DNA of 64,000 bases. It comes from Campylobacter showae. GTDB lineage: Bacteria > Campylobacterota > Campylobacteria > Campylobacterales > Campylobacteraceae. Below, piece after piece: positions 1-64,000 of the stretch. The notes beneath the pieces are model-generated. The model searched no databases and had not been told where the DNA came from. It saw only the letters and a list, made by a program, of their open reading frames with translations. Position numbers and translations under genes: made by a program. The stretch's first letter is position 1, and every line of letters begins with the position of its first letter. Location: contig NZ_LR535679.1 in NCBI RefSeq assembly GCF_900699785.1, forward strand, positions 930,001-994,000, read 5' to 3'.

Positions 1-269
1 TTTGCGTACTCTAGACCGCCGCTTCTCATGTATTGATTTGACTGCATGAGAGCGTAAAATTCTTCCAAAACGGCAGCCGCTACGTTTTTATCCATACTTT
101 TTGCGGTAGCGATATAGCGCGAAATTTCGGTTATGACGTCAACTTCCATATGAGAAAAAAGCAGCGTCGTGACGTCCTCGCCCAGCTGAATAAGCAAAAT
201 AGCAATCTTTTCGGGCATAGAAAGATCGTCATATACCATCTTTTGCTGTTCGTTTAGCTTTGTTGCCAT
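1..269 (-). CDS. fliG: Flagellar motor switch protein FliG, N-terminal part (runs off the window)
   Basis: The first 89 or so codons of FliG, the C-ring protein that couples the MS-ring to torque generation. The N-terminus reads MATKLNEQQKMVYDDLSMPE and continues with a helical segment typical of the FliG N-terminal domain that docks on FliF. The ATG (269-267) overlaps the fliF stop by one base (TAATG), so the two are translationally coupled. The gene is cut by the window edge, not truncated biologically as far as can be seen. Confidence 0.93.
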   Translation of the reverse strand, partial: MATKLNEQQKMVYDDLSMPEKIAILLIQLGEDVTTLLFSHMEVDVITEISRYIATAKSMDKNVAAAVLEEFYALMQSNQYMRSGGLEYA

Positions 270-1963
270 TAAAAGTCCTTACGGTTGCTAAAATCCGAGT
301 CGTTTTTGACTAGGTCTTGCAGCAAGACAGCGATCTCCTCGCTTCGCTCTTGCACGATTAGTTTCATCTTCTCTAGCAATACGTCGTAGCGTAAGTCGTC
401 CTCGTTAAAGTTATCGCCGATACCCAGCTGCTCCTCGACCTTTTTCTTAGCGGCTTGAAATTTCTCCAGCGTATCTTCGCTATCGTCAAGCTGAATGTCG
501 TTATCGGGTATCTCGGGTTCTTCCTCTTTGATCTCCTCAAGCATCTTAGCCATAAACGGCACGATGACTTTTTTGTAAAATATATAAAGCAAAATCGCGG
601 CGAAAATATATTTTAGGATCGGCAAAAACGGCACTACGTAAAGATCAAAAAAGGACTGAACCTTGCCCGCAGGCGTCTGTCCGTCTTGACGCTGGAACTC
701 AAAGTTGCTAACCGTAACCTCGTCGCCTCTGTTTTGATCAAAGCCGATAGACTGACGGATGAGAGCGTCGATGCGCGCTAGCTGCTCTTTATCGAGCGGT
801 ACGTAGGCTACATCTTTGGTCGGATTTCCGTTTTCGTCTTTTTTATTTTCGTACTTTCCGTCCACCACGACAGCGGCGCTTAGGCGGTTTATCTTAGCAA
901 ACTGATCCTTGACGCGCTCGACTTTTTTTGAGATTTCATAGTTTGTCGTGGATGAGCTTTTTGAGTAAAGCTCTTTCATTTTACCGTCTTGCAGGCCTTC
1001 GACCGGACCGATATTACTCACGGCTCCAGGCACGCCTTGCACTTCGGCTTCTTTACTGCCTTGACGCTTTTCTTCGACGTTTTGCTCGCTTCTAGCTACG
1101 GAGTTTGGATCAAAGGTCTCGCTTTGGCTATCTTTTCTCGCAAAGTCAAAATCTATGGTGACTTTGGCTACGACCTTATCCGAGCCGCCCACGATAGGCG
1201 ATAGCACGTTTATGATCTTTTCTTCGAGATTGTGCTCGGCGTCGCGTTTATAGCGGATCTGTTGCGTGATCTGATCGCTATCGTATTCGCCGTCCTCCTC
1301 GCCCAGCGGCACTCCGTCCTGGCTCACGATTTTTACTTGCTCCGGTTTTAAATTTGCCACAGCGGCCGCGACTAAATTTTTAATGCCGGTAATTTGTTTT
1401 AAATTTAAGCTCTGTCCGTCTTTTAAATTTAACACGATAGAGGCGCTTGGCGGAGTGGCTCGCTCTGTAAAGAGAGTTTCTTTAGGGATCGCGATGCGCA
1501 CGATGGCTTTATTTATCGGCGCTAGGCTTTCGATCGTGCGGGCCAGCTCGCCCTCGAGTGCGCGCTGAAATTTAACCTTTTGCTCGGCATCCGTCGCGCC
1601 GAATTCTTGCTTGTCGAAAATCTCAAATCCGACCTTGCCGTCTTTTAAAATACCAAGCGACGCGATCGAGATCCTCTCGCGATAAACGTCCGAGTTTGGC
1701 ACCAAAATCGTGCCCTCGTTTACAATTTTATACTTTACCTTATCTTTTTCAAGCTGTTGGATTATCAGCGCAGAGTCCGCAGCGGAGGTGTTTTCAAAAA
1801 GGACGCTATAGCCGTCGTAGCTTTCGTTTGAGCTTTTATAAATGCTCAAAAACACCAAAAACCCGACCACGAGCACGATCGAGCCCGCGGCGACTAGGCG
1901 CTGCCTTAGCGAGAGGTTGTGATAGACTTGGCCGATTTGCTGAACTGCGGTTTTAAAATCCAT
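269..1963 (-). CDS. fliF: Flagellar MS-ring protein FliF
   Basis: A 564-residue MS-ring protein, the base on which the flagellar basal body and export gate are built. A membrane segment lies near residues 22-44, the periplasmic ring-building region follows, a second membrane helix lies near residues 440-465, and the acidic cytoplasmic tail (DNDIQLDDSEDTLEKF and on to the C-terminus) is the FliG-binding part. Length is normal for the family. It directly follows hisC with no intergenic base and overlaps fliG by one base, so flagellar and amino-acid genes are co-transcribed here, as in C. jejuni. Confidence 0.96.
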   Translation of the reverse strand: MDFKTAVQQIGQVYHNLSLRQRLVAAGSIVLVVGFLVFLSIYKSSNESYDGYSVLFENTSAADSALIIQQLEKDKVKYKIVNEGTILVPNSDVYRERISIASLGILKDGKVGFEIFDKQEFGATDAEQKVKFQRALEGELARTIESLAPINKAIVRIAIPKETLFTERATPPSASIVLNLKDGQSLNLKQITGIKNLVAAAVANLKPEQVKIVSQDGVPLGEEDGEYDSDQITQQIRYKRDAEHNLEEKIINVLSPIVGGSDKVVAKVTIDFDFARKDSQSETFDPNSVARSEQNVEEKRQGSKEAEVQGVPGAVSNIGPVEGLQDGKMKELYSKSSSTTNYEISKKVERVKDQFAKINRLSAAVVVDGKYENKKDENGNPTKDVAYVPLDKEQLARIDALIRQSIGFDQNRGDEVTVSNFEFQRQDGQTPAGKVQSFFDLYVVPFLPILKYIFAAILLYIFYKKVIVPFMAKMLEEIKEEEPEIPDNDIQLDDSEDTLEKFQAAKKKVEEQLGIGDNFNEDDLRYDVLLEKMKLIVQERSEEIAVLLQDLVKNDSDFSNRKDF

Positions 1964-3064
1964 TTATTTTAAATTTTCCTCGATTTGTTTTAAAACTACG
2001 TCGTTTTGATTCAGCAACCCAATCGTTATGCGAACCGCGTTTAATCCGTAGCCTTTTAGATCACGTAAAATTATACCTTTTTTTAACAGATTTTGAGCAA
2101 GCTCGCTCGCGTTTTGACGCTCAAATTCAAAAACGATAAAATTCGTAAAGCTAGGCAGACGCTTTATACCATGCTTATCGGCAAAATTTTCGTATTTTTT
2201 CATCTCCTCAAAGTTCGTCTCAAGCGTCATTTTTACGAATTCTTCGTCTTTTAGAGCTTCTATGGCTGCTTTTAGGCTAAGCGTCGTTATGTTAAACGGC
2301 GCCCTTAGTTTTCCTAGCTCGCTCATCACGCTTTGCTCGCCGATGCCATATCCTACGCGCATACCGCCAAGGCCGTAAGCCTTAGAAAACGTGCCCAGAT
2401 ATATCGCGTTTGGAAATTTAGCTATGAGTTCACGCGGCTTTATCTCTTTTTTCGCGTCTTTAAATTTAGCAAACTCCTGATATGCACCGTCGATAACCAC
2501 GAGTGTGTCGGGATCGATCTGCTCTAAAAATTTATAAATTTCTTCAGCGTCTAGGCAGCCTCCGAGAGGATTGTTCGGTACGCACAAAAATATCACGCCG
2601 ATCTCGTCTTTGTTTGCCTTGTAAATTTGCAAAAACTCGCCTAGATCATGCTCTTTGCTCTTTGTTTTAAAGACCTTCGCACCCGCTGCTTTAGCGTAAA
2701 TTTCATACATAGCAAAGGTTATGCCCGCGGTTAAAATTCCCTTGTTCGCGTTTGCCTTTGTGTGCACAGCAAATTCTATTATCTGATCGCTTCCCGAGCC
2801 TATTACGATAGATTTTTCGCTGACGCCGAATTTACTCGCTAGAGCAGCCTTTAGCTCAAAGTAGCTGTCGTCGGGGTAGAGGTGCATTTTGTTTACTATC
2901 TCGCCGATCGCTTTTACTACCGCAGGGCTCGTGCCGTAGGGGTTTTCGTTGCTAGCTAGCTTGATGACGTCTTTAGCTTCGATGCCGTATTCACGCACGA
3001 CAAGCTCGATAGGTTTGCCCGCTTCGTAGCTTACTAAATTTGCCAAATTTTCGTTAAATTTCAT
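1964..3064 (-). CDS. hisC: Histidinol-phosphate aminotransferase
   Basis: A 366-residue fold-type I PLP aminotransferase. It moves the amino group of glutamate to imidazole-acetol phosphate in histidine synthesis; family members can also act on aromatic keto acids. Visible motifs are SNENPYG near the N-terminus, the substrate-contact VPNNPLGG, and the PLP-lysine segment [17 protein letters not shown]. It lies one base after pheA and abuts fliF. Being next to pheA makes a side role in phenylalanine/tyrosine transamination plausible, but that is inference. Confidence 0.93.
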
Positions 3065-3065
3065 C

Positions 3066-4142
3066 TCACTCCTCCCACGCGACGTAGCTTCCTAGCCACG
3101 CGATTTCGTGGCCGTAGCTTATCGCTTTTTGTATCGCTTTTTGGACGTTGTCGTCGTCGATGTGCCCCTCGAAATCTATATAAAAATTCGCCTTAAATTC
3201 GCGTTGTTTTATCGGGCGGCTCTCTAGCTTGGTTATGTTTATACCCTCGTCTCTAAAGGCCAGTAGCAGCTCCACGAGTCCGCCCGGACGGTGCTCGGTC
3301 TTTGCTAAGATTGAGGTTTTATTTCTTTGCGCACGCTCGTTTTTAAAATCGCTTAATATAAAAAATCTCGTGCGGTTTGCGGCGTTATCCTCGATCGTCT
3401 CAAACAAGATCGGCACGCCGTAAAGCTTGGCGGCGATCTTAGAACAGATGGCTGCGGAGTTTGGCTCGCTGCCGGCTAGCTGTGCGGCCTGCGCTGTTGA
3501 TTTTGCCGGGATAAACTCGACTGCCGAGAGCATGTGATCGTCTAAAAATTTGCGGCACTGATTGTAGCCTTGCGGGTGCGAGTAGATGCGCTTGATGTCC
3601 TTTAAATTTTCGCACTTGCTCGCAAAAATATGGTGGATATCCATGTAAATTTCAGCTACCACCTTGACGCTATCAAACCGCCCTAGACAGTCCAGAGTCG
3701 CGCCTACCGCGCCTTCGGTGTTATTTTCTATCGGTACGACGCCATATTTGGCCTCTTTGTGCTTTAGTTTCGTAAAAACCGCCTCGATGCTAGCTAGCGG
3801 CAGATACGCACTCATAGCGCCAAAACGGCTCTCGGCGGCTTGGTGCGTGTAGGTGCCCTCAGGCCCTAGATAGGCGACCTTTTCTGGCATTTCGAGGTTC
3901 CTACTGACGGCAAAAATTTCAAGATAAATCGCCTCAATAGCAGCTTTATTTAAAAATGCAGAGTCCTGCCCCTCGAGGCGGTTTAGGATCGCTCTTTCAC
4001 GCTCGGGGCGGTAGATCGCGCTGCCGCTGGTTTGCTTTAGTTCGCCGATCTTTCGCACGAAATTCATGCGCTCGTTTAGGCGCCTTAGCACCTCGTCGTC
4101 GATCTTATCTATCTCGTTTCTAAGGTCGTTTATGTTTTGCAT
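3066..4142 (-). CDS. pheA: Chorismate mutase / prephenate dehydratase (P-protein)
   Basis: A 358-residue bifunctional enzyme of phenylalanine synthesis. Residues about 1-90 form the AroQ-type chorismate mutase helix bundle ([20 protein letters not shown]). Residues about 90-270 form the prephenate dehydratase domain, beginning [16 protein letters not shown] and containing the catalytic NRTRFF motif. The C-terminal ACT domain carries the ESRP phenylalanine-feedback motif ([22 protein letters not shown] region). All three domains look intact. It sits between lysA and hisC with gaps of 9 and 1 bases. Confidence 0.95.
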
Positions 4143-4151
4143 TTTCGCTCC

Positions 4152-5393
4152 TTAGCCTAAAAATTCTCGCTCCAGTGCTACGATATCCTCAAAGCTCTCG
4201 CGGCGCCTAATCAAAAAGTCCTCGCCGCCCTTTACCGCGACCTCCGCGGCGCGCCCACGAGTGTTGTAGTTGCTGCCCATCGCAAAACCGTATGCGCCGG
4301 CTGATTTGATAACGACGAGATCGCCTGGATTTAACGGCGGTAAATTTCGGTCTTTTGCGAGAAAATCGCCGCTCTCGCAGATCGGCCCGACCACGTCGCA
4401 AGGGGTAAATTTGAGCTCCCGAAGCTGCTCGGTTTTACACTCGCAAAGAGTCTTGCCGCCGCTAAGAGCAAAAATTTTATGCCAAGCCTGATAGAGGCTT
4501 GGGCGTATGAGGTCGTTCATCGCGCCGTCCACGACGACAAAACGCTTTTCTTTATTAAATTTCTCGTAAAGCACGCTAGTTATAAAATATCCCGCGTTGC
4601 CGACGATGAAGCGCCCCGGCTCGCAAACTACCGTAACGTCCATGCCGCTTAAATTTGCCAAAATGCCCTGCGCGTATTCGTAGAGATCAGGCTCGCTCTC
4701 GTCGCCGTAAACGATGCCTATACCGCCGCCGACGTCAAAAAATTTGATGTCGATTTGCGCCGCCTTCAGTTCGCGAGTCAAATTTGCCACGATCTTTGCC
4801 GCTTCGATAACGGGCTTGATGTCGGTTATCTGCGAGCCGATGTGGCTATGGATGCCTACGGGCTCGAGATGCGGCGAGTTTTTAGCGTGCAGATACATTT
4901 TTTTAGCCGTTTGCAGATCTACGCCGAATTTATTTTCGTTTAGTCCGGTAGAGATGTAGGGATGCGTTTTAGCGTCGATGTCTGGATTTACGCGGATGCT
5001 GATGCGAGCGGACTTTCCGAGCTGCTTTGCGATCGCTTCCATGCGGTTCATCTCGGCTTCGCTTTCTAAATTTATCATAAGGATTTCGTTTTCTAGCGCA
5101 AATTTAAGCTCGTCGTCGCGCTTGCCCACGCCGCTTAGGATGATCTGGTAGCTTTTAGCTCCCGCTAGTAGAGCGCGCTTAACTTCACCTACGCTCACGC
5201 AGTCAAATCCGGCCCCAAGCCCGGCTAAAAATTTCAAAACGCTTAAATTTGAGTTTGCCTTAACGGCGTAGCATACGAGAGATTTTCTGGCGTGAAACGA
5301 GTTTTTTAGCGCTTCGTAGCGGTGCGCCATGTAGTCAAAATCGTAAACGTAAAGAGGGGTGCCGTATTTTTGCGCTAAATTCGTAAAATCCAT
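4152..5393 (-). CDS. lysA: Diaminopimelate decarboxylase
   Basis: A 413-residue fold-type III PLP enzyme that decarboxylates meso-diaminopimelate to lysine, the last step of the pathway. The PLP lysine is in YAVKANSNLSVL near residue 44. The glycine-rich phosphate loop (FDVGGGIGI), EPGR, and the C-terminal CESGDFLA and GAYGFAMGSNYN motifs are all present. Length is normal. It is first in the lysA-pheA-hisC-fliF-fliG run after a 55-base gap from the permease gene upstream. Confidence 0.96.
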   Translation of the reverse strand: MDFTNLAQKYGTPLYVYDFDYMAHRYEALKNSFHARKSLVCYAVKANSNLSVLKFLAGLGAGFDCVSVGEVKRALLAGAKSYQIILSGVGKRDDELKFALENEILMINLESEAEMNRMEAIAKQLGKSARISIRVNPDIDAKTHPYISTGLNENKFGVDLQTAKKMYLHAKNSPHLEPVGIHSHIGSQITDIKPVIEAAKIVANLTRELKAAQIDIKFFDVGGGIGIVYGDESEPDLYEYAQGILANLSGMDVTVVCEPGRFIVGNAGYFITSVLYEKFNKEKRFVVVDGAMNDLIRPSLYQAWHKIFALSGGKTLCECKTEQLRELKFTPCDVVGPICESGDFLAKDRNLPPLNPGDLVVIKSAGAYGFAMGSNYNTRGRAAEVAVKGGEDFLIRRRESFEDIVALEREFLG

Positions 5394-5448
5394 AACCGAC
5401 CTTGTTTAAAAATAGTTAGATTTTACAGAAATTTTGCCTAAATCTCTC

Positions 5449-6510
5449 TTAACGACTCCCAAAACGCAGATAAAAAGCGTAGGCGCCGAGTAAAATTATC
5501 GGCAAAAGCACGCCGATCTCGGGCGAGACGACGCCGTTTCTAGCAAACCTCATCATCACAAAAAGCACGCCCCAGACGCAAAGCGAGGCGATCGTGAAGA
5601 TAAAGCTTTTTAAGGCGAGGTTAAAAAATCGTCCCGTAACCGGCAAAAAATAGTAAATGATAAGCACCATAAAAGGCGCAAAAAACGGCGCGAAAGCGAG
5701 GTTATAAAGCGTGGTTTTGGTCGAATTTAGCCCGATACCCTCATCCTTAAACGCCAAAATGTAATCCACCGCATCCGGGATCGTGATCGCCGAGCTCTCC
5801 GCCGACGCGCTTTCTATCGTTTTTGGTTTAAAATTTTCAAGCGTTTTTAGCTCGCTTGGCGTTTTGATATCGAGTCCCTTTTCGCCGAGCTTGATATTTT
5901 GCGGCAAATTTACGATTTTAGCGTTCTTTAAAAGCCACGCATCGTCTATAAACCTCCCGCTTTCGCCAAAGGTAGCGCTGCGCAAGTTGCTGCCGTTTAT
6001 GTCAAATATCCGCACGTCTTTAGCCTCGCCGCTAACTGGATTTAGGCTGTCCATATAGACAAATTTACCTTCGAATTTTAAGAAAATATCAGAGCTCGTG
6101 CGCGATAAATTCGAGAGCTTGACGATGTTTCGCCCGTACTCGTAGGCGTAGGCAAAAGGCGTGAAATTTAGTCCGACGTAGATAAACGTGATGGCAAGCG
6201 CGATGTAGAAAGGCGGCTTTATCAGGCGATTTTTATCGATACCCAGCGCGTAAAAACTCACGAGCTCGTTGCTACGAATCATGCTAAATTTGCTAGTTAT
6301 CAACGCAAAAATGAGCGCAAGCGGCAAGACGTAGTTTACCGCCGTAAGCGAGGTAAGGCCGAAGTAAAGCAGCTTCAGGTTCGCGCTTGCGGGCATATCT
6401 TTTAGGTTGGTTAGGATGTCGATACCGACGTAAAAAAGTGTGAGCGCAACGAATATAATCACGAAATATTTAAAATAAAGCCAGCCGACGTAACGCGCGT
6501 AAAGATTCAT
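5449..6510 (-). CDS. LptF/LptG-family permease (YjgP/YjgQ)
   Basis: A 353-residue membrane protein of the family forming the membrane part of the LptB2FG lipopolysaccharide transporter. Three hydrophobic helices lie in the first 110 residues and three in the last 90, flanking a periplasmic domain of about 150 residues, which is the expected topology. Start at ATG 6510. Whether this is LptF or LptG cannot be settled from the sequence alone; the C. jejuni gene at the same place, next to pth and lysA, is of this family. Confidence 0.85.
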   Translation of the reverse strand: MNLYARYVGWLYFKYFVIIFVALTLFYVGIDILTNLKDMPASANLKLLYFGLTSLTAVNYVLPLALIFALITSKFSMIRSNELVSFYALGIDKNRLIKPPFYIALAITFIYVGLNFTPFAYAYEYGRNIVKLSNLSRTSSDIFLKFEGKFVYMDSLNPVSGEAKDVRIFDINGSNLRSATFGESGRFIDDAWLLKNAKIVNLPQNIKLGEKGLDIKTPSELKTLENFKPKTIESASAESSAITIPDAVDYILAFKDEGIGLNSTKTTLYNLAFAPFFAPFMVLIIYYFLPVTGRFFNLALKSFIFTIASLCVWGVLFVMMRFARNGVVSPEIGVLLPIILLGAYAFYLRFGSR

Positions 6511-6920
6511 CTGGGCTCTCTTAAATCAAATTTTGCGCAAGGTGGAAGGCGGACGAAAGCTGCGCTACCAAAAATACCGCAAACTTGCCGAGCAAATTTA
6601 TTATTTGAGCTATGCTGCAAATATGTATCCTTTGGCGCCATGATGACGCTCAAATTTGCCACTTTTTGGCTAGACTGGAAATAGACTTGTTTTACGCTCT
6701 TAAAAAATCCGAATTTAAGTTTTTGTCTGAGCGCTTTTTTCGTAAATTTTATAAATTTGCAGGTAAAGTTTTGAAGTAAATTTATAAAATTTACGGTAAA
6801 GAAAATTAGGAGCAATGCTTTAAATTTGGGCTCTAAATTTAACCGATTTTTGAGCGCTTTTAAAAGCCGCAAAATTTGAGAAACCGCAAAAGTCGTGAAT
6901 GCTAAATTTAACCCGCTCAC
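6507..6920 (-). CDS. Doubtful 137-residue ORF between pth and the permease
   Basis: The ORF overlaps both neighbours by four bases (ATGA at 6917-6920 and at 6507-6510), the pattern of coupled genes. The predicted protein is rich in Lys, Phe, Leu and Asn because the DNA is full of AAATTT-type words, has no convincing domain or signal peptide, and resembles no family I recognise. It may be spacer DNA that happens to be open. Listed because it fills a 410-base gap exactly. Confidence 0.25.
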
Positions 6921-7477
6921 AAAATGCCTTTTTTGGTTGAAAATTTTTGCGAAACGGCGTCGATGTCGGTTTTTATTAGCTCATTTAGCGCGTTTTCACA
7001 GTAGTCCAAAATTTTTTCCAATCCCTCTTTTTCATCTGCGTTAAATTCGCCAAGCACATGGCCGGTTACCGCGCTTTCGCATTTGTGCGCGCTTCTACCG
7101 ATACCGATACGTACGCGTTCGTAGTCTGCACCCATTAATGCGTCGATTGACTTTAGACCGTTGTGTCCGCCGTTTCCGCCGCCCTTTTTAAATTTAACGA
7201 CGCCGAAATTTAGATCAAGATCGTCGTGAATAACAATAATGCGCTCTGGTTTGTAAAAATCGGTGACGGCTTTTACGCTTCGTCCGCTTAGGTTCATAAA
7301 GGTTGTCGGTTTTAGAAAAAGTAACTTTTGAAATTTAAACAGCTCGCCTTGAAATTTGGCCGAGCTTACATCTGTAAAATTTGAGTTTTTTAGTCTATCT
7401 ATCAGCATAAAGCCGACGTTGTGTCTTGTTTTGGAGTACTCGGGACCGGGATTCCCCAGTCCGACTATGAGTATCAA
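6917..7477 (-). CDS. pth: Peptidyl-tRNA hydrolase
   Basis: A 186-residue enzyme that frees tRNA from peptidyl-tRNA dropped by ribosomes. The N-terminus has [19 protein letters not shown], containing the substrate-binding Asn and the catalytic His, and the VIHDDLDL and [10 protein letters not shown] motifs follow in order. Length is normal. It lies nine bases after rplY, a pairing widely conserved in bacteria. Confidence 0.96.
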
Positions 7478-7485
7478 GGCTAGCC

Positions 7486-8022
7486 TTATTTAGCTTTTAT
7501 TACGCCTAGAACCGCTACGCGGTCAGCATCGATCATAGTGACGCCCGCAGGAACGGTTATATCGCGCACTAGGACGGTGTCGTCTATATCAAGACCGCTA
7601 ACGTCTATGTCGAATGAATTTGGCAAATTTTCAGCCGTGCATTTTACGGCTAAGCGCCTTTTTGAGATGATCAAAACGCCTTTATTTTTTAGACCGACCG
7701 GAGTTCCGTAAGGTTTAACCGGGATCATATATTTTGAGACGACGCCTGGAAGCGCAACCTTTAAATCAACGTGTTTTAGCGCGTTTGTCACAGGGTCTTT
7801 TTGATATTCGACTACTACGACTTTTAAGGTTTTTCCGCCTACTTTTACGTCAAACGCAAGGCTCTCTTTTTTGCGAACCTCTTTTATAAAATCATTGATT
7901 TTAAAAGCGGCTTGCACATTCTCTAATCCCTTGCCGTAAATGTTGGCGATTAGATAACCATCTCTTCTTAAGGCTTTTGACGCCTTTTTACCGATACTCT
8001 CTCTAACGATACCTTCTAACAT
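7486..8022 (-). CDS. rplY: 50S ribosomal protein L25 (CTC-type)
   Basis: A 178-residue long-form L25, which binds 5S rRNA. The N-terminal domain begins [20 protein letters not shown] and carries the [11 protein letters not shown] segment; a TL5/CTC-type beta domain follows to the C-terminus. This is the usual size in Campylobacterota. The 58-base gap upstream has a TATTAT-like -10 element (minus strand, near 8050) and an AAAGGAAA ribosome-binding site, suggesting its own promoter for rplY-pth. Confidence 0.93.
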
Positions 8023-8080
8023 CGTTTTCCTTTCTTGAAAAATAGAAGCCGATAATACCCAAATTTATATAAATTTAGCC

Positions 8081-10444
8081 TTACTTGATATCTTTAAGCG
8101 CGATAACGTCGCTTTGAAATTCTCTTAAAAGCGCAGCGTCTTCCTCGATAGAAGCGACCATCGCTCGTTTTTTGGCAAGGTCGGCGGATTTGATTTTGAT
8201 ATCGAGGTTTTCTCTTCTACCGGCGCTTTTTAGAGCCTCTTCTTTCGTAATGATTCCCGAAGTATACATATCAAGCAAATGCTGCTCAAAAGTCTGCATT
8301 TGATAGGTGTTTCTACTCTGCTCTATCGCATCGTAAATTTCGCTATCCCTATCCTCTAGGATCATATCTCTTATTCTTATATTTTTTATCATTATTTCGC
8401 AAGCTACGCGGCGTTTATTTCCCGTAGTTACGACTAGACGCTGAGATATGATAGCCTCCGCAACCGAAGCAAAAGTCATCCTGACTCGGTTTTGCTCCTC
8501 TTTAGGGAACATATTTATGACGCGGCCGATAGTTTCTTTAGCATCAAGCGTGTGAAGCGTAGCAAGCACTAAGTGGCCGGTTTCCGCAGCGTTTATCGCG
8601 GTTCTAACAGTCTCTAGGTCCCTCATCTCGCCTACAAATATAACATCCGGGTCTTCGCGCAAAGAGGCTCTTAGCGCGTCGGCAAAACTATCGACGTCTT
8701 GGCCGATGCCGCGCTGATTTATTACGCTTTTATCGTCGCTATATATAAACTCAATCGGATCTTCGATAGTGACGATGTGATAGTTTTTCGTGTGATTTAG
8801 GTAGTTTATCATACTAGCTAACGTCGTCGTTTTACCGCTACCGGTCGGCCCGGTTACTAGGATGATGCCTCTGTTTACTTTATCGCAAAGCTTTTCAATA
8901 ACCGGCGGCAATAAAAGCTCAGACATGGTAGGAATTTTCGTCGGGATCGTTCTAAATACGAAAGATATGCCGTCCATCTGCAAAAAGACGTTAGAGCGGA
9001 AACGGTAGTCGTCGTTTAATCTATAGGTAAAATCAACGCTCTTTCTTTTCATTAGGCTATAATAATTCGCTCCTAAAATTTCCTTGGCAATGAGTATCGA
9101 GCGGTCATAATCCAAAACCGTATCGCCCATAACTACCATCTCGCCGTTAAATCTACCGCGAACCACCCTGTCCGACTTCACGTGCAAGTCGCTGCCGCCA
9201 AGCTCGATAAGCTTCATCAGATATCCATCCAAAACCGCCTTCATAGCGGCTCTTTTTTCGCTTTCGTCGTCATCTTGCGGCATCGGCGGCCTAATAGACA
9301 TCCCAAAGGCTTCTTCTTCCATCGTTAGTCCAAGCTCGGCTAAAAGCGCGGCCCTATCTCTACGCCTAACGGGTCTTGCTTCCGGCTCTTTTACCGTATT
9401 TATTCGGTTTTCTTGCGTATCGTTTATAGTTTGCACCTGCTCTACTCCTTTGCTTGTTTCTTCTTGCGTTTGCCTTAAATTCGGCTCTAAAATTTGTTCC
9501 TCGGGCTCGCTTAAATCAGCATGCTCGTCGATCTTTAGAAAATCTTTATCCTCTAGCTCTTTACTTTGCGGCACGTCCCAAAAATCAGCGCTTAAATTTG
9601 ACTGAGTTTGACCAGAATTTATCTCGTTTTTAGCGATATCAAATTCGTTTTTGATAGAGTCGAATTTACTCTGAAAGTCCTCGTCGTCCTCGGTATCAAA
9701 TTTATCCTGATCGCTTTGGCTTACGTCAAATTTATCGCCGTTATCAGGCTCGTCTTCTTCGAGCTCTACCGAGCTAAATTCATCCCTTAAAAAGTCCAAG
9801 AGCTGATCTTTTTCGTTAGGGGTCTGTTCCTTTGCTACCGTTTCCTCTACAGGCTCAGCTGATTTTTCGCTCTCTTTGTCAAATTCGCCTATTTCTTGCG
9901 TATCTTTTTCTATTTGCGGCTCTTTCCATGCTACAAAAATAGCTTCTTCGTCGATTTCATCTATTTGCTCAGGTATCTCGTCTAGCGCGTCTATTTCATT
10001 TAGAGCCTCATTGATAGCTTGCAAATTTTCGTTTAGCTCTTGCCTTTTTGATTCTAGCTCGGCAGGCGCGCTAAATGCGTCAAATTTATCGATCTTAACC
10101 GGCTCTTCTTGCTCCTCTTCTTTTGCAAGCTCGTCGTCAATTGGCTTTAGCTTTGGCAAATCATCAAACCCGCCGATCTCTTCAAATTTAGGCTTCGGTT
10201 GCAGCGCAACCTCTTCGCGCACGGCGTCGTCCGCTTTTAGCGGCACTACCTCTTGCTCGTCCTCGTGCGAGTTTTCTTTATTTTTGTTTCTATGATGTTC
10301 TATATCGCTTCTTAAAACCTTTGCTTTTAGCTTGATAATGCGCTCTAAGGCATCGTCCTGGCTATCAAATTTAATGCTAGAACCAACAGGCTCGTAGTCC
10401 TTAACGTCCTCTTCGTTCACGGAGGTAAATCTTAAAGGCTTCAT
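8081..10444 (-). CDS. PilT/PilU-type ATPase with ~400-residue acidic N-terminal extension
   Basis: A 787-residue protein, about twice the usual PilT length. Residues about 401-765 are a PilT-like secretion/retraction ATPase: N-terminal GGSDLHV, Walker [10 protein letters not shown] near 532, Asp box, Walker B DPDVIFVGEMRD and His box AETGHLVLATLHT. Residues 1-400 are strongly acidic, low in complexity and predicted disordered (many Asp/Glu runs). PilT drives retraction of type IV pili or gliding in other bacteria. No other pilus gene is in the window, so the role here is open. It lies 13 bases downstream of tal. Confidence 0.85.
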   Translation of the reverse strand: MKPLRFTSVNEEDVKDYEPVGSSIKFDSQDDALERIIKLKAKVLRSDIEHHRNKNKENSHEDEQEVVPLKADDAVREEVALQPKPKFEEIGGFDDLPKLKPIDDELAKEEEQEEPVKIDKFDAFSAPAELESKRQELNENLQAINEALNEIDALDEIPEQIDEIDEEAIFVAWKEPQIEKDTQEIGEFDKESEKSAEPVEETVAKEQTPNEKDQLLDFLRDEFSSVELEEDEPDNGDKFDVSQSDQDKFDTEDDEDFQSKFDSIKNEFDIAKNEINSGQTQSNLSADFWDVPQSKELEDKDFLKIDEHADLSEPEEQILEPNLRQTQEETSKGVEQVQTINDTQENRINTVKEPEARPVRRRDRAALLAELGLTMEEEAFGMSIRPPMPQDDDESEKRAAMKAVLDGYLMKLIELGGSDLHVKSDRVVRGRFNGEMVVMGDTVLDYDRSILIAKEILGANYYSLMKRKSVDFTYRLNDDYRFRSNVFLQMDGISFVFRTIPTKIPTMSELLLPPVIEKLCDKVNRGIILVTGPTGSGKTTTLASMINYLNHTKNYHIVTIEDPIEFIYSDDKSVINQRGIGQDVDSFADALRASLREDPDVIFVGEMRDLETVRTAINAAETGHLVLATLHTLDAKETIGRVINMFPKEEQNRVRMTFASVAEAIISQRLVVTTGNKRRVACEIMIKNIRIRDMILEDRDSEIYDAIEQSRNTYQMQTFEQHLLDMYTSGIITKEEALKSAGRRENLDIKIKSADLAKKRAMVASIEEDAALLREFQSDVIALKDIK

Positions 10445-10457
10445 GGCTGCTTCCTAG

Positions 10458-11453
10458 TTATTTTAGTGCTTTCATTATATCTTCAAATGCCGTTACGAAC
10501 TGCTTTAAACCGTCGTTTAGCAAGTCTTTATAAACCTTCTCCATATCTATGTCGGCTCTTTTTACTACGCCGAAAAATTTCTCTATACTGTCGTCGCTAA
10601 CGGCGGTTTTAAGTTCGTTTTTGCCCGTGATAAAGGCTTTAATAGTATCAAGCGGAGCCGTATTTACCGCATTTTGATACATCAGCTCTTTTACGTAATA
10701 ATCCTTTGCCAGCTCATCGCCCTTTACGCCCGTACTAGCAAATAGCGCTCTTGTCGTCGGCAAGCTTTTATTTTCTATGATTTTGTAAATTTTAGTCGCG
10801 TTCATGATGCCGATTTGACCCGTCGGTAGCGAATTCTCGCGCATTTTTTCATCCAGCAAGCGATCAAACCTGCTAACAAAAATGCTAATCACGCTTTTTG
10901 GCAGCGGCGTTAGCGGAAATTTCTTCTCATAAGCCTTCACGCCCTCTTCAAAAGCGTCCAAACACGCTACGGCTTGCTCCGGCGAGAAAATTAGCGTCGC
11001 ATTTACCGCGATACCGCGCGCGGTTAGAGCGCTCATCGCTTCAAAGCCCGCTTTTGTCGCGGGGATTTTAATCATGACGTTTGGCATGCCGATCTCCGCG
11101 TGTAGCCTAGCGCCCTCGTCCACCGTAGCCGCGGCGTTATCGCAAAAGCTAGGATCGACCTCGATGCTAACAAACCCGTCGTCGCCGTTTGCGTAATGCC
11201 TCAAAAGCTTGGTCGCGGCTATCTTGATATCTTGCACCGCGAGCGCCTCGTAAAGCGCCTTTGGATATTTTTTGCCCATTTGGCCGATGACGTCTTTGTA
11301 GGAGTCCGACAAAAATGCGGCTTTAAAGATGGACGGATTTGAGGTCACGCCGTTAATAGCGCCTATTTGAAGTAAATTTTCAAACTCGTCTTGCAAAAAG
11401 TCACGCTCGATAAAGTCACACCACAGTGAAAAATTTATATCGTTATTAAACAT
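10458..11453 (-). CDS. tal: Transaldolase
   Basis: A 331-residue TIM-barrel enzyme of the non-oxidative pentose phosphate pathway, moving a dihydroxyacetone unit between sugar phosphates. The Schiff-base lysine is in VMIKIPATKAG, and the GVTSNPSIF motif is at the N-terminus. Size fits the bacterial two-domain-free forms of 320-370 residues. It follows serB by 13 bases, the same arrangement as in C. jejuni. Confidence 0.92.
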   Translation of the reverse strand: MFNNDINFSLWCDFIERDFLQDEFENLLQIGAINGVTSNPSIFKAAFLSDSYKDVIGQMGKKYPKALYEALAVQDIKIAATKLLRHYANGDDGFVSIEVDPSFCDNAAATVDEGARLHAEIGMPNVMIKIPATKAGFEAMSALTARGIAVNATLIFSPEQAVACLDAFEEGVKAYEKKFPLTPLPKSVISIFVSRFDRLLDEKMRENSLPTGQIGIMNATKIYKIIENKSLPTTRALFASTGVKGDELAKDYYVKELMYQNAVNTAPLDTIKAFITGKNELKTAVSDDSIEKFFGVVKRADIDMEKVYKDLLNDGLKQFVTAFEDIMKALK

Positions 11454-11466
11454 TTTTCTCGCCTTT

Positions 11467-12090
11467 TTATATCAAATTTATGATCTCGCGCAAATCTTTT
11501 TTATCCACGCAACAAGTTGCCGCTTGCCTTAAAATTTGCTTCGCGCAAAACGCGATTTTCAAATTTGAATGCTCAAACATGGATAGGTCGTTGGCGCCGT
11601 CGCCCACGCTCATCGTCTGCTCTTTTGAGATACCGAGCATTTTTTGCAAATTTACAAGCATTGCGCCCTTTGAAAAGCCAAACATCATCTCGCCGCCCAC
11701 GAGTCCGGTTAAGACGCCGTCTTTGTGGTGCAGGATGTTTGCAAAGCTAGCGTCAAATTTGAGCTTCTCTTGCGCTCTATCGGTGCCCGAGTGAAATCCT
11801 CCGCTAAAAACAACAACCTTGATGCCTTTGCTTTTTAGATGCGCGATCAGCTCGGCGGCTCCTGGCATGAGCGGCAAATTTGAGCAAATTTCATCCACTT
11901 TAGTGAGCTCAAGCCCCTTTAAAAGCGATACGCGGCGCGTCAAGCTCTCGAAAAAATCAAGCTCGCCCGCCATCGCTTTTGCAGTTATTTCGCTGACCTC
12001 ATCGCCCACACCCTTCGCCGCTGCTAGAAAATCTATCGTCTCGCCGTCCATCAGGGTCGAATCAAAATCAAATACGCAAAGCTTTATCAA
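11467..12090 (-). CDS. serB: Phosphoserine phosphatase
   Basis: A 207-residue HAD-superfamily phosphatase that makes serine from phosphoserine. Motif I is DFDSTLMDGETID (nucleophile Asp and second Asp), motif II is VVFSGGF, and motifs III-IV are GDGANDLSMF. The N-terminal ACT extension of the E. coli enzyme is absent, normal for this clade. Located between cheW and tal with gaps of 8 and 13 bases. Confidence 0.93.
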   Translation of the reverse strand: MIKLCVFDFDSTLMDGETIDFLAAAKGVGDEVSEITAKAMAGELDFFESLTRRVSLLKGLELTKVDEICSNLPLMPGAAELIAHLKSKGIKVVVFSGGFHSGTDRAQEKLKFDASFANILHHKDGVLTGLVGGEMMFGFSKGAMLVNLQKMLGISKEQTMSVGDGANDLSMFEHSNLKIAFCAKQILRQAATCCVDKKDLREIINLI

Positions 12091-12098
12091 ATTTGACC

Positions 12099-12596
12099 CT
12101 AGAAATCGCGTTTTAGCAATGTTTCGACTTTTAAAATCGTAAGGATATTGTTGTCTCTTTTGCCGATACCGTAAATCATGCCTTTGTCTTTTAAAAGCGT
12201 TTCAGGCGGCGGATCGATCCTGTTTTGCTGTATCCTGATGGCTTCCGTTAGCCTGTCGATCACAAATCCCGCAACGTTATCGCCCTCTTTCATCACGATA
12301 TACCTCGTGCTTGGGCTCGGTTTTGCGGCATTTAGAGAAAATTTCTTTCTCAGGTCGATTAGCGGGATGACGCTACCGCGCAGGTTAAACACGCCTAAAA
12401 CATAGTCCGGCACGCTAGGGACACGAGTGTATTCGATCGGCTTAATGATCTCTTGGATATTTAAAATAGGTATCGCGTACTCCTCGTCGCCCACGATAAA
12501 ACCGACTAGCTGGACGATCTCCTCGCGCTCTTTTTCGCTCGGATCCATCACCTGACTTTTTTGTTTTTTTAGAACCTGATTTAATTTGTCGTTCAT
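12099..12596 (-). CDS. cheW: Chemotaxis coupling protein CheW
   Basis: A 165-residue CheW domain protein that links methyl-accepting receptors to CheA in the polar arrays. The segments FIVGDEEYAIPILNIQEI, VLGVFNLRGSVIPLIDLRK and NILTILKVETLL follow the family pattern. It starts three bases after the cheA stop, so it is translated from the same message. Confidence 0.95.
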   Translation of the reverse strand: MNDKLNQVLKKQKSQVMDPSEKEREEIVQLVGFIVGDEEYAIPILNIQEIIKPIEYTRVPSVPDYVLGVFNLRGSVIPLIDLRKKFSLNAAKPSPSTRYIVMKEGDNVAGFVIDRLTEAIRIQQNRIDPPPETLLKDKGMIYGIGKRDNNILTILKVETLLKRDF

Positions 12597-12599
12597 GTT

Positions 12600-14954
12600 C
12601 TATCCTATTAGTTTGATATTTTTTCTAACTACGTTTTCAAGGTAATCCGACGAATACGGCTTGGTGATGTACTCGGTCATTCCTACCTCTACGCCCCTTA
12701 GCCTATCGGTCTTTGACGTCCTTGAAGTTACCGCTATGAGCGGCAAATTTCTATATTTTGAATACTTTCTGATCTCAGCTGCCAGCGTATAGCCGTCCAT
12801 TCGCGGCATCTCGATATCTATTAGCATCGCATCAAGCGCGTGTTCGCCCGATTTTACGATAGCTAGAGCCTCGACGCCGTTGGTAGCCTCGATAACCGTT
12901 ACGCCAAGAGGGGCTAGCGATTTTTGCATGATCGTTCTGTCCATCTTAGAGTCGTCTACGATTAGCACCTTATAATCGCTCGGCTTTTCTTTGACGCTCT
13001 TTGAGGCTTCCATACTGGCTTTTATGTCTACTTTTATATCTTTTGCCATCTCCATCATCATACCTACGTCGATGATTAGCGTTACACGGCCGTCGCCTCT
13101 TATCGTGGCGCCTGCGATTCCAGGGATATTTTGGAGATAATCGCCCATTGATTTTATGACGATCTCTTCTTGTCCTACGAGGCTATCTACGATGATGCCA
13201 AGCTTCGCCTCCGCTACGCCGATAACGACCACATAGGTCTGATCTCCGCCGTCAAAGACTTGCTTGACGCCGAAGATATCTGAGAGTTTAACTAGCGATA
13301 GCACTTCGTCGCGTAGTCTAAGTACGTTTTTACCGTCGATCGTATAGATATCGTCGATCGGTACGCGCACGGTCTCTAGAACACTTGCTAGAGGAATAGC
13401 AAAAAACTCCTCCTGAGCTCCGACTAAAAGCGACTGTATGATAGCTAGCGTGAGCGGGATCTTTAGCTTCATCGTCGTGCCCTTGCCCACTTCGCTTTCG
13501 ATATCGATTATACCGTTTAGCTTTTCGATATTGGTTTTTACGACGTCCATTCCTACGCCGCGGCCGCTTACGTTGGTTACCTTCGCCGCAGTCGAAAATC
13601 CAGGTTTAAATATAAGTCCGAACGCCTCTTTATCGCTCATCGCGTCAGCTTCGCGCTCAGTGATTATGCCTTTTTCTATAGATCTGGATTTTAGCATATC
13701 GGCGTCTAGGCCCTTACCGTCGTCGGTGATCTCGACTACGATATGGTTGCCTTCGTTATAGGCTTTTAGCTGGATGGTGCCTTTTTCCGGTTTGCCGGCG
13801 GCTAATCTGGTCGCGCCGTCTTCGATACCGTGGTCGCACGAGTTTCTTATCATGTGTACGAGCGGATCGCCGATTTGCTCGACGATAGATTTATCAAGCT
13901 CCGTCTCCTCGCCCGTGATCTCAAGGTCGATTTGCTTATTTAGTTCGCGGCTTAGATCGCGGATCATGCGAGGGAATTTATTAAACACCTTCGCGATAGG
14001 TAGCATCCTCGTTTTCATAACGGCTAGCTGGATGTCGGTAGTTACCAGGCTTAGGCTAGATACTACTTGATTTAGCTCCTCGAGGAATTTTTCGCCCTCG
14101 TATCTCTCCTCGACGTCGTCGTAAATTTTAAGCAATCTGTTTTTGCCAAGCACCAGCTCGCCGATCAAGTTCATCAGGTGATCTAGGCGCTTAACCTCGA
14201 CGCGTATAGTCTGCTCGTCCGCGTTAGCTCCGCTTGATGGAGCGGGGACTTTTTTGTCCTCTTTTTTATCGGCAGGCTTTGCGGGAGCTGCTTTTGGAGC
14301 GGGAGCCGAATTTGACGGGGTTGGAGCTTGCGGCGCAGCCGGTGCGGTAGGCTTTAGCGCTTCACCTCCGGCTGCCTTTTGAGCACGTCTTGCTTGATCC
14401 TCAGCCTTTCTTACTTTTAGTAGTCTTTCTATCTCGGCTTCGACCTCGTCGTCGCTTAAATTTGACAAATTCTCATCGCTAACGGGTTCAGGCTCTATCG
14501 GCGTCTCTACTACAGGCTCAGGCGCTGCGGGAGTAGGCTCGCTAGCAGCCGCACTCGGGGCTTCGCCTTCGGATATCGAGGTTAGTCTTTTACATATATC
14601 TTCTATCTCTATGCCTACGTCCGTATCGTTGCCGCTATCTCTGATGCCGTGCAGTAGCCCTTTCATCATGTCCACTGACTCTAGCACCACGTCCATGATA
14701 TCGGGAGTTATCTTTAGCTCGCCGCGGCGGGCCTTGTTTAGCACGTCCTCCATGTGGTGCGTGAGCCTAGTAAGGATGTCGAAATTTAAAAAGCTAGACG
14801 ATCCTTTAACCGTATGCGCGACGCGGAAAATTCTATTTAAAAGCTCTAAATCTTCGGGGTTTGACTCAAGTTCTATGAGGTCATGGTCTATTTGTTCTAC
14901 CAGTTCGAAGGCTTCAACTAGGAAGTCTTCCATTATTTCTTTCATATCATCCAT
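12600..14954 (-). CDS. cheA: Chemotaxis histidine kinase CheA with C-terminal receiver domain
   Basis: A 784-residue CheA-Y hybrid. The Hpt domain has its phospho-acceptor in RVAHTVKG (His47). A proline/alanine-rich linker (about residues 130-245) follows, then the dimerisation helices, the HATPase with N-box RNSCDHGIEDG and G-box GRGVGMD, a CheW-like P5 domain, and a receiver domain (about 655-784) with VLIVDDSKMDR and the phospho-acceptor segment DAMLIDIEMPRMDGY. The CheA-receiver fusion is standard in Campylobacterota. No P2 CheY-binding domain is obvious. Confidence 0.96.
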   Translation of the reverse strand: MDDMKEIMEDFLVEAFELVEQIDHDLIELESNPEDLELLNRIFRVAHTVKGSSSFLNFDILTRLTHHMEDVLNKARRGELKITPDIMDVVLESVDMMKGLLHGIRDSGNDTDVGIEIEDICKRLTSISEGEAPSAAASEPTPAAPEPVVETPIEPEPVSDENLSNLSDDEVEAEIERLLKVRKAEDQARRAQKAAGGEALKPTAPAAPQAPTPSNSAPAPKAAPAKPADKKEDKKVPAPSSGANADEQTIRVEVKRLDHLMNLIGELVLGKNRLLKIYDDVEERYEGEKFLEELNQVVSSLSLVTTDIQLAVMKTRMLPIAKVFNKFPRMIRDLSRELNKQIDLEITGEETELDKSIVEQIGDPLVHMIRNSCDHGIEDGATRLAAGKPEKGTIQLKAYNEGNHIVVEITDDGKGLDADMLKSRSIEKGIITEREADAMSDKEAFGLIFKPGFSTAAKVTNVSGRGVGMDVVKTNIEKLNGIIDIESEVGKGTTMKLKIPLTLAIIQSLLVGAQEEFFAIPLASVLETVRVPIDDIYTIDGKNVLRLRDEVLSLVKLSDIFGVKQVFDGGDQTYVVVIGVAEAKLGIIVDSLVGQEEIVIKSMGDYLQNIPGIAGATIRGDGRVTLIIDVGMMMEMAKDIKVDIKASMEASKSVKEKPSDYKVLIVDDSKMDRTIMQKSLAPLGVTVIEATNGVEALAIVKSGEHALDAMLIDIEMPRMDGYTLAAEIRKYSKYRNLPLIAVTSRTSKTDRLRGVEVGMTEYITKPYSSDYLENVVRKNIKLIG

Positions 14955-14965
14955 GATTCCCCCCC

Positions 14966-15907
14966 TTATTTCTTGTTCGCTTCGATCACGCGAAGCACCT
15001 CGTTGTAAAATAGCGTCGCGTCAAATTTGGTTAGATACGCGGCGGCTCCGGCCTCTTTGCTTTGAGCTTCGGTGTAGTCTTTACTCAAAGAAGAGTTAAA
15101 TATAATAGGAATTCCCGTATATCTTGGATCGTCTTTTATCGTCGATGCAAAGCGATATCCGTCCATCTGCGGCATCTCTATATCGCTTAAAATCACCTTT
15201 AGATGGCTATCAAGCTTATCGCCGTACATCTCGTAAAGATCTTGCATCCTATCAAGCCCTTCTATGCCATCTTTTGCTTCGACCACTTTTAGACCCATTT
15301 TTTCTAGAGTATCTTTTACAAGCTTTCTAGCCGTCGAGCTATCGTCTAGCACAAGCGCTAGGCCGCTTAAAAGCTTGTTTTGATCGATTTCTACTTCGAT
15401 TTTCGGGCTATATATGCCAAGCTCTTCGACGACGCTTTCAAGATCGAGTATGAGCAAGACCTCGTCGTTTTCGATGCGGGTTACGCCCGTGATCTTTCCT
15501 TTATCCAGCGTTCCGGCATTTGAGGCGAAAGTCGCCGCCTCGATATCCGCCCAGCTTATACGCCTGATACGTTTTGCCTCATGGACGATAAAACCTATCA
15601 AAATCTCGCTAAATTCGGCGATGATGACGCGAGGCTTGATCGCCAAGTCTTTAGGCTCGTTTATCTGCATCCATTTGGCCAAATTTATCACGGGTATAAC
15701 TACGCCGCGCAGGTCAAAAATCCCCTCGATATACTCGGGTACTCCGGGAAGCTCGGTCAAATTCGGCATCTTGATGATCTCGCGCACCTTGGAGACGTTG
15801 ACGCCGTATATGCCCTCATATACCTTGTCTCCCGCCTGCTTAAAGATACGAAAATCAACAAGCTCCATCTCGTTTGAACCGGTTTTTAATGTGCCGTTGT
15901 TAAGCAT
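14966..15907 (-). CDS. cheV: Chemotaxis protein CheV (CheW-receiver fusion)
   Basis: A 313-residue protein with an N-terminal CheW-like domain (about 15-165, EIIKMPNLTELPGVPEYIEG) and a C-terminal receiver (about 185-313) with VLDDSSTARKL and ILSDIEMPQMDGYRF, whose Asp is the expected phosphorylation site. CheV acts as a second coupling protein, possibly a phosphate sink for CheA. It is 11 bases upstream of cheA. Confidence 0.95.
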   Translation of the reverse strand: MLNNGTLKTGSNEMELVDFRIFKQAGDKVYEGIYGVNVSKVREIIKMPNLTELPGVPEYIEGIFDLRGVVIPVINLAKWMQINEPKDLAIKPRVIIAEFSEILIGFIVHEAKRIRRISWADIEAATFASNAGTLDKGKITGVTRIENDEVLLILDLESVVEELGIYSPKIEVEIDQNKLLSGLALVLDDSSTARKLVKDTLEKMGLKVVEAKDGIEGLDRMQDLYEMYGDKLDSHLKVILSDIEMPQMDGYRFASTIKDDPRYTGIPIIFNSSLSKDYTEAQSKEAGAAAYLTKFDATLFYNEVLRVIEANKK

Positions 15908-15908
15908 T

Positions 15909-16649
15909 CTAAACCTTTACGCTCTTTCGAGCAAACTTAATATTTTGGCCGTATTCTACTACAAAATAGCTTTGCTCGCATGCAAAAGATGGAACATTTA
16001 TATATTTTTGTTTACCTATCGTGTACTGTTCGCCTTGGTGATAGTGCCCCTCGATGATGATGTCAGCCTCGTAAAATGCGTTATATCGGCGCATTTTCGC
16101 CTCGACTAAATTCTTAAAATTCAGTATTTTATAATCTAAAATTTTTCGTTTAAGCTTATTTAAAATTCGTTTCGAGAGTCTAAAATTTAAAAATTTATCG
16201 AAAAAATTCATCGTTTTTAAAAAGAATTTGACGCGCAAAAATCTCAAAGCGTATTTTGCAACAAAAGGCAAAAATATATCTCCATGCGCAATAAGCACGC
16301 TTTGTCCGCACTCAGTGGCAAATTTAACCGGCTGGGCGCCGATAGGATAGGCTTTGACGTTTTTAAACAGCCTTGATAGGTTAAAATCGTGATTTCCCTC
16401 GAAATAATAAATTTCCATTTCCTCGCCCAGCTCGTCGATCGCGCGGACGTATCGTTCGTAAAATTTGACGAAAAACTCGCACTCGCCTGCCAGAAAATCA
16501 AACATATCGCCCATCAAAAACAGCTGCGGCGTCTTTATCTCGCCGCTTTTTAACGCGCATAAAAAATGCCAAAAATTTTCGCGATTTTCGTTTTCGTGCG
16601 AGTCGGCGATAAAGATCGCGCCGCTTTTTATGACGATTTGCTCAGGCAT
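15909..16649 (-). CDS. Calcineurin-like phosphoesterase, probable UDP-2,3-diacylglucosamine hydrolase (LpxH/LpxJ type)
   Basis: About 246 residues with the full metallophosphoesterase motif set: ADSHEN (D-x-H), GDMFDF, GNHDF, IAHGD and GHYHQG. Enzymes of this group cleave UDP-2,3-diacylglucosamine to lipid X, supplying LpxB. lpxB is two genes away on the same strand, which supports that role, but the exact subgroup (LpxH or the LpxJ form reported for this phylum) is not something I can decide by eye. The ATG at 16649 is preferred over a TTG one codon upstream. Confidence 0.72.
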   Translation of the reverse strand: MPEQIVIKSGAIFIADSHENENRENFWHFLCALKSGEIKTPQLFLMGDMFDFLAGECEFFVKFYERYVRAIDELGEEMEIYYFEGNHDFNLSRLFKNVKAYPIGAQPVKFATECGQSVLIAHGDIFLPFVAKYALRFLRVKFFLKTMNFFDKFLNFRLSKRILNKLKRKILDYKILNFKNLVEAKMRRYNAFYEADIIIEGHYHQGEQYTIGKQKYINVPSFACEQSYFVVEYGQNIKFARKSVKV

Positions 16650-16805
16650 CAAATTTTACTTTTTGTAGCGCCGAATTTGCGGCTAGAAGTTTTAAATTTA
16701 GCGAGCCGAATTTGAAAAACTCGGCAAACGCCGTAGTTAAATTTAAAGACTCAAATTTAGCGAGCCAGCGCATAAATTTAACGGTTTTAAACGTGCTCAT
16801 CGGTT

Positions 16806-17288
16806 CTAAAATTTGATCGGTTTGTAGCTAACGGATACGATCTCGACGTCGCTTCTGCCGTTTGGCAAATTTAGCGCGACCTCGTCGCCTTCGCTTTTGC
16901 CGATTAGCTGCTTGGCTAGGGGCGAGTTTATCGAGATGAGCCCGCGCTCTAGGTTGCTCTCCGGCGTGCCAACTAGCGTGTAGGTCCTTTCTAGCTCGGT
17001 TTCTACGTCCATGATGACGACCGTGGAGCCGAATTTTACTTTATCGTGCTCGTATTCTGCGGGGTCGATTACCTTAGCGCGGCTTACTATGTCGCTAAGC
17101 TCGGCTATACGGCTCTCAATAAACGCTTGTTTTTCGCGCGCAGCGTGGTATTCGGCGTTTTCTTTTAGGTCGCCGTGACTGCGCGCGATGTCGATCTCCT
17201 CGACGATATTAGGGCGCTCGACGGTCTTTAGATTTTTTAGTTCGTTCGTGATTTTTTCATATCCGAAAAGCGTCATCGGTTCGGTCAT
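16806..17288 (-). CDS. greA: Transcription elongation factor GreA
   Basis: A 160-residue protein with the N-terminal coiled coil ([20 protein letters not shown] and the acidic [15 protein letters not shown] tip that enters the RNA polymerase channel) and the C-terminal FKBP-like domain. It rescues backtracked polymerase by stimulating transcript cleavage. It starts three bases after lpxB ends. Confidence 0.95.
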
Positions 17289-17291
17289 TTT

Positions 17292-18323
17292 TTATCCTTT
17301 ACTTGTTATGATTTGCGCTACGCTAGCCGCAGAGCCGTGTTTTAGGTATTTTCGCAGCTTCTCGCAGCCTTTGATAAATTTCTCTTTATCGCAGCTCTCG
17401 TAGGCTTTTATTAGATTGCCGGGCGTTACTTCCTCTTGCAATAGCTCCTCGTGCAGCGCCGCTTCGCCCATAAAATCAAACATGATATTTGCAAGTCCGA
17501 TGTGGCGCAGCTTCACAAACATACGCGCGATCATTATGTCGATGGCTTTGGCTTTATAGGCTAGCACAAACGGCGTGCCCACGAGCGCGGCCTGCAGCGT
17601 CGCAGTGCCTGAGCAGATAAATGCAAATTCGCTTTGCAAAAGCGCGCGCGGCGCATCCGTAACCACGCTAAAGTCACTAACGTCGCCGTAAATTTGCATT
17701 TCGTTTGCTAAAAACGGCGGCACGACGAGCAGTTTTTCTTTGCCCTTTATACGGCTCGCTACCTCGCGAAAAATCGGCATCAATCGCGAAATCTCAGCAC
17801 GGCGGGATCCAGGCATAAAAGCGATCTTGCCGCTTTGCAAAAGCTCGTTTTTTCGTACTCGAAGCTCGTCAAGCAGCGGGTGTCCGACGTAGCGCGAGCG
17901 GTTGTAGTACATCCCGTCAAACGGCAAAATCGAAGCCAAATGATCGCAGTAGGCCTCGACCTTCGCCACGCGTCCGGCCTTCCACGCCCACACTTGCGGC
18001 AAGATGTAGTAGGTCACGGGCGTTTTGATACCTGCTTCTTTGATCGCTTTAGCTAGCGGAAGGTTAAAGGCGGGACTATCGATAAGCAGCACGGCGTCGC
18101 ACTCTGCGGCAAGGCGAGTCATCTCTTTTATCGCGCGTTTTGCCTTAAAATAAAGCGGCAAAACCTCCACGAAGCCCATCGCGGAAAACTCCGAGCTTCG
18201 CATAAAAGGTTCGCCGAACTTTTCGTCAAAAATGCCCCTTAGTTCGCACTTTGGCAGATATTCTAAAACCTGCTCGAAGTGCAAATTTGCAGAAGCCTCT
18301 AAACAAGAGACGAGTAGCTTCAC
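17292..18323 (-). CDS. lpxB: Lipid-A-disaccharide synthase
   Basis: A 343-residue GT19 glycosyltransferase that joins lipid X to UDP-diacylglucosamine. Characteristic stretches are SCLEASANLH at the N-terminus, YYILPQVWAWKAGR, LPFDGMYYN, YVGHPLLDE, FMPGSRRAEI and CSGTATLQAAL. Length is slightly short of E. coli LpxB, usual for the phylum. It overlaps the end of the small periplasmic protein gene upstream by four bases. Confidence 0.94.
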   Translation of the reverse strand: MKLLVSCLEASANLHFEQVLEYLPKCELRGIFDEKFGEPFMRSSEFSAMGFVEVLPLYFKAKRAIKEMTRLAAECDAVLLIDSPAFNLPLAKAIKEAGIKTPVTYYILPQVWAWKAGRVAKVEAYCDHLASILPFDGMYYNRSRYVGHPLLDELRVRKNELLQSGKIAFMPGSRRAEISRLMPIFREVASRIKGKEKLLVVPPFLANEMQIYGDVSDFSVVTDAPRALLQSEFAFICSGTATLQAALVGTPFVLAYKAKAIDIMIARMFVKLRHIGLANIMFDFMGEAALHEELLQEEVTPGNLIKAYESCDKEKFIKGCEKLRKYLKHGSAASVAQIITSKG

Positions 18324-18766
18324 TGATTGCCCTCAAAGTCCTCGGCTAAGTTTGCAAGCTCTCTAGCGCGCTCCTTAGTCATCTGGAGGTAACAATCGGC
18401 GGCCGTTACGGCATAAAGCGTACCCATAGGCGGCACAAACGGACACTTGGCCTCTTTATAGGCCACCCATTTACGCTGGATGTCTTTTAGTTTCTTTTTA
18501 TTTTCGTCGTTTAGTACGCTCATGGCTTTTTTGTAGTTTTGGTTTAGGAGTTTATCTTGGATCGCAAATTCGGCGTCTATGCACTGAATCATGCCCGCAG
18601 TCGAGCTATCTTTTTGCATGCACTCATCTACGCGTGCTTGCGATTCATCGTATTCCTCTTCTACGCTTTGCTCAAAATTCGATGAAGGTTTTGCTTTGAT
18701 CGCAAGATCTTGCGCACCGAAAACCAAACTCGCCGCAAGAGCAGCAAAAATAAATTTTTTAAGCAT
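18320..18766 (-). CDS. Small secreted protein, LprI/DUF1311-like
   Basis: 148 residues with a signal peptide (FIFAALAASLVFGA) and a mature part carrying four cysteines and the helix KLKDIQRKWVAYKEAKCPF, the hallmark of the LprI-type domain known as a lysozyme inhibitor in mycobacteria and found in many periplasmic proteins. Function here is unknown. Translationally coupled to lpxB by a four-base overlap. Confidence 0.7.
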   Translation of the reverse strand: MLKKFIFAALAASLVFGAQDLAIKAKPSSNFEQSVEEEYDESQARVDECMQKDSSTAGMIQCIDAEFAIQDKLLNQNYKKAMSVLNDENKKKLKDIQRKWVAYKEAKCPFVPPMGTLYAVTAADCYLQMTKERARELANLAEDFEGNQ

Positions 18767-18884
18767 ACTTTCTCCTTTAAATTTGATGGAGATTATCGCC
18801 TAAAACGGCTAAATAAACAATAAAATTTAAATTTATAAGTAAATTTAGGATTTTGAAATTTGAAAGAAAAATGCGTAAATTTAA

Positions 18885-18912
18885 AAACCCAAAGCCCGCA
18901 GGCCTTGGGTTT
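18885..18912 (-). terminator. Rho-independent terminator after nrfA
   Basis: An inverted repeat with arms AAACCCAA(G/A)GCC and its complement around a four-base loop lies just past the nrfA stop and is followed on the minus strand by TTTTTAAATTT. It would end the nrfHA transcript and separate it from the lpxB group. Confidence 0.75.
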
Positions 18913-18919
18913 AGGGGTT

Positions 18920-20632
18920 TTATTTAAAATTTAGATTCTTGACGTTCTCGTCTGTTTGCTTCATCTTCTCTGTCGGAACAGCGCCGATAGGCCATTTGTG
19001 TCCGATAGGAGCAGGTGCTGCAACAGGAGTAGCCTCTTGCGTTAGCTTGATGCTGATGCCGTAAGGAGCAAGCTCATTTACTAGCTCGATTTGTCCTTGG
19101 CGAGCGAACTCTTTGCATTGTCCTAGAATTCTAGCCGCCTCTTCGTCTCCGTGGAAGCCGTAGCTGTTCTCGCTAAATGCGAAGTCCCAGCGGATATGGG
19201 TTTTGCGGTGCAAGTAAAGAGTTTTTTCAAGAGCCTTGCTGATAGCTTCTTTTCTCTCTTTTTCATCGGCGATCGAAGCAAATTTCTCGTGCTTAGCTAG
19301 CTCGGCTCTGGCCGTTTTTATGTCTTGGATCAAAGAAAGTAGCGCATTTTCGCAGTTTCTTAGCTCGTAAGCGTGGCGATTTTGTACGAATGAAATTCTA
19401 TCTTTTAGCACTTGTTCGCTTTGCGGGTGGCAAGTTTTGCAAGCCGCGTTTATATCGGCAAGCGGAGTTAAAATTTCATGCTCGGTGATCTTTTGAGCTC
19501 CGGCGCGTTTATACGGCATGTGGCAGTCTGCGCACGTTACGCCGCTTCTTCCGTGGATACCGGTTGAGCTTAGCTCAGCTTCTGAGTGCTGCATCTTGAT
19601 GATTTTAGCGCCGGTATCTTTGTGGATGTAGTCAAATTTAAACCCGTCCTCTTTGGCTAACTGATCGTCATAGTATTGGTCGAAATTCTCGATCTTAAAC
19701 GGCTCGTCTTTCTTCCAGAAATTCCAAGGGAAGGTTAAAACGGATTCTTTGCCTGCAGGATAGTATTCTACGTGGCACTGCATACAAACGTAGCTTCTCA
19801 TCTCTTGTCTGGTGGCCTTTATACCGCTTTTTGCGTCGGCTTGGTAGCCTCTAGCGACCATTGCGTTTACGAATGCGGGTCTTGTTACTCTTAGGCTCAT
19901 ATCATCTGGCGAGTGGCAGTCTGCACAGGTGCTGCCTAGATGCGATCCGTGGATACTCTCGCCGTGTTTAGCCGCGATTTTTTTCATGACGTCAAAATAC
20001 GGGATAGAGTTCATCTTCGTCCACGCGGCTTTTCTCTTTTCGCCTTCCTCTTTAGGCATTACGTCGAAAAACGGCATAGGCTTAGTTGCAGCAGGCGTAG
20101 GATCGGCAGTTAGGTTATAATCGCCATCAACTTGAAGCGCGGTTAAATATCCGGTGTGGCAATTGACGCAATATCCTGGCTGACCCTTAAATGCAGGAAG
20201 CCCGTGAGCGTTTAGATACTCTTTATCGTTTCTTTTGGTTTCGATCTGATCTATCTGCGAATAGTAGTGGGTTCGCGGTTTGCTGTAATCCACGCCGAAC
20301 GCATAGCCGTTCCAAAACACTGTAGCCGCAGGCCAGCGGATGATCTTGCTATAAGGGAAATCTCCGCCGAAAGCGGTTTCTACAAATTCGCTTCCTTTTG
20401 GATTTTCATCGCTTTTATGCTCCATTTTTTTGTAAGCGTCAAGCTGATTTGGGAAATTTGCGCCCCATTTTTCAAAATCCGGCTCGAGCTCGCTTACCTT
20501 ATTTAGCATTAGCGGGTAAGTTTTTGACTCCTCTTTTTTATGAGCTATGTCGTTATAAAGAGCAAGTACGCCCGCACCGAGTGCAACGGCCACTAAAAAA
20601 GTAACCGCGTATAACAGTTTGTTATTTTTCAT
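18920..20632 (-). CDS. nrfA: Ammonia-forming cytochrome c nitrite reductase NrfA (all five hemes CXXCH)
   Basis: A 570-residue periplasmic pentaheme enzyme reducing nitrite to ammonia with six electrons. An N-terminal hydrophobic segment (about 7-27) serves as signal/anchor. Heme motifs are CVNCH (155-159), CADCH (236-240), CMQCH (283-287, followed by VEYY with the active-site Tyr), CADCH (367-371) and CKTCH (398-402). The first motif, which in most NrfA proteins is CXXCK giving a lysine-ligated active-site heme, is CXXCH here, as remembered for C. jejuni. Maturation then would not need the special NrfEFG-type lyase. It lies 22 bases after nrfH. Confidence 0.95.
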   Translation of the reverse strand: MKNNKLLYAVTFLVAVALGAGVLALYNDIAHKKEESKTYPLMLNKVSELEPDFEKWGANFPNQLDAYKKMEHKSDENPKGSEFVETAFGGDFPYSKIIRWPAATVFWNGYAFGVDYSKPRTHYYSQIDQIETKRNDKEYLNAHGLPAFKGQPGYCVNCHTGYLTALQVDGDYNLTADPTPAATKPMPFFDVMPKEEGEKRKAAWTKMNSIPYFDVMKKIAAKHGESIHGSHLGSTCADCHSPDDMSLRVTRPAFVNAMVARGYQADAKSGIKATRQEMRSYVCMQCHVEYYPAGKESVLTFPWNFWKKDEPFKIENFDQYYDDQLAKEDGFKFDYIHKDTGAKIIKMQHSEAELSSTGIHGRSGVTCADCHMPYKRAGAQKITEHEILTPLADINAACKTCHPQSEQVLKDRISFVQNRHAYELRNCENALLSLIQDIKTARAELAKHEKFASIADEKERKEAISKALEKTLYLHRKTHIRWDFAFSENSYGFHGDEEAARILGQCKEFARQGQIELVNELAPYGISIKLTQEATPVAAPAPIGHKWPIGAVPTEKMKQTDENVKNLNFK

Positions 20633-20654
20633 TTATTTTCCTCCTAGGATTGTT

Positions 20655-21167
20655 TTAAAAGTTATGTGCGTGTCCGGCTTGTCTGTGACAAGATACGCAT
20701 TTTAACGGCTCGTTGGCATTAGCATACTGCCCGTGTTTGCCAGGCAAGCTATCGCCTATAGCTCTTGGATCGACTGAATTTCTAGCATAATCCTTATGGC
20801 ACTCTATACAATTGTTTTGTATGATCTCCTTTTGCTCATCGCTTGCGGTAAACGATACGGGATTATCCAAGAAAGTAAACGCATAACCGTGCAAGAAGCC
20901 GTATTTAGCTTTCGCCAGCCATTTGCTTACGAATTCTTTAGGCATGTGACAATCTATACACGTCGTAACGTGTTGATGTCCGCCCTTAGACCAGCCTTCA
21001 TAGACTTGGTTCATGACGTGGCAGTTTATACAGGCTTCGGGATCGCGAGTAAGATGCTGAGGACCATTAGCGAAAAAGAACGTAAAAATCCCGAATCCGC
21101 CCGTAAGTCCGATAACCGCCAGCAAAGCTATGACCCATTTAGACGCTTTTTTCTTTGCGTTTTCCAT
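20655..21167 (-). CDS. nrfH: Tetraheme menaquinol dehydrogenase NrfH
   Basis: A 170-residue NapC/NirT-family cytochrome that takes electrons from menaquinol and passes them to NrfA. One N-terminal transmembrane helix (about 11-33) is followed by four heme motifs: CINCH, CIDCH, CIECH and CVSCH. The AGGAGG ribosome-binding site (21182-21187) is 14 bases from the ATG, rather far. Confidence 0.95.
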   Translation of the reverse strand: MENAKKKASKWVIALLAVIGLTGGFGIFTFFFANGPQHLTRDPEACINCHVMNQVYEGWSKGGHQHVTTCIDCHMPKEFVSKWLAKAKYGFLHGYAFTFLDNPVSFTASDEQKEIIQNNCIECHKDYARNSVDPRAIGDSLPGKHGQYANANEPLKCVSCHRQAGHAHNF

Positions 21168-21559
21168 AATCGGCTTTCTAACCTCCTTTGTAAATTTAAA
21201 TAAAACTTAACTTTATTTATCGGTCGGTATTTTATTATTAGTTCGCTTAAATTCTCATTTATTTTCCTAATATAATTAAAATTAAATCTAAAGCTTATTT
21301 TTATATTGTGTAAATATAACAGTAGTTGTTATCAATTTATTATGATTGATTTCAATCTATTTCGGTATTATATAATATAATATATTTACTATCTTAAATT
21401 TGAATAAAATTTAAAAACTAAAATACAAAGTAAACAATATCCAACATAGGCCAAAACTTTAAATTTAAATAATAAAAGCTGTGCTAAAATCATTTCTTTA
21501 AAAATTTGAAAGCTATGGGCTCGTCAAATTTGCGTTAATCGTGATAAAAAGGAATAAAT
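21168..21559. promoter_or_regulatory. AT-rich divergent regulatory region between nrfH and surE, with an FNR/CRP-like palindrome
   Basis: This 392-base gap is far more AT-rich than its surroundings. At 21346-21359 lies TTGATttcaATCTA, eight of ten positions of the FNR/CRP-type TTGAT-N4-ATCAA site; a perfect ATCAA half-site is at 21332-21336. Several TATAAT-like words lie at 21366-21380. Placement fits oxygen- or nitrosative-stress control of nrfHA by a CRP-family regulator (NssR controls such genes in C. jejuni). No coding sequence seen. Confidence 0.45.
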
Positions 21560-22342
21560 TTGAAAGAAATTTTAATTACAAACGACGACGGATTCGAGGC
21601 TAGCGGCCTTCATGCTTTAGCTAGCGCACTGAGGGAGCTACCCGGTACGCGCGTTACGATCGTAGCGCCGAGTACCGAAAAATCAGCCTGCGCGCACTCT
21701 CTTACGCTCACTAGACCTCTTCGCTTTATCAAGCTTGACGACGATTTTTACAAACTCGACGACGCCACGCCCGCAGACTGCGTCTATCTCGCGCTTCATG
21801 CGCTTTACAAAAAACTACCCGACCTCGTAATCAGCGGCATAAACCACGGCGCCAATGTGGGCGAGGACATCACCTACTCGGGTACGTGCGGAGCGGCTAT
21901 GGAGGGCGTTTTGCAGGGCGTGCCAAGCATCGCGTTTTCGCAGTTTTATAAAAACGATAGTATCGAAAAACTCGGTTTTTCGCTCGCGCAGCAAGCCGTC
22001 AAATTTATCGTTCCGCGCGTACTAAACGGCGAAATTTCCCTACCGCCGCGCCAGTTTTTAAACGTAAATATCCCCGCCGTCTCCGCCCGCGAATTTAGAG
22101 GCTACCGCATCGTGCCCGCAGGCAGACGCAGCTACGCCACGCACGCTATGCTTCACCGCAACCCGCGCGGCGTCGAGTACTACTGGCTCGGACAGCCGTC
22201 GAATTTAGACTACGAGCAAAACGGCGAGTCCGATATCAGCGTGCTTAGCGAGAGTTTCGCCTCGCTCACTCCGATCATGCTCGATATGACCGCGCACGCG
22301 AGCTTGCAGAGCCTAAAAACCGCGCTAAAGGATCAAATTTGA
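21560..22342 (+). CDS. surE: 5'/3'-nucleotidase SurE
   Basis: A 260-residue survival protein E, a metal-dependent phosphatase acting on nucleoside monophosphates. The N-terminal metal site is TNDDGFEASG, followed by APSTEKSACAHSLT, SGINHGANVGEDITYSGTCG and the conserved GRRSYATH region. It starts at TTG with AAAAGGA six bases upstream. It is the first gene of a two-gene unit with the ThiF-like gene. Confidence 0.94.
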   Translation: MKEILITNDDGFEASGLHALASALRELPGTRVTIVAPSTEKSACAHSLTLTRPLRFIKLDDDFYKLDDATPADCVYLALHALYKKLPDLVISGINHGANVGEDITYSGTCGAAMEGVLQGVPSIAFSQFYKNDSIEKLGFSLAQQAVKFIVPRVLNGEISLPPRQFLNVNIPAVSAREFRGYRIVPAGRRSYATHAMLHRNPRGVEYYWLGQPSNLDYEQNGESDISVLSESFASLTPIMLDMTAHASLQSLKTALKDQI

Positions 22343-23001
22343 GCGAGGAAATTTTGGATCAAAACGACCGATTTACGAGGTCTCGCTGGCTGTTTGGCGA
22401 TGATTTTAAAAAGCTTCAAAACGCAAACGTACTGATCTGCGGCGTGGGCGGCGTGGGCGGCATCTGCACGGACGCGCTGGCTCGCGCGGGCGTGGGTAAA
22501 ATCACCGTCATCGACAAGGATATTTTTGATATAACCAATCAAAACCGTCAAATCTACAGCGAAGCCGTCGGCGCCGTTAAGGTCGGCGAATTTGCCAAAA
22601 GATATGAGTGCGTGACGGCGCTACAAGAACTTATGACGCCGGAATTTATCGCAAATTTTGATTTCTCGCCATTTGATCTCGTGATCGACGCTATCGACGA
22701 CGTGCCCGCCAAGATCGCGCTCGCGATAAAAACGCACGAAAAGCTCATCAGCTCGATGGGCGGCGCAAAGCGCATAGACCCGACGCAGATCAAGGTCGCC
22801 TCCGTCTGGCAGACCTACAACGATCCGTTTGCTAAAAAAATACGCACCGAGCTTAAAAAAGCGGGCTTTAAAGGTAAATTTGACGTCGTGTTTTCTACCG
22901 AGCTGCCAAGATGCGTGAAACTGGGCAGCTTCATGGGCGTAACGGCGTGTTTTGGGCTAAATTTAGCGGCCTTGGCGGTAAATAAAATCATTAACGGCTA
23001 G
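22339..23001 (+). CDS. tcdA: ThiF/E1-like enzyme, probable tRNA threonylcarbamoyladenosine dehydratase
   Basis: A 220-residue protein with an N-terminal Rossmann fold (ICGVGGVGGICTDALARAGVG) and the family motifs DKDIFDITNQNRQI and DAIDDVPAKI. Enzymes of this type (TcdA/CsdL) activate t6A37 of tRNA with ATP to give the cyclic form. It begins at TTG overlapping the surE stop (TTGA). A Sua5-like protein, also linked to t6A, is encoded next door on the other strand. Assignment within the ThiF superfamily is by length and motif similarity. Confidence 0.8.
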   Translation: MSEEILDQNDRFTRSRWLFGDDFKKLQNANVLICGVGGVGGICTDALARAGVGKITVIDKDIFDITNQNRQIYSEAVGAVKVGEFAKRYECVTALQELMTPEFIANFDFSPFDLVIDAIDDVPAKIALAIKTHEKLISSMGGAKRIDPTQIKVASVWQTYNDPFAKKIRTELKKAGFKGKFDVVFSTELPRCVKLGSFMGVTACFGLNLAALAVNKIING

Positions 23002-23017
23002 ATGCGGCCTAGACAAA

Positions 23018-23440
23018 CTACCTCAGCCGTTTTAGGCTCGTTTTTGAAATTTTATATATTTTCGAGCTTGCGTTTTGGCTGAAATTTTGATCCACGACCT
23101 GATCCGCCGCCGCTTTTGCCCAGGCTTCGTCGAAGTTTTGCCCGTTTAAATTTGCGCTACTGGAGTAGAGCCAGTCAAATTTACGTAAAAACTCCTCATG
23201 GGCGCACTCTTTCACGATGCGCACGGCTCTAGCGTTCGGATATAAAAAGGTCGTTTTCCTCGCGCGGCGCACTAAATTTTTAAATTTAGCGGGCACGCGA
23301 GCGAGATTTTTTAGCTCGCTAAGCTTTGCCGTCGTTATGAGACAGGGTTTGTCTGCGGCTCGGCGTTTTAGCGCGTTTATCTCGCGAAAATCCTTGCTCA
23401 AAAATCCAGCCGTCGTATCGGTCTGCGCCAAATAGATCAT
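23018..23440 (-). CDS. Short Sua5/YciO/YrdC-like protein
   Basis: About 140 residues, beginning MIYLAQTDTTAGFLSKD, which matches the start of the YrdC domain where the threonylcarbamoyl-AMP site forms, then KRRAADKPCLITTAKLSEL and a C-terminal SSSANLNGQ. It is shorter than full-length TsaC/Sua5, so it may be a reduced homologue rather than the main t6A enzyme. The start at 23440 is chosen because it has a near-perfect GGAGGAGAG ribosome-binding site and removes a 40-residue extension that would run into the permease gene. Confidence 0.7.
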   Translation of the reverse strand: MIYLAQTDTTAGFLSKDFREINALKRRAADKPCLITTAKLSELKNLARVPAKFKNLVRRARKTTFLYPNARAVRIVKECAHEEFLRKFDWLYSSSANLNGQNFDEAWAKAAADQVVDQNFSQNASSKIYKISKTSLKRLR

Positions 23441-23453
23441 CTCTCCTCCAAAT

Positions 23454-24359
23454 TTACGCCTTTTTTCTATCTTTAGCCAGCAAAAATATGCACGAGATAA
23501 TGAGCGTAAAGCCCGCGAAATCAAGAAACACGAACTCCGTCCCCAGCCAAAAATAGGCAAACGCCGCTGCGCTAACCGGCTCGATGCACGCGATCATGCT
23601 CGCCCTGCTCGCGCCTATTATCTTTAGCCCCGTCATGTAAAAGCTAAACGCGCATATCGTGCCTAAAATCACCACCGCCGCAAGCGCCGCAAAGCCCTGC
23701 GCGTCGCTCACGCCGCCTAGCTGCCAAACCCGCGTGTAAAGCGCGAGCGCGCTGCCGCCGATGACCATGCCCCAGCCTAAATTTAGCGCGACGGGGTATT
23801 TTTGATTTAGCTTCGTGGGGATGAGACTATAAATCACGACGCCAAGCGCGCTAATGAGGCACCAAACCAGCGCTTCCGCGCTGATAACGAGCGAGCCAAG
23901 ATCGCCGTGGGTGGCGAGCAGCACGACGCCCAGCACCGCGAAAATGAGCGCGATGAGCTCAACCTTTTTAGGCACGCGTCGTTCTAAAAAGCAAACGACG
24001 GCGAGGATGAGCGCGGGCGCGGAGTACTGGATCACGGTCGCGACGGCGGCGTTTGAGAGCTCGACACCGCAAAAGTACGAATACTGCGTCATCATAAGCC
24101 CAAAAAACGCGTAGATGAGCAGCTGCGGCAAAAGCACGCGATCTTTTAGCGGCGCAAAGGCTAGGCGCGGCGAGCGAGCGATGTAATACGCCACCATCGC
24201 AAGCCCGGCGAGGCCTAGGCGGTAGGGCACGAGCCAGTCGGCGCTGACGCCTTTTTGCGTGAACAGATACTGCCCGCAAACACTGCTAAATCCCCATAAT
24301 ACGCCGCCAAGAAGCGTGATAAATACGCCAAAAAATTCGCTTTTTACTAGATTTTTCAT
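23454..24359 (-). CDS. DMT-superfamily (EamA) transporter
   Basis: A 301-residue integral membrane protein with ten hydrophobic helices in two EamA repeats, starting MKNLVKSEFFGVFITLLGG. Members export metabolites or amino acids; the substrate cannot be told from sequence. It precedes the short Sua5-like gene by 13 bases on the same strand and follows the methyltransferase gene after a 31-base gap, so it could share that transcript. Confidence 0.85.
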   Translation of the reverse strand: MKNLVKSEFFGVFITLLGGVLWGFSSVCGQYLFTQKGVSADWLVPYRLGLAGLAMVAYYIARSPRLAFAPLKDRVLLPQLLIYAFFGLMMTQYSYFCGVELSNAAVATVIQYSAPALILAVVCFLERRVPKKVELIALIFAVLGVVLLATHGDLGSLVISAEALVWCLISALGVVIYSLIPTKLNQKYPVALNLGWGMVIGGSALALYTRVWQLGGVSDAQGFAALAAVVILGTICAFSFYMTGLKIIGASRASMIACIEPVSAAAFAYFWLGTEFVFLDFAGFTLIISCIFLLAKDRKKA

Positions 24360-24390
24360 TGCGCGATTATAGCTAAAAATTTCGGCCTAA

Positions 24391-25188
24391 TCAATCTAAC
24401 TTATTTATATCTAAAATCCTACGCCTAAAAAGGTCAAAATTCGCGTCGAGTTCGCTTTTGCGGTTTATAGAAATTTCTATAAATTCCCGCTCTTTTTCTA
24501 TGCCGACGAATTTTCTCCCGAGTAAATTTGCCGCGATACCCGTCGTCGCAGAGCCTGCAAAAGGATCACAAACGACGCTATTTTGAGTGCTCGCCATTAA
24601 AATTAACCGCACCAAAAGCGGTAGCGGTTTTTGCGTCGGATGCTTGCCGCACGCCTTCTCCCACGGCGCGATCGCGGGCAAGTTCCACACATCGCGCATC
24701 TGCTTGTCGTTGTTTAGCTTTTTCATCAGCTCATAGTTGAAAATATGCTTAAATTTCTCACTTTTTCTTGCCCAGATAATCTGCTCCGAGCCGTGCGTGA
24801 GATAGCGGCAGCTAAAATTCGGCGGCGGATTGGTCTTCGCCCACGTGATGACGTTTAGAATTTTATAGTCCAGCTTTTGCAGCGCCCGACCGATTGAAAA
24901 TATATTATGATACGTCCCGCTTATCATTATGCTGCCGTTATTCGTGAGTGCATCTTTGGCGAGCGCAAGCCATTCGAGATTAAATTTATCTATCTCGTCG
25001 ATACCGTAGCTTTTGTCCCACTCGCCCTTGTTTACGCTTACGATTTGCCCGTTTTGAATACTGAGTCCGTCGTTTGAGAGAAAATAGGGCGGATCGGCAA
25101 AAATGAGGTCAAACTCGCCTTTAAATTTAGGCAAAATATTGAAGCAATCGCCTTTAAAAAGCTTAAAATCATCGGCTAACTTAAACAT
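24391..25188 (-). CDS. DpnA-type adenine-N6 DNA methyltransferase, probably GATC
   Basis: A 265-residue beta-class methyltransferase: the catalytic ADPPYFLSNDGLS (DPPY at 32-35) comes before the AdoMet loop DPFAGSATTG (208-217). It closely follows the remembered DpnA (M2.DpnII) sequence in several places: VSVNKGEWDKS, TWAKTNPPPNFSCRY and HPTQKPLPLLVRLI. It would methylate adenine in GATC and protect DNA from the partner nuclease. The ATG (25188) lies eight bases inside the 3' end of the endonuclease gene, so it is coupled to it. The gene looks intact although the endonuclease is currently disrupted. Confidence 0.88.
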   Translation of the reverse strand: MFKLADDFKLFKGDCFNILPKFKGEFDLIFADPPYFLSNDGLSIQNGQIVSVNKGEWDKSYGIDEIDKFNLEWLALAKDALTNNGSIMISGTYHNIFSIGRALQKLDYKILNVITWAKTNPPPNFSCRYLTHGSEQIIWARKSEKFKHIFNYELMKKLNNDKQMRDVWNLPAIAPWEKACGKHPTQKPLPLLVRLILMASTQNSVVCDPFAGSATTGIAANLLGRKFVGIEKEREFIEISINRKSELDANFDLFRRRILDINKLD

Positions 25189-25537
25189 TTTTAAGCACTT
25201 TTATAAAGTAATAAAGCGTGGCGAGATTATAAATTTTAACGCTTTTGTAGGCTTCTTCCAGTTTGTTTTTAGCCGCCAGCCACCCCTGTCCGTCGGTTAT
25301 CCAGATAAATTTAAATCCGCCACAAAGCGCGATCTTTTGCGCTATTTCGATATAAGACCTTGCGACTTCGTTTAGCTTCGAGCCGCCCGTGCCGTAAAAA
25401 TTCGCTTCGATCAGATACGTTATGCCGCCCGCCCTAATTACAAAATCGAAAATCTTTTGATCGCTTCCTAAATTTAGAGCAAATTTTCTACTGCTAACCT
25501 CGGTCTGAAAGCAGATATTTTCACTCTTTTCGGGCAA
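25181..25537 (-). pseudogene. 3' fragment of the DpnII-like endonuclease
   Basis: Contains the catalytic PD-(D/E)xK-type part (FDFVIRAGGITYLIEANFYG) and the C-terminal FIWITDGQGWLAAKNKLEEA. The genuine endonuclease frame enters from the left repeat (SENICFQTEVSS); an accidental start at 25537 lies in inverted DNA. Confidence 0.85.
25506..25525 (+). repeat. Left inverted repeat of the switch
   Basis: TGAAAGCAGATATTTTCACT. The last 14 bases are perfectly complementary to 25823-25836. Confidence 0.9.
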
Positions 25538-25852
25538 AACAAAGAGTGCTTTGATGTGCTAAATTTACTTATTGCCGTTCGCGATAAAAACACGGACGTG
25601 ATAGCGACTAGCGGTGAGCTAACGAAACTCGGAACGTATTTTAAAAGTCCCGAAAAAATTTATGAGTTTTGCCAAGAAAGCGGACTAGATAAAATTTTTA
25701 CGGATGGAAAGGTTAAAAATTTGCACGATTACGTATTCGGCGTGGAAGTCGGGCTCGATACGAACGCGCGAAAAAATCGCGGAGGCGCAAATTTCGCGCG
25801 AACGATTTCAGAGTATCTTGAAAGTGAAAATATCTGTTTTCAAATCCTTTGA
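25526..25852 (+). pseudogene. Inverted middle fragment of the DpnII-like endonuclease
   Basis: The plus-strand frame reads LFGQNKECFDVLNLLIAVRD onward to SEYLESENICFQ, matching the central part of DpnII-type proteins, then enters the right repeat and stops after IL at 25852. There is no ribosome-binding site or start suited to it; it is coding only if the segment is turned over. Confidence 0.85.
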
Positions 25853-26002
25853 ACCGAGTAAAAAATCAAGCGTGTGGAGTTTGATAGAAACGGCTTTTAG
25901 ATTTTTGCCGCATTTTTCAAAGTCGGTAAAGTAGTCAAGGCTTGCATTTGTTTTTCTAAGTGAGCGTAAAAAGTCATCGAATTTCGTTAAATTTGGTTCC
26001 AT
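25808..26002 (-). pseudogene. 5' fragment of the DpnII-like endonuclease
   Basis: Starts at MEPNLTKFDDFLRSLRKTNA and reads about 60 endonuclease residues to TDIFT, where the inverted repeat begins. Beyond that it reads FKIL and stops at 25808 within the inverted DNA. Translation from this start would give a useless 64-residue peptide in the present orientation. Confidence 0.85.
25823..25842 (-). repeat. Right inverted repeat of the switch
   Basis: AGTGAAAATATCTGTTTTCA, the reverse complement of the left repeat except at one position. Confidence 0.9.
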
Positions 26003-26009
26003 AAATTTC

Positions 26010-26201
26010 CTAAATTTCAGTTTTCGGCTCATCCGCGATCGTCGCTTTAAAGTCCACGCAGACGAAGTTCTCTGCACTCAAAACAATCTCGCAATTTTCG
26101 TAAGCCGTCTTCGCGATCTTACACGCTTCTTCTTTATTTTTCGCTTTAATTACAACCTTTTTAGCCAAAGTTTCGGCGATCTCTATTTTAAAATCTTTCA
26201 T
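26010..26201 (-). CDS. DpnD/PcfM-like small protein
   Basis: A 63-residue protein (MKDFKIEIAETLAKKVVIKA, then an Ala/Glu-rich helix and EIVLSAENFVCVDFKA) with the pattern of the DpnD/PcfM family, small proteins seen with DpnII-type restriction systems and on plasmids; their function is not known to me. Its ATG overlaps the stop of the upstream gene by one base and it ends seven bases before the endonuclease start, so it sits in the middle of the R-M operon. Confidence 0.75.
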   Translation of the reverse strand: MKDFKIEIAETLAKKVVIKAKNKEEACKIAKTAYENCEIVLSAENFVCVDFKATIADEPKTEI

Positions 26202-26911
26202 CAAATCCCCATTTTTATTTTTGCGCTCTCGCTTTCTAAGTCGTATTGTTTGGCGATACTTTCGTAGCTCGCAAATTTCACGCTACCGGCAATATCTTTG
26301 TATATCGACGCGCTTATCACGCTTTGAAACTGCCTCAACCTGCCCTCATCCGCAACGATAAACATTTTGGCGTTAAAGTCCTGAAGTTCGTAAAATTTAT
26401 TGAGAGAATTTTTAAAGTCCGTCGAGTGCTCGACCTCGAAAAACGCGTAAGGTAGATTTCGCTCGTTAAACCAGATCGCATCGACGCTGCGCGCCTTATT
26501 TAGTATGCTCGGGTAGGCAAATTCGTAAATCGCCTTTAGCGAAGTGAGGTCGTCCAGCTTTTTGCTTGCGACGAAGCTTTTATTTTTATCCTGTGGCGGC
26601 ACGTAGGTTTGAAATTTGCGCAGGTTGCCGATCTCTACGATAAGGCCTTGAAAATAGGAGTGAGTGAAGCTATCTCGCGGATTCGCGCCACTTTCAAACT
26701 CTTTTAAAATTTGTGTCTCAAGCGACTTTAAGCCCCAAAGACCCGGGCGAATCTTAAAAAACTCTGCATTTTCTTGCAGGATACGCCGTATAGAAGCAAA
26801 TGGCGTTTTCGTCGACCACGAACTAACGTCGGTCGCAGAATAAAGTTGCGATAGAGTCGCCGCGCCGCCAAGCTCTATCATCGCCGCTATCACAAAATCT
26901 TTTTGTTTCAT
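26201..26911 (-). CDS. Winged-helix plus putative PD-(D/E)xK nuclease-like protein heading the R-M operon
   Basis: 236 residues. Residues 1-62 look like a HARE-type or winged-helix domain (FVIAAMIELGGAATLSQLY ... RILQENAEFFKIRPGLWGLK), common at the front of restriction proteins. Residues about 85-235 contain a segment with DAIWFNERNLPYAFFEVEHS, where Asp144 and Glu159/Glu161 could form a variant PD-(D/E)xK site. It is first of four coupled minus-strand genes ending in the methyltransferase. It could be a regulator or an accessory nuclease; neither is proven. Confidence 0.55.
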   Translation of the reverse strand: MKQKDFVIAAMIELGGAATLSQLYSATDVSSWSTKTPFASIRRILQENAEFFKIRPGLWGLKSLETQILKEFESGANPRDSFTHSYFQGLIVEIGNLRKFQTYVPPQDKNKSFVASKKLDDLTSLKAIYEFAYPSILNKARSVDAIWFNERNLPYAFFEVEHSTDFKNSLNKFYELQDFNAKMFIVADEGRLRQFQSVISASIYKDIAGSVKFASYESIAKQYDLESESAKIKMGI

Positions 26912-27065
26912 CTTAAAATTCGTCCGTTTTTATATCGTTGCGAGCGCACACAAATTTAACCCCACATAAAATAAACTTCCCTGCAAGATACTCAAAATCA
27001 AATTTGTCTTTTATTTCGAGCTCTAAGCCCCAAATTTAGACAAATTTAACCGCACAAATTCAGCC

Positions 27066-30000
27066 TCACTCGCCGCCTAAATATTCCTGTAGGCTTTTGA
27101 CTTCGAGCGCACTGCCGTCCTGCACGCTTTTTAGCGATTTAGCCGCCGCTAGAGCCGCCGACATCGTCGTGAAATACGGGATCTTAAATCGCATGATGTT
27201 TTGTCTGATTTTCTTGCCATCCTCGCTGTTTGATTTGCTGTCGCTGGTGTTGATGACGAGCGCGATGTCGCCGTTTTTGAGCCTATCCTCGACGTTTGGG
27301 CGGCCTTCGCTGATCTTGTAGACGAACTCGCTCTCTACGCCCGCGTCATTTAAAATTTTATACGTTCCGCCCGTGGCGATGATTTTAAAGCCGAGATTTA
27401 TGAGCTCGCGCGCCAAATTTGCGGCGTATTTTTTGTCCGCGTCGGCAAGAGTCAAAAAGACTAGGCCGCTAGTAGGAAGCGAGTTACTCGCGGCGATCTG
27501 GCTTTTGGCAAAGCTTTTGGCAAAGCTCTCGGATATACCCATGACCTCGCCCGTACTTTTCATCTCAGGACCCAGGATTAGATCGGCGCCCGGGAGCTTG
27601 CTAAACGGAAATACGGCTTCTTTGACGCAGACGTGATTTTTCACGCGAGGCTTGAGTATGCCGCGCTCCTCGTAAACCGCGCCGTAGTTATCGTAAAATT
27701 TAAGCGCCTCGCGCAAATTTCCTTGCCACATCACGCGCGTAGCGACCTTTGCCATCGGTACGCCCGTCGCCTTGCTAACAAACGGCACCGTGCGGCTAGC
27801 GCGCGGGTTTACCTCGATTATGAAAAGTTCGTTCTCATAGATGGCAAACTGGATATTCATAAGCCCCACGACGCCTAAATTTAGCGCTATGTCGCGGGTT
27901 TGGTTTTCTACCTTTTCGATCATCTGCGCGGTCAAATTTAGCGGAGGCAGTATGCACGCGCTGTCGCCGCTATGGATGCCCGCCTCCTCGATATGCTGCA
28001 TCACGGCGCCGATATAGACGTCCTTGCCGTCGCTGATCGCGTCCACGTCGAGCTCTACGGCGTCTTGTAAAAATTTATCGATTAGCACTGGCGAGTGATT
28101 GCTGACCTTGACCGCCTCGCTCATGTATAGGCGTAGCTCCTCGTCGCTGTGCACGCGTCTCATCGCGCGCCCGCCTAGCACGTAGCTAGGGCGCACGAGT
28201 ACCGGATAGCCGATAGCGGCAGCCTTTTCTAGAGCCTCTTTTTCGCTTGTCGCAGTGTCGTTTCGCGGCTGTTTGACGCCTATTTTAGAGATAAATTCGC
28301 TAAATTTTTTGCGGTCCTCGGCGACGTCGATCGTGCGCGCGCTGGTGCCGATGATTTTTGCGCCCGCTATGCTTAGGCGTTTGGCGAATTTTAGCGGAGT
28401 CTGGCCGCCAAAATGCACGATCACGCCGTCCGGATTTTCGTGCTCGATCACGGCTCTAACGTGCTCGAAATCGATCGGCTCAAAATACAAAATATCGCTC
28501 GTGTCGTAGTCGGTACTGACGGTTTCTGGGTTGCAGTTATACATTATGGTTTTGACGCCCATGTCGCGCAGCGCGTAGCTAGCGTGCACGCAGCAGTAGT
28601 CAAACTCGATGCCTTGGCCTATGCGGTTTGGCCCGCCGCCGATGATCATCACTTTTTTCTCTTTTTGCGCCGAATTTGAGCTCAAATTTGACTCCGCAAA
28701 ATTTGACGCAAGATGCGGCAGCTTGGTGATATTCGTCGTCGAGTAAAGATACGGCGTGAGCGCCTTAAACTCGCCCGCGCAGGTATCAACTTCGTTGTAT
28801 TCGAGGTTTATGCCCATTTTCTCGCGCGCGAAATATATGTCGTTTTGACCTAGGTCGAGGTTGTCTTTTAAATTTATCAGGTGCGCGATCATCTTGTCCG
28901 AAAAGCCCATCGTTTTAGCTTCGCGAAGCAGCGGCTCGTCGTTTAGGATGTCCATGTCGATACGCTCTTCAAATTTAACTATCTGCCAAATTTGATCCAA
29001 AAACCACGGGTCGATCTTGCTCATCTCGTGCACTTCGGCCACGCTAAGCCCGCCGCGAAACGCCTGCGCGACGTATAAAATGCGGCTTTCGTTCGCGTTT
29101 CTAAGGCCGTAAATAAGCGCGTTTTTCTCCAAATTTACGAAGTTAAATCCGTAATAGTCCTTTTCCATCGAGCAAAGCGCCTTTTGGATGCTCTCCTTAA
29201 ACGTCCTGCCGATCGCCATCACCTCGCCCACGCTCTTCATCGCGGTGCCTAGATACGGGTTTGCGCCCGGGAATTTCTCAAACGTAAAGCGCGGGATCTT
29301 GGTCACGATATAGTCGATGACGGGCTCAAAGCTAGCAGGCGTGCCGGTGATGTCGTTTTTGATTTCATCCAGGCTAAAGCCCACGGCTAGTAGTGTAGCA
29401 ACCTTGGCGATCGGGTAGCCCGTGGCCTTTGAGGCGAGTGCGGAGCTGCGGCTCACGCGCGGGTTCATCTCGATCACGATCATGCGGCCGGTTTTTGGAT
29501 TTATAGCAAACTGCACGTTGCTGCCGCCCGTATCCACGCCGATCTCGCGTAAAATTTTAAAACTCGCGTCGCGCATCGCCTGATACTCTTTGTCAGTTAG
29601 CGTAAGAGCCGGCGCAACCGTGATAGAGTCGCCCGTATGCACGCCCATGGGATCAAAATTTTCGATCGAGCAGACGATGATACAGTTGTCGTTGCGGTCG
29701 CGGATGACCTCCATCTCGTACTCTTTCCAGCCTAGCAAGCTCTCTTCGACCAAAATTTCATGTATCGGGCTGGCGTCTAGGCCGGTTTGGGCTAGTTCTT
29801 TAAATTCGTCGATATTATACGCCACGCCGCTGCCAGCACCGCCAAGAGTATAGCTAGCGCGGATGATGAGCGGGAAGCCGATGTTTGCGGCTGCGGCTAG
29901 CGCCTCGTCCATGTCGTAGGCGTATTGGCTTTGCGGCAAGTCCATGCCGATCTTTTGCATCGCCTTTTTAAACTCCTGCCTATCCTCGCCCTTTTTGATC

Positions 30001-30359
30001 GCTTGCGGGTTCGCGCCTAGAAATTTGACGCCGCCAAGCATGTCCGCTTCGTATAGTTGCATAGCGACGTTTAGCGCGACCTGGCCGCCCATCGTAGGCA
30101 GTATGGCATCGACTTTTTCTTTATCTATGATACGCTTGATACTCTCTTTAGTTATCGGCTCGACGTAGGTAGCGTCGGCAAAATCGGGATCGGTCATGAT
30201 GGTAGCTGGGTTTGAGTTAATGAGTACGACGCGGTAGCCTAGCTGCTTTAGCGTCTTTGCAGCTTGCGTGCCGCTGTAGTCGAATTCGCACGCCTGCCCG
30301 ATGACGATAGGGCCGCTGCCGATGAGTAAAACGGTGTTGATGTCGGTTCTTTTTGGCAT
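27066..30359 (-). CDS. carB: Carbamoyl-phosphate synthase large subunit
   Basis: A 1097-residue enzyme making carbamoyl phosphate for pyrimidines and arginine. The two ATP-grasp halves are evident: [20 protein letters not shown] at the N-terminus and [20 protein letters not shown] at about residue 575, with a C-terminal MGS-like allosteric domain ([25 protein letters not shown]). Length is normal. The start overlaps the mreC stop by one base. Confidence 0.97.
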
Positions 30360-31114
30360 TATTTTTCCTTTGTTACGACGTATAGATATGAGGGGATGGT
30401 TATTCTTACGTAAGGCTTTACGGCCGCGCTTTTATATAGGCTCTCTTGGATCACGCCCGTGACCTTGCCCACTGAAATCCCGCTGAAAAATATCCCGTCA
30501 AGCCCGCTCGTGACGACCTCGTCGCCCTCCTTTGGGCTGAGCCACTGGGGGATAAATTTCACCGTTATTCCGTCTTTGCTCCCGTGCGCTATGCCCGGGA
30601 TTTTTTCCTCGCCGATTGATACGGCGAATATACTTTTTGGATCGTTTTGTAGCAAGGCCATAGGGTTGCCGTCCTTACTCACGACGATACCCGCGCTCTT
30701 GCCTTGGTAAATGAGTCCGTAAATTTTAGACTCGTCGTAGCCGCTAAATTTATCCAGCCAGACCTTGTCGTAGTCGCTGATATTTACGTAGCTAAGCGCG
30801 CGCACGAGCTGGACTCTAGGCTCGTAGGCGGTCGAGTTTTTATCGACTAAAATTTCGTTTAGCTCCTTTGCGAAGCTTGAAAGCAAAGCCGCCGATTTTT
30901 CCAGTTCGGCGTTTTGAGCGCGAAGCTGCTTTATCTCCTCGCGCTGCCTAAAGTGCTCGTTTACGCCGTCTTTTACAAATTTGACCGCGTCGTCGTAGGC
31001 GGCGACTATGCGGTTGTTTAAATTTACGACGTATCCCGAGATGAGCGCGCCCCTATCAAGCGAAAAAAATACCAGCGCGCCGATGAGAGCGACGAATAAA
31101 ATTTTACTCTTCAT
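30359..31114 (-). CDS. mreC: Rod shape-determining protein MreC
   Basis: A 251-residue bitopic protein of the elongasome. One N-terminal membrane helix (about 5-20) is followed by a coiled coil ([20 protein letters not shown]) and the periplasmic beta domain. It links MreB to the cell-wall synthases. Overlaps mreB by 11 bases. No mreD is seen next to it; carB follows instead, the usual order in Campylobacter. Confidence 0.92.
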
Positions 31115-32141
31115 TTACGAGTTGTTGTAAAAATTTAATCTCCTCAAGAGCCTTGCCGGTACCTCTAGCCACGGCTAGCAACGGATCGTCCGCGACAAAA
31201 ACGGGAAGCTTAACGATATCGCTTAGATATTTATCAAGGCCGCGGATCAGCGCGCCGCCTCCGGTTAGTACGATACCGTTTTCTACGATATCTCCCGCAA
31301 GATCGGGCGGCATCATCTCAAGCACGGTTTTTAGGGCATCTGCGATCTCTTTTAGCGGTTCTCGCATAGCCTCGCGTACGTCCTCGCTCGTTAGCTCCAC
31401 GCGGCTTAGTAGGCCGCTGATCTGGTCGCGACCTTTTACTACAATGCTAAGCTCCTCGGGTAGCTGAATCGCCGAACCGACGGAAATTTTGATATCCTCG
31501 CCCGCTCGCTCGCCGATTAGGAGGTTGTATTTTTCTTTTATGTAGTTTACGATGCTCATGTCGATTTTATCGCCCGCGGTGCGGATAGACTTGCTGATAA
31601 CTAGACCGCCTAGAGATACTACGCCGATCTCGGTCGTACCACCGCCGATATCGACGACTAGGTTCCCCTGCGGTTCGCGTACCGGTAAATTTGCCCCGAT
31701 AGCAGCAGCCATAGGCTCCTCGATCAAAAATACCTCTCTAGCCCCGGCGCTTAGAGCGCTCTCGCGTACGGCTTTTCGCTCGACTTGAGTTAGACCGTAA
31801 GGCACGGAGATGATGATACGAGGGCGCAGGAAGCTCTTTCTGCGGTGAGTTTTTTCGATGAAATAGCGGATCATCTTTTCCGTCATGTCAAAATCCGCGA
31901 TAACGCCGTCTCTCATCGGGCGGATTGCTTCGATATCGCCGGGAGTTTTACCGACCATCTCTTTTGCTTCGTGGCCGACGGCTAATATTTTTTGCTTGCC
32001 GTATTTTTCGCGTTGTACCGCGACGACGCTGGGCTCGTTTATGATGATACCCTTATCTTTTACTAAAACCAGCGTATTTGCCGTGCCCAGGTCGATTCCC
32101 ATATCGCTCGAAAAAAATCCTATTATCTGGTCTAAAATCAT
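31104..32141 (-). CDS. mreB: Rod shape-determining protein MreB
   Basis: A 345-residue bacterial actin. Nucleotide-binding motifs include [30 protein letters not shown] and [14 protein letters not shown]. It directs side-wall growth and cell shape. Eight bases after clpX. Confidence 0.97.
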
Positions 32142-32149
32142 TTGTATCC

Positions 32150-33382
32150 TTATGCGCTTATTTTATTGTTTTTTACGAAAATCGGCTTTTCTTTGCCGTT
32201 TACGACCTCTTTCGTGATCACTACGTCGTAGCCCGCAAGCTCGGGTAGTTCATACATTATATCGGTCATCACCTCTTCCATTATGCTTCGCAGTCCCCTG
32301 GCTCCCGTTTTTCGCTCGATAGCCAACCTCGCGACCTCTTTTAGAGCTTCGTCGTCAAATTTCAAATTTGCCCTATCTATCGCGAAAAGCTTTTGGTACT
32401 GCTTTAGTATCGCATTTTTAGGCTCGGTTAAAATTCGCACCATGTCGTCCTGCGTGATTTTATTTAACGTGGCGACTACGTGAAGCCTGCCGATGAGCTC
32501 CGGGATTAGTCCAAAATGTACCAAATCGTCGCTCTCAAGCGCGTCTAGCAAATTTTCCTTATCATCTTTTGAGCGTTTATCTTGACCGAAGCCCAGCACG
32601 TTTTTACCGATCCTGCGCTCGATGATGTCGGCTAGACCGTCAAACGCGCCCCCGCAGACGAAGAGGATATTTGAGGTATCTATCTGGATAAATTCCTGAT
32701 TAGGGTGCTTTCTGCCGCCTTTTGGGGGGATATTTACGAGGCTACCCTCAATGATTTTTAAAAGCGCCTGCTGCACGCCCTCGCCGCTCACGTCGCGCGT
32801 GATCGAGCGATTTTCGCTCATCCTGGCGATCTTATCTATCTCATCGACGAAAACTATGCCTTGCTCGGCGCGCTTTACGTCGCCGTCCGCGGCCTGCAAA
32901 AGACGAGTCAGGATATTTTCCACGTCTTCGCCGACGTAGCCGGCCTCCGTTAGGCTCGTAGCGTCGCAGATGGCGATAGGCACGTCTAGAAATTTAGCCA
33001 GCGTCTGCGCCATTAGCGTCTTACCGCTACCTGTAGGCCCCACAAGCAAGATATTTGATTTTGATATCTCCGTATCGTCCTCGATCTCACCTTTTCTAAA
33101 AATTCTTTTGTAGTGGTTATAAACGCCGACGCTAAAGACCTTTTTGGCTTTATCTTGACCGATGACGTAGTTATCTAGCACCGCCTTTAGCTCTTTTGGC
33201 GTCAAATTTTGATAGTCTCTAGTTCGCTCTTCTTTTTCTTGCTCGCGACTCTCCTCGCCGTAAAGCACCTTGTAAGCGGCGGTGATGCAGTGCTCGCATA
33301 TAAACGAAGTCCCGTCTATATCGGCCAGCAGTCTCCTCTCGGCAGACTCTACCTCGCCGCAAAAATTACATTTTCTCGCCAT
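32150..33382 (-). CDS. clpX: ATP-dependent protease ATPase subunit ClpX
   Basis: 410 residues from the ATG at 33382. N-terminal zinc-binding domain (CNFCG and CEHC pairs), AAA+ module with Walker [10 protein letters not shown] and Walker [13 protein letters not shown], and the sensor region GLIPELIGR. It unfolds substrates for ClpP. An upstream in-frame start exists, but 33382 gives the standard [10 protein letters not shown]-terminus and overlaps the lpxA stop by one base. Confidence 0.96.
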
Positions 33383-34170
33383 TATTCTCTTCCTTTTGCT
33401 AATGGGATACCGCGCTTGGTGCTTAGGATAAATTCGCACATTTTTCGCACCTGTTCGTTCGCTACGCTCCCTAAAAGCTCGCTAGCCGCAGCCTTTAGAT
33501 CCCCGCTTTTTCTAAATAAAAATTTATACGCCCTGTTTATCTCTTCGACCGTGTCTTTATCGAATCTTCGTCTGATACCGACTAAATTTAAGCTTCTGAT
33601 GTAGGCTCGGTTGCCTTCGGCTAGGCAAAACGGCACGACGTCCTGAGATAGCGCGCTAGCGCCCGCGATCATGCAGCTCTCGCCGACTCTCACGAACTGA
33701 TGTATCGGTGTCATGCCGCCCACGACGCTGTAGTCGCCAAGCTCCACGTGACCCGCTAGAGTCGCGTTGTTTGCCAGGATGACGTTATTTCCTATGATAC
33801 AGTCGTGCGCGACGTGGCAGTAGGCCATGATAAACGCGTTGTCGCCGATACGCGTGATCCCGTCGCCTTTGTGCGTGCCCGAGTTTATCGTGCAAAACTC
33901 GCGGATCGTCGCGTTTTTACCGATGCGAACGCCCGTGTTTTCCTCGGCGCGGTAGCTCACGTCCTGCGGGATATCGCCCACGATAGCGTAGCTGTAAATT
34001 TTACCGCCCTCGCCGATATGCGTGTCGCCCACGATCCTGGCGCCCTGCTTTACGAGTACGCCGTCGCCTAGCACGGCGTCTTTGCTGACGTAGGCATAGG
34101 CCTCGATCGTTACGTCCTCGCCGATCTTCGCGCCGTCTTCGACGACGGCTTGCGGATGGATATTTCTCAT
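33382..34170 (-). CDS. lpxA: Acyl-ACP--UDP-N-acetylglucosamine O-acyltransferase
   Basis: A 262-residue left-handed beta-helix enzyme, first in lipid A synthesis. Hexapeptide repeats run through about 190 residues; the catalytic His lies in [14 protein letters not shown], and the helical C-terminal part begins after GIRRRF. Ten bases after fabZ and coupled to clpX. Confidence 0.96.
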
Positions 34171-34180
34171 TTTGGCTCGC

Positions 34181-34627
34181 TTATTTATCTACGATCATAG
34201 CTTTTAGCTCGGCCTCGCACGCTAGCGTGCCGTCCACGTAGGCTTCGCCTTTTAGCACCCAGATATTGCCTTTGTGTTTTAGCACTTCAAGGCGGTACTC
34301 GAGCCTGTCGCCCGGGCGTATCGGATGGCGAAATTTCGCTCCGTCGATGCTCATAAAATAAACGACTTTATTTTCGATGCCCGCTTGATGCTCGTCGCTC
34401 ATGCTCTTAAACGCGAGTACGCCGCCGGCCTGCGCCATGCCCTCGATGATCATCACGCCCGGATATATCGGGTGACCCGGGAAGTGTCCCTGAAACACGG
34501 GCTCACCGATAGTGACGTTTTTATACGCGACGATGTGTTTAGCGGGCTCTAGCTCGGTCACTCGGTCGATGAGCAAAAATGGATACCTATGCGGGAGTAT
34601 TTTTTGGATTTCAACGATGTCGATCAC
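34181..34627 (-). CDS. fabZ: 3-hydroxyacyl-ACP dehydratase FabZ
   Basis: A 148-residue hot-dog enzyme of fatty-acid elongation. The catalytic His is in [19 protein letters not shown] and the Glu follows in the central helix (EGMAQAGG). The fabZ-lpxA order balances fatty-acid and lipid A synthesis in many Gram-negatives. Probably first of the fabZ-lpxA-clpX-mreB-mreC-carB unit. Confidence 0.95.
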
Positions 34628-35115
34628 TTTAAACCTTGTGAGTAAAATTTAAAGCCGATTTTAGCCAAATTTTGCTAAGAAAAAGATTATTGATTTGGCC
34701 GGGGCAAAATTTAGCGGCTAAATTTTCGTGCTTTTTGGCACCAAATTTAATGGGCAAATTTGCGGCGCGAGCTAAATTAACCTTAAATTAACTCAAATTT
34801 AGCTCATCCGCGTTCGTCAAATTTGATTGCTTAAATTTGTTGTTTTAGTATTTGCTCGAATTTACTCGGCTAACTTGCGTCAAATTCGGCCGATTTCGTT
34901 TTATTTTTTCGCTCGGCCAGCTAAATTCGGCTTACTTTTGCTTGCTAAATTTGACCGTTTCGGGCTCAAATTCAGACTTGATTTTTTTGTCGAGCGGGTT
35001 AAATTTTGCATCGAAATTTAACCAAAATTTGCCGGAATTTACCCGCCCAATTTGCTCAAATTTGCCCGCTCATATTTCAAATTTGCTTCCAAATTTGCCG
35101 TCCTTGCGGCGAGAG
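34628..35115. other. Intergenic region packed with AAATTT words
   Basis: 488 bases without a credible gene; the open frames here are made of repeated Lys-Phe/Asn-Leu codons. I count about sixteen AAATTT hexamers. The fabZ promoter should lie at its left end. Confidence 0.7.
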
Positions 35116-36213
35116 TCAAATCCCGGTCCAGGCGGCGCAAATTTCCATCGTCAAAACCTCGCGGCTATCGTTATAAAGCTCGTCTTTAGCGTAGATTTCG
35201 TATCTGCCCGCGCGAATTTCATCCAGCACGATTATAGGATTTTGGCTAAATTCTCCGCACAGCTCGCGGCGGATTTCCAGCTCGCGAGATACGGCGATAG
35301 GCCGGCGACAAAGCTCATTTACGCTAGCGAATTTTTCGCCCGAGAGCTCGTTAAATTTAGCCAAATTTAATAGCGTCACGCCGTCTCGCAGCTCGTCGCA
35401 AATTTGCGCCGTCTCGCTCACACTAAATTTGACGTTCTCGCGCTTAAAATGCGAGTAGAGCAAAAAATACGACGGCAGGGCGGCTTTATCAAATTTGACG
35501 TAGGCGCGCAGCAAGCGGTAATTTAGAAAATACTTGCGCGATAGATGAAACGGCGTGCCCGCAGCCTCGCACTCTCGCACCTTTTCATAAAGCTCCAAAC
35601 GCTCCTCGATGCCGCCCGGCATCACCCGCCCGCTAACCTCGCTCATAAGCTCGCTAAGCGGCAGTTTTTGCGCCTCGCGCTGCTTGCTAAGCCCAAAAAT
35701 ACAGCCGCAGTAGTTTTGATGATAGAGTTTATCTTTTTTAGCGAGCTCAAACTGCGCGTTCGTGCCGCCGCCCGCGCGGTAGTCCACGGCAAAGGTTTCA
35801 AGGCCGTATTTGCCCGCAGCCCTATTTAGCGCGGATTCTAGCTGCGAGAAGTCTTTTTTCGGGCTCATCAGCAGCGTCGTGGTGATAGATTTTTCGCCTA
35901 GCTCGCACGCTTTTTGGGCCGAATTTCCCACGCGAAAATCAAAGCAATACGCACAGCGCTTGCCCTTTTCAGGCTCGTTTTCAAGCCCCTTTGCGCCCGC
36001 AAGCCACGCCTCGTATTCGTACTCACCGCAGATGAGCTCGATGCCTAGCTTTTCGCAGCTTCTTTTTACGTCGCGAAACCTCATCAAAAACTCGCTATAC
36101 GGATGGATGTTTGGATCGTAGAAATAGCCGATGAGACGCTCGTGCGGACGGTCGGCGCGTAGGCGTTGCAGAAAATAGTGGCTGTCGACCGAGCAGCAGA
36201 TGTGAACTAACAT
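35116..36213 (-). CDS. queH: Epoxyqueuosine reductase QueH
   Basis: A 365-residue protein of the QueH (former DUF208) family, which reduces epoxyqueuosine in tRNA to queuosine without cobalamin. The N-terminal LVHICCSVDSHYF pair of cysteines, RCAYCFDFR (CxxC) and NYCGCIFG supply the Fe-S and metal ligands. The C-terminal 150 residues extend beyond the minimal family size of about 200 and match nothing I recognise. queE and queD are on the other strand near 41-42 kb, so the queuosine pathway is well represented. Confidence 0.88.
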   Translation of the reverse strand: MLVHICCSVDSHYFLQRLRADRPHERLIGYFYDPNIHPYSEFLMRFRDVKRSCEKLGIELICGEYEYEAWLAGAKGLENEPEKGKRCAYCFDFRVGNSAQKACELGEKSITTTLLMSPKKDFSQLESALNRAAGKYGLETFAVDYRAGGGTNAQFELAKKDKLYHQNYCGCIFGLSKQREAQKLPLSELMSEVSGRVMPGGIEERLELYEKVRECEAAGTPFHLSRKYFLNYRLLRAYVKFDKAALPSYFLLYSHFKRENVKFSVSETAQICDELRDGVTLLNLAKFNELSGEKFASVNELCRRPIAVSRELEIRRELCGEFSQNPIIVLDEIRAGRYEIYAKDELYNDSREVLTMEICAAWTGI

Positions 36214-36242
36214 TATAATTCCCCATAAACGACGGATTTTAG

Positions 36243-36313
36243 AATAAATTTTTCTATACCCGCCGCAGTCACGGACGACCGGTCCGCTCCTTTGCGGGCA
36301 AGAAAAATTTATT
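36243..36313. repeat. Long AT-armed hairpin between queH and miaA
   Basis: Perfect 13-bp arms (AATAAATTTTTCT at 36243-36255, complement at 36301-36313), then CCCGC/GCGGG (36259-36263, 36294-36298), enclosing a smaller GC hairpin. Similar in form to 57260-57318. Confidence 0.6.
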
Positions 36314-36538
36314 TAAACTACGCCTATTTTGTCTTGAATATTTTTTACCGATTTTACTAAATTTAACTGCAAATTTCATTAAAGCTAGCAGCTTAAATTT
36401 AAAAATGTGCGGCGCGATAGTTTCAAGCAATGTATCAAAGTTTGAAAACCAAATTTAGCACTGTCAAGATGCAGGTCTCGGTGCGTAAAATTTCGAGTTA
36501 AATTTGCAAATTTGACCGTAAAACGATAAGGCAAAGTA

Positions 36539-36641
36539 TCTTGCGATGATTTTAAATGTTTTGAAGTAAATTTCGTCCCAAGACTAGACATGTAGTCTGT
36601 CGCAGGGCGAAATTTACGAAATCATTTAAAAGCGCGCAAGA
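36539..36641. repeat. 102-nt structured element, copy 1
   Basis: Nested stems: TCTTGCG with 36635-36641, TTTTAAATG (36550-36558) with 36623-36631, GTAAATTTCG (36566-36575) with 36608-36617, and AGACTA (36581-36586) with TAGTCT (36593-36598). The core from AAGACTAGACATGTAGTCTG to GGGCGAAA recurs at 57403-57504. Oriented opposite to the flanking genes. Could be a structured RNA, a small mobile repeat or a bidirectional terminator. Confidence 0.75.
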
Positions 36642-36664
36642 GGCAAGCCGCTAAATTTGCAAAT

Positions 36665-37555
36665 TTAACCATTTAAAAATTCTATGATTTTCTCTTCACA
36701 CTCTTTGACCGAACCGCTAAATTTACCCTCAAACTGCGATCTATTAAACGTCCGCTGACGCTTAGCCAGCTGCGCCGTGTGCGTGCATATGAGCTCCTCT
36801 AGCTCGGTCTGGGTTTTGATCTCGCCTCGCAAAAACTCGCCGCACTCCTTTAGGCCGACCGAGTTTAGCGGCTTTGGTCGCTGCGGATACCGCGCAAACA
36901 GCTCCCGCGCCTCATCCAGCAAACCCTGCTCAAACATCGCCCTAGTGCGCTCTTTGATACGCTCCCTTAGCTCGTCCCTATCCCAGCTAAGCTCGAAAAT
37001 CGCCAAATTTGACGCGACGGGAGCTAGGGTATTTTCGCGCAGATACGCGCTCACGGCATCATTTCGCCCGCTAGAGCGCAAAAACGAGTAGATATCAAAC
37101 CACTTTTGCAGGCGGTAGGTATCGTTTGCGCTAAATTTGGCGGCAAACTCTGGATCGAGTCTTAAAACGAGCTCGTAAATTTTAGCGTTTGATAGGCTGC
37201 TTTCTACGCGCTCAAATTTGGGCGTGAGACCCGACAGCAAGGCCTTTAGATAAAATCCGCTGCCGCCGGTTATAAATAAATTTTTAGAGTTTTTTTGCGC
37301 AAATTCGCGAGCCGTTTTATAAACCTCAAAAAACATCCCGACGTCAAAATGCTCATCGGGCATGAGCAAATTTACCCCAAAGTGCGGCACCAAGGCTAGC
37401 TCGTCTGCGGTCGGCTTAGCGCTTGCGATATCGATAAATTTATAAACGCAAAGCGAATCAAGACTCAGAATCACTCCGTTAAATTCGCTCGCAAGCTTTA
37501 GCGCGAGCGCCGTTTTTCCGCTAGCGGTGGTGCCGATGATGGCGAGTTCTTTCAT
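36665..37555 (-). CDS. miaA: tRNA dimethylallyltransferase
   Basis: A 296-residue P-loop enzyme adding the isopentenyl group to A37 of tRNAs reading UNN codons. P-loop GTTASGKTALAL, then LSLDSLCVYKFIDIASAKPT, and the C-terminal LNSVGLKECGEFL and QLAKRQRTF segments. Length is normal. It is divergent from the prenyltransferase gene across a 90-base gap, whose plus-strand -10 is TAAAAT at 37617-37622. Confidence 0.94.
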   Translation of the reverse strand: MKELAIIGTTASGKTALALKLASEFNGVILSLDSLCVYKFIDIASAKPTADELALVPHFGVNLLMPDEHFDVGMFFEVYKTAREFAQKNSKNLFITGGSGFYLKALLSGLTPKFERVESSLSNAKIYELVLRLDPEFAAKFSANDTYRLQKWFDIYSFLRSSGRNDAVSAYLRENTLAPVASNLAIFELSWDRDELRERIKERTRAMFEQGLLDEARELFARYPQRPKPLNSVGLKECGEFLRGEIKTQTELEELICTHTAQLAKRQRTFNRSQFEGKFSGSVKECEEKIIEFLNG

Positions 37556-37645
37556 AAAAATGCCTTAAAATTCGTGAATCTGCTCAAATTTTATCACAAT
37601 TTACGCTTTTATAAGATAAAATAAAGCAAAAATTTCAGGAAGATT

Positions 37646-38512
37646 ATGCAAAAATTTATAAATATTTTAAAAGATATTAACGAACTGATCGTCTTTAAGC
37701 ACTCTATTTTCGCGCTGCCTTTTATATTTACCGCGATGATAACGGCGAGCGCGCAGATAAACGGCACGGCTTGGTTCGGCTGGAAGTTGCTTATTTTGGG
37801 CGTTCTTTGCGCGGTTTCGGCGCGGAATTTCGCGATGGCCTTTAACCGCTACAAGGACGAGGACATCGACAAACTAAACCCGCGCACGGCAAATCGCCCT
37901 AGCGTGGACGGGCGTATTGGTAGGACGAATTTACAAATTTTTATCGCGGCAAACGCCGTCATCTTCGTGCTCGTCGCATATCTCGTAAACGAGCTTGCGT
38001 TTTGGCTGAGCTTTCCGATCCTAGCGGTGCTTGGCGGATATTCGCTTTTTAAGCGTTTTAGCGAGCTAGCGCACCTAGTCCTTGGCCTCTCGCTAGGTCT
38101 TGCGCCCATTGCCGGAGCCGTCGCGGTTACGGGCGAGATACCGCTTTTTAGCGTGCTACTCTGCCTTGGCGTGATGTTTTGGGTGGCGGGATTTGACCTG
38201 CTTTATTCACTTCAAGACGTCAATTTTGACCGCGAGCACGGGCTTTTTAGCATACCTAGCGTTTACGGCGAAAAGGCTACGATGTTTATCTCGGCGATCT
38301 TTCACGCCACGGCCGTGATCTTTTGGCTGCTTTTTGCGTGGACGGGAGGGCTCGGCGCCGCGACATATGCGGGCATTTTGCTCTGCGGGGGTATCCTAGT
38401 GGCCGAGCACCGCATCGTTAGGCGAGATTTTAGCAAGATCGACCGCGCATTTTTCACGCTAAACGGCTATCTGGGCATACTTTTTTTCGTTTTCGTTTGG
38501 GCTAGCTTATGA
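37646..38512 (+). CDS. mqnP: UbiA-family prenyltransferase, probable menaquinone-pathway enzyme MqnP
   Basis: A 288-residue membrane enzyme with eight or nine helices and the two Asp-rich prenyl-diphosphate motifs: NRYKDEDIDKLNPRTANRPS and YSLQDVNFDREHG. Campylobacter makes menaquinone by the futalosine route, where a UbiA-type prenyltransferase (MqnP) is needed, so that role is likely. Ends overlapping the next gene by four bases. Confidence 0.8.
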   Translation: MQKFINILKDINELIVFKHSIFALPFIFTAMITASAQINGTAWFGWKLLILGVLCAVSARNFAMAFNRYKDEDIDKLNPRTANRPSVDGRIGRTNLQIFIAANAVIFVLVAYLVNELAFWLSFPILAVLGGYSLFKRFSELAHLVLGLSLGLAPIAGAVAVTGEIPLFSVLLCLGVMFWVAGFDLLYSLQDVNFDREHGLFSIPSVYGEKATMFISAIFHATAVIFWLLFAWTGGLGAATYAGILLCGGILVAEHRIVRRDFSKIDRAFFTLNGYLGILFFVFVWASL

Positions 38513-39027
38513 GACTGGTTCCGGCAAATTTAGACATAGTTTTTGAGGAAGCGAGCGGGCGCGAGAGCGAGTTTTTGCGCGAATTCGACAAGCTAAGCGG
38601 CAACGAGGACGATCCGCTGGGAGCGTGGATAAAGCGCGCCAAAGCAAAAGGCGACACGAAGGAAAGCGATCAGGTGATACTGACGCTGCTTGTCGAGCTT
38701 CACCGTAAATTTGACGAGCTAAACGCCTACATAAAAAACGAGAAATTCGTAAAACTCGAGCTTGCGCAATCTAGCGTGCTAGAGGGGATAAATTTTGAAA
38801 ATTTTAGGATAAAAGAGGCTAAATTTAAAAACGGCGCCGGCTACTACGGACGCATTTTCATGCCCATTTTTCCGAAGCGAGACGTGGCGATATTTTTTGA
38901 AGCGCTAGATGAGAAAACCGCCAAAATCACGCGCATAAACGAGAGCGACGAGAGCGACTACAACGGCTACGTGACGGCTAGGGAGCGCGCTATGATAAGA
39001 GAACTAAAGGAGATGAACGATGAATAA
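38509..39027 (+). CDS. Conserved hypothetical cytoplasmic protein
   Basis: 172 residues, acidic at the N-terminus, without signal peptide or membrane helix. The middle (LAQSSVLEGINFENFRIKEA ... FMPIFPKRDVAIFFEALD) could be a small beta-barrel of PilZ-like size, but no RxxxR motif is present. Coupled by four-base overlaps to mqnP before and by eight bases to the gene after, so it is a real gene of an operon. Function unknown. Confidence 0.7.
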   Translation: MRLVPANLDIVFEEASGRESEFLREFDKLSGNEDDPLGAWIKRAKAKGDTKESDQVILTLLVELHRKFDELNAYIKNEKFVKLELAQSSVLEGINFENFRIKEAKFKNGAGYYGRIFMPIFPKRDVAIFFEALDEKTAKITRINESDESDYNGYVTARERAMIRELKEMNDE

Positions 39028-39532
39028 CGACTTGATAATATTTGTCATTTTTGGGCTGATTTTGACGGTGCTTTTCGTGCTGGTTTTTATAAAAGACTTA
39101 GAAGCATCGAGAAAATTTTCAAGATACGAAAAAGCGATCGAAAGCCTGATGCAAGAGCTACACGCGGTAAAAAAACAGGTCGCGAGTTTAGACCGAAGCG
39201 AGCCGGCCAAATTTGACGTAGTGCAGCTAGAAAGTAACCTCGAACAGCGTCTAAACGAAAAAATAAATCAAAAAATTACCCCGATAATAAACACCCTCCA
39301 AGGCATCGAAAGCTCGATAGATAGCTTCCAAAGCCAGCAGCAAGATAGGCTTTTTACGCTTGAGGAGCGCACAAAAAGCATCAGCAAAATCTCCGCTCCA
39401 AACGGCGAGGACGACGAAAAGCGCATAGTGCAGATGTATAGCGAAGGCAAAAGCGTCGAAAGCATCGCAAAAGAGCTGTGCGTGGGCGTCGGCAAGGTTG
39501 AGCTGACGCTAAAACTGCGAGAGCTGATATAG
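39020..39532 (+). CDS. Membrane-anchored coiled-coil protein with C-terminal helix-turn-helix-like segment
   Basis: 170 residues. One membrane helix (about 5-23), a long coiled coil (about 30-115), and a C-terminal VQMYSEGKSVESIAKELCVG that looks like a small HTH as in DUF6115-type proteins. Function unknown. Overlaps the preceding gene by eight bases. Confidence 0.7.
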   Translation: MNNDLIIFVIFGLILTVLFVLVFIKDLEASRKFSRYEKAIESLMQELHAVKKQVASLDRSEPAKFDVVQLESNLEQRLNEKINQKITPIINTLQGIESSIDSFQSQQQDRLFTLEERTKSISKISAPNGEDDEKRIVQMYSEGKSVESIAKELCVGVGKVELTLKLRELI

Positions 39533-39613
39533 CGTTATAACCTAGGCGCGAAATATAAAAAAATAACATTATTTTCATACGCGAATTTTAAAAAAATTTA
39601 AAGCTTAACTTCC

Positions 39614-39619
39614 TATAAT
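39614..39619 (+). promoter_or_regulatory. TATAAT -10 element upstream of moaA
   Basis: A perfect TATAAT 55 bases before the proposed moaA ATG, in an AT-rich region, as usual for Campylobacter sigma-70 promoters. Confidence 0.6.
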
Positions 39620-39673
39620 GCCTTTTAACCAAATCAAAATTAAATGGTTTTGATAAAATTTAAGGGCGGAAAA

Positions 39674-40642
39674 ATGTTAATAGACGGGCACGGACGGACG
39701 GTTGATTATCTGCGTATTTCGGTCACGCAAAGATGCAACTTTAGATGCAAATACTGCATGCCTAAAACTCCGTTTAGCTGGGAGCCGAAGGAAAATTTAC
39801 TAAGCTTTGAGGAGCTGTTTTTATTTGTCAAAGTCTGCCTAGACGAAGGCGTAAAAAAGATCCGTATCACGGGCGGCGAACCGCTACTGCGTAAGGACTT
39901 GGACAAATTTATCGCGATGATAAGCGAGCATAGCCCGGACGTCGATCTAGCTATCACGACAAACGGCTTTATGCTCAAACACTACGCAAAAGCCCTCAAA
40001 AACGCGGGCTTAAAGCGCATAAATATGTCGCTTGATAGCTTAAAAACCGAAAAGGCTAAATTTCTTGCGCAAAAAAGCGTCCTGCACGAGGTTTTAGCGG
40101 GCCTTGACGCTGCGCTTGAAGCCGGACTAAAAGTCAAGCTAAACACCGTCGCGCTAAGAGGCGTAAACGACGACGAGATCGTCTCTTTACTAGAGTTTGC
40201 GCGCTCTATGGGTTGTCAGATTCGCTTTATCGAATACATGGAAAATATCCACGCGACGGACGAGCTAAAAGGCATGAAATCGGCTGAAATTTTAGAGGTC
40301 ATCGCAAAAAAATATCGCTTCGAAGCAGCCGAAAAGATCCCGACGAGCCCGGCCAGCATCTACAGACTAGAGGACGGCTATACCTTCGGCGTCATCGACC
40401 CGCACAAACACGACTTTTGCGAGAGCTGTAATCGCATACGCCTCACGGCCGAGGGGCATCTCATCCCGTGCCTATACTTCGAGGATGCGATGAGCATAAA
40501 AGACGCCGTAAGAAAGGGCGATATCGCGGGCGCTAGCGAAATTTTACGCCAGGTTTTACAAAATAAACCCAAAGAAAACAAATGGGCGATCGGTTCTCAA
40601 AACGAGACCTCAAGCCGCGCCTTTTACCAAACGGGCGGCTGA
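39674..40642 (+). CDS. moaA: GTP 3',8-cyclase MoaA
   Basis: 322 residues from the ATG at 39674 (GGGCGG upstream), which gives the standard [21 protein letters not shown]-terminus; a start ten codons earlier is possible. Radical-SAM cluster CNFRCKYC and the C-terminal second cluster [18 protein letters not shown] are complete. It starts molybdenum cofactor synthesis. The canonical C-terminal GG (ends QTGG) is present. Confidence 0.94.
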
Positions 40643-40817
40643 AATCAGAGCTAAATTTACACCGATTTTAACGTAAATTTAGCCTGCTTTTTATCAAATT
40701 TAATTGCGCTTTATTTTTACATTTTTACCCGCTAATTTACCGCCGTTTTTTATCAAAACCCGCTCAAATTTGACGTAAAATCCGCCTAACTCCATAAAAC
40801 TACCCTTCAAATTTTGC

Positions 40818-40823
40818 TATAAT
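40818..40823 (+). promoter_or_regulatory. TATAAT -10 element upstream of queE
   Basis: TATAAT 24 bases before the TTG start of queE. Confidence 0.55.
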
Positions 40824-40847
40824 CGACCAAAATTTAAAAGGCGAAAT

Positions 40848-41612
40848 TTGAGTTTAAACCTAGTCGAGAGTTTTCTAAGCATCCAAGGCGAAGGCGCAAG
40901 TAGCGGCCGTTTGGCGATTTTCTTGCGGTTTGCGGGCTGCAACCTAAACTGCGCAGGCTTTGGAGTGCGCGCCGTCTCGCCCAAAACCGGCGAAACGCTA
41001 GTTGGCTGCGACACGATACGCGCGGTTTTTACGGGACATTTTTCGTATCAAAAAATCTCGCGCGCGGACGAACTCATAAAAATAACGCAAAATTTAAGCG
41101 CAAATTTACGCCAAAAACCTATCATCGTCATCACCGGCGGCGAGCCGCTACTACATCATAAAAACCAAATTTTGTTAGATTTTTTGGATTTTGCGACTAG
41201 CGAGGGATACGAGCCGCATTTTGAGACGAACGGCACTATCGAGGTGGATTTTGCCAAATTTGAGATTTATAAAAGATGTCGCTTTGCTGTCAGCGTCAAG
41301 CTTGAAAATAGCGGCGAGAGCGAGGCTAGACGTATCAACGATAGCGCTCTAAAAGCGATAAAACAAAACGCCGCTGGCAGTTTTTATAAATTCGTCCTTG
41401 ACAAAAAAAGCGTAGAGGACGGCTCGGCCATAGCGCAAATTTCGCGCATTTTAGAGATTTGCGACGCCGAAGTCTTTTGTATGCCGCAAGGTTATGATAA
41501 AATAAGCCTTGAGCAAAACGCCGTAGCCGTCGCGCAGTTTGCGATCAAGCACGGTTTTAGCTACTCCGATCGCCTGCATATCAGGCTTTGGGGCGCAAAA
41601 GAAGGGGTTTAA
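40848..41612 (+). CDS. queE: 7-carboxy-7-deazaguanine synthase QueE, with a spread radical-SAM motif
   Basis: 254 residues from a TTG start. The N-terminus VESFLSIQGEGASSGRLAIF is typical of QueE, which converts carboxy-tetrahydropterin to CDG. The Fe-S cysteines appear as CNLNC then, 18 residues later, GCDT, so the pattern is CX3CX18CDT instead of CX3CX2[12 protein letters not shown] confirms the radical-SAM barrel. Followed by queD after 71 bases. I recall the same kind of insertion in other Campylobacter QueE proteins. Confidence 0.88.
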   Translation: MSLNLVESFLSIQGEGASSGRLAIFLRFAGCNLNCAGFGVRAVSPKTGETLVGCDTIRAVFTGHFSYQKISRADELIKITQNLSANLRQKPIIVITGGEPLLHHKNQILLDFLDFATSEGYEPHFETNGTIEVDFAKFEIYKRCRFAVSVKLENSGESEARRINDSALKAIKQNAAGSFYKFVLDKKSVEDGSAIAQISRILEICDAEVFCMPQGYDKISLEQNAVAVAQFAIKHGFSYSDRLHIRLWGAKEGV

Positions 41613-41683
41613 AGCGTAAATTTAGGCGGCGTTACCCGTATCTTTGCGCCACAAAACGGTAAAATTTAATAAACGGAGCCAAG

Positions 41684-42265
41684 ATGATAATAAGAAAAAT
41701 GTTTAAATTTGAAAACGCCCATATCGTTAGATTTTGTAGCTCAAAACGCTGCAAAACTAGTATCCACGGGCACTCTTATAGGGCTGAAATTTTACTGGAG
41801 TCAAATTTCCTCGATAACGCGGGGATGGTGTATGATTTTGGCCTGATGAAGCGCGAAATCGGCTGCATCATCGATAGCTTTGATCACTGCACGACGATAT
41901 TTAGCGGCGATGGAGCCGAGTATAAAAACGATCTCAAAAAGCACTCTGCGCGCTGGATCGAGATCCCGCTAAATCCCTCCGCAGAGCAGTTTTGCAGGAT
42001 ATTTTTCGTGATGATCGATAGGCTTTTAAAAACCACGCAGATGCAAAACGGCGAGCGTGAAGTGGAGCTTCACAGCGTCATCGTCCACGAGACCGACACG
42101 GGCTATGCGCAGTGCTTCAGAGAGGATGCGTATAACGCCAAAATGGGCGAGGTAAATTTGAACGAGATCGTCTTTTCCGAGGGCGTTAGAGCCGAGTGGG
42201 AGGACGAGGAGTTGTTTGAGAAAATCAAGCTAGGCAAAAAAATAGTAAATCCAAAGGAGGTCTAG
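41684..42265 (+). CDS. queD: 6-carboxy-5,6,7,8-tetrahydropterin synthase QueD
   Basis: 193 residues of the PTPS/QueD family, providing the QueE substrate. Zinc ligands are the His of FENAHIV and HGHSY; the catalytic Cys lies in RFCSSKRCKTSIHGHS, and DHCTT and ETDTGYAQCF follow. Longer than E. coli QueD (about 120) as usual for this phylum. Confidence 0.9.
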   Translation: MIIRKMFKFENAHIVRFCSSKRCKTSIHGHSYRAEILLESNFLDNAGMVYDFGLMKREIGCIIDSFDHCTTIFSGDGAEYKNDLKKHSARWIEIPLNPSAEQFCRIFFVMIDRLLKTTQMQNGEREVELHSVIVHETDTGYAQCFREDAYNAKMGEVNLNEIVFSEGVRAEWEDEELFEKIKLGKKIVNPKEV

Positions 42266-42270
42266 CGCAA

Positions 42271-42453
42271 ATGAGGAAAATTTTTGCGATTTTGACGCTG
42301 GCGGCGCTGTTTTTTGGCGGTTGCGAGGAGAAAAAGGAGCCCGCGTCGCTGGATCTTGGCGGCACGGTGCCTAGCGACGTACCTATCGCGCAAAGCGACG
42401 CAAACGTAAGTATCGACGAAAATATGCCGCCAGAGCCGGTGCCTGAAAAATGA
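42271..42453 (+). CDS. Small putative lipoprotein
   Basis: 60 residues with a lipoprotein signal: MRKIFAILTLAALFFGGC, cleavage before Cys18, then a short acidic and proline-rich tail. Starts with AAAGGAGG overlapping the end of queD and overlaps the next gene by four bases. Function unknown. Confidence 0.65.
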   Translation: MRKIFAILTLAALFFGGCEEKKEPASLDLGGTVPSDVPIAQSDANVSIDENMPPEPVPEK

Positions 42454-42863
42454 AATTTAACGAGCATCTATCAGAACTCTACGAGCTAGCGCGCTCCATC
42501 CACATCGGGCTTGCCTTTACGCTTTTGGCCTTAGTCGCGGCGCACTTTTGCCTGATAAATTTCGGTATAAACTCGCCAGCCTACGCTAAACGCATCAGAC
42601 TGTTTTTGCCTACCTACTACGCGTTTTTAGCTGCGATGATGCTTACGGGGCTACTTTTGATGAGCGTTTTTTACTTTTATCCGAGCCTCAAAGCTCTCGT
42701 TATGATCGCGGTTTGGGCGCTACTTATCGGACTTGGGGCGATGGAGTTTAAGCGGCTAAAAACTGCGATGAAAACTAAAAATTTCGCCGCTTTTAGAGCC
42801 AAAATGCGCCTAAAAATCGCGGCCGATTTTGTTTTGATACTAGTTGCAAGCGGGGTGAGATGA
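42450..42863 (+). CDS. Small membrane protein with about four helices
   Basis: 137 residues; hydrophobic segments near 18-38, 55-77, 83-98 and 118-136. Overlaps both the lipoprotein gene and rsmE by four bases, so it belongs to the operon. A His at the start of helix 1 (SIHIG) and another at its end suggest possible heme or metal binding, but no family is recognised. Confidence 0.7.
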   Translation: MKFNEHLSELYELARSIHIGLAFTLLALVAAHFCLINFGINSPAYAKRIRLFLPTYYAFLAAMMLTGLLLMSVFYFYPSLKALVMIAVWALLIGLGAMEFKRLKTAMKTKNFAAFRAKMRLKIAADFVLILVASGVR

Positions 42864-43516
42864 AATTTTTATATTCAAAAGAGGCCAAAAACGAGCAAAT
42901 TAGGCTTGAGGGCGAGGCGTTTTTGCACCTAAAGGCACGGCGCGCTAAGGTAGGCGAGCGCATCGACGTGCGAAATTTGACCGACGGACAAAACCACATC
43001 TATGAAATCGTAAATTTAGACAAAAGAGGCGCGGAGCTAAATTTGATATTTTCGCACGACGTGGAAGCGCGAAATAGCGATCTAGCGCTAGCTTGGGCCG
43101 TCGTCGATCCAAAAACGATCGAAAAAACGCTGCCCGGCCTAAATGAAATGAGTGTAGCTAAAATCGTCTTTTTTTACGGCGAGTTTTCGCAAAAAAACTT
43201 TAAGCTCGATTTTTCGCGCCTAGAGCGCATTTTGATAAGCTCGTGCGAGCAGTGCGGACGAAACGATTTGATGAAATTTGAAATTTATAAAAGCCTGGAC
43301 GAAATGGTTAAATTTTACCCAAACGTCGCTCTTATCGACTTTGAAGGCGAAAATCTAGACGGCTATGCGGGCAAGGAAATTTTAGCGGTCGGGCCCGAGG
43401 GTGGATTTAGCGGAAGCGAGCGAGAGGCGGTCGCGAAAAAATACGGACTGAGAGCAAAAAATATTTTGCGCTCGCAAACGGCGATTTTAGGCATAGCGGC
43501 TAAAATTTTGATTTAA
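42860..43516 (+). CDS. rsmE: 16S rRNA m3U1498 methyltransferase
   Basis: 218 residues; SPOUT-fold methyltransferase with an N-terminal PUA-like part and the C-terminal knot motif AVGPEGGFSGSEREA followed by LRSQTAILGIAAKIL. Slightly short of the usual 240, normal for Campylobacter. Confidence 0.9.
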   Translation: MKFLYSKEAKNEQIRLEGEAFLHLKARRAKVGERIDVRNLTDGQNHIYEIVNLDKRGAELNLIFSHDVEARNSDLALAWAVVDPKTIEKTLPGLNEMSVAKIVFFYGEFSQKNFKLDFSRLERILISSCEQCGRNDLMKFEIYKSLDEMVKFYPNVALIDFEGENLDGYAGKEILAVGPEGGFSGSEREAVAKKYGLRAKNILRSQTAILGIAAKILI

Positions 43517-43541
43517 ATTTGATTTTTTACGAAGTTTTTTG

Positions 43542-43547
43542 TATAAT
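43542..43547 (+). promoter_or_regulatory. TATAAT -10 element upstream of rpmE
   Basis: TATAAT preceded by a T-run, about 50 bases before the rpmE start; AAAAGGA at 43587-43593 is its ribosome-binding site. Confidence 0.6.
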
Positions 43548-43599
43548 CTCGCCTTACTTTAAATGAAAATTAAAAAATCAGACGATAAAAGGACAAAAA

Positions 43600-43800
43600 A
43601 TGAAAAAAGAAATTCATCCGGAATTTGTTGAGTGCAAAGTAACTTGCGCTTGCGGCAACACCTTCACTACGAAGTCAAACAAAAACGAGATCAGAGTGGA
43701 CATCTGCTCAGAGTGCCATCCGTTTTTCACGGGCAGCGAAAAGATCGTAGATAGCGCAGGCCGCGTCGATAAATTTAAGAAAAAATATAACTTAAAATAA
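43600..43800 (+). CDS. rpmE: 50S ribosomal protein L31 (zinc type)
   Basis: 66 residues beginning [20 protein letters not shown]. Cysteines of CACGN and [10 protein letters not shown] bind zinc, so this is the C+ form. Complete at both ends. Confidence 0.96.
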
Positions 43801-43804
43801 TCCT

Positions 43805-44617
43805 TTGCTATATTTCGTTCCTACGCCGATAGGAAATTTAAGCGATATCTCGCTTCGCGCTTTGAGCGTTTTGCGCGAATGCGAGGTACTCTTTTGCGAA
43901 GATACCAGAGTCGCAAAATCCCTCATAAATCTGCTAAATACGCGTTTTGACGCAAATATAAATATCCAAAAATTTATCCCTCTACATACGCATAACGAAG
44001 ATGAAATTTTATCCAAAATCGAGCTTGAAATTTTTGATAAAAACGTCGCATTTTTAAGCGATGCGGGCATGCCGGGCATCAGCGATCCTGGAGCCGCGCT
44101 CGTAAATTTCGCTATAAAAAACGACATCGCATACGAAGTGCTAAGCGGATCAAACGCCGCACTCTTAGCCGTCGTCGCAAGCGGTCTTTGCGAAAAAGAA
44201 TTTTGTTTTCTAGGATTTTTGCCAAATAACGGCAAAGAGCGAGCCGCAGCTATACAAAATGCGCTAAATTCGCCGTTTCCCGCGGTAATCTACGAAAGCC
44301 CCAAACGCATACTTTCGCTTGTTTTAGACTTTGCCAAGCTTGAGCCGGATAGAGAAATTTTTGCCATAAAAGAAGCTACGAAGAAATTTGAAACCAAATT
44401 TAGAGCCACGGCAAGCGAGTTGGCAAAAAAACTGCAAAATACGAATTTAAGCGGCGAGTGGTGCGTCGTCGTACAAAAAAATCCAAATTTTACCTCAGAA
44501 AAAATCACTCAAAACGATATTTTAGAGCTTGAAATTTCGCCCAAAGCCAAGGCCAAACTCCTAGCCAAAATCACCGGCAGAAACGCCAAAGAAATTTACT
44601 CCGAACTCACTCGCTAA
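43805..44617 (+). CDS. rsmI: 16S rRNA 2'-O-methyltransferase RsmI
   Basis: 270 residues of the tetrapyrrole-methylase fold that methylates C1402. Signature LYFVPTPIGNLSDISLRAL at the start, then CEDTRVAKSL, FLSDAGMPGISDPG and YESPKRI. The start is TTG four bases after the rpmE stop with no clear ribosome-binding site, so it may depend on translation of rpmE. Confidence 0.93.
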   Translation: MLYFVPTPIGNLSDISLRALSVLRECEVLFCEDTRVAKSLINLLNTRFDANINIQKFIPLHTHNEDEILSKIELEIFDKNVAFLSDAGMPGISDPGAALVNFAIKNDIAYEVLSGSNAALLAVVASGLCEKEFCFLGFLPNNGKERAAAIQNALNSPFPAVIYESPKRILSLVLDFAKLEPDREIFAIKEATKKFETKFRATASELAKKLQNTNLSGEWCVVVQKNPNFTSEKITQNDILELEISPKAKAKLLAKITGRNAKEIYSELTR

Positions 44618-44686
44618 AACCCAAATGCGCGCTTAAACAAGCGACGAATTTATCCGAAATTTAGCTAAATTTTACCGATTTTTAGC

Positions 44687-44692
44687 TATTAT
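44687..44692 (+). promoter_or_regulatory. TATTAT -10 element very close to the next ATG
   Basis: The element ends six bases before the ATG at 44699, so transcription would begin at or next to the start codon. Confidence 0.45.
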
Positions 44693-44698
44693 CAGACG

Positions 44699-45379
44699 AT
44701 GATAATATACGGAAAACAGCTATTTTTGCACATCATAAGAAACTATAAAAAAACCGTCAAAACGGTCTATCTCGCTAAGGAGTGCGACAAGGCGCTATTT
44801 TTGCAGATCGTAGGCGTCGGCGCGCCGATAAAACGCGTGGATAATCAAAAAGCTCAAGCTCTCGCGCACGGCGGCAATCACCAAGGTTTTTTAGCCGAGG
44901 TCGAAGAGTTTGAGTTTAAGAGTATCGACGAGATAAAAAAACAAAATTTTATAGCGATTTTATACGGACTTAGCGACGTCGGAAACATCGGCGCTATCGT
45001 TCGAACGGCGCATGCACTCGGCTGCGGAGGCATCGTAGTCGTTGCTAAAAATTTGGCGATGGAAGGCGTGTTGCGGGCTAGTAGCGGAGCAGCCTATGAG
45101 GCAAATATCGCTCTCATAGAGGACGGGCTTGGCTTGCTAAACGAGCTAAAACAAGTCGGATTTAAAATTTACGCCACGGCAAGCGGCGGCAAAAACGCTC
45201 ACGAGGTCAAATTTAACCAAAAAGTCGCGCTCGTGATGGGCAGCGAAGGCGAAGGTTTGCACAAAAAAGTCCTTGCCAAAAGCGACGAAATAGTAGGAAT
45301 AAAAATGAAAAACGACTGGGACAGCCTAAACGTCTCGGCTGCGTTTGCCATACTTTGCGATAGGATTATAAATGAATGA
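44699..45379 (+). CDS. TrmH-family RNA 2'-O-methyltransferase (RlmB-like)
   Basis: 226 residues. SPOUT-type C-terminal domain with LSDVGNIGAIVRTAHALGCG, VLRASSGAAYE, LVMGSEGEGL and LNVSAAFAIL, the four TrmH motifs; N-terminal substrate domain MIIYGKQLFLHII. Likely modifies 23S rRNA (G2251) or tRNA. No Shine-Dalgarno sequence precedes the ATG. Confidence 0.88.
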   Translation: MIIYGKQLFLHIIRNYKKTVKTVYLAKECDKALFLQIVGVGAPIKRVDNQKAQALAHGGNHQGFLAEVEEFEFKSIDEIKKQNFIAILYGLSDVGNIGAIVRTAHALGCGGIVVVAKNLAMEGVLRASSGAAYEANIALIEDGLGLLNELKQVGFKIYATASGGKNAHEVKFNQKVALVMGSEGEGLHKKVLAKSDEIVGIKMKNDWDSLNVSAAFAILCDRIINE

Positions 45380-46385
45380 TATAAGTTTGATAAAAGAGCT
45401 GGGACTAAACGAAGTCGCGAGAAGAACTCATATAGAGGCCGAACACCTAGGCTACATCGCTGATAAAAATTTTGAAAAATTGGTACGTTTAAACGTTAAA
45501 GGCTTCATTAAAATTTTAGAGCGCGAACTGGATATCGATTTTGCGCAGTGGATGAGCGAATATGAGGCGTTTATGTCCGAGCACAATCAAAACAATGAGC
45601 ACAAAAGCATAACCGTATCGCCTAAGATCTCCGCATACACCGCGGACGGCGGGCACTCTAATACAGGCGTGAAACTTCTTATATTAGCGCTCATTATAGC
45701 CGTTGCCGGCGTAATTTATGTGCTTAACGAAGGTGATTACTTTAGCAATGTTTTAAATATTTTTGAAGACAAGAACAAAAGCGTCACCTATACCGGAGCC
45801 GTCGCCGTCCAACAAGCGGCCAAAAGCCTAAACGAAGCAAAACAAGAGAGTAAAAACGCTACAAACGACGAAAATCTATACGCCATAAAAAATCTCGAGC
45901 CGATTTTACCAACCGAAGAAAATGCATCCGTAGCCGTTGTCGTGCCTGAAGTAAATTTGAGCGTAAATAGCGATAAAAACGAAACCACGCAAGCAAATAA
46001 AGAAGAAAATATCACGCAAAATCAAGAGCAAAATACCTTAAGCGATGCCTCCAAAGAGATAAAGCAAGCAAGCGACGATAAAATTTGGCATCTAACGGCA
46101 AGCACCAAAGAGATAAAAATCGTACCGCGCAAAAAAACGTGGCTGGGCGTTATAAATTTGGACGAAAACAAAAAGCGCTCTTTAGATACCGCAAATAGCT
46201 TTACGATCGAAATAGGCAAAAAACAGCTCGCTGTAACCGGACACGGCGACATAAACCTCGAAATAGACGGGCAAACGATCAAATTTGGCGACGATAGGCC
46301 AAAAAGATTTTTAATAGAAAAAGACAAGGTTTCACTGCTCACATACGACGAATTCGTGGCTCTAAACAAAGGCAAATCGTGGTAA
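45372..46385 (+). CDS. RodZ-like membrane protein (HTH-like N-terminus, one helix, periplasmic domain)
   Basis: 337 residues. Residues 1-60 are helical and could be an HTH (LGLNEVARRTHIEAEHLGYI). One membrane helix lies near 98-118, a low-complexity Asn/Glu/Lys linker follows (about 120-240), and the C-terminal 90 residues form a beta-rich domain (KTWLGVINLDENKKRSLDTA) like the RodZ C-terminal domain. This layout equals that of RodZ, the MreB partner. Overlaps both neighbours by seven bases. Confidence 0.65.
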   Translation: MNDISLIKELGLNEVARRTHIEAEHLGYIADKNFEKLVRLNVKGFIKILERELDIDFAQWMSEYEAFMSEHNQNNEHKSITVSPKISAYTADGGHSNTGVKLLILALIIAVAGVIYVLNEGDYFSNVLNIFEDKNKSVTYTGAVAVQQAAKSLNEAKQESKNATNDENLYAIKNLEPILPTEENASVAVVVPEVNLSVNSDKNETTQANKEENITQNQEQNTLSDASKEIKQASDDKIWHLTASTKEIKIVPRKKTWLGVINLDENKKRSLDTANSFTIEIGKKQLAVTGHGDINLEIDGQTIKFGDDRPKRFLIEKDKVSLLTYDEFVALNKGKSW

Positions 46386-47176
46386 AAAAGCTCGTACTTT
46401 TAGCTGTTAGCGCGGCCCTTTGCTTTGCGGGCAGCGTGGTGGATATAGCAGGTGGCTTGCTTGGTCAAAATAGCGCAAAAGCGACTCAGCTCTTTGGCGA
46501 CGGCTCGGCGTATCTAAACGCAAGCGGCAAGCCCGATATCGCTAAAATTTCAAACGTTTTAAAGTCAAATTTGCTCCTGCGTCTATCCTACAAACAAAAC
46601 GTCAAAGTAAATATCAAATTTATCTCGCGCCAAAACAACCCGCTACTTATCATGAAGATCGCCAAAGACGCTCTAAACGGACTAGGCTACAACAACATCC
46701 TAACGAGCGAATTTTCTAACGCCGGCGGCGCGCTTTGGGGCGTGACGATCGACACTAAATTTATCCCGGATCCAGGCTCGCTCTACGCCGCGCTTAAAGA
46801 AAGCGGCACCGAGATAACCGACATCAACAGGCCCGGCGAGCTATCCTACGAGTACGTTATCGACGCGTCAAATTCCTCTATAAACCAAACTCCCGTGCAA
46901 TTTTCGCAAGAAGTTCAGCTCTCAAAGCCGCTCGAGCCCTATCTCATCGACGCTAGCGGCGCAAAAAGCGCGGTCATAAGCGCTAGCGCAGAGGATCGTT
47001 GGTCCGCCGTCGTGAGAATTTTGGATAAAAATTTAAATTTGCTTGACGAAAAGCAAACTAGCAAACCCGTAAATAGCCTAAAAGTCTCGCTTCCTCAAAA
47101 TGCGAAATACATAATGATCGACGATGCGGTCAGCCTAGAAAATATCAAACGGGGACTCAAAATCTACCTAGAATAA
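46379..47176 (+). CDS. Conserved periplasmic protein of unknown function
   Basis: 265 residues with a signal peptide (LVLLAVSAALCFAGS). The mature part is mixed alpha/beta with no motif I recognise. It follows the RodZ-like gene with a seven-base overlap, so the two products may work together at the envelope; that is inference. Confidence 0.65.
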   Translation: MVKKLVLLAVSAALCFAGSVVDIAGGLLGQNSAKATQLFGDGSAYLNASGKPDIAKISNVLKSNLLLRLSYKQNVKVNIKFISRQNNPLLIMKIAKDALNGLGYNNILTSEFSNAGGALWGVTIDTKFIPDPGSLYAALKESGTEITDINRPGELSYEYVIDASNSSINQTPVQFSQEVQLSKPLEPYLIDASGAKSAVISASAEDRWSAVVRILDKNLNLLDEKQTSKPVNSLKVSLPQNAKYIMIDDAVSLENIKRGLKIYLE

Positions 47177-47186
47177 GGAGAAATTC

Positions 47187-48395
47187 ATGTTTGACGAGAT
47201 TAGATTTAATACGATAGAACGACTTCCAAACTACGTATTTGCCGAGGTGAACGCCATAAAAATGGCCGCACGCCGAGCGGGCGAAGATATCATCGACTTT
47301 TCGATGGGAAACCCGGAGGGTCGCACGCCTCAGCACATCGTCGATAAGCTCTGCGAAAGCGCGCAAAAAGACAAAACTCACGGCTACTCGGCGAGCGCAG
47401 GCATCTACAAACTACGCCTAGCCATCTGTAACTGGTACAAGCGCAAATACGGCGTAAATTTGGACCCAGACACTGAGGCCGTCGCCGTTATGGGCAGCAA
47501 AGAGGGCTTTGTGCACCTAGCTCAAGCCGTGATAAACCCGGGCGACGTCGCCGTAGTGCCCGATCCTGCATATCCGATCCACACGCAGGCGTTTTTGTTC
47601 GCGGGCGGTAGCGTAGCAAAGATGCCGCTAAAGTACAACGACAAATTTGAGCTTGACGAAAATAAATTTTTCGAAGACCTACTTCACACTATCCGCTCAA
47701 GCTCGCCGAAACCTAAATACGTCGTCGTAAATTTCCCGCACAATCCTACGACCGTAACCGTGCAAAAGAGCTTCTACGAGCGGCTAGTGGCTATGAGTAA
47801 ACAAGAGCGTTTTTACGTGATCTCCGACATCGCCTACGCAGACCTTACTTTTGACGGCTACAAGACGCCGAGCATCTTTGAAGTAGAAGGCGCAAAAGAC
47901 GTCGCCGTCGAGTGTTACACCCTATCAAAAAGCTACAATATGGCCGGCTGGCGCGTAGGATTTTTATGCGGAAACAAGCGACTTTGCGCCGCGCTTAAAA
48001 AGATAAAATCATGGGTCGACTACGGCATGTTTACCCCGATCCAAGTCTCAGCAACCGTCGCGCTAGACGGCGATCAAAGCTGCGTCGAGGACATCCGTCA
48101 AATTTACGAAAAACGTCGCGACGTGATGCTAGAGGCCTTTGCAAGTGCCGGCTGGGAGATGCATAAGCCAAGCTCGAGTATGTTTATCTGGGCAAAAATC
48201 CCGCCGCAAGTCGGAAACATCGGCAGCCTCGAGTTTTCTAAACAGCTGCTTACTAAAGCTAGCGTCGCGGTGAGCCCGGGTATCGGCTTTGGCGAGGGCG
48301 GCAACGACTACGTGCGCCTTGCTCTCATCGAGAACGAAAATCGTATCCGCCAAGCAGCGCGAAACATCAAAAAATATCTGAAAGAATTTGCATGA
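47187..48395 (+). CDS. Class I/II aminotransferase, alanine/LL-DAP aminotransferase-like
   Basis: 402 residues; PLP lysine in TLSKSYNMAGWRVGFLCG, substrate-binding NFPHNPTTVT, and DIAYADLTFDGY. Resembles alanine transaminases (AlaC type) and the LL-diaminopimelate aminotransferases. Being next to hom suggests amino-acid synthesis. Substrate unsettled. AAGGAG site eight bases upstream. Confidence 0.85.
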   Translation: MFDEIRFNTIERLPNYVFAEVNAIKMAARRAGEDIIDFSMGNPEGRTPQHIVDKLCESAQKDKTHGYSASAGIYKLRLAICNWYKRKYGVNLDPDTEAVAVMGSKEGFVHLAQAVINPGDVAVVPDPAYPIHTQAFLFAGGSVAKMPLKYNDKFELDENKFFEDLLHTIRSSSPKPKYVVVNFPHNPTTVTVQKSFYERLVAMSKQERFYVISDIAYADLTFDGYKTPSIFEVEGAKDVAVECYTLSKSYNMAGWRVGFLCGNKRLCAALKKIKSWVDYGMFTPIQVSATVALDGDQSCVEDIRQIYEKRRDVMLEAFASAGWEMHKPSSSMFIWAKIPPQVGNIGSLEFSKQLLTKASVAVSPGIGFGEGGNDYVRLALIENENRIRQAARNIKKYLKEFA

Positions 48396-49654
48396 ATATA
48401 GCCATTTTAGGCGTCGGCACGGTCGGAGAAGCCGTAGCTAAAATTTTACTCCAAAATAAAAAACTAATCGCGGCAAGATGCGGCGAGGAGATAGTTCCGG
48501 TTATCGGCGTCGTTAGAAATTTAAGCAAAAAAAGAGACGTCGCCATCCCTCTCACGGACGATATAGATAGCGTCCTAGAGCGCGACGATATCGACGTTTT
48601 CGTCGAGCTTATGGGCGGCGTCGAGGAGCCTTTTAGGGTCGTTAGCAAAATTTTAGAGCGTAAAAAAGCCGTCGTAACGGCAAACAAAGCGCTACTAGCC
48701 TATCACCGCTACGCCCTGCAAAATTTGGCGCAAAACACGCCCTTTGGCTTCGAGGCTAGCGTCGCGGGCGGCATACCTATCATCAGAGCCCTTCGCGAGG
48801 GCCTTAGCGCAAACCACATCCTAAGTATCAACGGGATTTTAAACGGCACGAGCAACTACATCTTAACCTCGATGATGAGCAAGGGCTCAAATTTCGCGGA
48901 CGCGCTAAAAAAAGCCCAGGAGCTAGGCTATGCCGAGGCCGATCCGACCTTTGACGTCGGAGGCTTTGACGCGGCGCATAAGCTACTGATCCTAGCCAGC
49001 ATCGCATACGGCGTACACGGCAACCCCGAAGACATCCTGATAGAAGGCATCGAAGGCATAACGCCCGAGGACATCTTTTTTGCCAACGATTTCGAGTACG
49101 TCATCAAACTGCTCGCCATCGCCAAAAAAACCGGCGACAAGGTTGAGCTGCGCGTGCATCCGGCGCTAGTACCCAAAGATAAAATGATAGCTAAAACAGA
49201 CGGCGTGACAAATGCCGTGAGCGTAGTGGGCGACGCGGTCGGCGAGACGATGTTTTACGGTCCGGGCGCTGGCGGTCCGGCGACGGCAAGCTCGGTCATC
49301 AGCGATCTGATCGACATCGCCAGGGACGGCAAATCTCCGATGCTAGGCTACAAGGCGCCCTTTGAGCTAAACGCGCTTGAGCTTTTAGACCCGAGCGAAA
49401 TTTGCACGAAGTATTATTTTAGGCTTAGGGTCGAGGACAAGGTCGGCGTACTGGCTAAAATCACGAATTTAATGAGCGAAAACAACCTCTCTATCGATAG
49501 CCTGCTACAAAAACCAAAGGACGAGAGTCCGTATGCGACGCTATTTTTCACGACGCATACGAGCGTGGAAAAGGACGTAAGGCGCACTATGGAAATTTTG
49601 CAAGAGCAAGAGTTTGTAAAAGAAAAGCCTTTTATGATGAGGATAGAAGAGTAA
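48392..49654 (+). CDS. hom: Homoserine dehydrogenase
   Basis: 420 residues: N-terminal NAD(P)-binding fold (ILGVGTVGEAVAKIL), catalytic region GGIPIIRALREG with NGILNGTSNYIL and YAEADPTFDVGGFDAAHK, and a C-terminal ACT domain (RVEDKVGVLAKITNLM). It makes homoserine for threonine and methionine. Overlaps the aminotransferase gene by four bases. Confidence 0.95.
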   Translation: MNIAILGVGTVGEAVAKILLQNKKLIAARCGEEIVPVIGVVRNLSKKRDVAIPLTDDIDSVLERDDIDVFVELMGGVEEPFRVVSKILERKKAVVTANKALLAYHRYALQNLAQNTPFGFEASVAGGIPIIRALREGLSANHILSINGILNGTSNYILTSMMSKGSNFADALKKAQELGYAEADPTFDVGGFDAAHKLLILASIAYGVHGNPEDILIEGIEGITPEDIFFANDFEYVIKLLAIAKKTGDKVELRVHPALVPKDKMIAKTDGVTNAVSVVGDAVGETMFYGPGAGGPATASSVISDLIDIARDGKSPMLGYKAPFELNALELLDPSEICTKYYFRLRVEDKVGVLAKITNLMSENNLSIDSLLQKPKDESPYATLFFTTHTSVEKDVRRTMEILQEQEFVKEKPFMMRIEE

Positions 49655-49657
49655 AAT

Positions 49658-49996
49658 TTGGGGCTTAGGGCGTATCTTTTCGGCAAGAGTTCAGAAGATC
49701 TGGCTTGCGAGTTTTTGCTAAAAAACGGCTGCGAGATACTCGCTAGAAATTTTAGCTCCAAATTCGGCGAGATCGATGTCATCGCCAAAAAAGACGGCGT
49801 TTTGCGCTTCGTTGAAATCAAAGCTACACAGGGCGACTACGAGGTGGAGTACCGCCTTACGCCCGCTAAATTTAATAAAATTTTAAAAACTATCGACTTT
49901 TATCTGCTACAAAACGGCGCAAATGCCGATTTTCAGGTCGATTTGATCGCGATAAAAAAGGACGAGATAAAGTGGATAGAAAATATTAGTTTGTAA
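49658..49996 (+). CDS. YraN/UPF0102-family nuclease-like protein
   Basis: 112 residues from a TTG start. Has the PD-(D/E)xK-like set GEIDVIAKKDGVLRFVEIKA typical of UPF0102. Molecular role not established. Three bases after hom. Confidence 0.85.
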   Translation: MGLRAYLFGKSSEDLACEFLLKNGCEILARNFSSKFGEIDVIAKKDGVLRFVEIKATQGDYEVEYRLTPAKFNKILKTIDFYLLQNGANADFQVDLIAIKKDEIKWIENISL

Positions 49997-50032
49997 AAAT
50001 TCTTATTTAGCTAAAATTTAAATACTTTCGTG

Positions 50033-50038
50033 TATAAT
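50033..50038 (+). promoter_or_regulatory. TATAAT -10 element upstream of trxA
   Basis: TATAAT 28 bases before the trxA ATG; AAAGGAG follows as ribosome-binding site. Confidence 0.65.
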
Positions 50039-50066
50039 TACAACTATCTTTAAAAAGGAGAATAAA

Positions 50067-50381
50067 ATGGGAAAATACGTAGAACTAACGACTGCGAATT
50101 TCGACGTCGCTAAAGAGGGCGTCGCGCTAGTAGATTTTTGGGCGCCTTGGTGCGGACCTTGCCGTATGCTTGCTCCGGTCATCGACGAGCTAGCCGAGGA
50201 GTTTGAGGGCAAAGCTAAAATTTGTAAAGTAAACACCGACGAGGTGCAAGACCTAGCCGTAGAATTCGGCATCCGCTCGATCCCTACGCTTCTATTTTTC
50301 AAAAACGGCGAAGTCGTAGAGCAAATGGTCGGCGCACAATCAAAACAAGCCATTGCCGATAAGATAAATTCGCTTCTTTAA
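50067..50381 (+). CDS. trxA: Thioredoxin
   Basis: 104 residues with the active site FWAPWCGPCRM and the cis-proline loop RSIPTLLFF. Standard size. Its stop overlaps the next start by one base and trxB follows that gene. Confidence 0.97.
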   Translation: MGKYVELTTANFDVAKEGVALVDFWAPWCGPCRMLAPVIDELAEEFEGKAKICKVNTDEVQDLAVEFGIRSIPTLLFFKNGEVVEQMVGAQSKQAIADKINSLL

Positions 50382-50830
50382 TGGTTTTTAGACGAGGAGG
50401 AAGCCTGCTTCCTCTCACCTCCGTTTTTGCGTCTTTTATCGGTGCAGCGCTGGTAGCAGGCGTATTTGCTTACAACAATTACAGATTTTCGCAGTATAAA
50501 TTCGTAAATTTTAACGAGCTGGTTTTTTACGAGCAGGCTCAAATTTTCGCACCGCAAGACGATAAATTTTTACTTGTGGTTTTTAGCTCCAACCAATCAA
50601 ACTGGAGAGAAATTTTAAAAACTTCGACTAAGGATTTAAAAATCGTCGCCGTGGACTTGCTCCAAAAACGCGCGCCAAGCGAGGGAAATATAAATTTCGT
50701 CGCTTCGGATATAAATACGATTTTAAAGCTGATGCACGTCCTAAATATCACGGCTTTGCCCGCTAGCGTGGAGCTAAAGGCGCAAAAGGGCGGCGTTTAT
50801 AAACAAGATTCAAAAATAAATAAAATTTAA
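50381..50830 (+). CDS. Membrane-anchored protein with degenerate thioredoxin-like domain
   Basis: 149 residues: a membrane helix (about 14-32) then a domain whose strands line up with thioredoxin: [17 protein letters not shown] where the CxxC should be, LKIVAVDLL, and [14 protein letters not shown] matching the cis-proline strand. No cysteine is present, so it cannot do dithiol exchange. Placed between trxA and trxB with overlap and an 11-base gap. Confidence 0.6.
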
Positions 50831-50841
50831 AAGGAAGAAAT

Positions 50842-51780
50842 ATGTTAGATTTAGCAATCATCGGAGGCGGTCCTGCCGGACTTAGCGCGGGACTTTACGC
50901 CACTCGCGGCGGACTAAAAAACGTCGTAATGTTTGAAAAAGGAATGCCGGGCGGCCAAATCACGGGCAGCTCAGAGATAGAAAACTATCCAGGTCAAAAA
51001 GCGCCCGGCGAGAGCGGCATAGACTTTATGAGCACGTGGGTCGCGCAGTGCACGCATTTTGGCCTAAAGCACGAGTTGGCGGGCGTCGAGCGTGTGGTAA
51101 AAAACTCTGACGGCAGCTTCACGGTCAAGCTTGAAGGCGGCAAAGAAGAGCTCGCCAAAGCAGTCATCGTGGCTACCGGCTCCACTCCGCGCCGCGCGGG
51201 CTTTGCGGGCGAGGACGAGTTTTTCGGCAGAGGCGTGAGCACCTGCGCGACTTGCGACGGATTTTTCTATAAAAACAAAGAGGTTGCGGTTCTAGGCGGC
51301 GGCGACACGGCGATCGAGGAGGCTCTATATCTAGCCAACATCTGCTCGCGCGTCTACATCATCCACCGCAGAGACGAGTTTCGCGCAGCGCCCGTCACGC
51401 TAGAAAAGGCTCGCGCTAACGCCAAAATCGAGTTCATCACAAGCGCCACGATCAAGCAAGCTTACGGCGACAAAGCAGGCCTAGCAGGCCTAATCATAAA
51501 TACGAAAGAGGGCGAGCGCGATCTAAAAGTGCCGGGCGTTTTCGTATTCGTCGGACTTAACGTAAACAACGACGTCCTTCGCCAAGAAAACGGCGAATTC
51601 GTATGCAAAACCGAGGACGGCGGCCAAGTTAGCGTCGATCTGAAGATGCAAACTAGCGTACCTGGACTATTTGCCGCGGGCGACATCAGAAAAGACGCGC
51701 CAAAACAAGTTATCGTAGCCGCAGGAGACGGCGCCGTAGCGGCCCTTAGCGCGCTTAGCTACATCGAGAGCCTGCACTAA
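50842..51780 (+). CDS. trxB: Thioredoxin reductase
   Basis: 312-residue flavoprotein. FAD-binding [15 protein letters not shown], redox-active CATC in [15 protein letters not shown]-binding [13 protein letters not shown], and C-terminal [20 protein letters not shown]. Complete; AAGGAAG site upstream. Confidence 0.97.
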
Positions 51781-51990
51781 GATTTATCAAATTTAGCCGA
51801 GCTTTTCGGCTAAATTTCTCTTTTTACTTCAAATTTTCTCAAATTTACCGAGTTTTGCTTTGTCCTTTCAAATTTAGTCAAATTTGTCTTGATTTAAATT
51901 TCACCGCATTTTCCAAATTCCCATCCAAATTTCACTCAAATTTAACCGCCTTTTGGCTAAGATTTCGCAAATTTGACTTAAGGGATAAAT
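51781..51990. other. Short intergenic region with dense AAATTT
   Basis: 210 bases with about eleven AAATTT hexamers and no gene. Includes the ribosome-binding site of the ankyrin gene. Confidence 0.6.
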
Positions 51991-53292
51991 TTGAACAAAC
52001 TCGCACTTAGCCTCGCCGCTCTTTGCCTTATCGTTTTCGTAAATTTTATTTACGAAAAGCTATCCGGCCCCACTCGTTTCGTAGTTACCGCCGATACTAA
52101 GATAATCCCGGGTTCGGAGCTAAGCAAATACGTAACGCAAGAGGAGATAGACGACTTTGCTTTTAGATACTGGGATATAGATAAGCAGATAAAAGACGAC
52201 GCATTTGCCGAAAATTTCCGCAAGCTTTTAAAATCAAAGCAAACGGATCAAATTTTAAAATTTATGCAAGATAATAACATTAGCGTAGACTCTCCCGTCA
52301 TAGACGGCGTTACTCCTTTGATGTACGCTAGCTTTTACGACGACGAAGTCACAGCAAAAAGACTCATGGATATGGGCGCAAACGCTCGAGCGCAAGATAA
52401 CTACAAACTCTCGCCCCTGGCCTACGCCATAGAAAACAACTCTACAAAGACTGCCAAGCTACTACTTGATAGCGGGGTTAAATTTGATGAAGTAAAGGCG
52501 GTACAGTACTACATAGATCCTCCGTTTTATAACAACATAGAAAAGCTTATCATAGACGGAGACGATGTAAAGATAGTATTTCGAGATAATTATCAAGTCA
52601 ATAAAGAATCCAAAGACGCAAATAACCCCATGAGGTATATAGTATGGCATAACTATGTCGAAATGGCCGATATAATCCTTGCTAGCGGGTATAGACCGAA
52701 ACTAGACGATCATCCAAATACGTTTTTTCACGGACTAAGGGACGATTCTGATTTTATGCGCTCTTTATATATCTCGCTAGATAGTCACCCAAACTACGAA
52801 CCTATGCTAGAGCTTCTTTTAAAATACGATGTCGTAGGGCAACCTACGAAAGAAGAGCTAAAGAAGGCGTATGAGGAGTGCTACGATAACGTAAAATACT
52901 ATACGAAAGAAAAAGAAAACTATATCTATAAGATGAATCAAGGCAGAGACGAAGAGGCCGAGGAAAAGATACAAAGAACCAATAATAAATACAAATATGC
53001 TCCTTACTGGCACATATATCAAGACGGTCTTTTACAATACAAACCAAAGCCGATAGACCCGAAACGAATAAAAAGATTTGACAATCAAATAAATTTTCAT
53101 TCACAGTTTTGCCCCGACGAAAATGCTACGTTTAAAGACATTAGGGCTTTTATCAAATGGGCAAACGAAATAGAAAAACGAGACGGGATAAATAGCGCCA
53201 TAGGTAGAGCCAAAAAGGGCATGGCTCAGGTGATTTACATAGATAGCAACCTAAGTAAATCAGACTCAAACTCAAATTTACAAAGCAAATAG
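51991..53292 (+). CDS. Ankyrin-repeat protein, membrane-anchored or secreted
   Basis: 433 residues from a TTG start. N-terminal hydrophobic segment (about 4-20) acts as signal or anchor. Two clear ankyrin repeats at about 106-165 (GVTPLMYASFYDDEVTAKRL and LSPLAYAIENNSTKTAKLLL); the rest is Lys/Asp/Tyr-rich and lacks a motif. From about 52500 the DNA is more AT-rich than the core genes, hinting at recent acquisition. Similar proteins are often immunity or interaction modules, but no partner toxin is seen here. Confidence 0.75.
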   Translation: MNKLALSLAALCLIVFVNFIYEKLSGPTRFVVTADTKIIPGSELSKYVTQEEIDDFAFRYWDIDKQIKDDAFAENFRKLLKSKQTDQILKFMQDNNISVDSPVIDGVTPLMYASFYDDEVTAKRLMDMGANARAQDNYKLSPLAYAIENNSTKTAKLLLDSGVKFDEVKAVQYYIDPPFYNNIEKLIIDGDDVKIVFRDNYQVNKESKDANNPMRYIVWHNYVEMADIILASGYRPKLDDHPNTFFHGLRDDSDFMRSLYISLDSHPNYEPMLELLLKYDVVGQPTKEELKKAYEECYDNVKYYTKEKENYIYKMNQGRDEEAEEKIQRTNNKYKYAPYWHIYQDGLLQYKPKPIDPKRIKRFDNQINFHSQFCPDENATFKDIRAFIKWANEIEKRDGINSAIGRAKKGMAQVIYIDSNLSKSDSNSNLQSK

Positions 53293-53307
53293 ATAAAAGG
53301 AGATAAA

Positions 53308-53325
53308 ATGTCAGCGAAAATTTGA
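53308..53325 (+). pseudogene. Orphan gene start: ribosome-binding site, ATG and four codons before a stop
   Basis: AAGGAG (53297-53302) six bases ahead of ATG, encoding MSAKI then TGA, directly after the ankyrin gene. Looks like the stump of a deleted downstream gene or a translational stop signal. Confidence 0.35.
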
Positions 53326-53467
53326 GTTAAATTTGAGCGAGTTTAACTCAAATTTCGTTTGACGAGGGAAAAATTTAGCTTCAAATTTAACAGCTCCCAG
53401 CCGAGTCTAAAGCCAAATTTCGCTCGTCGCCCAAGCGGCAAATCAAATTTACCGCCGAGGCTTAAAT

Positions 53468-56311
53468 TTACTTCGCCAAGGCTGGATTATTTACGCTTAT
53501 CACGACGTTTTTCTCGTCCAGATAGAGCTTCGCCGCATCTTTCACGTCCTGCTCGGTGAGCGCATTTACCGCGTTTTCGTACTCATCAAGGCTTAAAATC
53601 TCATCGCCGAAAACCAGCTCGCGCATGAGCGCGCGCGTCCAAAAATCGCCCTGAACGTAGGATTGGCGCATTTTTACGAGTGCCGATTTTTTGAAATTTT
53701 GCAGATAGCGCTTAACGTCCGCGCCGCCTTTTAGCTCGGCGACGTTTGATTTTATCTCGCCCAGCACGGCGTTTACGTTATCAGGCGCAGCCGTAAAACC
53801 AAAATGCGCGGTGAAGCTTTCGTACGGATATTTTGCGAGATTCATATGCACGCCCAGGCCGTAGACCTGCCCGCGGTCCTCGCGCACGTCCTCGCGTAAC
53901 ATCATCGAAAGCATCGCAGATAGGGCGTTTACGCGCAGTAACTCCGAGTGCGAATACTTCACGTTTTCGCTTTTCATTATCATCGCGGCGTCGCTTCGCT
54001 GCGTGGTTTGGTAGCTTCGCTTAAACTCCCGCTCGCCAGAAATCGTCCTTACGCCGTCATCTACGAAGTTTTCACGCTGTGCGCGTGCGGGTAAATTTGC
54101 TAGATATTTTTGCAAAAGCGGCTCGACCGCGGTCAAATTTAGATCGCCGACCACGATAAAATCATACGAAGCCGCGTTGGTAAATTTCTCTTTCACTATC
54201 TTTTTTACGTCGTTCATCTGCAGCTCGTTTATATCCGCGGCCTCGAGCGGGTTTGTTCGCGGGTTGTTTTCGTAGAAAAATCTCGCAAATTCGTCGCGAA
54301 ATTTGCGCTCGGGCAGATTTTTGGTTTTTTCCAGCTTTTCAAGCTCGTTTATTTTTGTCTTTTTTAGCGCATTTTCGTCAAATCTAGGCTCGCTAAACTC
54401 CAAAAACAGCGCGCGCAAAAGCCACTCGAAGTCCGCGCTAGCCGAGCTTGCGCTGTATCCTTGCGAAAGCTGATCGATAAATTTGCTATAGCTTAGCTGC
54501 TTGCCGCTTAGGATTTTGGCCAGATCGTAGTTGCTAAACTCCCCCGCCCCGCTCTCGTTTGAGACCTCTACGGCTAGCGCGCCCTGCTTTGGTTTTGGCA
54601 AATTCGACGTGCCGCCGCGACTAACCGCGCTTAGCCAGACGACGTCTTTTTTGGTTTTTACCTCCTTAAATGCCACGCGCGCGCCGTTTGGTAGCTCGTA
54701 AATATAAAAATCAAGCTTCTCGTTGTGCTTTTTTGATACGAAATTTTTAGGCTTTAGCGCGCCGTAGTCGAAAAGCTCGCTCTTTGATTGATTTGCGGCT
54801 AGCGTGTCGTATGGCTTTGCCTCCGCCCAAATTTGATCAAATTTAGCCTCGTTTAGCTTCGCTCCTTTGGCGCTAATTACGTTTAAATTTTTTACGTCGA
54901 TGCCTAGTATCCGCCTAAATTCGGCGTTTACCTCCTCAAGGCTAATATCCTCAAGCAGCGCCAAAGTAACGTCGCGCAAGTCCTTGTCGCCTAGCAGCAC
55001 GCCGCCGATCCTAGTCGTCTCCTCGATATTTGCCGCGACCGCGCTTGAGCGCTTGTTGCCCGCTTGCAGATAGGCGTTTTTGGCCGAGTTTATAAAATCT
55101 TTTTTCGCGCTTTCAAAGTCCGCCCGGCTAAAGCCAAATTTCTGCACGCCCTTTAAAACGCCCGCCAGATCGCTAAGCGCGCCGCTAAAATCATCCTCGA
55201 CGGCATTTATCTCAAAAGCGTAAAGCACGTTTTGGTCTTCGATTATCGGCGAGTAAAATCGCCCGCGAAGGGCTAAATTTCGCTGCTCGTATATCATCGC
55301 GACGAGGTCTGAGATGTAGTTGGCGAGCAAATTTTGCCTGAGCCTTTGGATCTCGCCGTCAAATTTATACTTTTGCGCGAAGATCAAATTTATAGAGTTT
55401 AGCCCGATCTCTGCCGAGTCGTAGTTGTTTACGCTAAAGCCGCTTTTTATAGGGATAGTTTTATCGGGGCTTGCGTAGTCGTTCGTGTTTTTAGCGGAGC
55501 TAAAGCTTTGCTTTATCATCTCCTCGATGCGCTTTTTATCAAAGTCGCCGACTGCGATAAATTTCATAAATCTAGGCTGATACGTCCGCTCGTAAAAGCC
55601 CTTTATGGTCGCTACGTCGACGTTTTTTACGATATTCATATCGCCGATGGGCGACCTTTTGGCGTAGATGCTATCGCCGTAGAGCTCTGGCACGCGGTTT
55701 TTGATGTAAAATCTATACGCAGGCGTGTTTCTAGCGCGCTCCTCCTCTATGATGATGCCCCGCTCTTTATCCAGCTCGGCCGCGTCAAAGCTCACACCGT
55801 CGATCCAATCACGAAAGACACGAAAAACGTCCTTTAAATTTTGCTCGTTTACGTGGATTTCTAGCAGATAGCCCGTCTGATCGTAGCTAGTCTGCGCGTT
55901 TAGATCCGCGCCAAATGCCACTCCGAGACTCTCTAGTTTTTTAACTAGCTCATTTTTGCTAAACTCGCGGCTGCCGTTAAAAGCCATGTGCTCGGTAAAG
56001 TGCGCCAGTCCCAGCTCGTTTTCGCGCTCGTCGGTCGAACCGATGTTTACGACTAGATAAAAATAGGCCGAATTTGCAGGCTGCTTGTTTTCCTTGACGT
56101 AGTATTTTAGCCCGTTTGCTAGCTCGCCGCTCGATATAGCGGGATCTTGGGTCAAATTTAGCTTTTGCGCGGTTTTATCTTTTGCCGTCAAATTTGACGA
56201 GCTCAAATTTGCGTCCGTCTGCTGCGTTTTAGCGGTCTGCGCGACCGGCGCTTGTTTAGCTAAAACGCTCGCCGCAAAAACAGCTAGAAATAAAAATAAA
56301 ATTTTTCTCAT
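53468..56311 (-). CDS. M16-family zinc protease (PqqL-like), two-domain
   Basis: 947 residues with a signal peptide (FLFLAVFAASVLA). Inverted zinc motif HFTEH in LGLAHFTEHMAFNGS with the third ligand Glu in ERGIIIEEE downstream; a second, inactive M16 half follows (about 520-947). Enzymes like this cleave peptides in the periplasm; E. coli PqqL is one. Long intact ORF, monocistronic. Confidence 0.88.
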   Translation of the reverse strand: MRKILFLFLAVFAASVLAKQAPVAQTAKTQQTDANLSSSNLTAKDKTAQKLNLTQDPAISSGELANGLKYYVKENKQPANSAYFYLVVNIGSTDERENELGLAHFTEHMAFNGSREFSKNELVKKLESLGVAFGADLNAQTSYDQTGYLLEIHVNEQNLKDVFRVFRDWIDGVSFDAAELDKERGIIIEEERARNTPAYRFYIKNRVPELYGDSIYAKRSPIGDMNIVKNVDVATIKGFYERTYQPRFMKFIAVGDFDKKRIEEMIKQSFSSAKNTNDYASPDKTIPIKSGFSVNNYDSAEIGLNSINLIFAQKYKFDGEIQRLRQNLLANYISDLVAMIYEQRNLALRGRFYSPIIEDQNVLYAFEINAVEDDFSGALSDLAGVLKGVQKFGFSRADFESAKKDFINSAKNAYLQAGNKRSSAVAANIEETTRIGGVLLGDKDLRDVTLALLEDISLEEVNAEFRRILGIDVKNLNVISAKGAKLNEAKFDQIWAEAKPYDTLAANQSKSELFDYGALKPKNFVSKKHNEKLDFYIYELPNGARVAFKEVKTKKDVVWLSAVSRGGTSNLPKPKQGALAVEVSNESGAGEFSNYDLAKILSGKQLSYSKFIDQLSQGYSASSASADFEWLLRALFLEFSEPRFDENALKKTKINELEKLEKTKNLPERKFRDEFARFFYENNPRTNPLEAADINELQMNDVKKIVKEKFTNAASYDFIVVGDLNLTAVEPLLQKYLANLPARAQRENFVDDGVRTISGEREFKRSYQTTQRSDAAMIMKSENVKYSHSELLRVNALSAMLSMMLREDVREDRGQVYGLGVHMNLAKYPYESFTAHFGFTAAPDNVNAVLGEIKSNVAELKGGADVKRYLQNFKKSALVKMRQSYVQGDFWTRALMRELVFGDEILSLDEYENAVNALTEQDVKDAAKLYLDEKNVVISVNNPALAK

Positions 56312-56453
56312 CGTCGTCCTTTAAATTTAAAAAGCCGATTATATAGCGCGATTTTTAATATTTTTGCCCGCACGTAGCCAATACGGCGGCCGTGCTAAAT
56401 TTATTTTTTATAAAATTTATGCTAAATTTAGCCCAAATTTTAAAGGATAAATT

Positions 56454-57221
56454 TTGGTAAAAATAGGAATCCACGGCGCAAGCGGCAAAATGGGACGCAT
56501 GATCATAGAGTGCCTAAAAAACGAGCCTGGCGCAAAGCTTAGCGCAGCTTATACGATAGAGCCGCTTGACTTTGCATTGCCCCAGGGCGCCATCCTCACG
56601 GACAAATTTGACGAGCTTTTCGCAAACTGCGACGTCGTTATCGACTTTACGATCAAAGAGGGCGCGATAAATCTGCTAAACTACGCTCGCACCGACCCAA
56701 AACCGCTAGTCATCGGCACGACGGGTCTTGGCGAGGACGGCGCGAACCTGCTAAAGCTAGCAAGCGCGGCGATGCCGATACTTTACGCCACCAATATGAG
56801 CCTTGGCGTCGCAGTTTTAAACCGATTGGCGGCGCTTGCTTCAAAGGCTTTACGCGAATTTGACGCCGAGATCGTCGAGCAGCACCACAGACACAAAAAA
56901 GACGCTCCAAGCGGCACTGCTCTAACTTTAGGCGAGCGCGTAGCGGAGGCTAGAGGGCTAAATCTAAAAGACGTTTTGGTGACCGGTAGAGACGGGCTAG
57001 TCGGAGCTCGCAGCAAGGACGAGATCGCGATCCTAGCGGTGCGAGGCGGCGACGTCGTGGGCAGGCATACGGTCGGATTTTACAACGACGGCGAGTTTAT
57101 CGAGCTAAATCACACCGCAACTAGCCGCGCGACCTTTGCCAAAGGCGCGATAAAGGCGGCTATCTGGGTTGCCGGGCAGCAAAGCGGGTTGTACGGGATA
57201 GATGATTGCCTTGGGCTGTGA
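56454..57221 (+). CDS. dapB: 4-hydroxy-tetrahydrodipicolinate reductase
   Basis: 255 residues from a TTG start in AATTTTG. NAD(P)-binding [12 protein letters not shown], catalytic [16 protein letters not shown], and GTTGL. Lysine/DAP synthesis, complementing lysA at the other end of the window. Confidence 0.95.
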
Positions 57222-57259
57222 TAATAAGCGGCTTGGCTTTTTCTACTTACTTTGCGTTG

Positions 57260-57318
57260 AAATTTAATTTTCAAGCTCGGCAACCCGCGCGGTTAGCCTA
57301 CGCTTAAAAATTAAATTT
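57260..57318. repeat. AT-armed hairpin between dapB and purF
   Basis: Arms AAATTTAATTTT (57260-57271) and complement (57307-57318), extended inward by AAGC/GCTT, around a GC-rich inner hairpin (GGC-AACC ... GGTT-GCC). Form parallels 36243-36313. Confidence 0.6.
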
Positions 57319-57402
57319 TGCCTTAATTAAGCGAAAAATCCTTCGCCTTATCGTTTTACGTTCAAATTTTGATAATTAAATTTTAGCATGAGAGGCAAAG
57401 TG

Positions 57403-57504
57403 TCGCGAGATGATTTTTGAGGTTGCGTAGAAATTTTCGTCCAAGACTAGACATGTAGTCTGTCGCAGGGCGAAAATTTCAAGCTCCGCAAAAAGCGCTC
57501 GCGA
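57403..57504. repeat. 102-nt structured element, copy 2
   Basis: Nested stems: TCGCGAG with 57498-57504, GAAATTTTCG (57430-57439) with 57471-57480, AGACTA (57444-57449) with TAGTCT (57456-57461). Core identical to copy 1 at 36539-36641, while the stem differs by compensating changes. It ends 23 bases before purF, on the coding strand. Confidence 0.75.
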
Positions 57505-57527
57505 GACGCCCCTAAAAAAGGAAAAAA

Positions 57528-58865
57528 ATGTGTGCGATAGTTGGAGTAATAAATTCTAAAGACGCTGCGCGAACGGCATACTACGCGCTATTTGCGATGC
57601 AACACCGAGGCCAGGAAGCAAGCGGTATCAGCGCATGCGACGAGGGACACATCGAGACCGTCAAGGGTCGCGGGCTCGTGACGGAGGTCTTTAATAAAAA
57701 GAGCTTTGAAGCGCTAAAAGGCGACATGGCGATCGGCCACAACCGCTACGCCACCGCAGGCAAAAGCTCCGCCGCCGACGCCCAACCAATCGCGGCAAAC
57801 TACGCGCTGGGCTCGATCTCGGTCGTACACAACGGCAACCTCGTAAACAAAGACGAAGTCCGCAACGCGCTGATCGCCGAGGGCGCGATATTTCAGACCA
57901 ACATGGACACCGAAAACATCGTCCATCTCATCGCTAGAAGTCACAGCGAACACCTACAAGACCGCATCGTCGCAGCGCTAAAACAGATCAAGGGCGCCTA
58001 CTGCCTACTCATCCAGTCGCGCCATAAAATTTTCGCCATCCGCGACCGATGGGGCGTGAGGCCGCTCTCGCTAGGGCGCCTAAAAGACGGCGGCTACATA
58101 GTGGCTAGCGAGACGTGCGCGTTTGATTTGGTGGGCGCGACCTTTATCCGCGACGTGGAGCCCGGCGAGATGCTGGTTTTTGAGCAAGGCAAAAGCGAGT
58201 TTGAGAGCGTGCGCCTTTTTGAAGCGGAGCCTAGAGTTTGCGCGTTTGAGTATATTTATTTCGCGCGCCCCGATAGCGTCATCGAGGGCAAAAGCGTCTA
58301 CGAAGTGCGCAAGAAAATGGGCGAAACGCTAGCTAAAAAAAGCAAGATCGACGCGGACTTCGTCGTGCCGGTACCAGATAGTGGCACGCCGGCGGCGCTA
58401 GGCTACGCAAACGCTAGCGGGATACCGTTTGAGCTAGCTATCGTGCGTAATCACTACGTCGGTCGCACATTTATCGAACCGACGCAAGAGATGCGCAACC
58501 TCAAGGTCAAACTCAAACTAAACCCGATGGGGAGCTTACTCAAGGGCAAAAGCGTGGTCGTCGTGGATGACAGCATCGTGCGCGGCACGACCTCCAAAAA
58601 GATCGTCGAGCTACTTCGTCACGCGGGCGCGAGAGAAATACACTTTAAGGTCGCTTGCCCCGAGCTAAAATACCCTGAACGCTACGGCATCGATACCCCG
58701 AGCTTCGAGGAGCTAATCAGTGCAAACAAAACGCCCGAAGAGGTGTGCGAATATATCGGCGCGGACAGCCTCGAGTTTTTGGGCGTGGACGAGCTGGTTA
58801 GCAGCATCGGTAGCGAGCGCAAGTACTCGCTGGTTAGCTTTGACGGGGATTATTTTATCAAGTAA
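57528..58865 (+). CDS. purF: Amidophosphoribosyltransferase
   Basis: 445 residues. The nucleophile is Cys2 (MCAIVGVINS) exposed after Met removal; glutaminase motifs GHNRYAT and NGNLVN; PRPP-binding VVVVDDSIVRGTTSKK. First step of purine synthesis. Length normal. Strong AAAAGGAAA site. Confidence 0.96.
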   Translation: MCAIVGVINSKDAARTAYYALFAMQHRGQEASGISACDEGHIETVKGRGLVTEVFNKKSFEALKGDMAIGHNRYATAGKSSAADAQPIAANYALGSISVVHNGNLVNKDEVRNALIAEGAIFQTNMDTENIVHLIARSHSEHLQDRIVAALKQIKGAYCLLIQSRHKIFAIRDRWGVRPLSLGRLKDGGYIVASETCAFDLVGATFIRDVEPGEMLVFEQGKSEFESVRLFEAEPRVCAFEYIYFARPDSVIEGKSVYEVRKKMGETLAKKSKIDADFVVPVPDSGTPAALGYANASGIPFELAIVRNHYVGRTFIEPTQEMRNLKVKLKLNPMGSLLKGKSVVVVDDSIVRGTTSKKIVELLRHAGAREIHFKVACPELKYPERYGIDTPSFEELISANKTPEEVCEYIGADSLEFLGVDELVSSIGSERKYSLVSFDGDYFIK

Positions 58866-59136
58866 ATTTGGCCTTTGCTGCTTCAAATTTGACCTATTTG
58901 GACAAATTTGAACTCGTCAAATTTGAGTGGCAAAACCCGCATCTTGAAAACACGAATTTTTGTTTTTGACGTTTTTGCTTCAAATTTGGATTTTTATAGA
59001 TTTAAATTTGATGAAATTTATGCCCGAAATTCGGCGAATCAAATTTTAAAATTTGATTTCGAGCGCCATACTGCGTAAAAATGAAAATATTTTATCAATA
59101 TATAAGCAAACGTTGAATATAATTGCGAACTTTAAC
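58866..59136. other. Intergenic region with the tRNA promoter
   Basis: 271 bases, AAATTT-rich and without a gene; ends with TATAAT at 59118-59123. Confidence 0.6.
59118..59123 (+). promoter_or_regulatory. TATAAT -10 element of the tRNA gene
   Basis: Perfect -10 box 13 bases before the mature tRNA 5' end. Confidence 0.7.
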
Positions 59137-59213
59137 GTCACGGTAGCTCAGCTGGTTAGAGCGCTGGTCTCATAAGCCGGAGGTCGGGAGTTCAAGTCTC
59201 CCCCGTGACACCA
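59137..59213 (+). tRNA. tRNA with CAT anticodon (elongator tRNA-Met, or tRNA-Ile2)
   Basis: 77 nt including encoded CCA. Acceptor GTCACGG pairs with CCGTGAC; anticodon CAT in CTGGTCTCATAAGCCGG; T-arm GTTCAAGTC. A paired first base (G1-C72) rules out initiator tRNA. Elongator Met and lysidine-modified Ile2 cannot be told apart by eye. Confidence 0.92.
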
Positions 59214-59231
59214 AAACGTCGTATTTTAGGC

Positions 59232-59252
59232 ATCGGAAAAGTTTCTTCCGAT
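59232..59252 (+). terminator. Terminator-like hairpin after the tRNA
   Basis: ATCGGAA and TTCCGAT arms with a seven-base loop, followed by a pyrimidine-rich tail (CTTTCCCTTTCTTT). Confidence 0.55.
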
Positions 59253-59541
59253 CTTTCCCTTTCTTTAATATTTCCTTTAAGAGTGGAACACTTGTATAAA
59301 AAAGTGGAACACTATCTCAAAAAAGTTCAAAATTATATCTCACTCTTGCTTCACAAACAATGAAAAACGTCAAAAAATAAAAATATTTTGCCACAGCCAA
59401 GCAATCTAATAGTTTTATTTGGTACCGACAAATTATGTGGCTATTTTTAAATATAATGATACTTTTACGATGGATGCAAGGGCTTGCAGTTTATATTTTG
59501 TAGGTTTAGATTAACTTTTTTTAGAAGTCTGCAGGATAAAA

Positions 59542-59587
59542 GCTTTAGGGTAGTTTTAGCCTGAACTATCGTCAGAACCCCCTAAGC
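59542..59587 (+). promoter_or_regulatory. Structured leader upstream of the HEPN-like gene
   Basis: Outer arms GCTT(T)AGGG and CCCTAAGC enclose a perfect TAGTT/AACTA hairpin. It ends 48 bases before the ATG. May act as an attenuator or a small RNA. Confidence 0.35.
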
Positions 59588-59597
59588 TACTGCGGAT

Positions 59598-59603
59598 TAT
59601 AAT
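59598..59603 (+). promoter_or_regulatory. TATAAT -10 element before the HEPN-like gene
   Basis: TATAAT 32 bases before the ATG; TAGGAAG precedes the start. Confidence 0.5.
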
Positions 59604-59635
59604 ACAATCAATATAAAAAAGCACTTAGGAAGCAG

Positions 59636-60382
59636 ATGTTTGACATAGTCCAAAGCCAGTATGAAAAAATATACGATATATTTAAACAAGGCTACGATGA
59701 CTTTATGGATCACGAATTTGAGGCCAGAATAAAAAGAGCGATATCGGTATTGCATTTTAAATATTTACTTGGAGCCTGCAAAGAAGCTAACGCCGTATTG
59801 CCAAAAACAGACCTAAACAACCTTAATCTATTTGATTTAATAATTTCAATCTACAATAAAAGACGTAGAACCCATCAGGCCAAGTTTTTCTTACTGCACT
59901 GTTTTGAGAGCGGACTTCGTAGCACTCTAGCCGTCAATTTTTCAAATTTATACAACCAAGACGCCGATGATTGGTTCTTTAAAGCAGATGAGCCAGAGCT
60001 TGAAAGGATATTAAATATAGTAAAAAGGCGTTGCAAAAATGAAGATCTACAAAATCTAGGGACATTTGGCATATTCGATAAATTTTATATGATAGACCTA
60101 GAAGAGCTAAGCGATGAATATTGGCATACGATAGAGCACATCTTTGCAAGCACGAAAGAATACAAGTCCCAAATACTTTCAGCCTACGGACGCCAACACC
60201 TAATAACCAAAATAGGGCAAATAAGAAAAGCTAGAAATGAAATATACCACAATAATCCTACAAAGATAAAATTCGCAAAAGATTTGGAAATATTGCTTTT
60301 ACGAATGGGCTACAATTTACAAGATGCTATCGGCGGCTGCGATTTTAGAGGCGATATCAAGTTACAATACAAATACGATTAG
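59636..60382 (+). CDS. Putative HEPN-domain protein with RX4H motif
   Basis: 248 all-helical residues, no signal peptide. Near the C-terminus RNEIYH (Arg200-His205) fits the RX4-6H active site of HEPN ribonucleases found in toxin, abortive-infection and other defence proteins, and sits in the usual place between two helices (QIRKARNEIYHNNPTKIKFA). The gene is alone, AT-rich, and lies right after a tRNA, typical of defence genes. No partner antitoxin gene is seen. Family assignment is by motif only. Confidence 0.55.
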   Translation: MFDIVQSQYEKIYDIFKQGYDDFMDHEFEARIKRAISVLHFKYLLGACKEANAVLPKTDLNNLNLFDLIISIYNKRRRTHQAKFFLLHCFESGLRSTLAVNFSNLYNQDADDWFFKADEPELERILNIVKRRCKNEDLQNLGTFGIFDKFYMIDLEELSDEYWHTIEHIFASTKEYKSQILSAYGRQHLITKIGQIRKARNEIYHNNPTKIKFAKDLEILLLRMGYNLQDAIGGCDFRGDIKLQYKYD

Positions 60383-60613
60383 AATTATACAGCCCATAAA
60401 GACCATAATAATCATGCAAGCCTACAAAAAGCTAAATTTGCCATTTTTGCAGATCCGCAAAATCCAATACCAGCTTGCGTAACTTCACCCAAGTTGTACG
60501 CTTTTTGTTCGTATAGGCAGAGACTTGCCCTGTAAGCACTCGATCCGCCAACCTCGGCGAAATATTTATTTAAAATGCTTTTTAAACCCTTACTCACGTA
60601 TGGATTTTGGGCA

Positions 60614-61705
60614 TTATGCGATAATATCCGTCTTGCCAATCTTGCCCACTTTGCGCAGTATTTCCATTATATCCGTCCCCTTTTCGCGTTCGGCTTTCAG
60701 GAAATTTTCAAAGAATTCTCGTCTGATGTCTTTGTTCTCGTAAGTCTTGCTTTTGCTCGTGGCTTGGATGGGTTTAAATTTATTCTCTTCGGCCGTTTCT
60801 TTGGGAGCTTGATCGCTTACTGCACTTTCTTTTAGGGCTATATTTTGTAGCACGTCTGCGATACTCTCGCCTTTTTTAAACGCATCTTTTAAGAAATTTA
60901 AAAACTCTTTTTTAGTTGCTTCGTCTACGTAGCTTACCTGCTCTACCATCTCTTGTCCCCAAAAGACCGCAGGCCGTTTCCCTGATATCTGGTCAAAATT
61001 TAACTTGCCATCTTTGAGCGATATTTTGACCTTTGCATTCTCTCCTAGTATCTTTTCGGCGGCAACCTCAAGCCATTTATCTTTAAATTTTTCCAAATCC
61101 ATATCGGAGTCTAGTAGGTTTGCCATATCGACCGCCATTTTAAGTCCGGTACCTTTCGTATGACCAACGCCAAAGCTTCCTAGATCCACATTAAACGCAC
61201 CCATAAATCCATCTACGCTAAAAACATCGTTTTCCATGTTTGAATTGTTTTGCAAGACCTTCGTGCTATCTATAAATTTCTTTAGCTCTGCGACCTCGTC
61301 CTTGCTCATACTTGGATCAAGCCCGTTTATCTTGCCCCAAATGCTGATTTTATCATCTTCCGTATAGCCGCTTAGCGAATACGCCTTACGCGCAACCACG
61401 GGATCATAAGGTTTATATATCGGTTTTTTAAAGCCCATTTTTATAGCAAGAAGCCTATTTTGTTGCTTGTCGTTTAGTTTTGAAAACTCCACGTTTTGCG
61501 CCCAAACGGCAAGCTCGTTTTCGTCCAGTTCGTCAGGATCGAGAGCATAATAATCGATCGGTTCGGTCAAATTTGATCGAGACGGCGCCAAATTTGAGGT
61601 TAAATTTATTGCCTCTTTTTCCTCGCGTGCTTTTAAATTTCGCTCGCGAGCGCTACTAAAATCATAGTTTACGTTTGCGTTAAATCCGTTTACGCCGCTT
61701 ATCAT
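60614..61705 (-). CDS. Sigma-28 operon protein 2, with 54-residue shared C-terminal module
   Basis: 363 residues beginning MISGVNGFNANVNYD, without a cleavable signal peptide. The last 54 residues (310-363, FKPIQATSKSKTYENKD...) match 40 of 54 positions of the upstream paralogue. A weaker copy of the same helix (KKEFLNFLKDAFKKGESI) occurs near 270-290. The gene follows the paralogue by nine bases with AAAGGATT before the ATG, so it is read from the same promoter. The middle is unrelated to anything I know. Export by the flagellar system is a hypothesis. Confidence 0.7.
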   Translation of the reverse strand: MISGVNGFNANVNYDFSSARERNLKAREEKEAINLTSNLAPSRSNLTEPIDYYALDPDELDENELAVWAQNVEFSKLNDKQQNRLLAIKMGFKKPIYKPYDPVVARKAYSLSGYTEDDKISIWGKINGLDPSMSKDEVAELKKFIDSTKVLQNNSNMENDVFSVDGFMGAFNVDLGSFGVGHTKGTGLKMAVDMANLLDSDMDLEKFKDKWLEVAAEKILGENAKVKISLKDGKLNFDQISGKRPAVFWGQEMVEQVSYVDEATKKEFLNFLKDAFKKGESIADVLQNIALKESAVSDQAPKETAEENKFKPIQATSKSKTYENKDIRREFFENFLKAEREKGTDIMEILRKVGKIGKTDIIA

Positions 61706-61714
61706 ATTAATCCT

Positions 61715-62542
61715 TTATGCTTTTACGTCAAATTTACCTAGCCTTGCTAGTTGATTTAAAATTTCAGTTATATCCGTCCCTTTTTCTTGCTCGGCTTTTA
61801 AGAAATTTTCAAAGAATTCTCGTCTGACGTCTTTATCTGCGTATGTTTTGCTTTTACTTGTGGCTTGTATGGGTTTAAATTTGGCTTCGGCTCTTTGCTT
61901 AGCTAAATTTTCGTTGTATTCTCTCATCTCTTGATTGATTTTTGCTACGGCTTCTTTGTGGGCTTTCGTAGTTTTCTCGATATCTTCCGCATAGAGTTTT
62001 TTAAATTCTTCTATACTGATGTCGGCTCTTTGCAGCAAAGCAGCTCCGACGCTGCTCATCGCACCGTCTTCAGGCAAAGAGTCTTTAAAAGCGATTAATT
62101 CCTCTCGTTCCTCTTTGGTGCCTAGTCCTAAAAGCTTACCTTGGATAGTCGGCTCGCCATCCTTTGAATACCTTTTGAGAGTATTCGCATAAAGCTGTAA
62201 CACCAAATCTTTTGCCTCGTCCATGGTCTCGGGTGGATATTTCATAGACAGCGCTCGCCTCTCGTCCGCAGTATATTTCTTAGAGAGTATGCCGTCTATT
62301 TTATCTATGGTTTTTGTTATCCAGCCTTTTTCGCTCTCGTCTATATCTATGATGCTTTCTACCGCATTTTTAATAGGTATATGCATAAGGGCGTCGATTT
62401 GGCTTTTTTCTTTTGCCTTGTCTTGTTCTTTTGCAATTTCCGTTTGCTCGTTCGCCAAATTCGTCTTAGCGGTTTTATCTGCAGGAGTTAAATTTGACTT
62501 GAAATTTGCCGTAGAAATATTTAAATTTGAGCCGCTTAACAT
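61715..62542 (-). CDS. Sigma-28 operon protein 1, with 54-residue shared C-terminal module
   Basis: 275 residues from ATG 62542 (MLSGSNLNISTANFKSNLTP), AAAGGA at the right distance; an in-frame TTG two codons earlier is less likely. N-terminus is Ser/Asn/Thr-rich and not hydrophobic, like substrates of flagellar-type export. The middle is a charged helical region; the C-terminal 54 residues (222-275) are shared with the next gene. A sigma-28 promoter lies just upstream (62561-62587). Confidence 0.7.
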   Translation of the reverse strand: MLSGSNLNISTANFKSNLTPADKTAKTNLANEQTEIAKEQDKAKEKSQIDALMHIPIKNAVESIIDIDESEKGWITKTIDKIDGILSKKYTADERRALSMKYPPETMDEAKDLVLQLYANTLKRYSKDGEPTIQGKLLGLGTKEEREELIAFKDSLPEDGAMSSVGAALLQRADISIEEFKKLYAEDIEKTTKAHKEAVAKINQEMREYNENLAKQRAEAKFKPIQATSKSKTYADKDVRREFFENFLKAEQEKGTDITEILNQLARLGKFDVKA

Positions 62543-62560
62543 TTTCAATCCTTTAAGACT

Positions 62561-62587
62561 ATATCGGACAAAAACGACTTTTCTTTA
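62561..62587 (-). promoter_or_regulatory. Sigma-28 (FliA) promoter
   Basis: On the minus strand TAAAGAAA, exactly 11 bases, then TCCGATAT. The consensus is TAAAGTTT-N11-GCCGATAA, with CGATAT as the common Campylobacter -10. It is 18 bases from the ATG at 62542, so the mRNA leader is short. Confidence 0.7.
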
Positions 62588-62627
62588 GCATAAACCAATA
62601 AGCCAATTGTAGTAATAAAATATCAGG

Positions 62628-62771
62628 CTAGATATTCGTTTCGCCTTTAGGGACGACTGCCTTAAATAGTTTGTAGTATTGCTTTACGGTATCCATTATA
62701 TCGATACTTTCAAATGATTTTTGATCCGGCGAGGGTGTAAACAAATAAGTCTTATTGTTAAACCTGACCAT
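62628..62771 (-). pseudogene. Short ORF, probably the tail of a lost gene
   Basis: 47 codons (MVRFNNKTYLFTPSPDQKSF and on), open a little further upstream but without a good start. Reads like protein (balanced composition, no AAATTT words). Family unknown. Confidence 0.35.
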
Positions 62772-63031
62772 CTCGCCGATAGAGCTTTTGTGGATTTTGA
62801 AATTTAATGACTTTTGTTAATATTTCTACTTTTTTCAAGCAGCACAATCTTTATTATTTTTAGTAACTTTAAAATGTGCGCTATACGTTAATTTTTATAA
62901 AAAGCCGATATTATGTAGCAAACACACCTAAAAATCTTGACCAGATTCAGACAAATTTTAGTTTATTACAAAATATGTTAGGTTTATTTAATGCAAATGA
63001 TGCAATATACACTTCAATTGAGCTAATAAAA
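62772..63031. other. AT-rich region without a convincing gene
   Basis: Only a 63-codon plus-strand frame (62876-63067) with no ribosome-binding site or recognisable feature. Confidence 0.4.
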
Positions 63032-63574
63032 TTAAACTTTTGTGCGCATATCGTACAAGAACAATAGTGAATTTTTGATATTTTCATACAGGTGTTCGAT
63101 TCCATAGATATTTAGAATAGCCTTATCGAATTCTATCCTAATGTCTTTTTCTAGCTCACTATGTAAGTCTATAATCTGTTCATTAGTAAGAGGCTCAAAC
63201 TTTTCTTTTATGATGGTTTGTTGCTCTGTTGTTAAACTTAATGGATTTAAAATTTTAAAGCAATCGTGAATTCTACTTGAGCTTAGATCTAGTGCACCTA
63301 GACCTCTACCAAATCCATTTGCTTCGAGAAAAAATAAACTCACGATACTATTTAATAGAGCATGAATAACGTCTATATCTAAATGATTCGTATTAGAAAA
63401 TCTAATAAGCCTTTGATCTACAATGGCTGGCTCTGTCATTTTAGCTATAAATAATCTTTTATCACAATTTATACTAGTTACAAAATCAGCCAAATAACGA
63501 TCACTCATACAATAGGTAAAATAAGAGGCTGGGATAAGATATATCCACAGCTTAGTATCTATTTTAGTGATACC
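63032..63574 (-). pseudogene. C-terminal remnant of an adenine DNA methyltransferase-like gene
   Basis: About 180 codons, open from 63574 but without a start there. Reads LWIYLIPASYFTYC, then INCDKRLFIAKM, RFSNTNHLDIDVIHALLNSI and LEANGFGRGLGALDLSSSRI, a combination I associate with the C-terminal part of N6-adenine methylases of type IIG/Eco57I-like enzymes. No catalytic NPPY or AdoMet motif in this piece, so the rest has been lost or lies scrambled upstream. Similarity by memory only. Confidence 0.5.
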
Positions 63575-63615
63575 TTAGAAAAGTATGAGTAAAATTTAGA
63601 TGAATGGTTATAGGG

Positions 63616-63940
63616 TTAGGGGTGATTTACACAGATTGTTTGATACTCTCGACTTTTTAATATTTTGCTATATGTTATTTGATTTATCTTAAACGGATCG
63701 ATAAACAACGAAAAACATAACCTAAACCAGCTTGGATCTGTATATATGGTATCTGCTATAAAAAAGCCATCTTTTATTTCATCTGGGCGAGGATACTTTT
63801 TGTCCGACAAGTCAGACAAAAATACCTCGTTAGGGATAGTCCCTAAAACCCCATATTTATTATACAGCCTAAAAAATTACTGTATTTTGTTCCATAAGAA
63901 CCAAACACTAATAACTCAAACGCATCTTTATTTTCAAAAA
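63616..63940 (-). pseudogene. Frameshifted gene fragment
   Basis: Two open frames overlap at a run of six T (63871-63876): upstream one reads ENKDAFELLVFGSYGTKYSN, downstream one reads RLYNKYGVLGTIPNEVFLSD and continues to ICVNHP. Adding one T would join them. After the stop, protein-like sequence continues toward the methylase remnant. Unknown family. Confidence 0.4.
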
Positions 63941-63943
63941 ATA

Positions 63944-63974
63944 CCCTCCTTACTGGTTTGTCCAGTAAAGAGGG
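63944..63974 (-). terminator. Strong rho-independent terminator (minus strand)
   Basis: 13-bp arms CCCTCTTTACTGG / CCAGTAAGGAGGG with one mismatch and a five-base loop (ACAAA), then TATTTTTT on the minus strand. It would end a minus-strand gene beyond the window. Confidence 0.75.
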
Positions 63975-64000
63975 TACATATCAAAACCCTTCTCTTTTTC

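What the first reader, a model, noticed from the sequence alone, without database searches (positions are those of the whole stretch)
25181..26002. Restriction endonuclease switched off by an invertible internal segment
The DpnII-like gene is split: N- and C-terminal parts on the minus strand, middle 297 bp on the plus strand. A 20-bp inverted repeat with one mismatch (25506-25525 / 25823-25842) sits exactly at both breakpoints. Reversing the segment on paper gives DIFT-LFGQNKECFD at one junction and ESENICFQ-TEVSS at the other, both in frame, and one 273-codon protein of normal DpnII size with all motifs in order. The repeats are in coding sequence. The coupled methyltransferase is intact, so the OFF state is safe for the cell. 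Phase variation of restriction enzymes usually works through homopolymer slippage or specificity-subunit shuffling; inversion inside the coding region of a type II nuclease would be unusual.
Basis: partly seen in the sequence, partly recalled or inferred. Interest (0 to 1): 0.93.

Follow-up and report, generated by a model that had tools for sequence, protein, structure and literature searches.

The report
Flipping DNA switch inside restriction gene
In Campylobacter bacteria, a gene predicted to make a DNA-cutting defence enzyme contains a short stretch that faces forward in some genomes (one complete gene) and backward in others (a broken gene), and the flip is likely made by XerH, an enzyme known for separating joined chromosomes, which would switch the defence on and off while the partner gene predicted to protect the cell's own DNA stays intact.

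Summary
A DpnII-type nuclease gene (PF04556) in a C. showae-like Campylobacter is cut in three by an inverted internal segment with inverted repeats at both breakpoints; turned, it reads as one 273-codon frame. The same site pair sits at the same codons in 12 Campylobacter genomes, window included: 9 OFF, 2 ON, 1 split across contigs. OFF G021 turned equals ON G025 at 818 of 822 bases; the OFF G042 segment matches ON G046 reversed at 99.4%. A methylase tree needs at least 3 orientation changes. The segment keeps dN/dS near 0.1 between OFF alleles. The repeats resemble difH, the XerH site: TTGAAAA-N6-TTTTCA. The 6-bp spacer is identical at both sites of every locus, has four types, and never equals the chromosomal difH spacer; the crossover intervals of two ON/OFF pairs overlap at the spacer. 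XerH is the only tyrosine recombinase family shared by four carriers compared. Against XerH: outer difH position T14 is absent at all sites. Not shown: XerH acting here, switching within a culture, any phenotype.

The parts
25181..25519 (-). C-terminal piece of the DpnII-type nuclease, holding the conserved D...E-x-N...K residues (predicted catalytic core)
   Evidence: PF04556 positions 177-271, E 1.8e-33; invariant D186, E199, N201, K209 in A1; in the predicted fold these follow the second site. That they are catalytic is recalled knowledge of the PD-(D/E)XK type, not tested
25505..25524 (+). difH-like site at the C junction: left half CTGAAAG, spacer CAGATA, right half TTTTCAC
   Evidence: 12 of the 13 difH positions called invariant in PMC3325230; same 6-bp spacer as the other site; outer T10 and T14 not met
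25515..25833 (+). invertible segment (319 bp between the spacer centres), here in the OFF orientation; encodes the predicted helical middle of the nuclease on the plus strand
   Evidence: PF04556 positions 55-163, E 1.7e-30, on the strand opposite to its flanks; in the other orientation in G046 and G025
25824..25843 (-). difH-like site at the N junction: left half TTGAAAA, spacer CAGATA, right half TTTTCAC
   Evidence: 13 of 13 invariant difH positions; 15 of 16 letters of the core pattern, the only place that good among 127,960 positions of the window; outer T10 and T14 not met
25811..26002 (-). N-terminal piece of the nuclease; in this orientation its frame stops after 64 codons
   Evidence: PF04556 positions 1-52, E 1.9e-12; translation
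24391..25188 (-). partner DNA methyltransferase, open frame, outside the invertible segment
   Evidence: PF01555 E 4.8e-56; PADLOC MTase_II E 8.4e-98. GATC as its target is inferred from recalled similarity to DpnA
26010..26204 (-). small DpnD/PcfM-like protein, just upstream in the same direction
   Evidence: PF14207 E 1.7e-15
26201..26911 (-). conserved 236-aa protein at the head of the four-gene run; weak type II REase profile match
   Evidence: PADLOC REase_II PDLC03534 E 1.7e-6; found beside the nuclease in all 12 carriers

Best explanation
In Campylobacter the 319-bp middle of a DpnII-type nuclease gene is found in both orientations between two inverted, difH-like sites within the coding sequence, and the chromosome-dimer recombinase XerH is the likely enzyme that flips it, which would switch restriction on and off. 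Shown by sequence: both orientations, one pair of alleles differing at 4 of 822 bases once turned; an open 273-codon frame in the ON form; a frame stopped at codon 64 in the window's OFF form; identical 6-bp spacers at the two sites of every locus; crossover intervals that overlap at the spacer; purifying selection on the segment between OFF alleles; an open methylase frame outside the segment. Inferred: that XerH (probably with FtsK, as in H. pylori) does the exchange; that it is reversible within a population; that ON cells restrict and OFF cells do not while the methylase goes on protecting the chromosome, so that either change of state is safe. The spacers, which differ from that of the chromosomal difH, would keep these sites from recombining with difH itself.
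For: 1) Orientation: of 48 genus genomes, 12 have PF04556. The 11 that carry the paired sites are 8 OFF (G005, G019, G021, G023, G041, G042, G044, G047), 2 ON (G025, G046) and 1 split between contigs whose ends read ON (G024); the twelfth, G002, is uninterrupted and shows no repeat at these places. 2) Opposite alleles: G021 turned = G025 at 818 of 822 bases (595 as assembled); the G042 segment = G046 reversed at 99.4%, C piece 98.2%, N piece 89.1%. 3) At least 3 orientation changes on the methylase tree with G024 left out (12 rows), 4 with it (13 rows); G044 is not in the tree, its contig ends before the methylase. 4) dN/dS of the segment in OFF/OFF pairs: 0.13 (window-G041), 0.11, 0.07, 0.14; flanking pieces 0.05-0.29. 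5) Sites: one of the two has all 13 invariant difH positions in each of 11 loci, the other 11-12; three homologues without the repeat score 9-10 of 16 to the core pattern at these places, three carriers 13-15. 6) Spacer: four types (CAGATA, CCGATA, CAAATA, CGGATA), the same at both sites in 14 of 14 rows = 11 distinct loci, and in G024; the 10 places fetched as chromosomal difH have CTATAA. Spacer matching goes with amino-acid changes (SENICFQ to SENIGFQ or SENIRFQ; LKTD to LKTN). 7) Crossover: G021/G025 confine it to 12 bp (CAGATATTTTCA), G042/G046 to 16 bp (TTTGAAAACAAATATT); the overlap is the spacer plus 2 bp. 8) XerH (solved H. pylori XerH 5jjv, E 3.3e-94 for the G041 protein) is 88-92% identical in G041, G023, G047 and G005 and the only tyrosine recombinase family common to these four; a PF00589 match of its strength is in 47 of 48 genus genomes. 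9) H. pylori XerH recombines paired difH at two ectopic chromosomal places and needs FtsK; XerH expressed in E. coli also recombines difH on a plasmid (PMC3325230, sections 22 and 23 read; passages). 10) ON and OFF forms of this clade both occur in public protein collections.
Against: The conserved outer difH position T14 is met at 0 of 28 sites and T10 at 12 of 28 (14 rows). One site per locus has 1-2 changes in the 13 invariant positions; in H. pylori difH, changes at 18, at 19-22 together and at 23 abolished or weakened recombination, though none of them is the A22G seen here. The difH pairs in that assay were repeats giving excision; I saw no test of an inverted pair. XerH was identified in relatives; the window's own genome is not held, and 30 recombinase frames found no match in the window. 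With up to 3 mismatches the 16-letter pattern has 5 matches in the window against 2.1 expected, a number reached by 6 of 100 shuffles, so the resemblance rests on the place of the matches, not on their number. G042 and G005 carry frameshifts in the turned frame, so in some strains the gene may be decaying. P0006 carries the G variant in its N half-site (LKADIF), so the left-half difference does not always sit on the same side. OFF outnumbers ON, so switching to ON may be rare. The four carriers compared for recombinases are a part of the 11, and G047 is 91% complete.
Confidence: 0.66

Rival explanations
1. The switch is real, but another recombinase does the exchange: a phage- or island-type tyrosine recombinase or a serine invertase that uses a similar site.
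For: Carriers have 2-17 PF00589 matches each; outer difH positions T10 and T14 are not kept at these sites.
Against: G047 (91% complete) has only two PF00589 matches, XerH and a 251-aa integrase-like frame whose best matches in the other three genomes are 31-35% identical. PF00239 serine recombinases are in 4 of 11 carriers. The core and the 6-bp spacer layout are those of difH.
Confidence: 0.21
2. General homologous or template-switch recombination between short inverted repeats flips the segment now and then, without a site-specific enzyme.
For: Exact or one-mismatch repeats of 16-25 bp were found in most loci; the crossover intervals of two ON/OFF pairs, 12 and 16 bp, are no more than the shared stretch of the two sites.
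Against: The G019 pair is broken by a mismatch and was not among the best repeats, yet its spacers still match; spacers match in every locus over four types while the right halves are free to differ; repeats as short as 12 and 16 shared bases sufficed.
Confidence: 0.08
3. A fixed ancient inversion and pseudogene decay.
For: OFF is the commoner state (8 OFF, 2 ON, 1 split of 11 carriers among genus genomes); frameshifts in the turned frame of G042 and G005.
Against: ON and OFF alleles identical at 818 of 822 bases once turned; at least 3 changes on the tree; dN/dS 0.07-0.14 in OFF pairs; full-length ON relatives 87% and 85% identical to the turned window protein, P0002 and P0003.
Confidence: 0.03
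4. The OFF form makes a functional product of its own (separate fragments that regulate or reassemble) rather than simply lacking the enzyme.
For: M and C pieces stay open; database annotation lists such pieces as separate DpnII proteins, e.g. P0124, P0131, P0132, P0171, P0180.
Against: The three pieces lie on two strands; ON proteins are of normal length for the family; the frame kept open in the six full OFF loci without frameshift is the ON frame.
Confidence: 0.02

Closest known systems
Intragenic / gene-altering programmed inversions (Chanin et al. 2024 Nature; Milman et al. 2023 NAR). Seen only as citations in passages of PMC11868660 and PMC11892184; neither paper is held, their content is recalled
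   Same: Inverted repeats within a gene; inversion changes the protein. From recall, Milman et al. list type II restriction-modification among predicted target families
   Different: From recall, those are mostly allele swaps between a gene and a partial copy, or recoding, usually without a named recombinase; here one nuclease goes between whole and broken, and the sites resemble a known housekeeping recombination site
hsdS inversion systems of type I restriction-modification (pneumococcal cod locus, PMC4948785, start of abstract in search listing; hsdS invertons, PMC11892184, passages)
   Same: DNA inversion alters a restriction-modification system
   Different: hsdS inversion changes specificity, and so methylation; here the nuclease gene is broken and the methylase gene is untouched
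XerH/difH chromosome-dimer resolution (PMC2731167 passages; PMC3325230 sections 22, 23 and passages; PMC5241119 passages; PMC5357621 passages)
   Same: Site core TGAAAAC-N5-TTTTCA with a 6-bp central region; XerH-strength match in 47 of 48 genus genomes
   Different: Here paired, inverted, in coding sequence, with a private spacer and without the conserved outer T14
Xer-type phase variation in mollicutes (Ureaplasma parvum, PMC3599477; Mycoplasma agalactiae Vpma with Xer1, PMC5634654; starts of abstracts in search listing)
   Same: Tyrosine recombinases of the Xer kind flip DNA (Vpma) or are proposed to (Ureaplasma)
   Different: Those act on surface-protein genes; here the candidate is the housekeeping Xer of the Campylobacterales, with sites inside one enzyme gene

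Membership tests
DpnII-type restriction endonuclease (PF04556) | Profile match along the whole length, in order | tested here: met
   Three pieces cover positions 1-52, 55-163, 177-271 of 278, each over the cut-off
DpnII-type restriction endonuclease (PF04556) | GATC cleavage | not testable with these tools
   Inferred from the family and the DpnA-like methylase (recalled)
Intragenic invertible element (inverton) | Inverted repeats bounding the segment inside one gene | tested here: met
Intragenic invertible element (inverton) | Both orientations observed in otherwise near-identical DNA | tested here: met
   G021/G025 818 of 822; G042/G046 segment 99.4%, C piece 98.2%, N piece 89.1%
Intragenic invertible element (inverton) | Both orientations within one culture | not testable with these tools
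   No reads. P0161 and P0170 join an ON left junction to an OFF right junction, as an assembler might from a mixed sample; suggestive only
XerH/difH site | 13 invariant positions (17-23, 29-34) as given in PMC3325230 | tested here: inconclusive
   13 of 13 at one site in each of 11 loci; 11-12 of 13 at the other
XerH/difH site | Conserved outer positions T10 and T14 | tested here: not met
   T14 at 0 of 28 sites; T10 at 12 of 28 (14 rows)
XerH/difH site | 6-bp central region identical between recombining partners | tested here: met
   14 of 14 rows, 11 distinct loci; G024 too
XerH/difH site | XerH encoded in the same genome | tested here: inconclusive
   Window's own genome not held. In relatives: XerH-strength PF00589 match in 47 of 48 genus genomes, exception G044 (68% complete); identity as XerH checked for G041 and by 88-92% identity in G023, G047, G005
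XerH/difH site | XerH binds and recombines the site | not testable with these tools
   Needs the experiment named under next steps

The most novel reading that the evidence does not exclude
Campylobacter has turned its chromosome-untangling recombinase into a switch for immunity: XerH flips the middle of a restriction nuclease gene at two difH-like sites that evolved inside its coding sequence, with private spacers that insulate them from the real difH, and, since XerH needs FtsK in H. pylori, the coin toss between a restricting and an open cell may happen at cell division.
Probability: 0.53. Interest if true: 0.88.

Novelty: new variant of a known kind. Interest (0 to 1): 0.81.

Why it matters
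The phase-variable restriction systems named in the papers I saw switch methylation or specificity, which changes the whole epigenome. This one would leave the methylase intact and toggle only the nuclease, a clean way for a population to hedge between phage defence and DNA uptake. If XerH is the flipper, a housekeeping enzyme of chromosome segregation, and perhaps the division machinery through FtsK, would set the switching rate, and difH-like pairs could be sought in other genes across the Campylobacterales. Several OFF pieces are annotated as separate DpnII enzymes, so the switch is hidden in databases.

Tried and rejected
Assembly error: rejected; eight other genomes carry the inverted form and two the uninterrupted form of the same site pair. 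Decay: rejected as a general account. Serine invertase: unlikely, PF00239 in 4 of 11 carriers. A recombinase beside the switch: none found; tblastn of 26 tyrosine and 4 serine recombinase frames against the window gave no match, which would miss a remote family. Promoter or terminator in and around the segment: 3 promoter-like and 4 terminator-like sites in 24300-27100, no more than in shuffles. Synonymous constraint in the sites: weak and mixed, P 0.004 to 0.42 over 10 pairs, so not relied on. Number of difH-like matches in the window: not remarkable by itself. Beyond Campylobacter: of the 80 genome-contig loci kept (203 relatives found), the only inverted arrangements are the Campylobacter loci L061-L063; in the rest the pieces that could be placed read in one direction. 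GATC in the window: 302 against 347.5 expected; not informative. The 236-aa neighbour: no Pfam match, no PDB sequence match, low-confidence model, pLDDT 59.6. Solved structures: no sequence match for the nuclease; best Foldseek match BstEII, E 6.9e-6, TM-score 0.49.

Literature: the listings show no title or abstract start about a difH-driven or inversion-switched type II nuclease; this covers only the open-licence library held, and most listed papers were not opened. The two papers most likely to hold prior art are not held.

Full report
What is there. The window is from a Campylobacter near C. showae: its methylase gene is 86% identical in DNA to that of G041, whose nuclease locus is identical to C. 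showae CC57C, L061 (825 of 825 bases). Its own assembly is not held. Four genes run on the minus strand: a 236-aa protein (26201-26911), a DpnD/PcfM-like protein (26010-26204), the DpnII-type nuclease (25181-26002) and a DNA methyltransferase (24391-25188). The nuclease is in three PF04556 pieces, profile 1-52 on the minus, 55-163 on the plus and 177-271 on the minus strand. The repeat pair at the breakpoints is the only one of its kind in the window; 20 Markov resamples gave none. Turning the segment gives one 273-codon frame. As assembled, the frame from the N end stops after 64 codons, and the piece with the conserved D and E residues is cut off.

Both orientations exist. PF04556 is in 12 of 48 genus genomes. 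Eleven carry the paired sites. In 8 the middle is inverted (G005, G019, G021, G023, G041, G042, G044, G047; in G044 the contig ends before the C piece), in 2 it is not (G025, G046), and in G024 the gene is split over two contigs that cover 1-245 and 371-839 of the gene and read in the ON direction. G002 is uninterrupted, and so are L064 and G050; none of the three has the repeat. The named loci L061 (C. showae CC57C), L062 (a Campylobacter MAG) and L063 (C. concisus AAUH-12CDrec-a) are identical over the gene to G041, G047 and G023 (825/825, 816/816, 826/826) and are not counted again. With the window, carriers are 9 OFF, 2 ON, 1 split. G021 (OFF), turned with the crossover in the spacer, equals G025 (ON) at 818 of 822 bases; as assembled it matches at 595. 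The segment of G042 (OFF) matches G046 (ON) in reverse at 99.4% over 341 columns; their C pieces are 98.2% and their N pieces 89.1% identical. On a tree of the neighbouring methylase the orientation changes at least 3 times (12 rows, G024 left out) or 4 times (13 rows); G044 is not in it. The concisus group is unresolved inside, but the G042-G046 pair has support 100/99.

Selection. Between OFF alleles the segment, read in its ON frame, has dN/dS 0.13 (window-G041), 0.11 (G021-G023), 0.07 (G021-G019) and 0.14 (G019-G023); the flanking pieces give 0.05-0.29. The OFF/ON pair G047-G046 gives 0.20; G021-G025 has too few changes. A segment never translated in the ON frame should not show this. The turned frame is open in six of the eight OFF loci that hold the whole gene and shifted in G042 and G005; G044 is cut. 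Some strains may be losing the gene.

The sites. Campylobacter difH, the XerH site, has the core TTGAAAACTATAATTTTCA (PMC2731167 passages; PMC3325230 Table 2). I fetched ten places with that core, in eight carriers and two other genomes; all have spacer CTATAA; that they are the working difH rests on the match to published difH. The N-side site in the window is TTGAAAA-CAGATA-TTTTCAC and the C-side site CTGAAAG-CAGATA-TTTTCAC. Against the 16 fixed letters of TTGAAAACNNNNATTTTCAA they score 15 and 13. The first is the only place at 14 or more among 127,960 positions of the window, both strands; four score 13, of which one is the C site and one the N site read on its other strand. The number of matches alone is not striking: 5 with up to 3 mismatches against 2.1 expected, reached by 6 of 100 shuffles. 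What is striking is that the best matches are the two breakpoints. Of the 13 difH positions reported as invariant, one site has all 13 in each of 11 loci and the other 11-12; the conserved outer T14 is met at 0 of 28 sites and T10 at 12 of 28. Three homologues without the repeat score 9-10 of 16 at the same places, three carriers 13-15. In the 48 genomes, each has a match to the 15-letter core with at most one mismatch, but the reversed-pattern control also gives 0-4 per genome; among the exact matches listed I count seven that are neither difH-like in spacer nor this gene (list truncated in G042).

Spacer and crossover. In 14 of 14 rows (11 distinct loci) the spacer is the same at the two sites, and in G024 too, yet four types occur (CAGATA, CCGATA, CAAATA, CGGATA), none of them CTATAA. 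Matching spacers go with amino-acid changes: SENICFQ becomes SENIGFQ or SENIRFQ, and LKTD becomes LKTN. In G021/G025 the A/G mark in the left half stays with its flank and the last base of the right half moves with the segment, so the exchange lies within 12 bp, CAGATATTTTCA. In G042/G046 the left halves are alike, the right halves (TTTTCAC, TTAACAG) move with the segment, and the exchange lies within 16 bp, TTTGAAAACAAATATT. The two intervals overlap at the spacer plus 2 bp. This fits a tyrosine recombinase of the Xer kind; taken alone it would also fit other exchange within the shared stretch.

Which enzyme. A PF00589 match at E 2e-34 or better is in 47 of 48 genus genomes; the exception, G044, is 68% complete. 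The G041 protein matches solved H. pylori XerH at E 3.3e-94. Among four of the 11 carriers whose tyrosine recombinases I compared, XerH, 88-92% identical, is the only family common to all; G047 (91% complete) has only XerH and one integrase-like frame 31-35% identical to its best matches in the others. Serine recombinases are in 4 of 11 carriers. No match to these recombinases lies in the window. In H. pylori, XerH recombines paired difH at two ectopic chromosomal places, needs FtsK, and works on a plasmid when expressed in E. coli (PMC3325230, sections 22 and 23 read, passages). Against XerH: T14 is missing; I saw no assay of an inverted pair; and changes at nearby difH positions abolished or weakened recombination there.

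In public proteins. Of 7455 matches to the G046 enzyme the best 120 were listed; I classed P0001-P0013. P0001-P0004 are full-length ON forms with the site residues (my pattern missed the right junction of P0003, whose frame runs through), and P0006 is a 220-aa ON piece; P0002 and P0003 are 87% and 85% identical to the turned window protein, P0006 94%. OFF-type junctions are in 13 of 35 C-piece clusters and 29 of 38 M-piece clusters listed; the rest were cut short, outside the clade or unclassed. Two of the 29 (P0161, P0170) join an ON left junction to an OFF right junction, as might arise when both forms are assembled from one sample. NCBI lists several OFF pieces as separate DpnII enzymes.

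How it would work. The predicted fold of the uninterrupted G046 enzyme (mean pLDDT 88.5, pTM 0.61) puts the first site at the start of a helix (residue 54) and the second (160-166) between a helix and the sheet with the conserved D186 and E199. Inversion would thus leave a short N-terminal stub and remove restriction, while the methylase frame is untouched. A cell that turns ON would already be methylated. Such a restriction-only switch differs from hsdS shuffling and from phasevarions, where methylation changes. That the methylase is expressed in OFF cells is inferred: its start overlaps the end of the nuclease gene, so translational coupling could matter and was not tested.

Verdict. The inversion as a genomic fact is near certain (about 0.95); XerH as the enzyme is likely (about 0.66); switching within a culture and the defence phenotype are inferred.

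Noticed in passing
window 26201-26911 (-): A conserved 236-aa protein at the head of the operon, 59-66% identical to its relatives in nine aligned carriers, weakly like a type II REase profile (E 1.7e-6); perhaps a second nuclease or a regulator of the system.
   Followed up: partly
G042 and G005 alleles (L032, L034): The OFF segments of these two carry frameshifts in the turned frame, so these strains may be locked OFF and decaying.
   Followed up: partly
P0161, P0170: 168-aa frames with an ON left junction and an OFF right junction, as if assembled from a sample holding both orientations.
   Followed up: partly
L171, L172 (G024 contigs C18, C21): The assembly breaks inside the invertible segment, with both contig ends in the ON direction; about 125 bp of the segment are missing.
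   Followed up: partly
P0006: An ON piece 94% identical to the turned window protein has the G variant (LKADIF) in its N half-site, so the left-half difference can change sides or mutate.
   Followed up: no
window 18920-21167 (-): Two neighbouring c-type-cytochrome-like genes (570 and 170 aa, CxxCH motifs) resembling nrfA/nrfH by eye (recalled, not searched).
   Followed up: no
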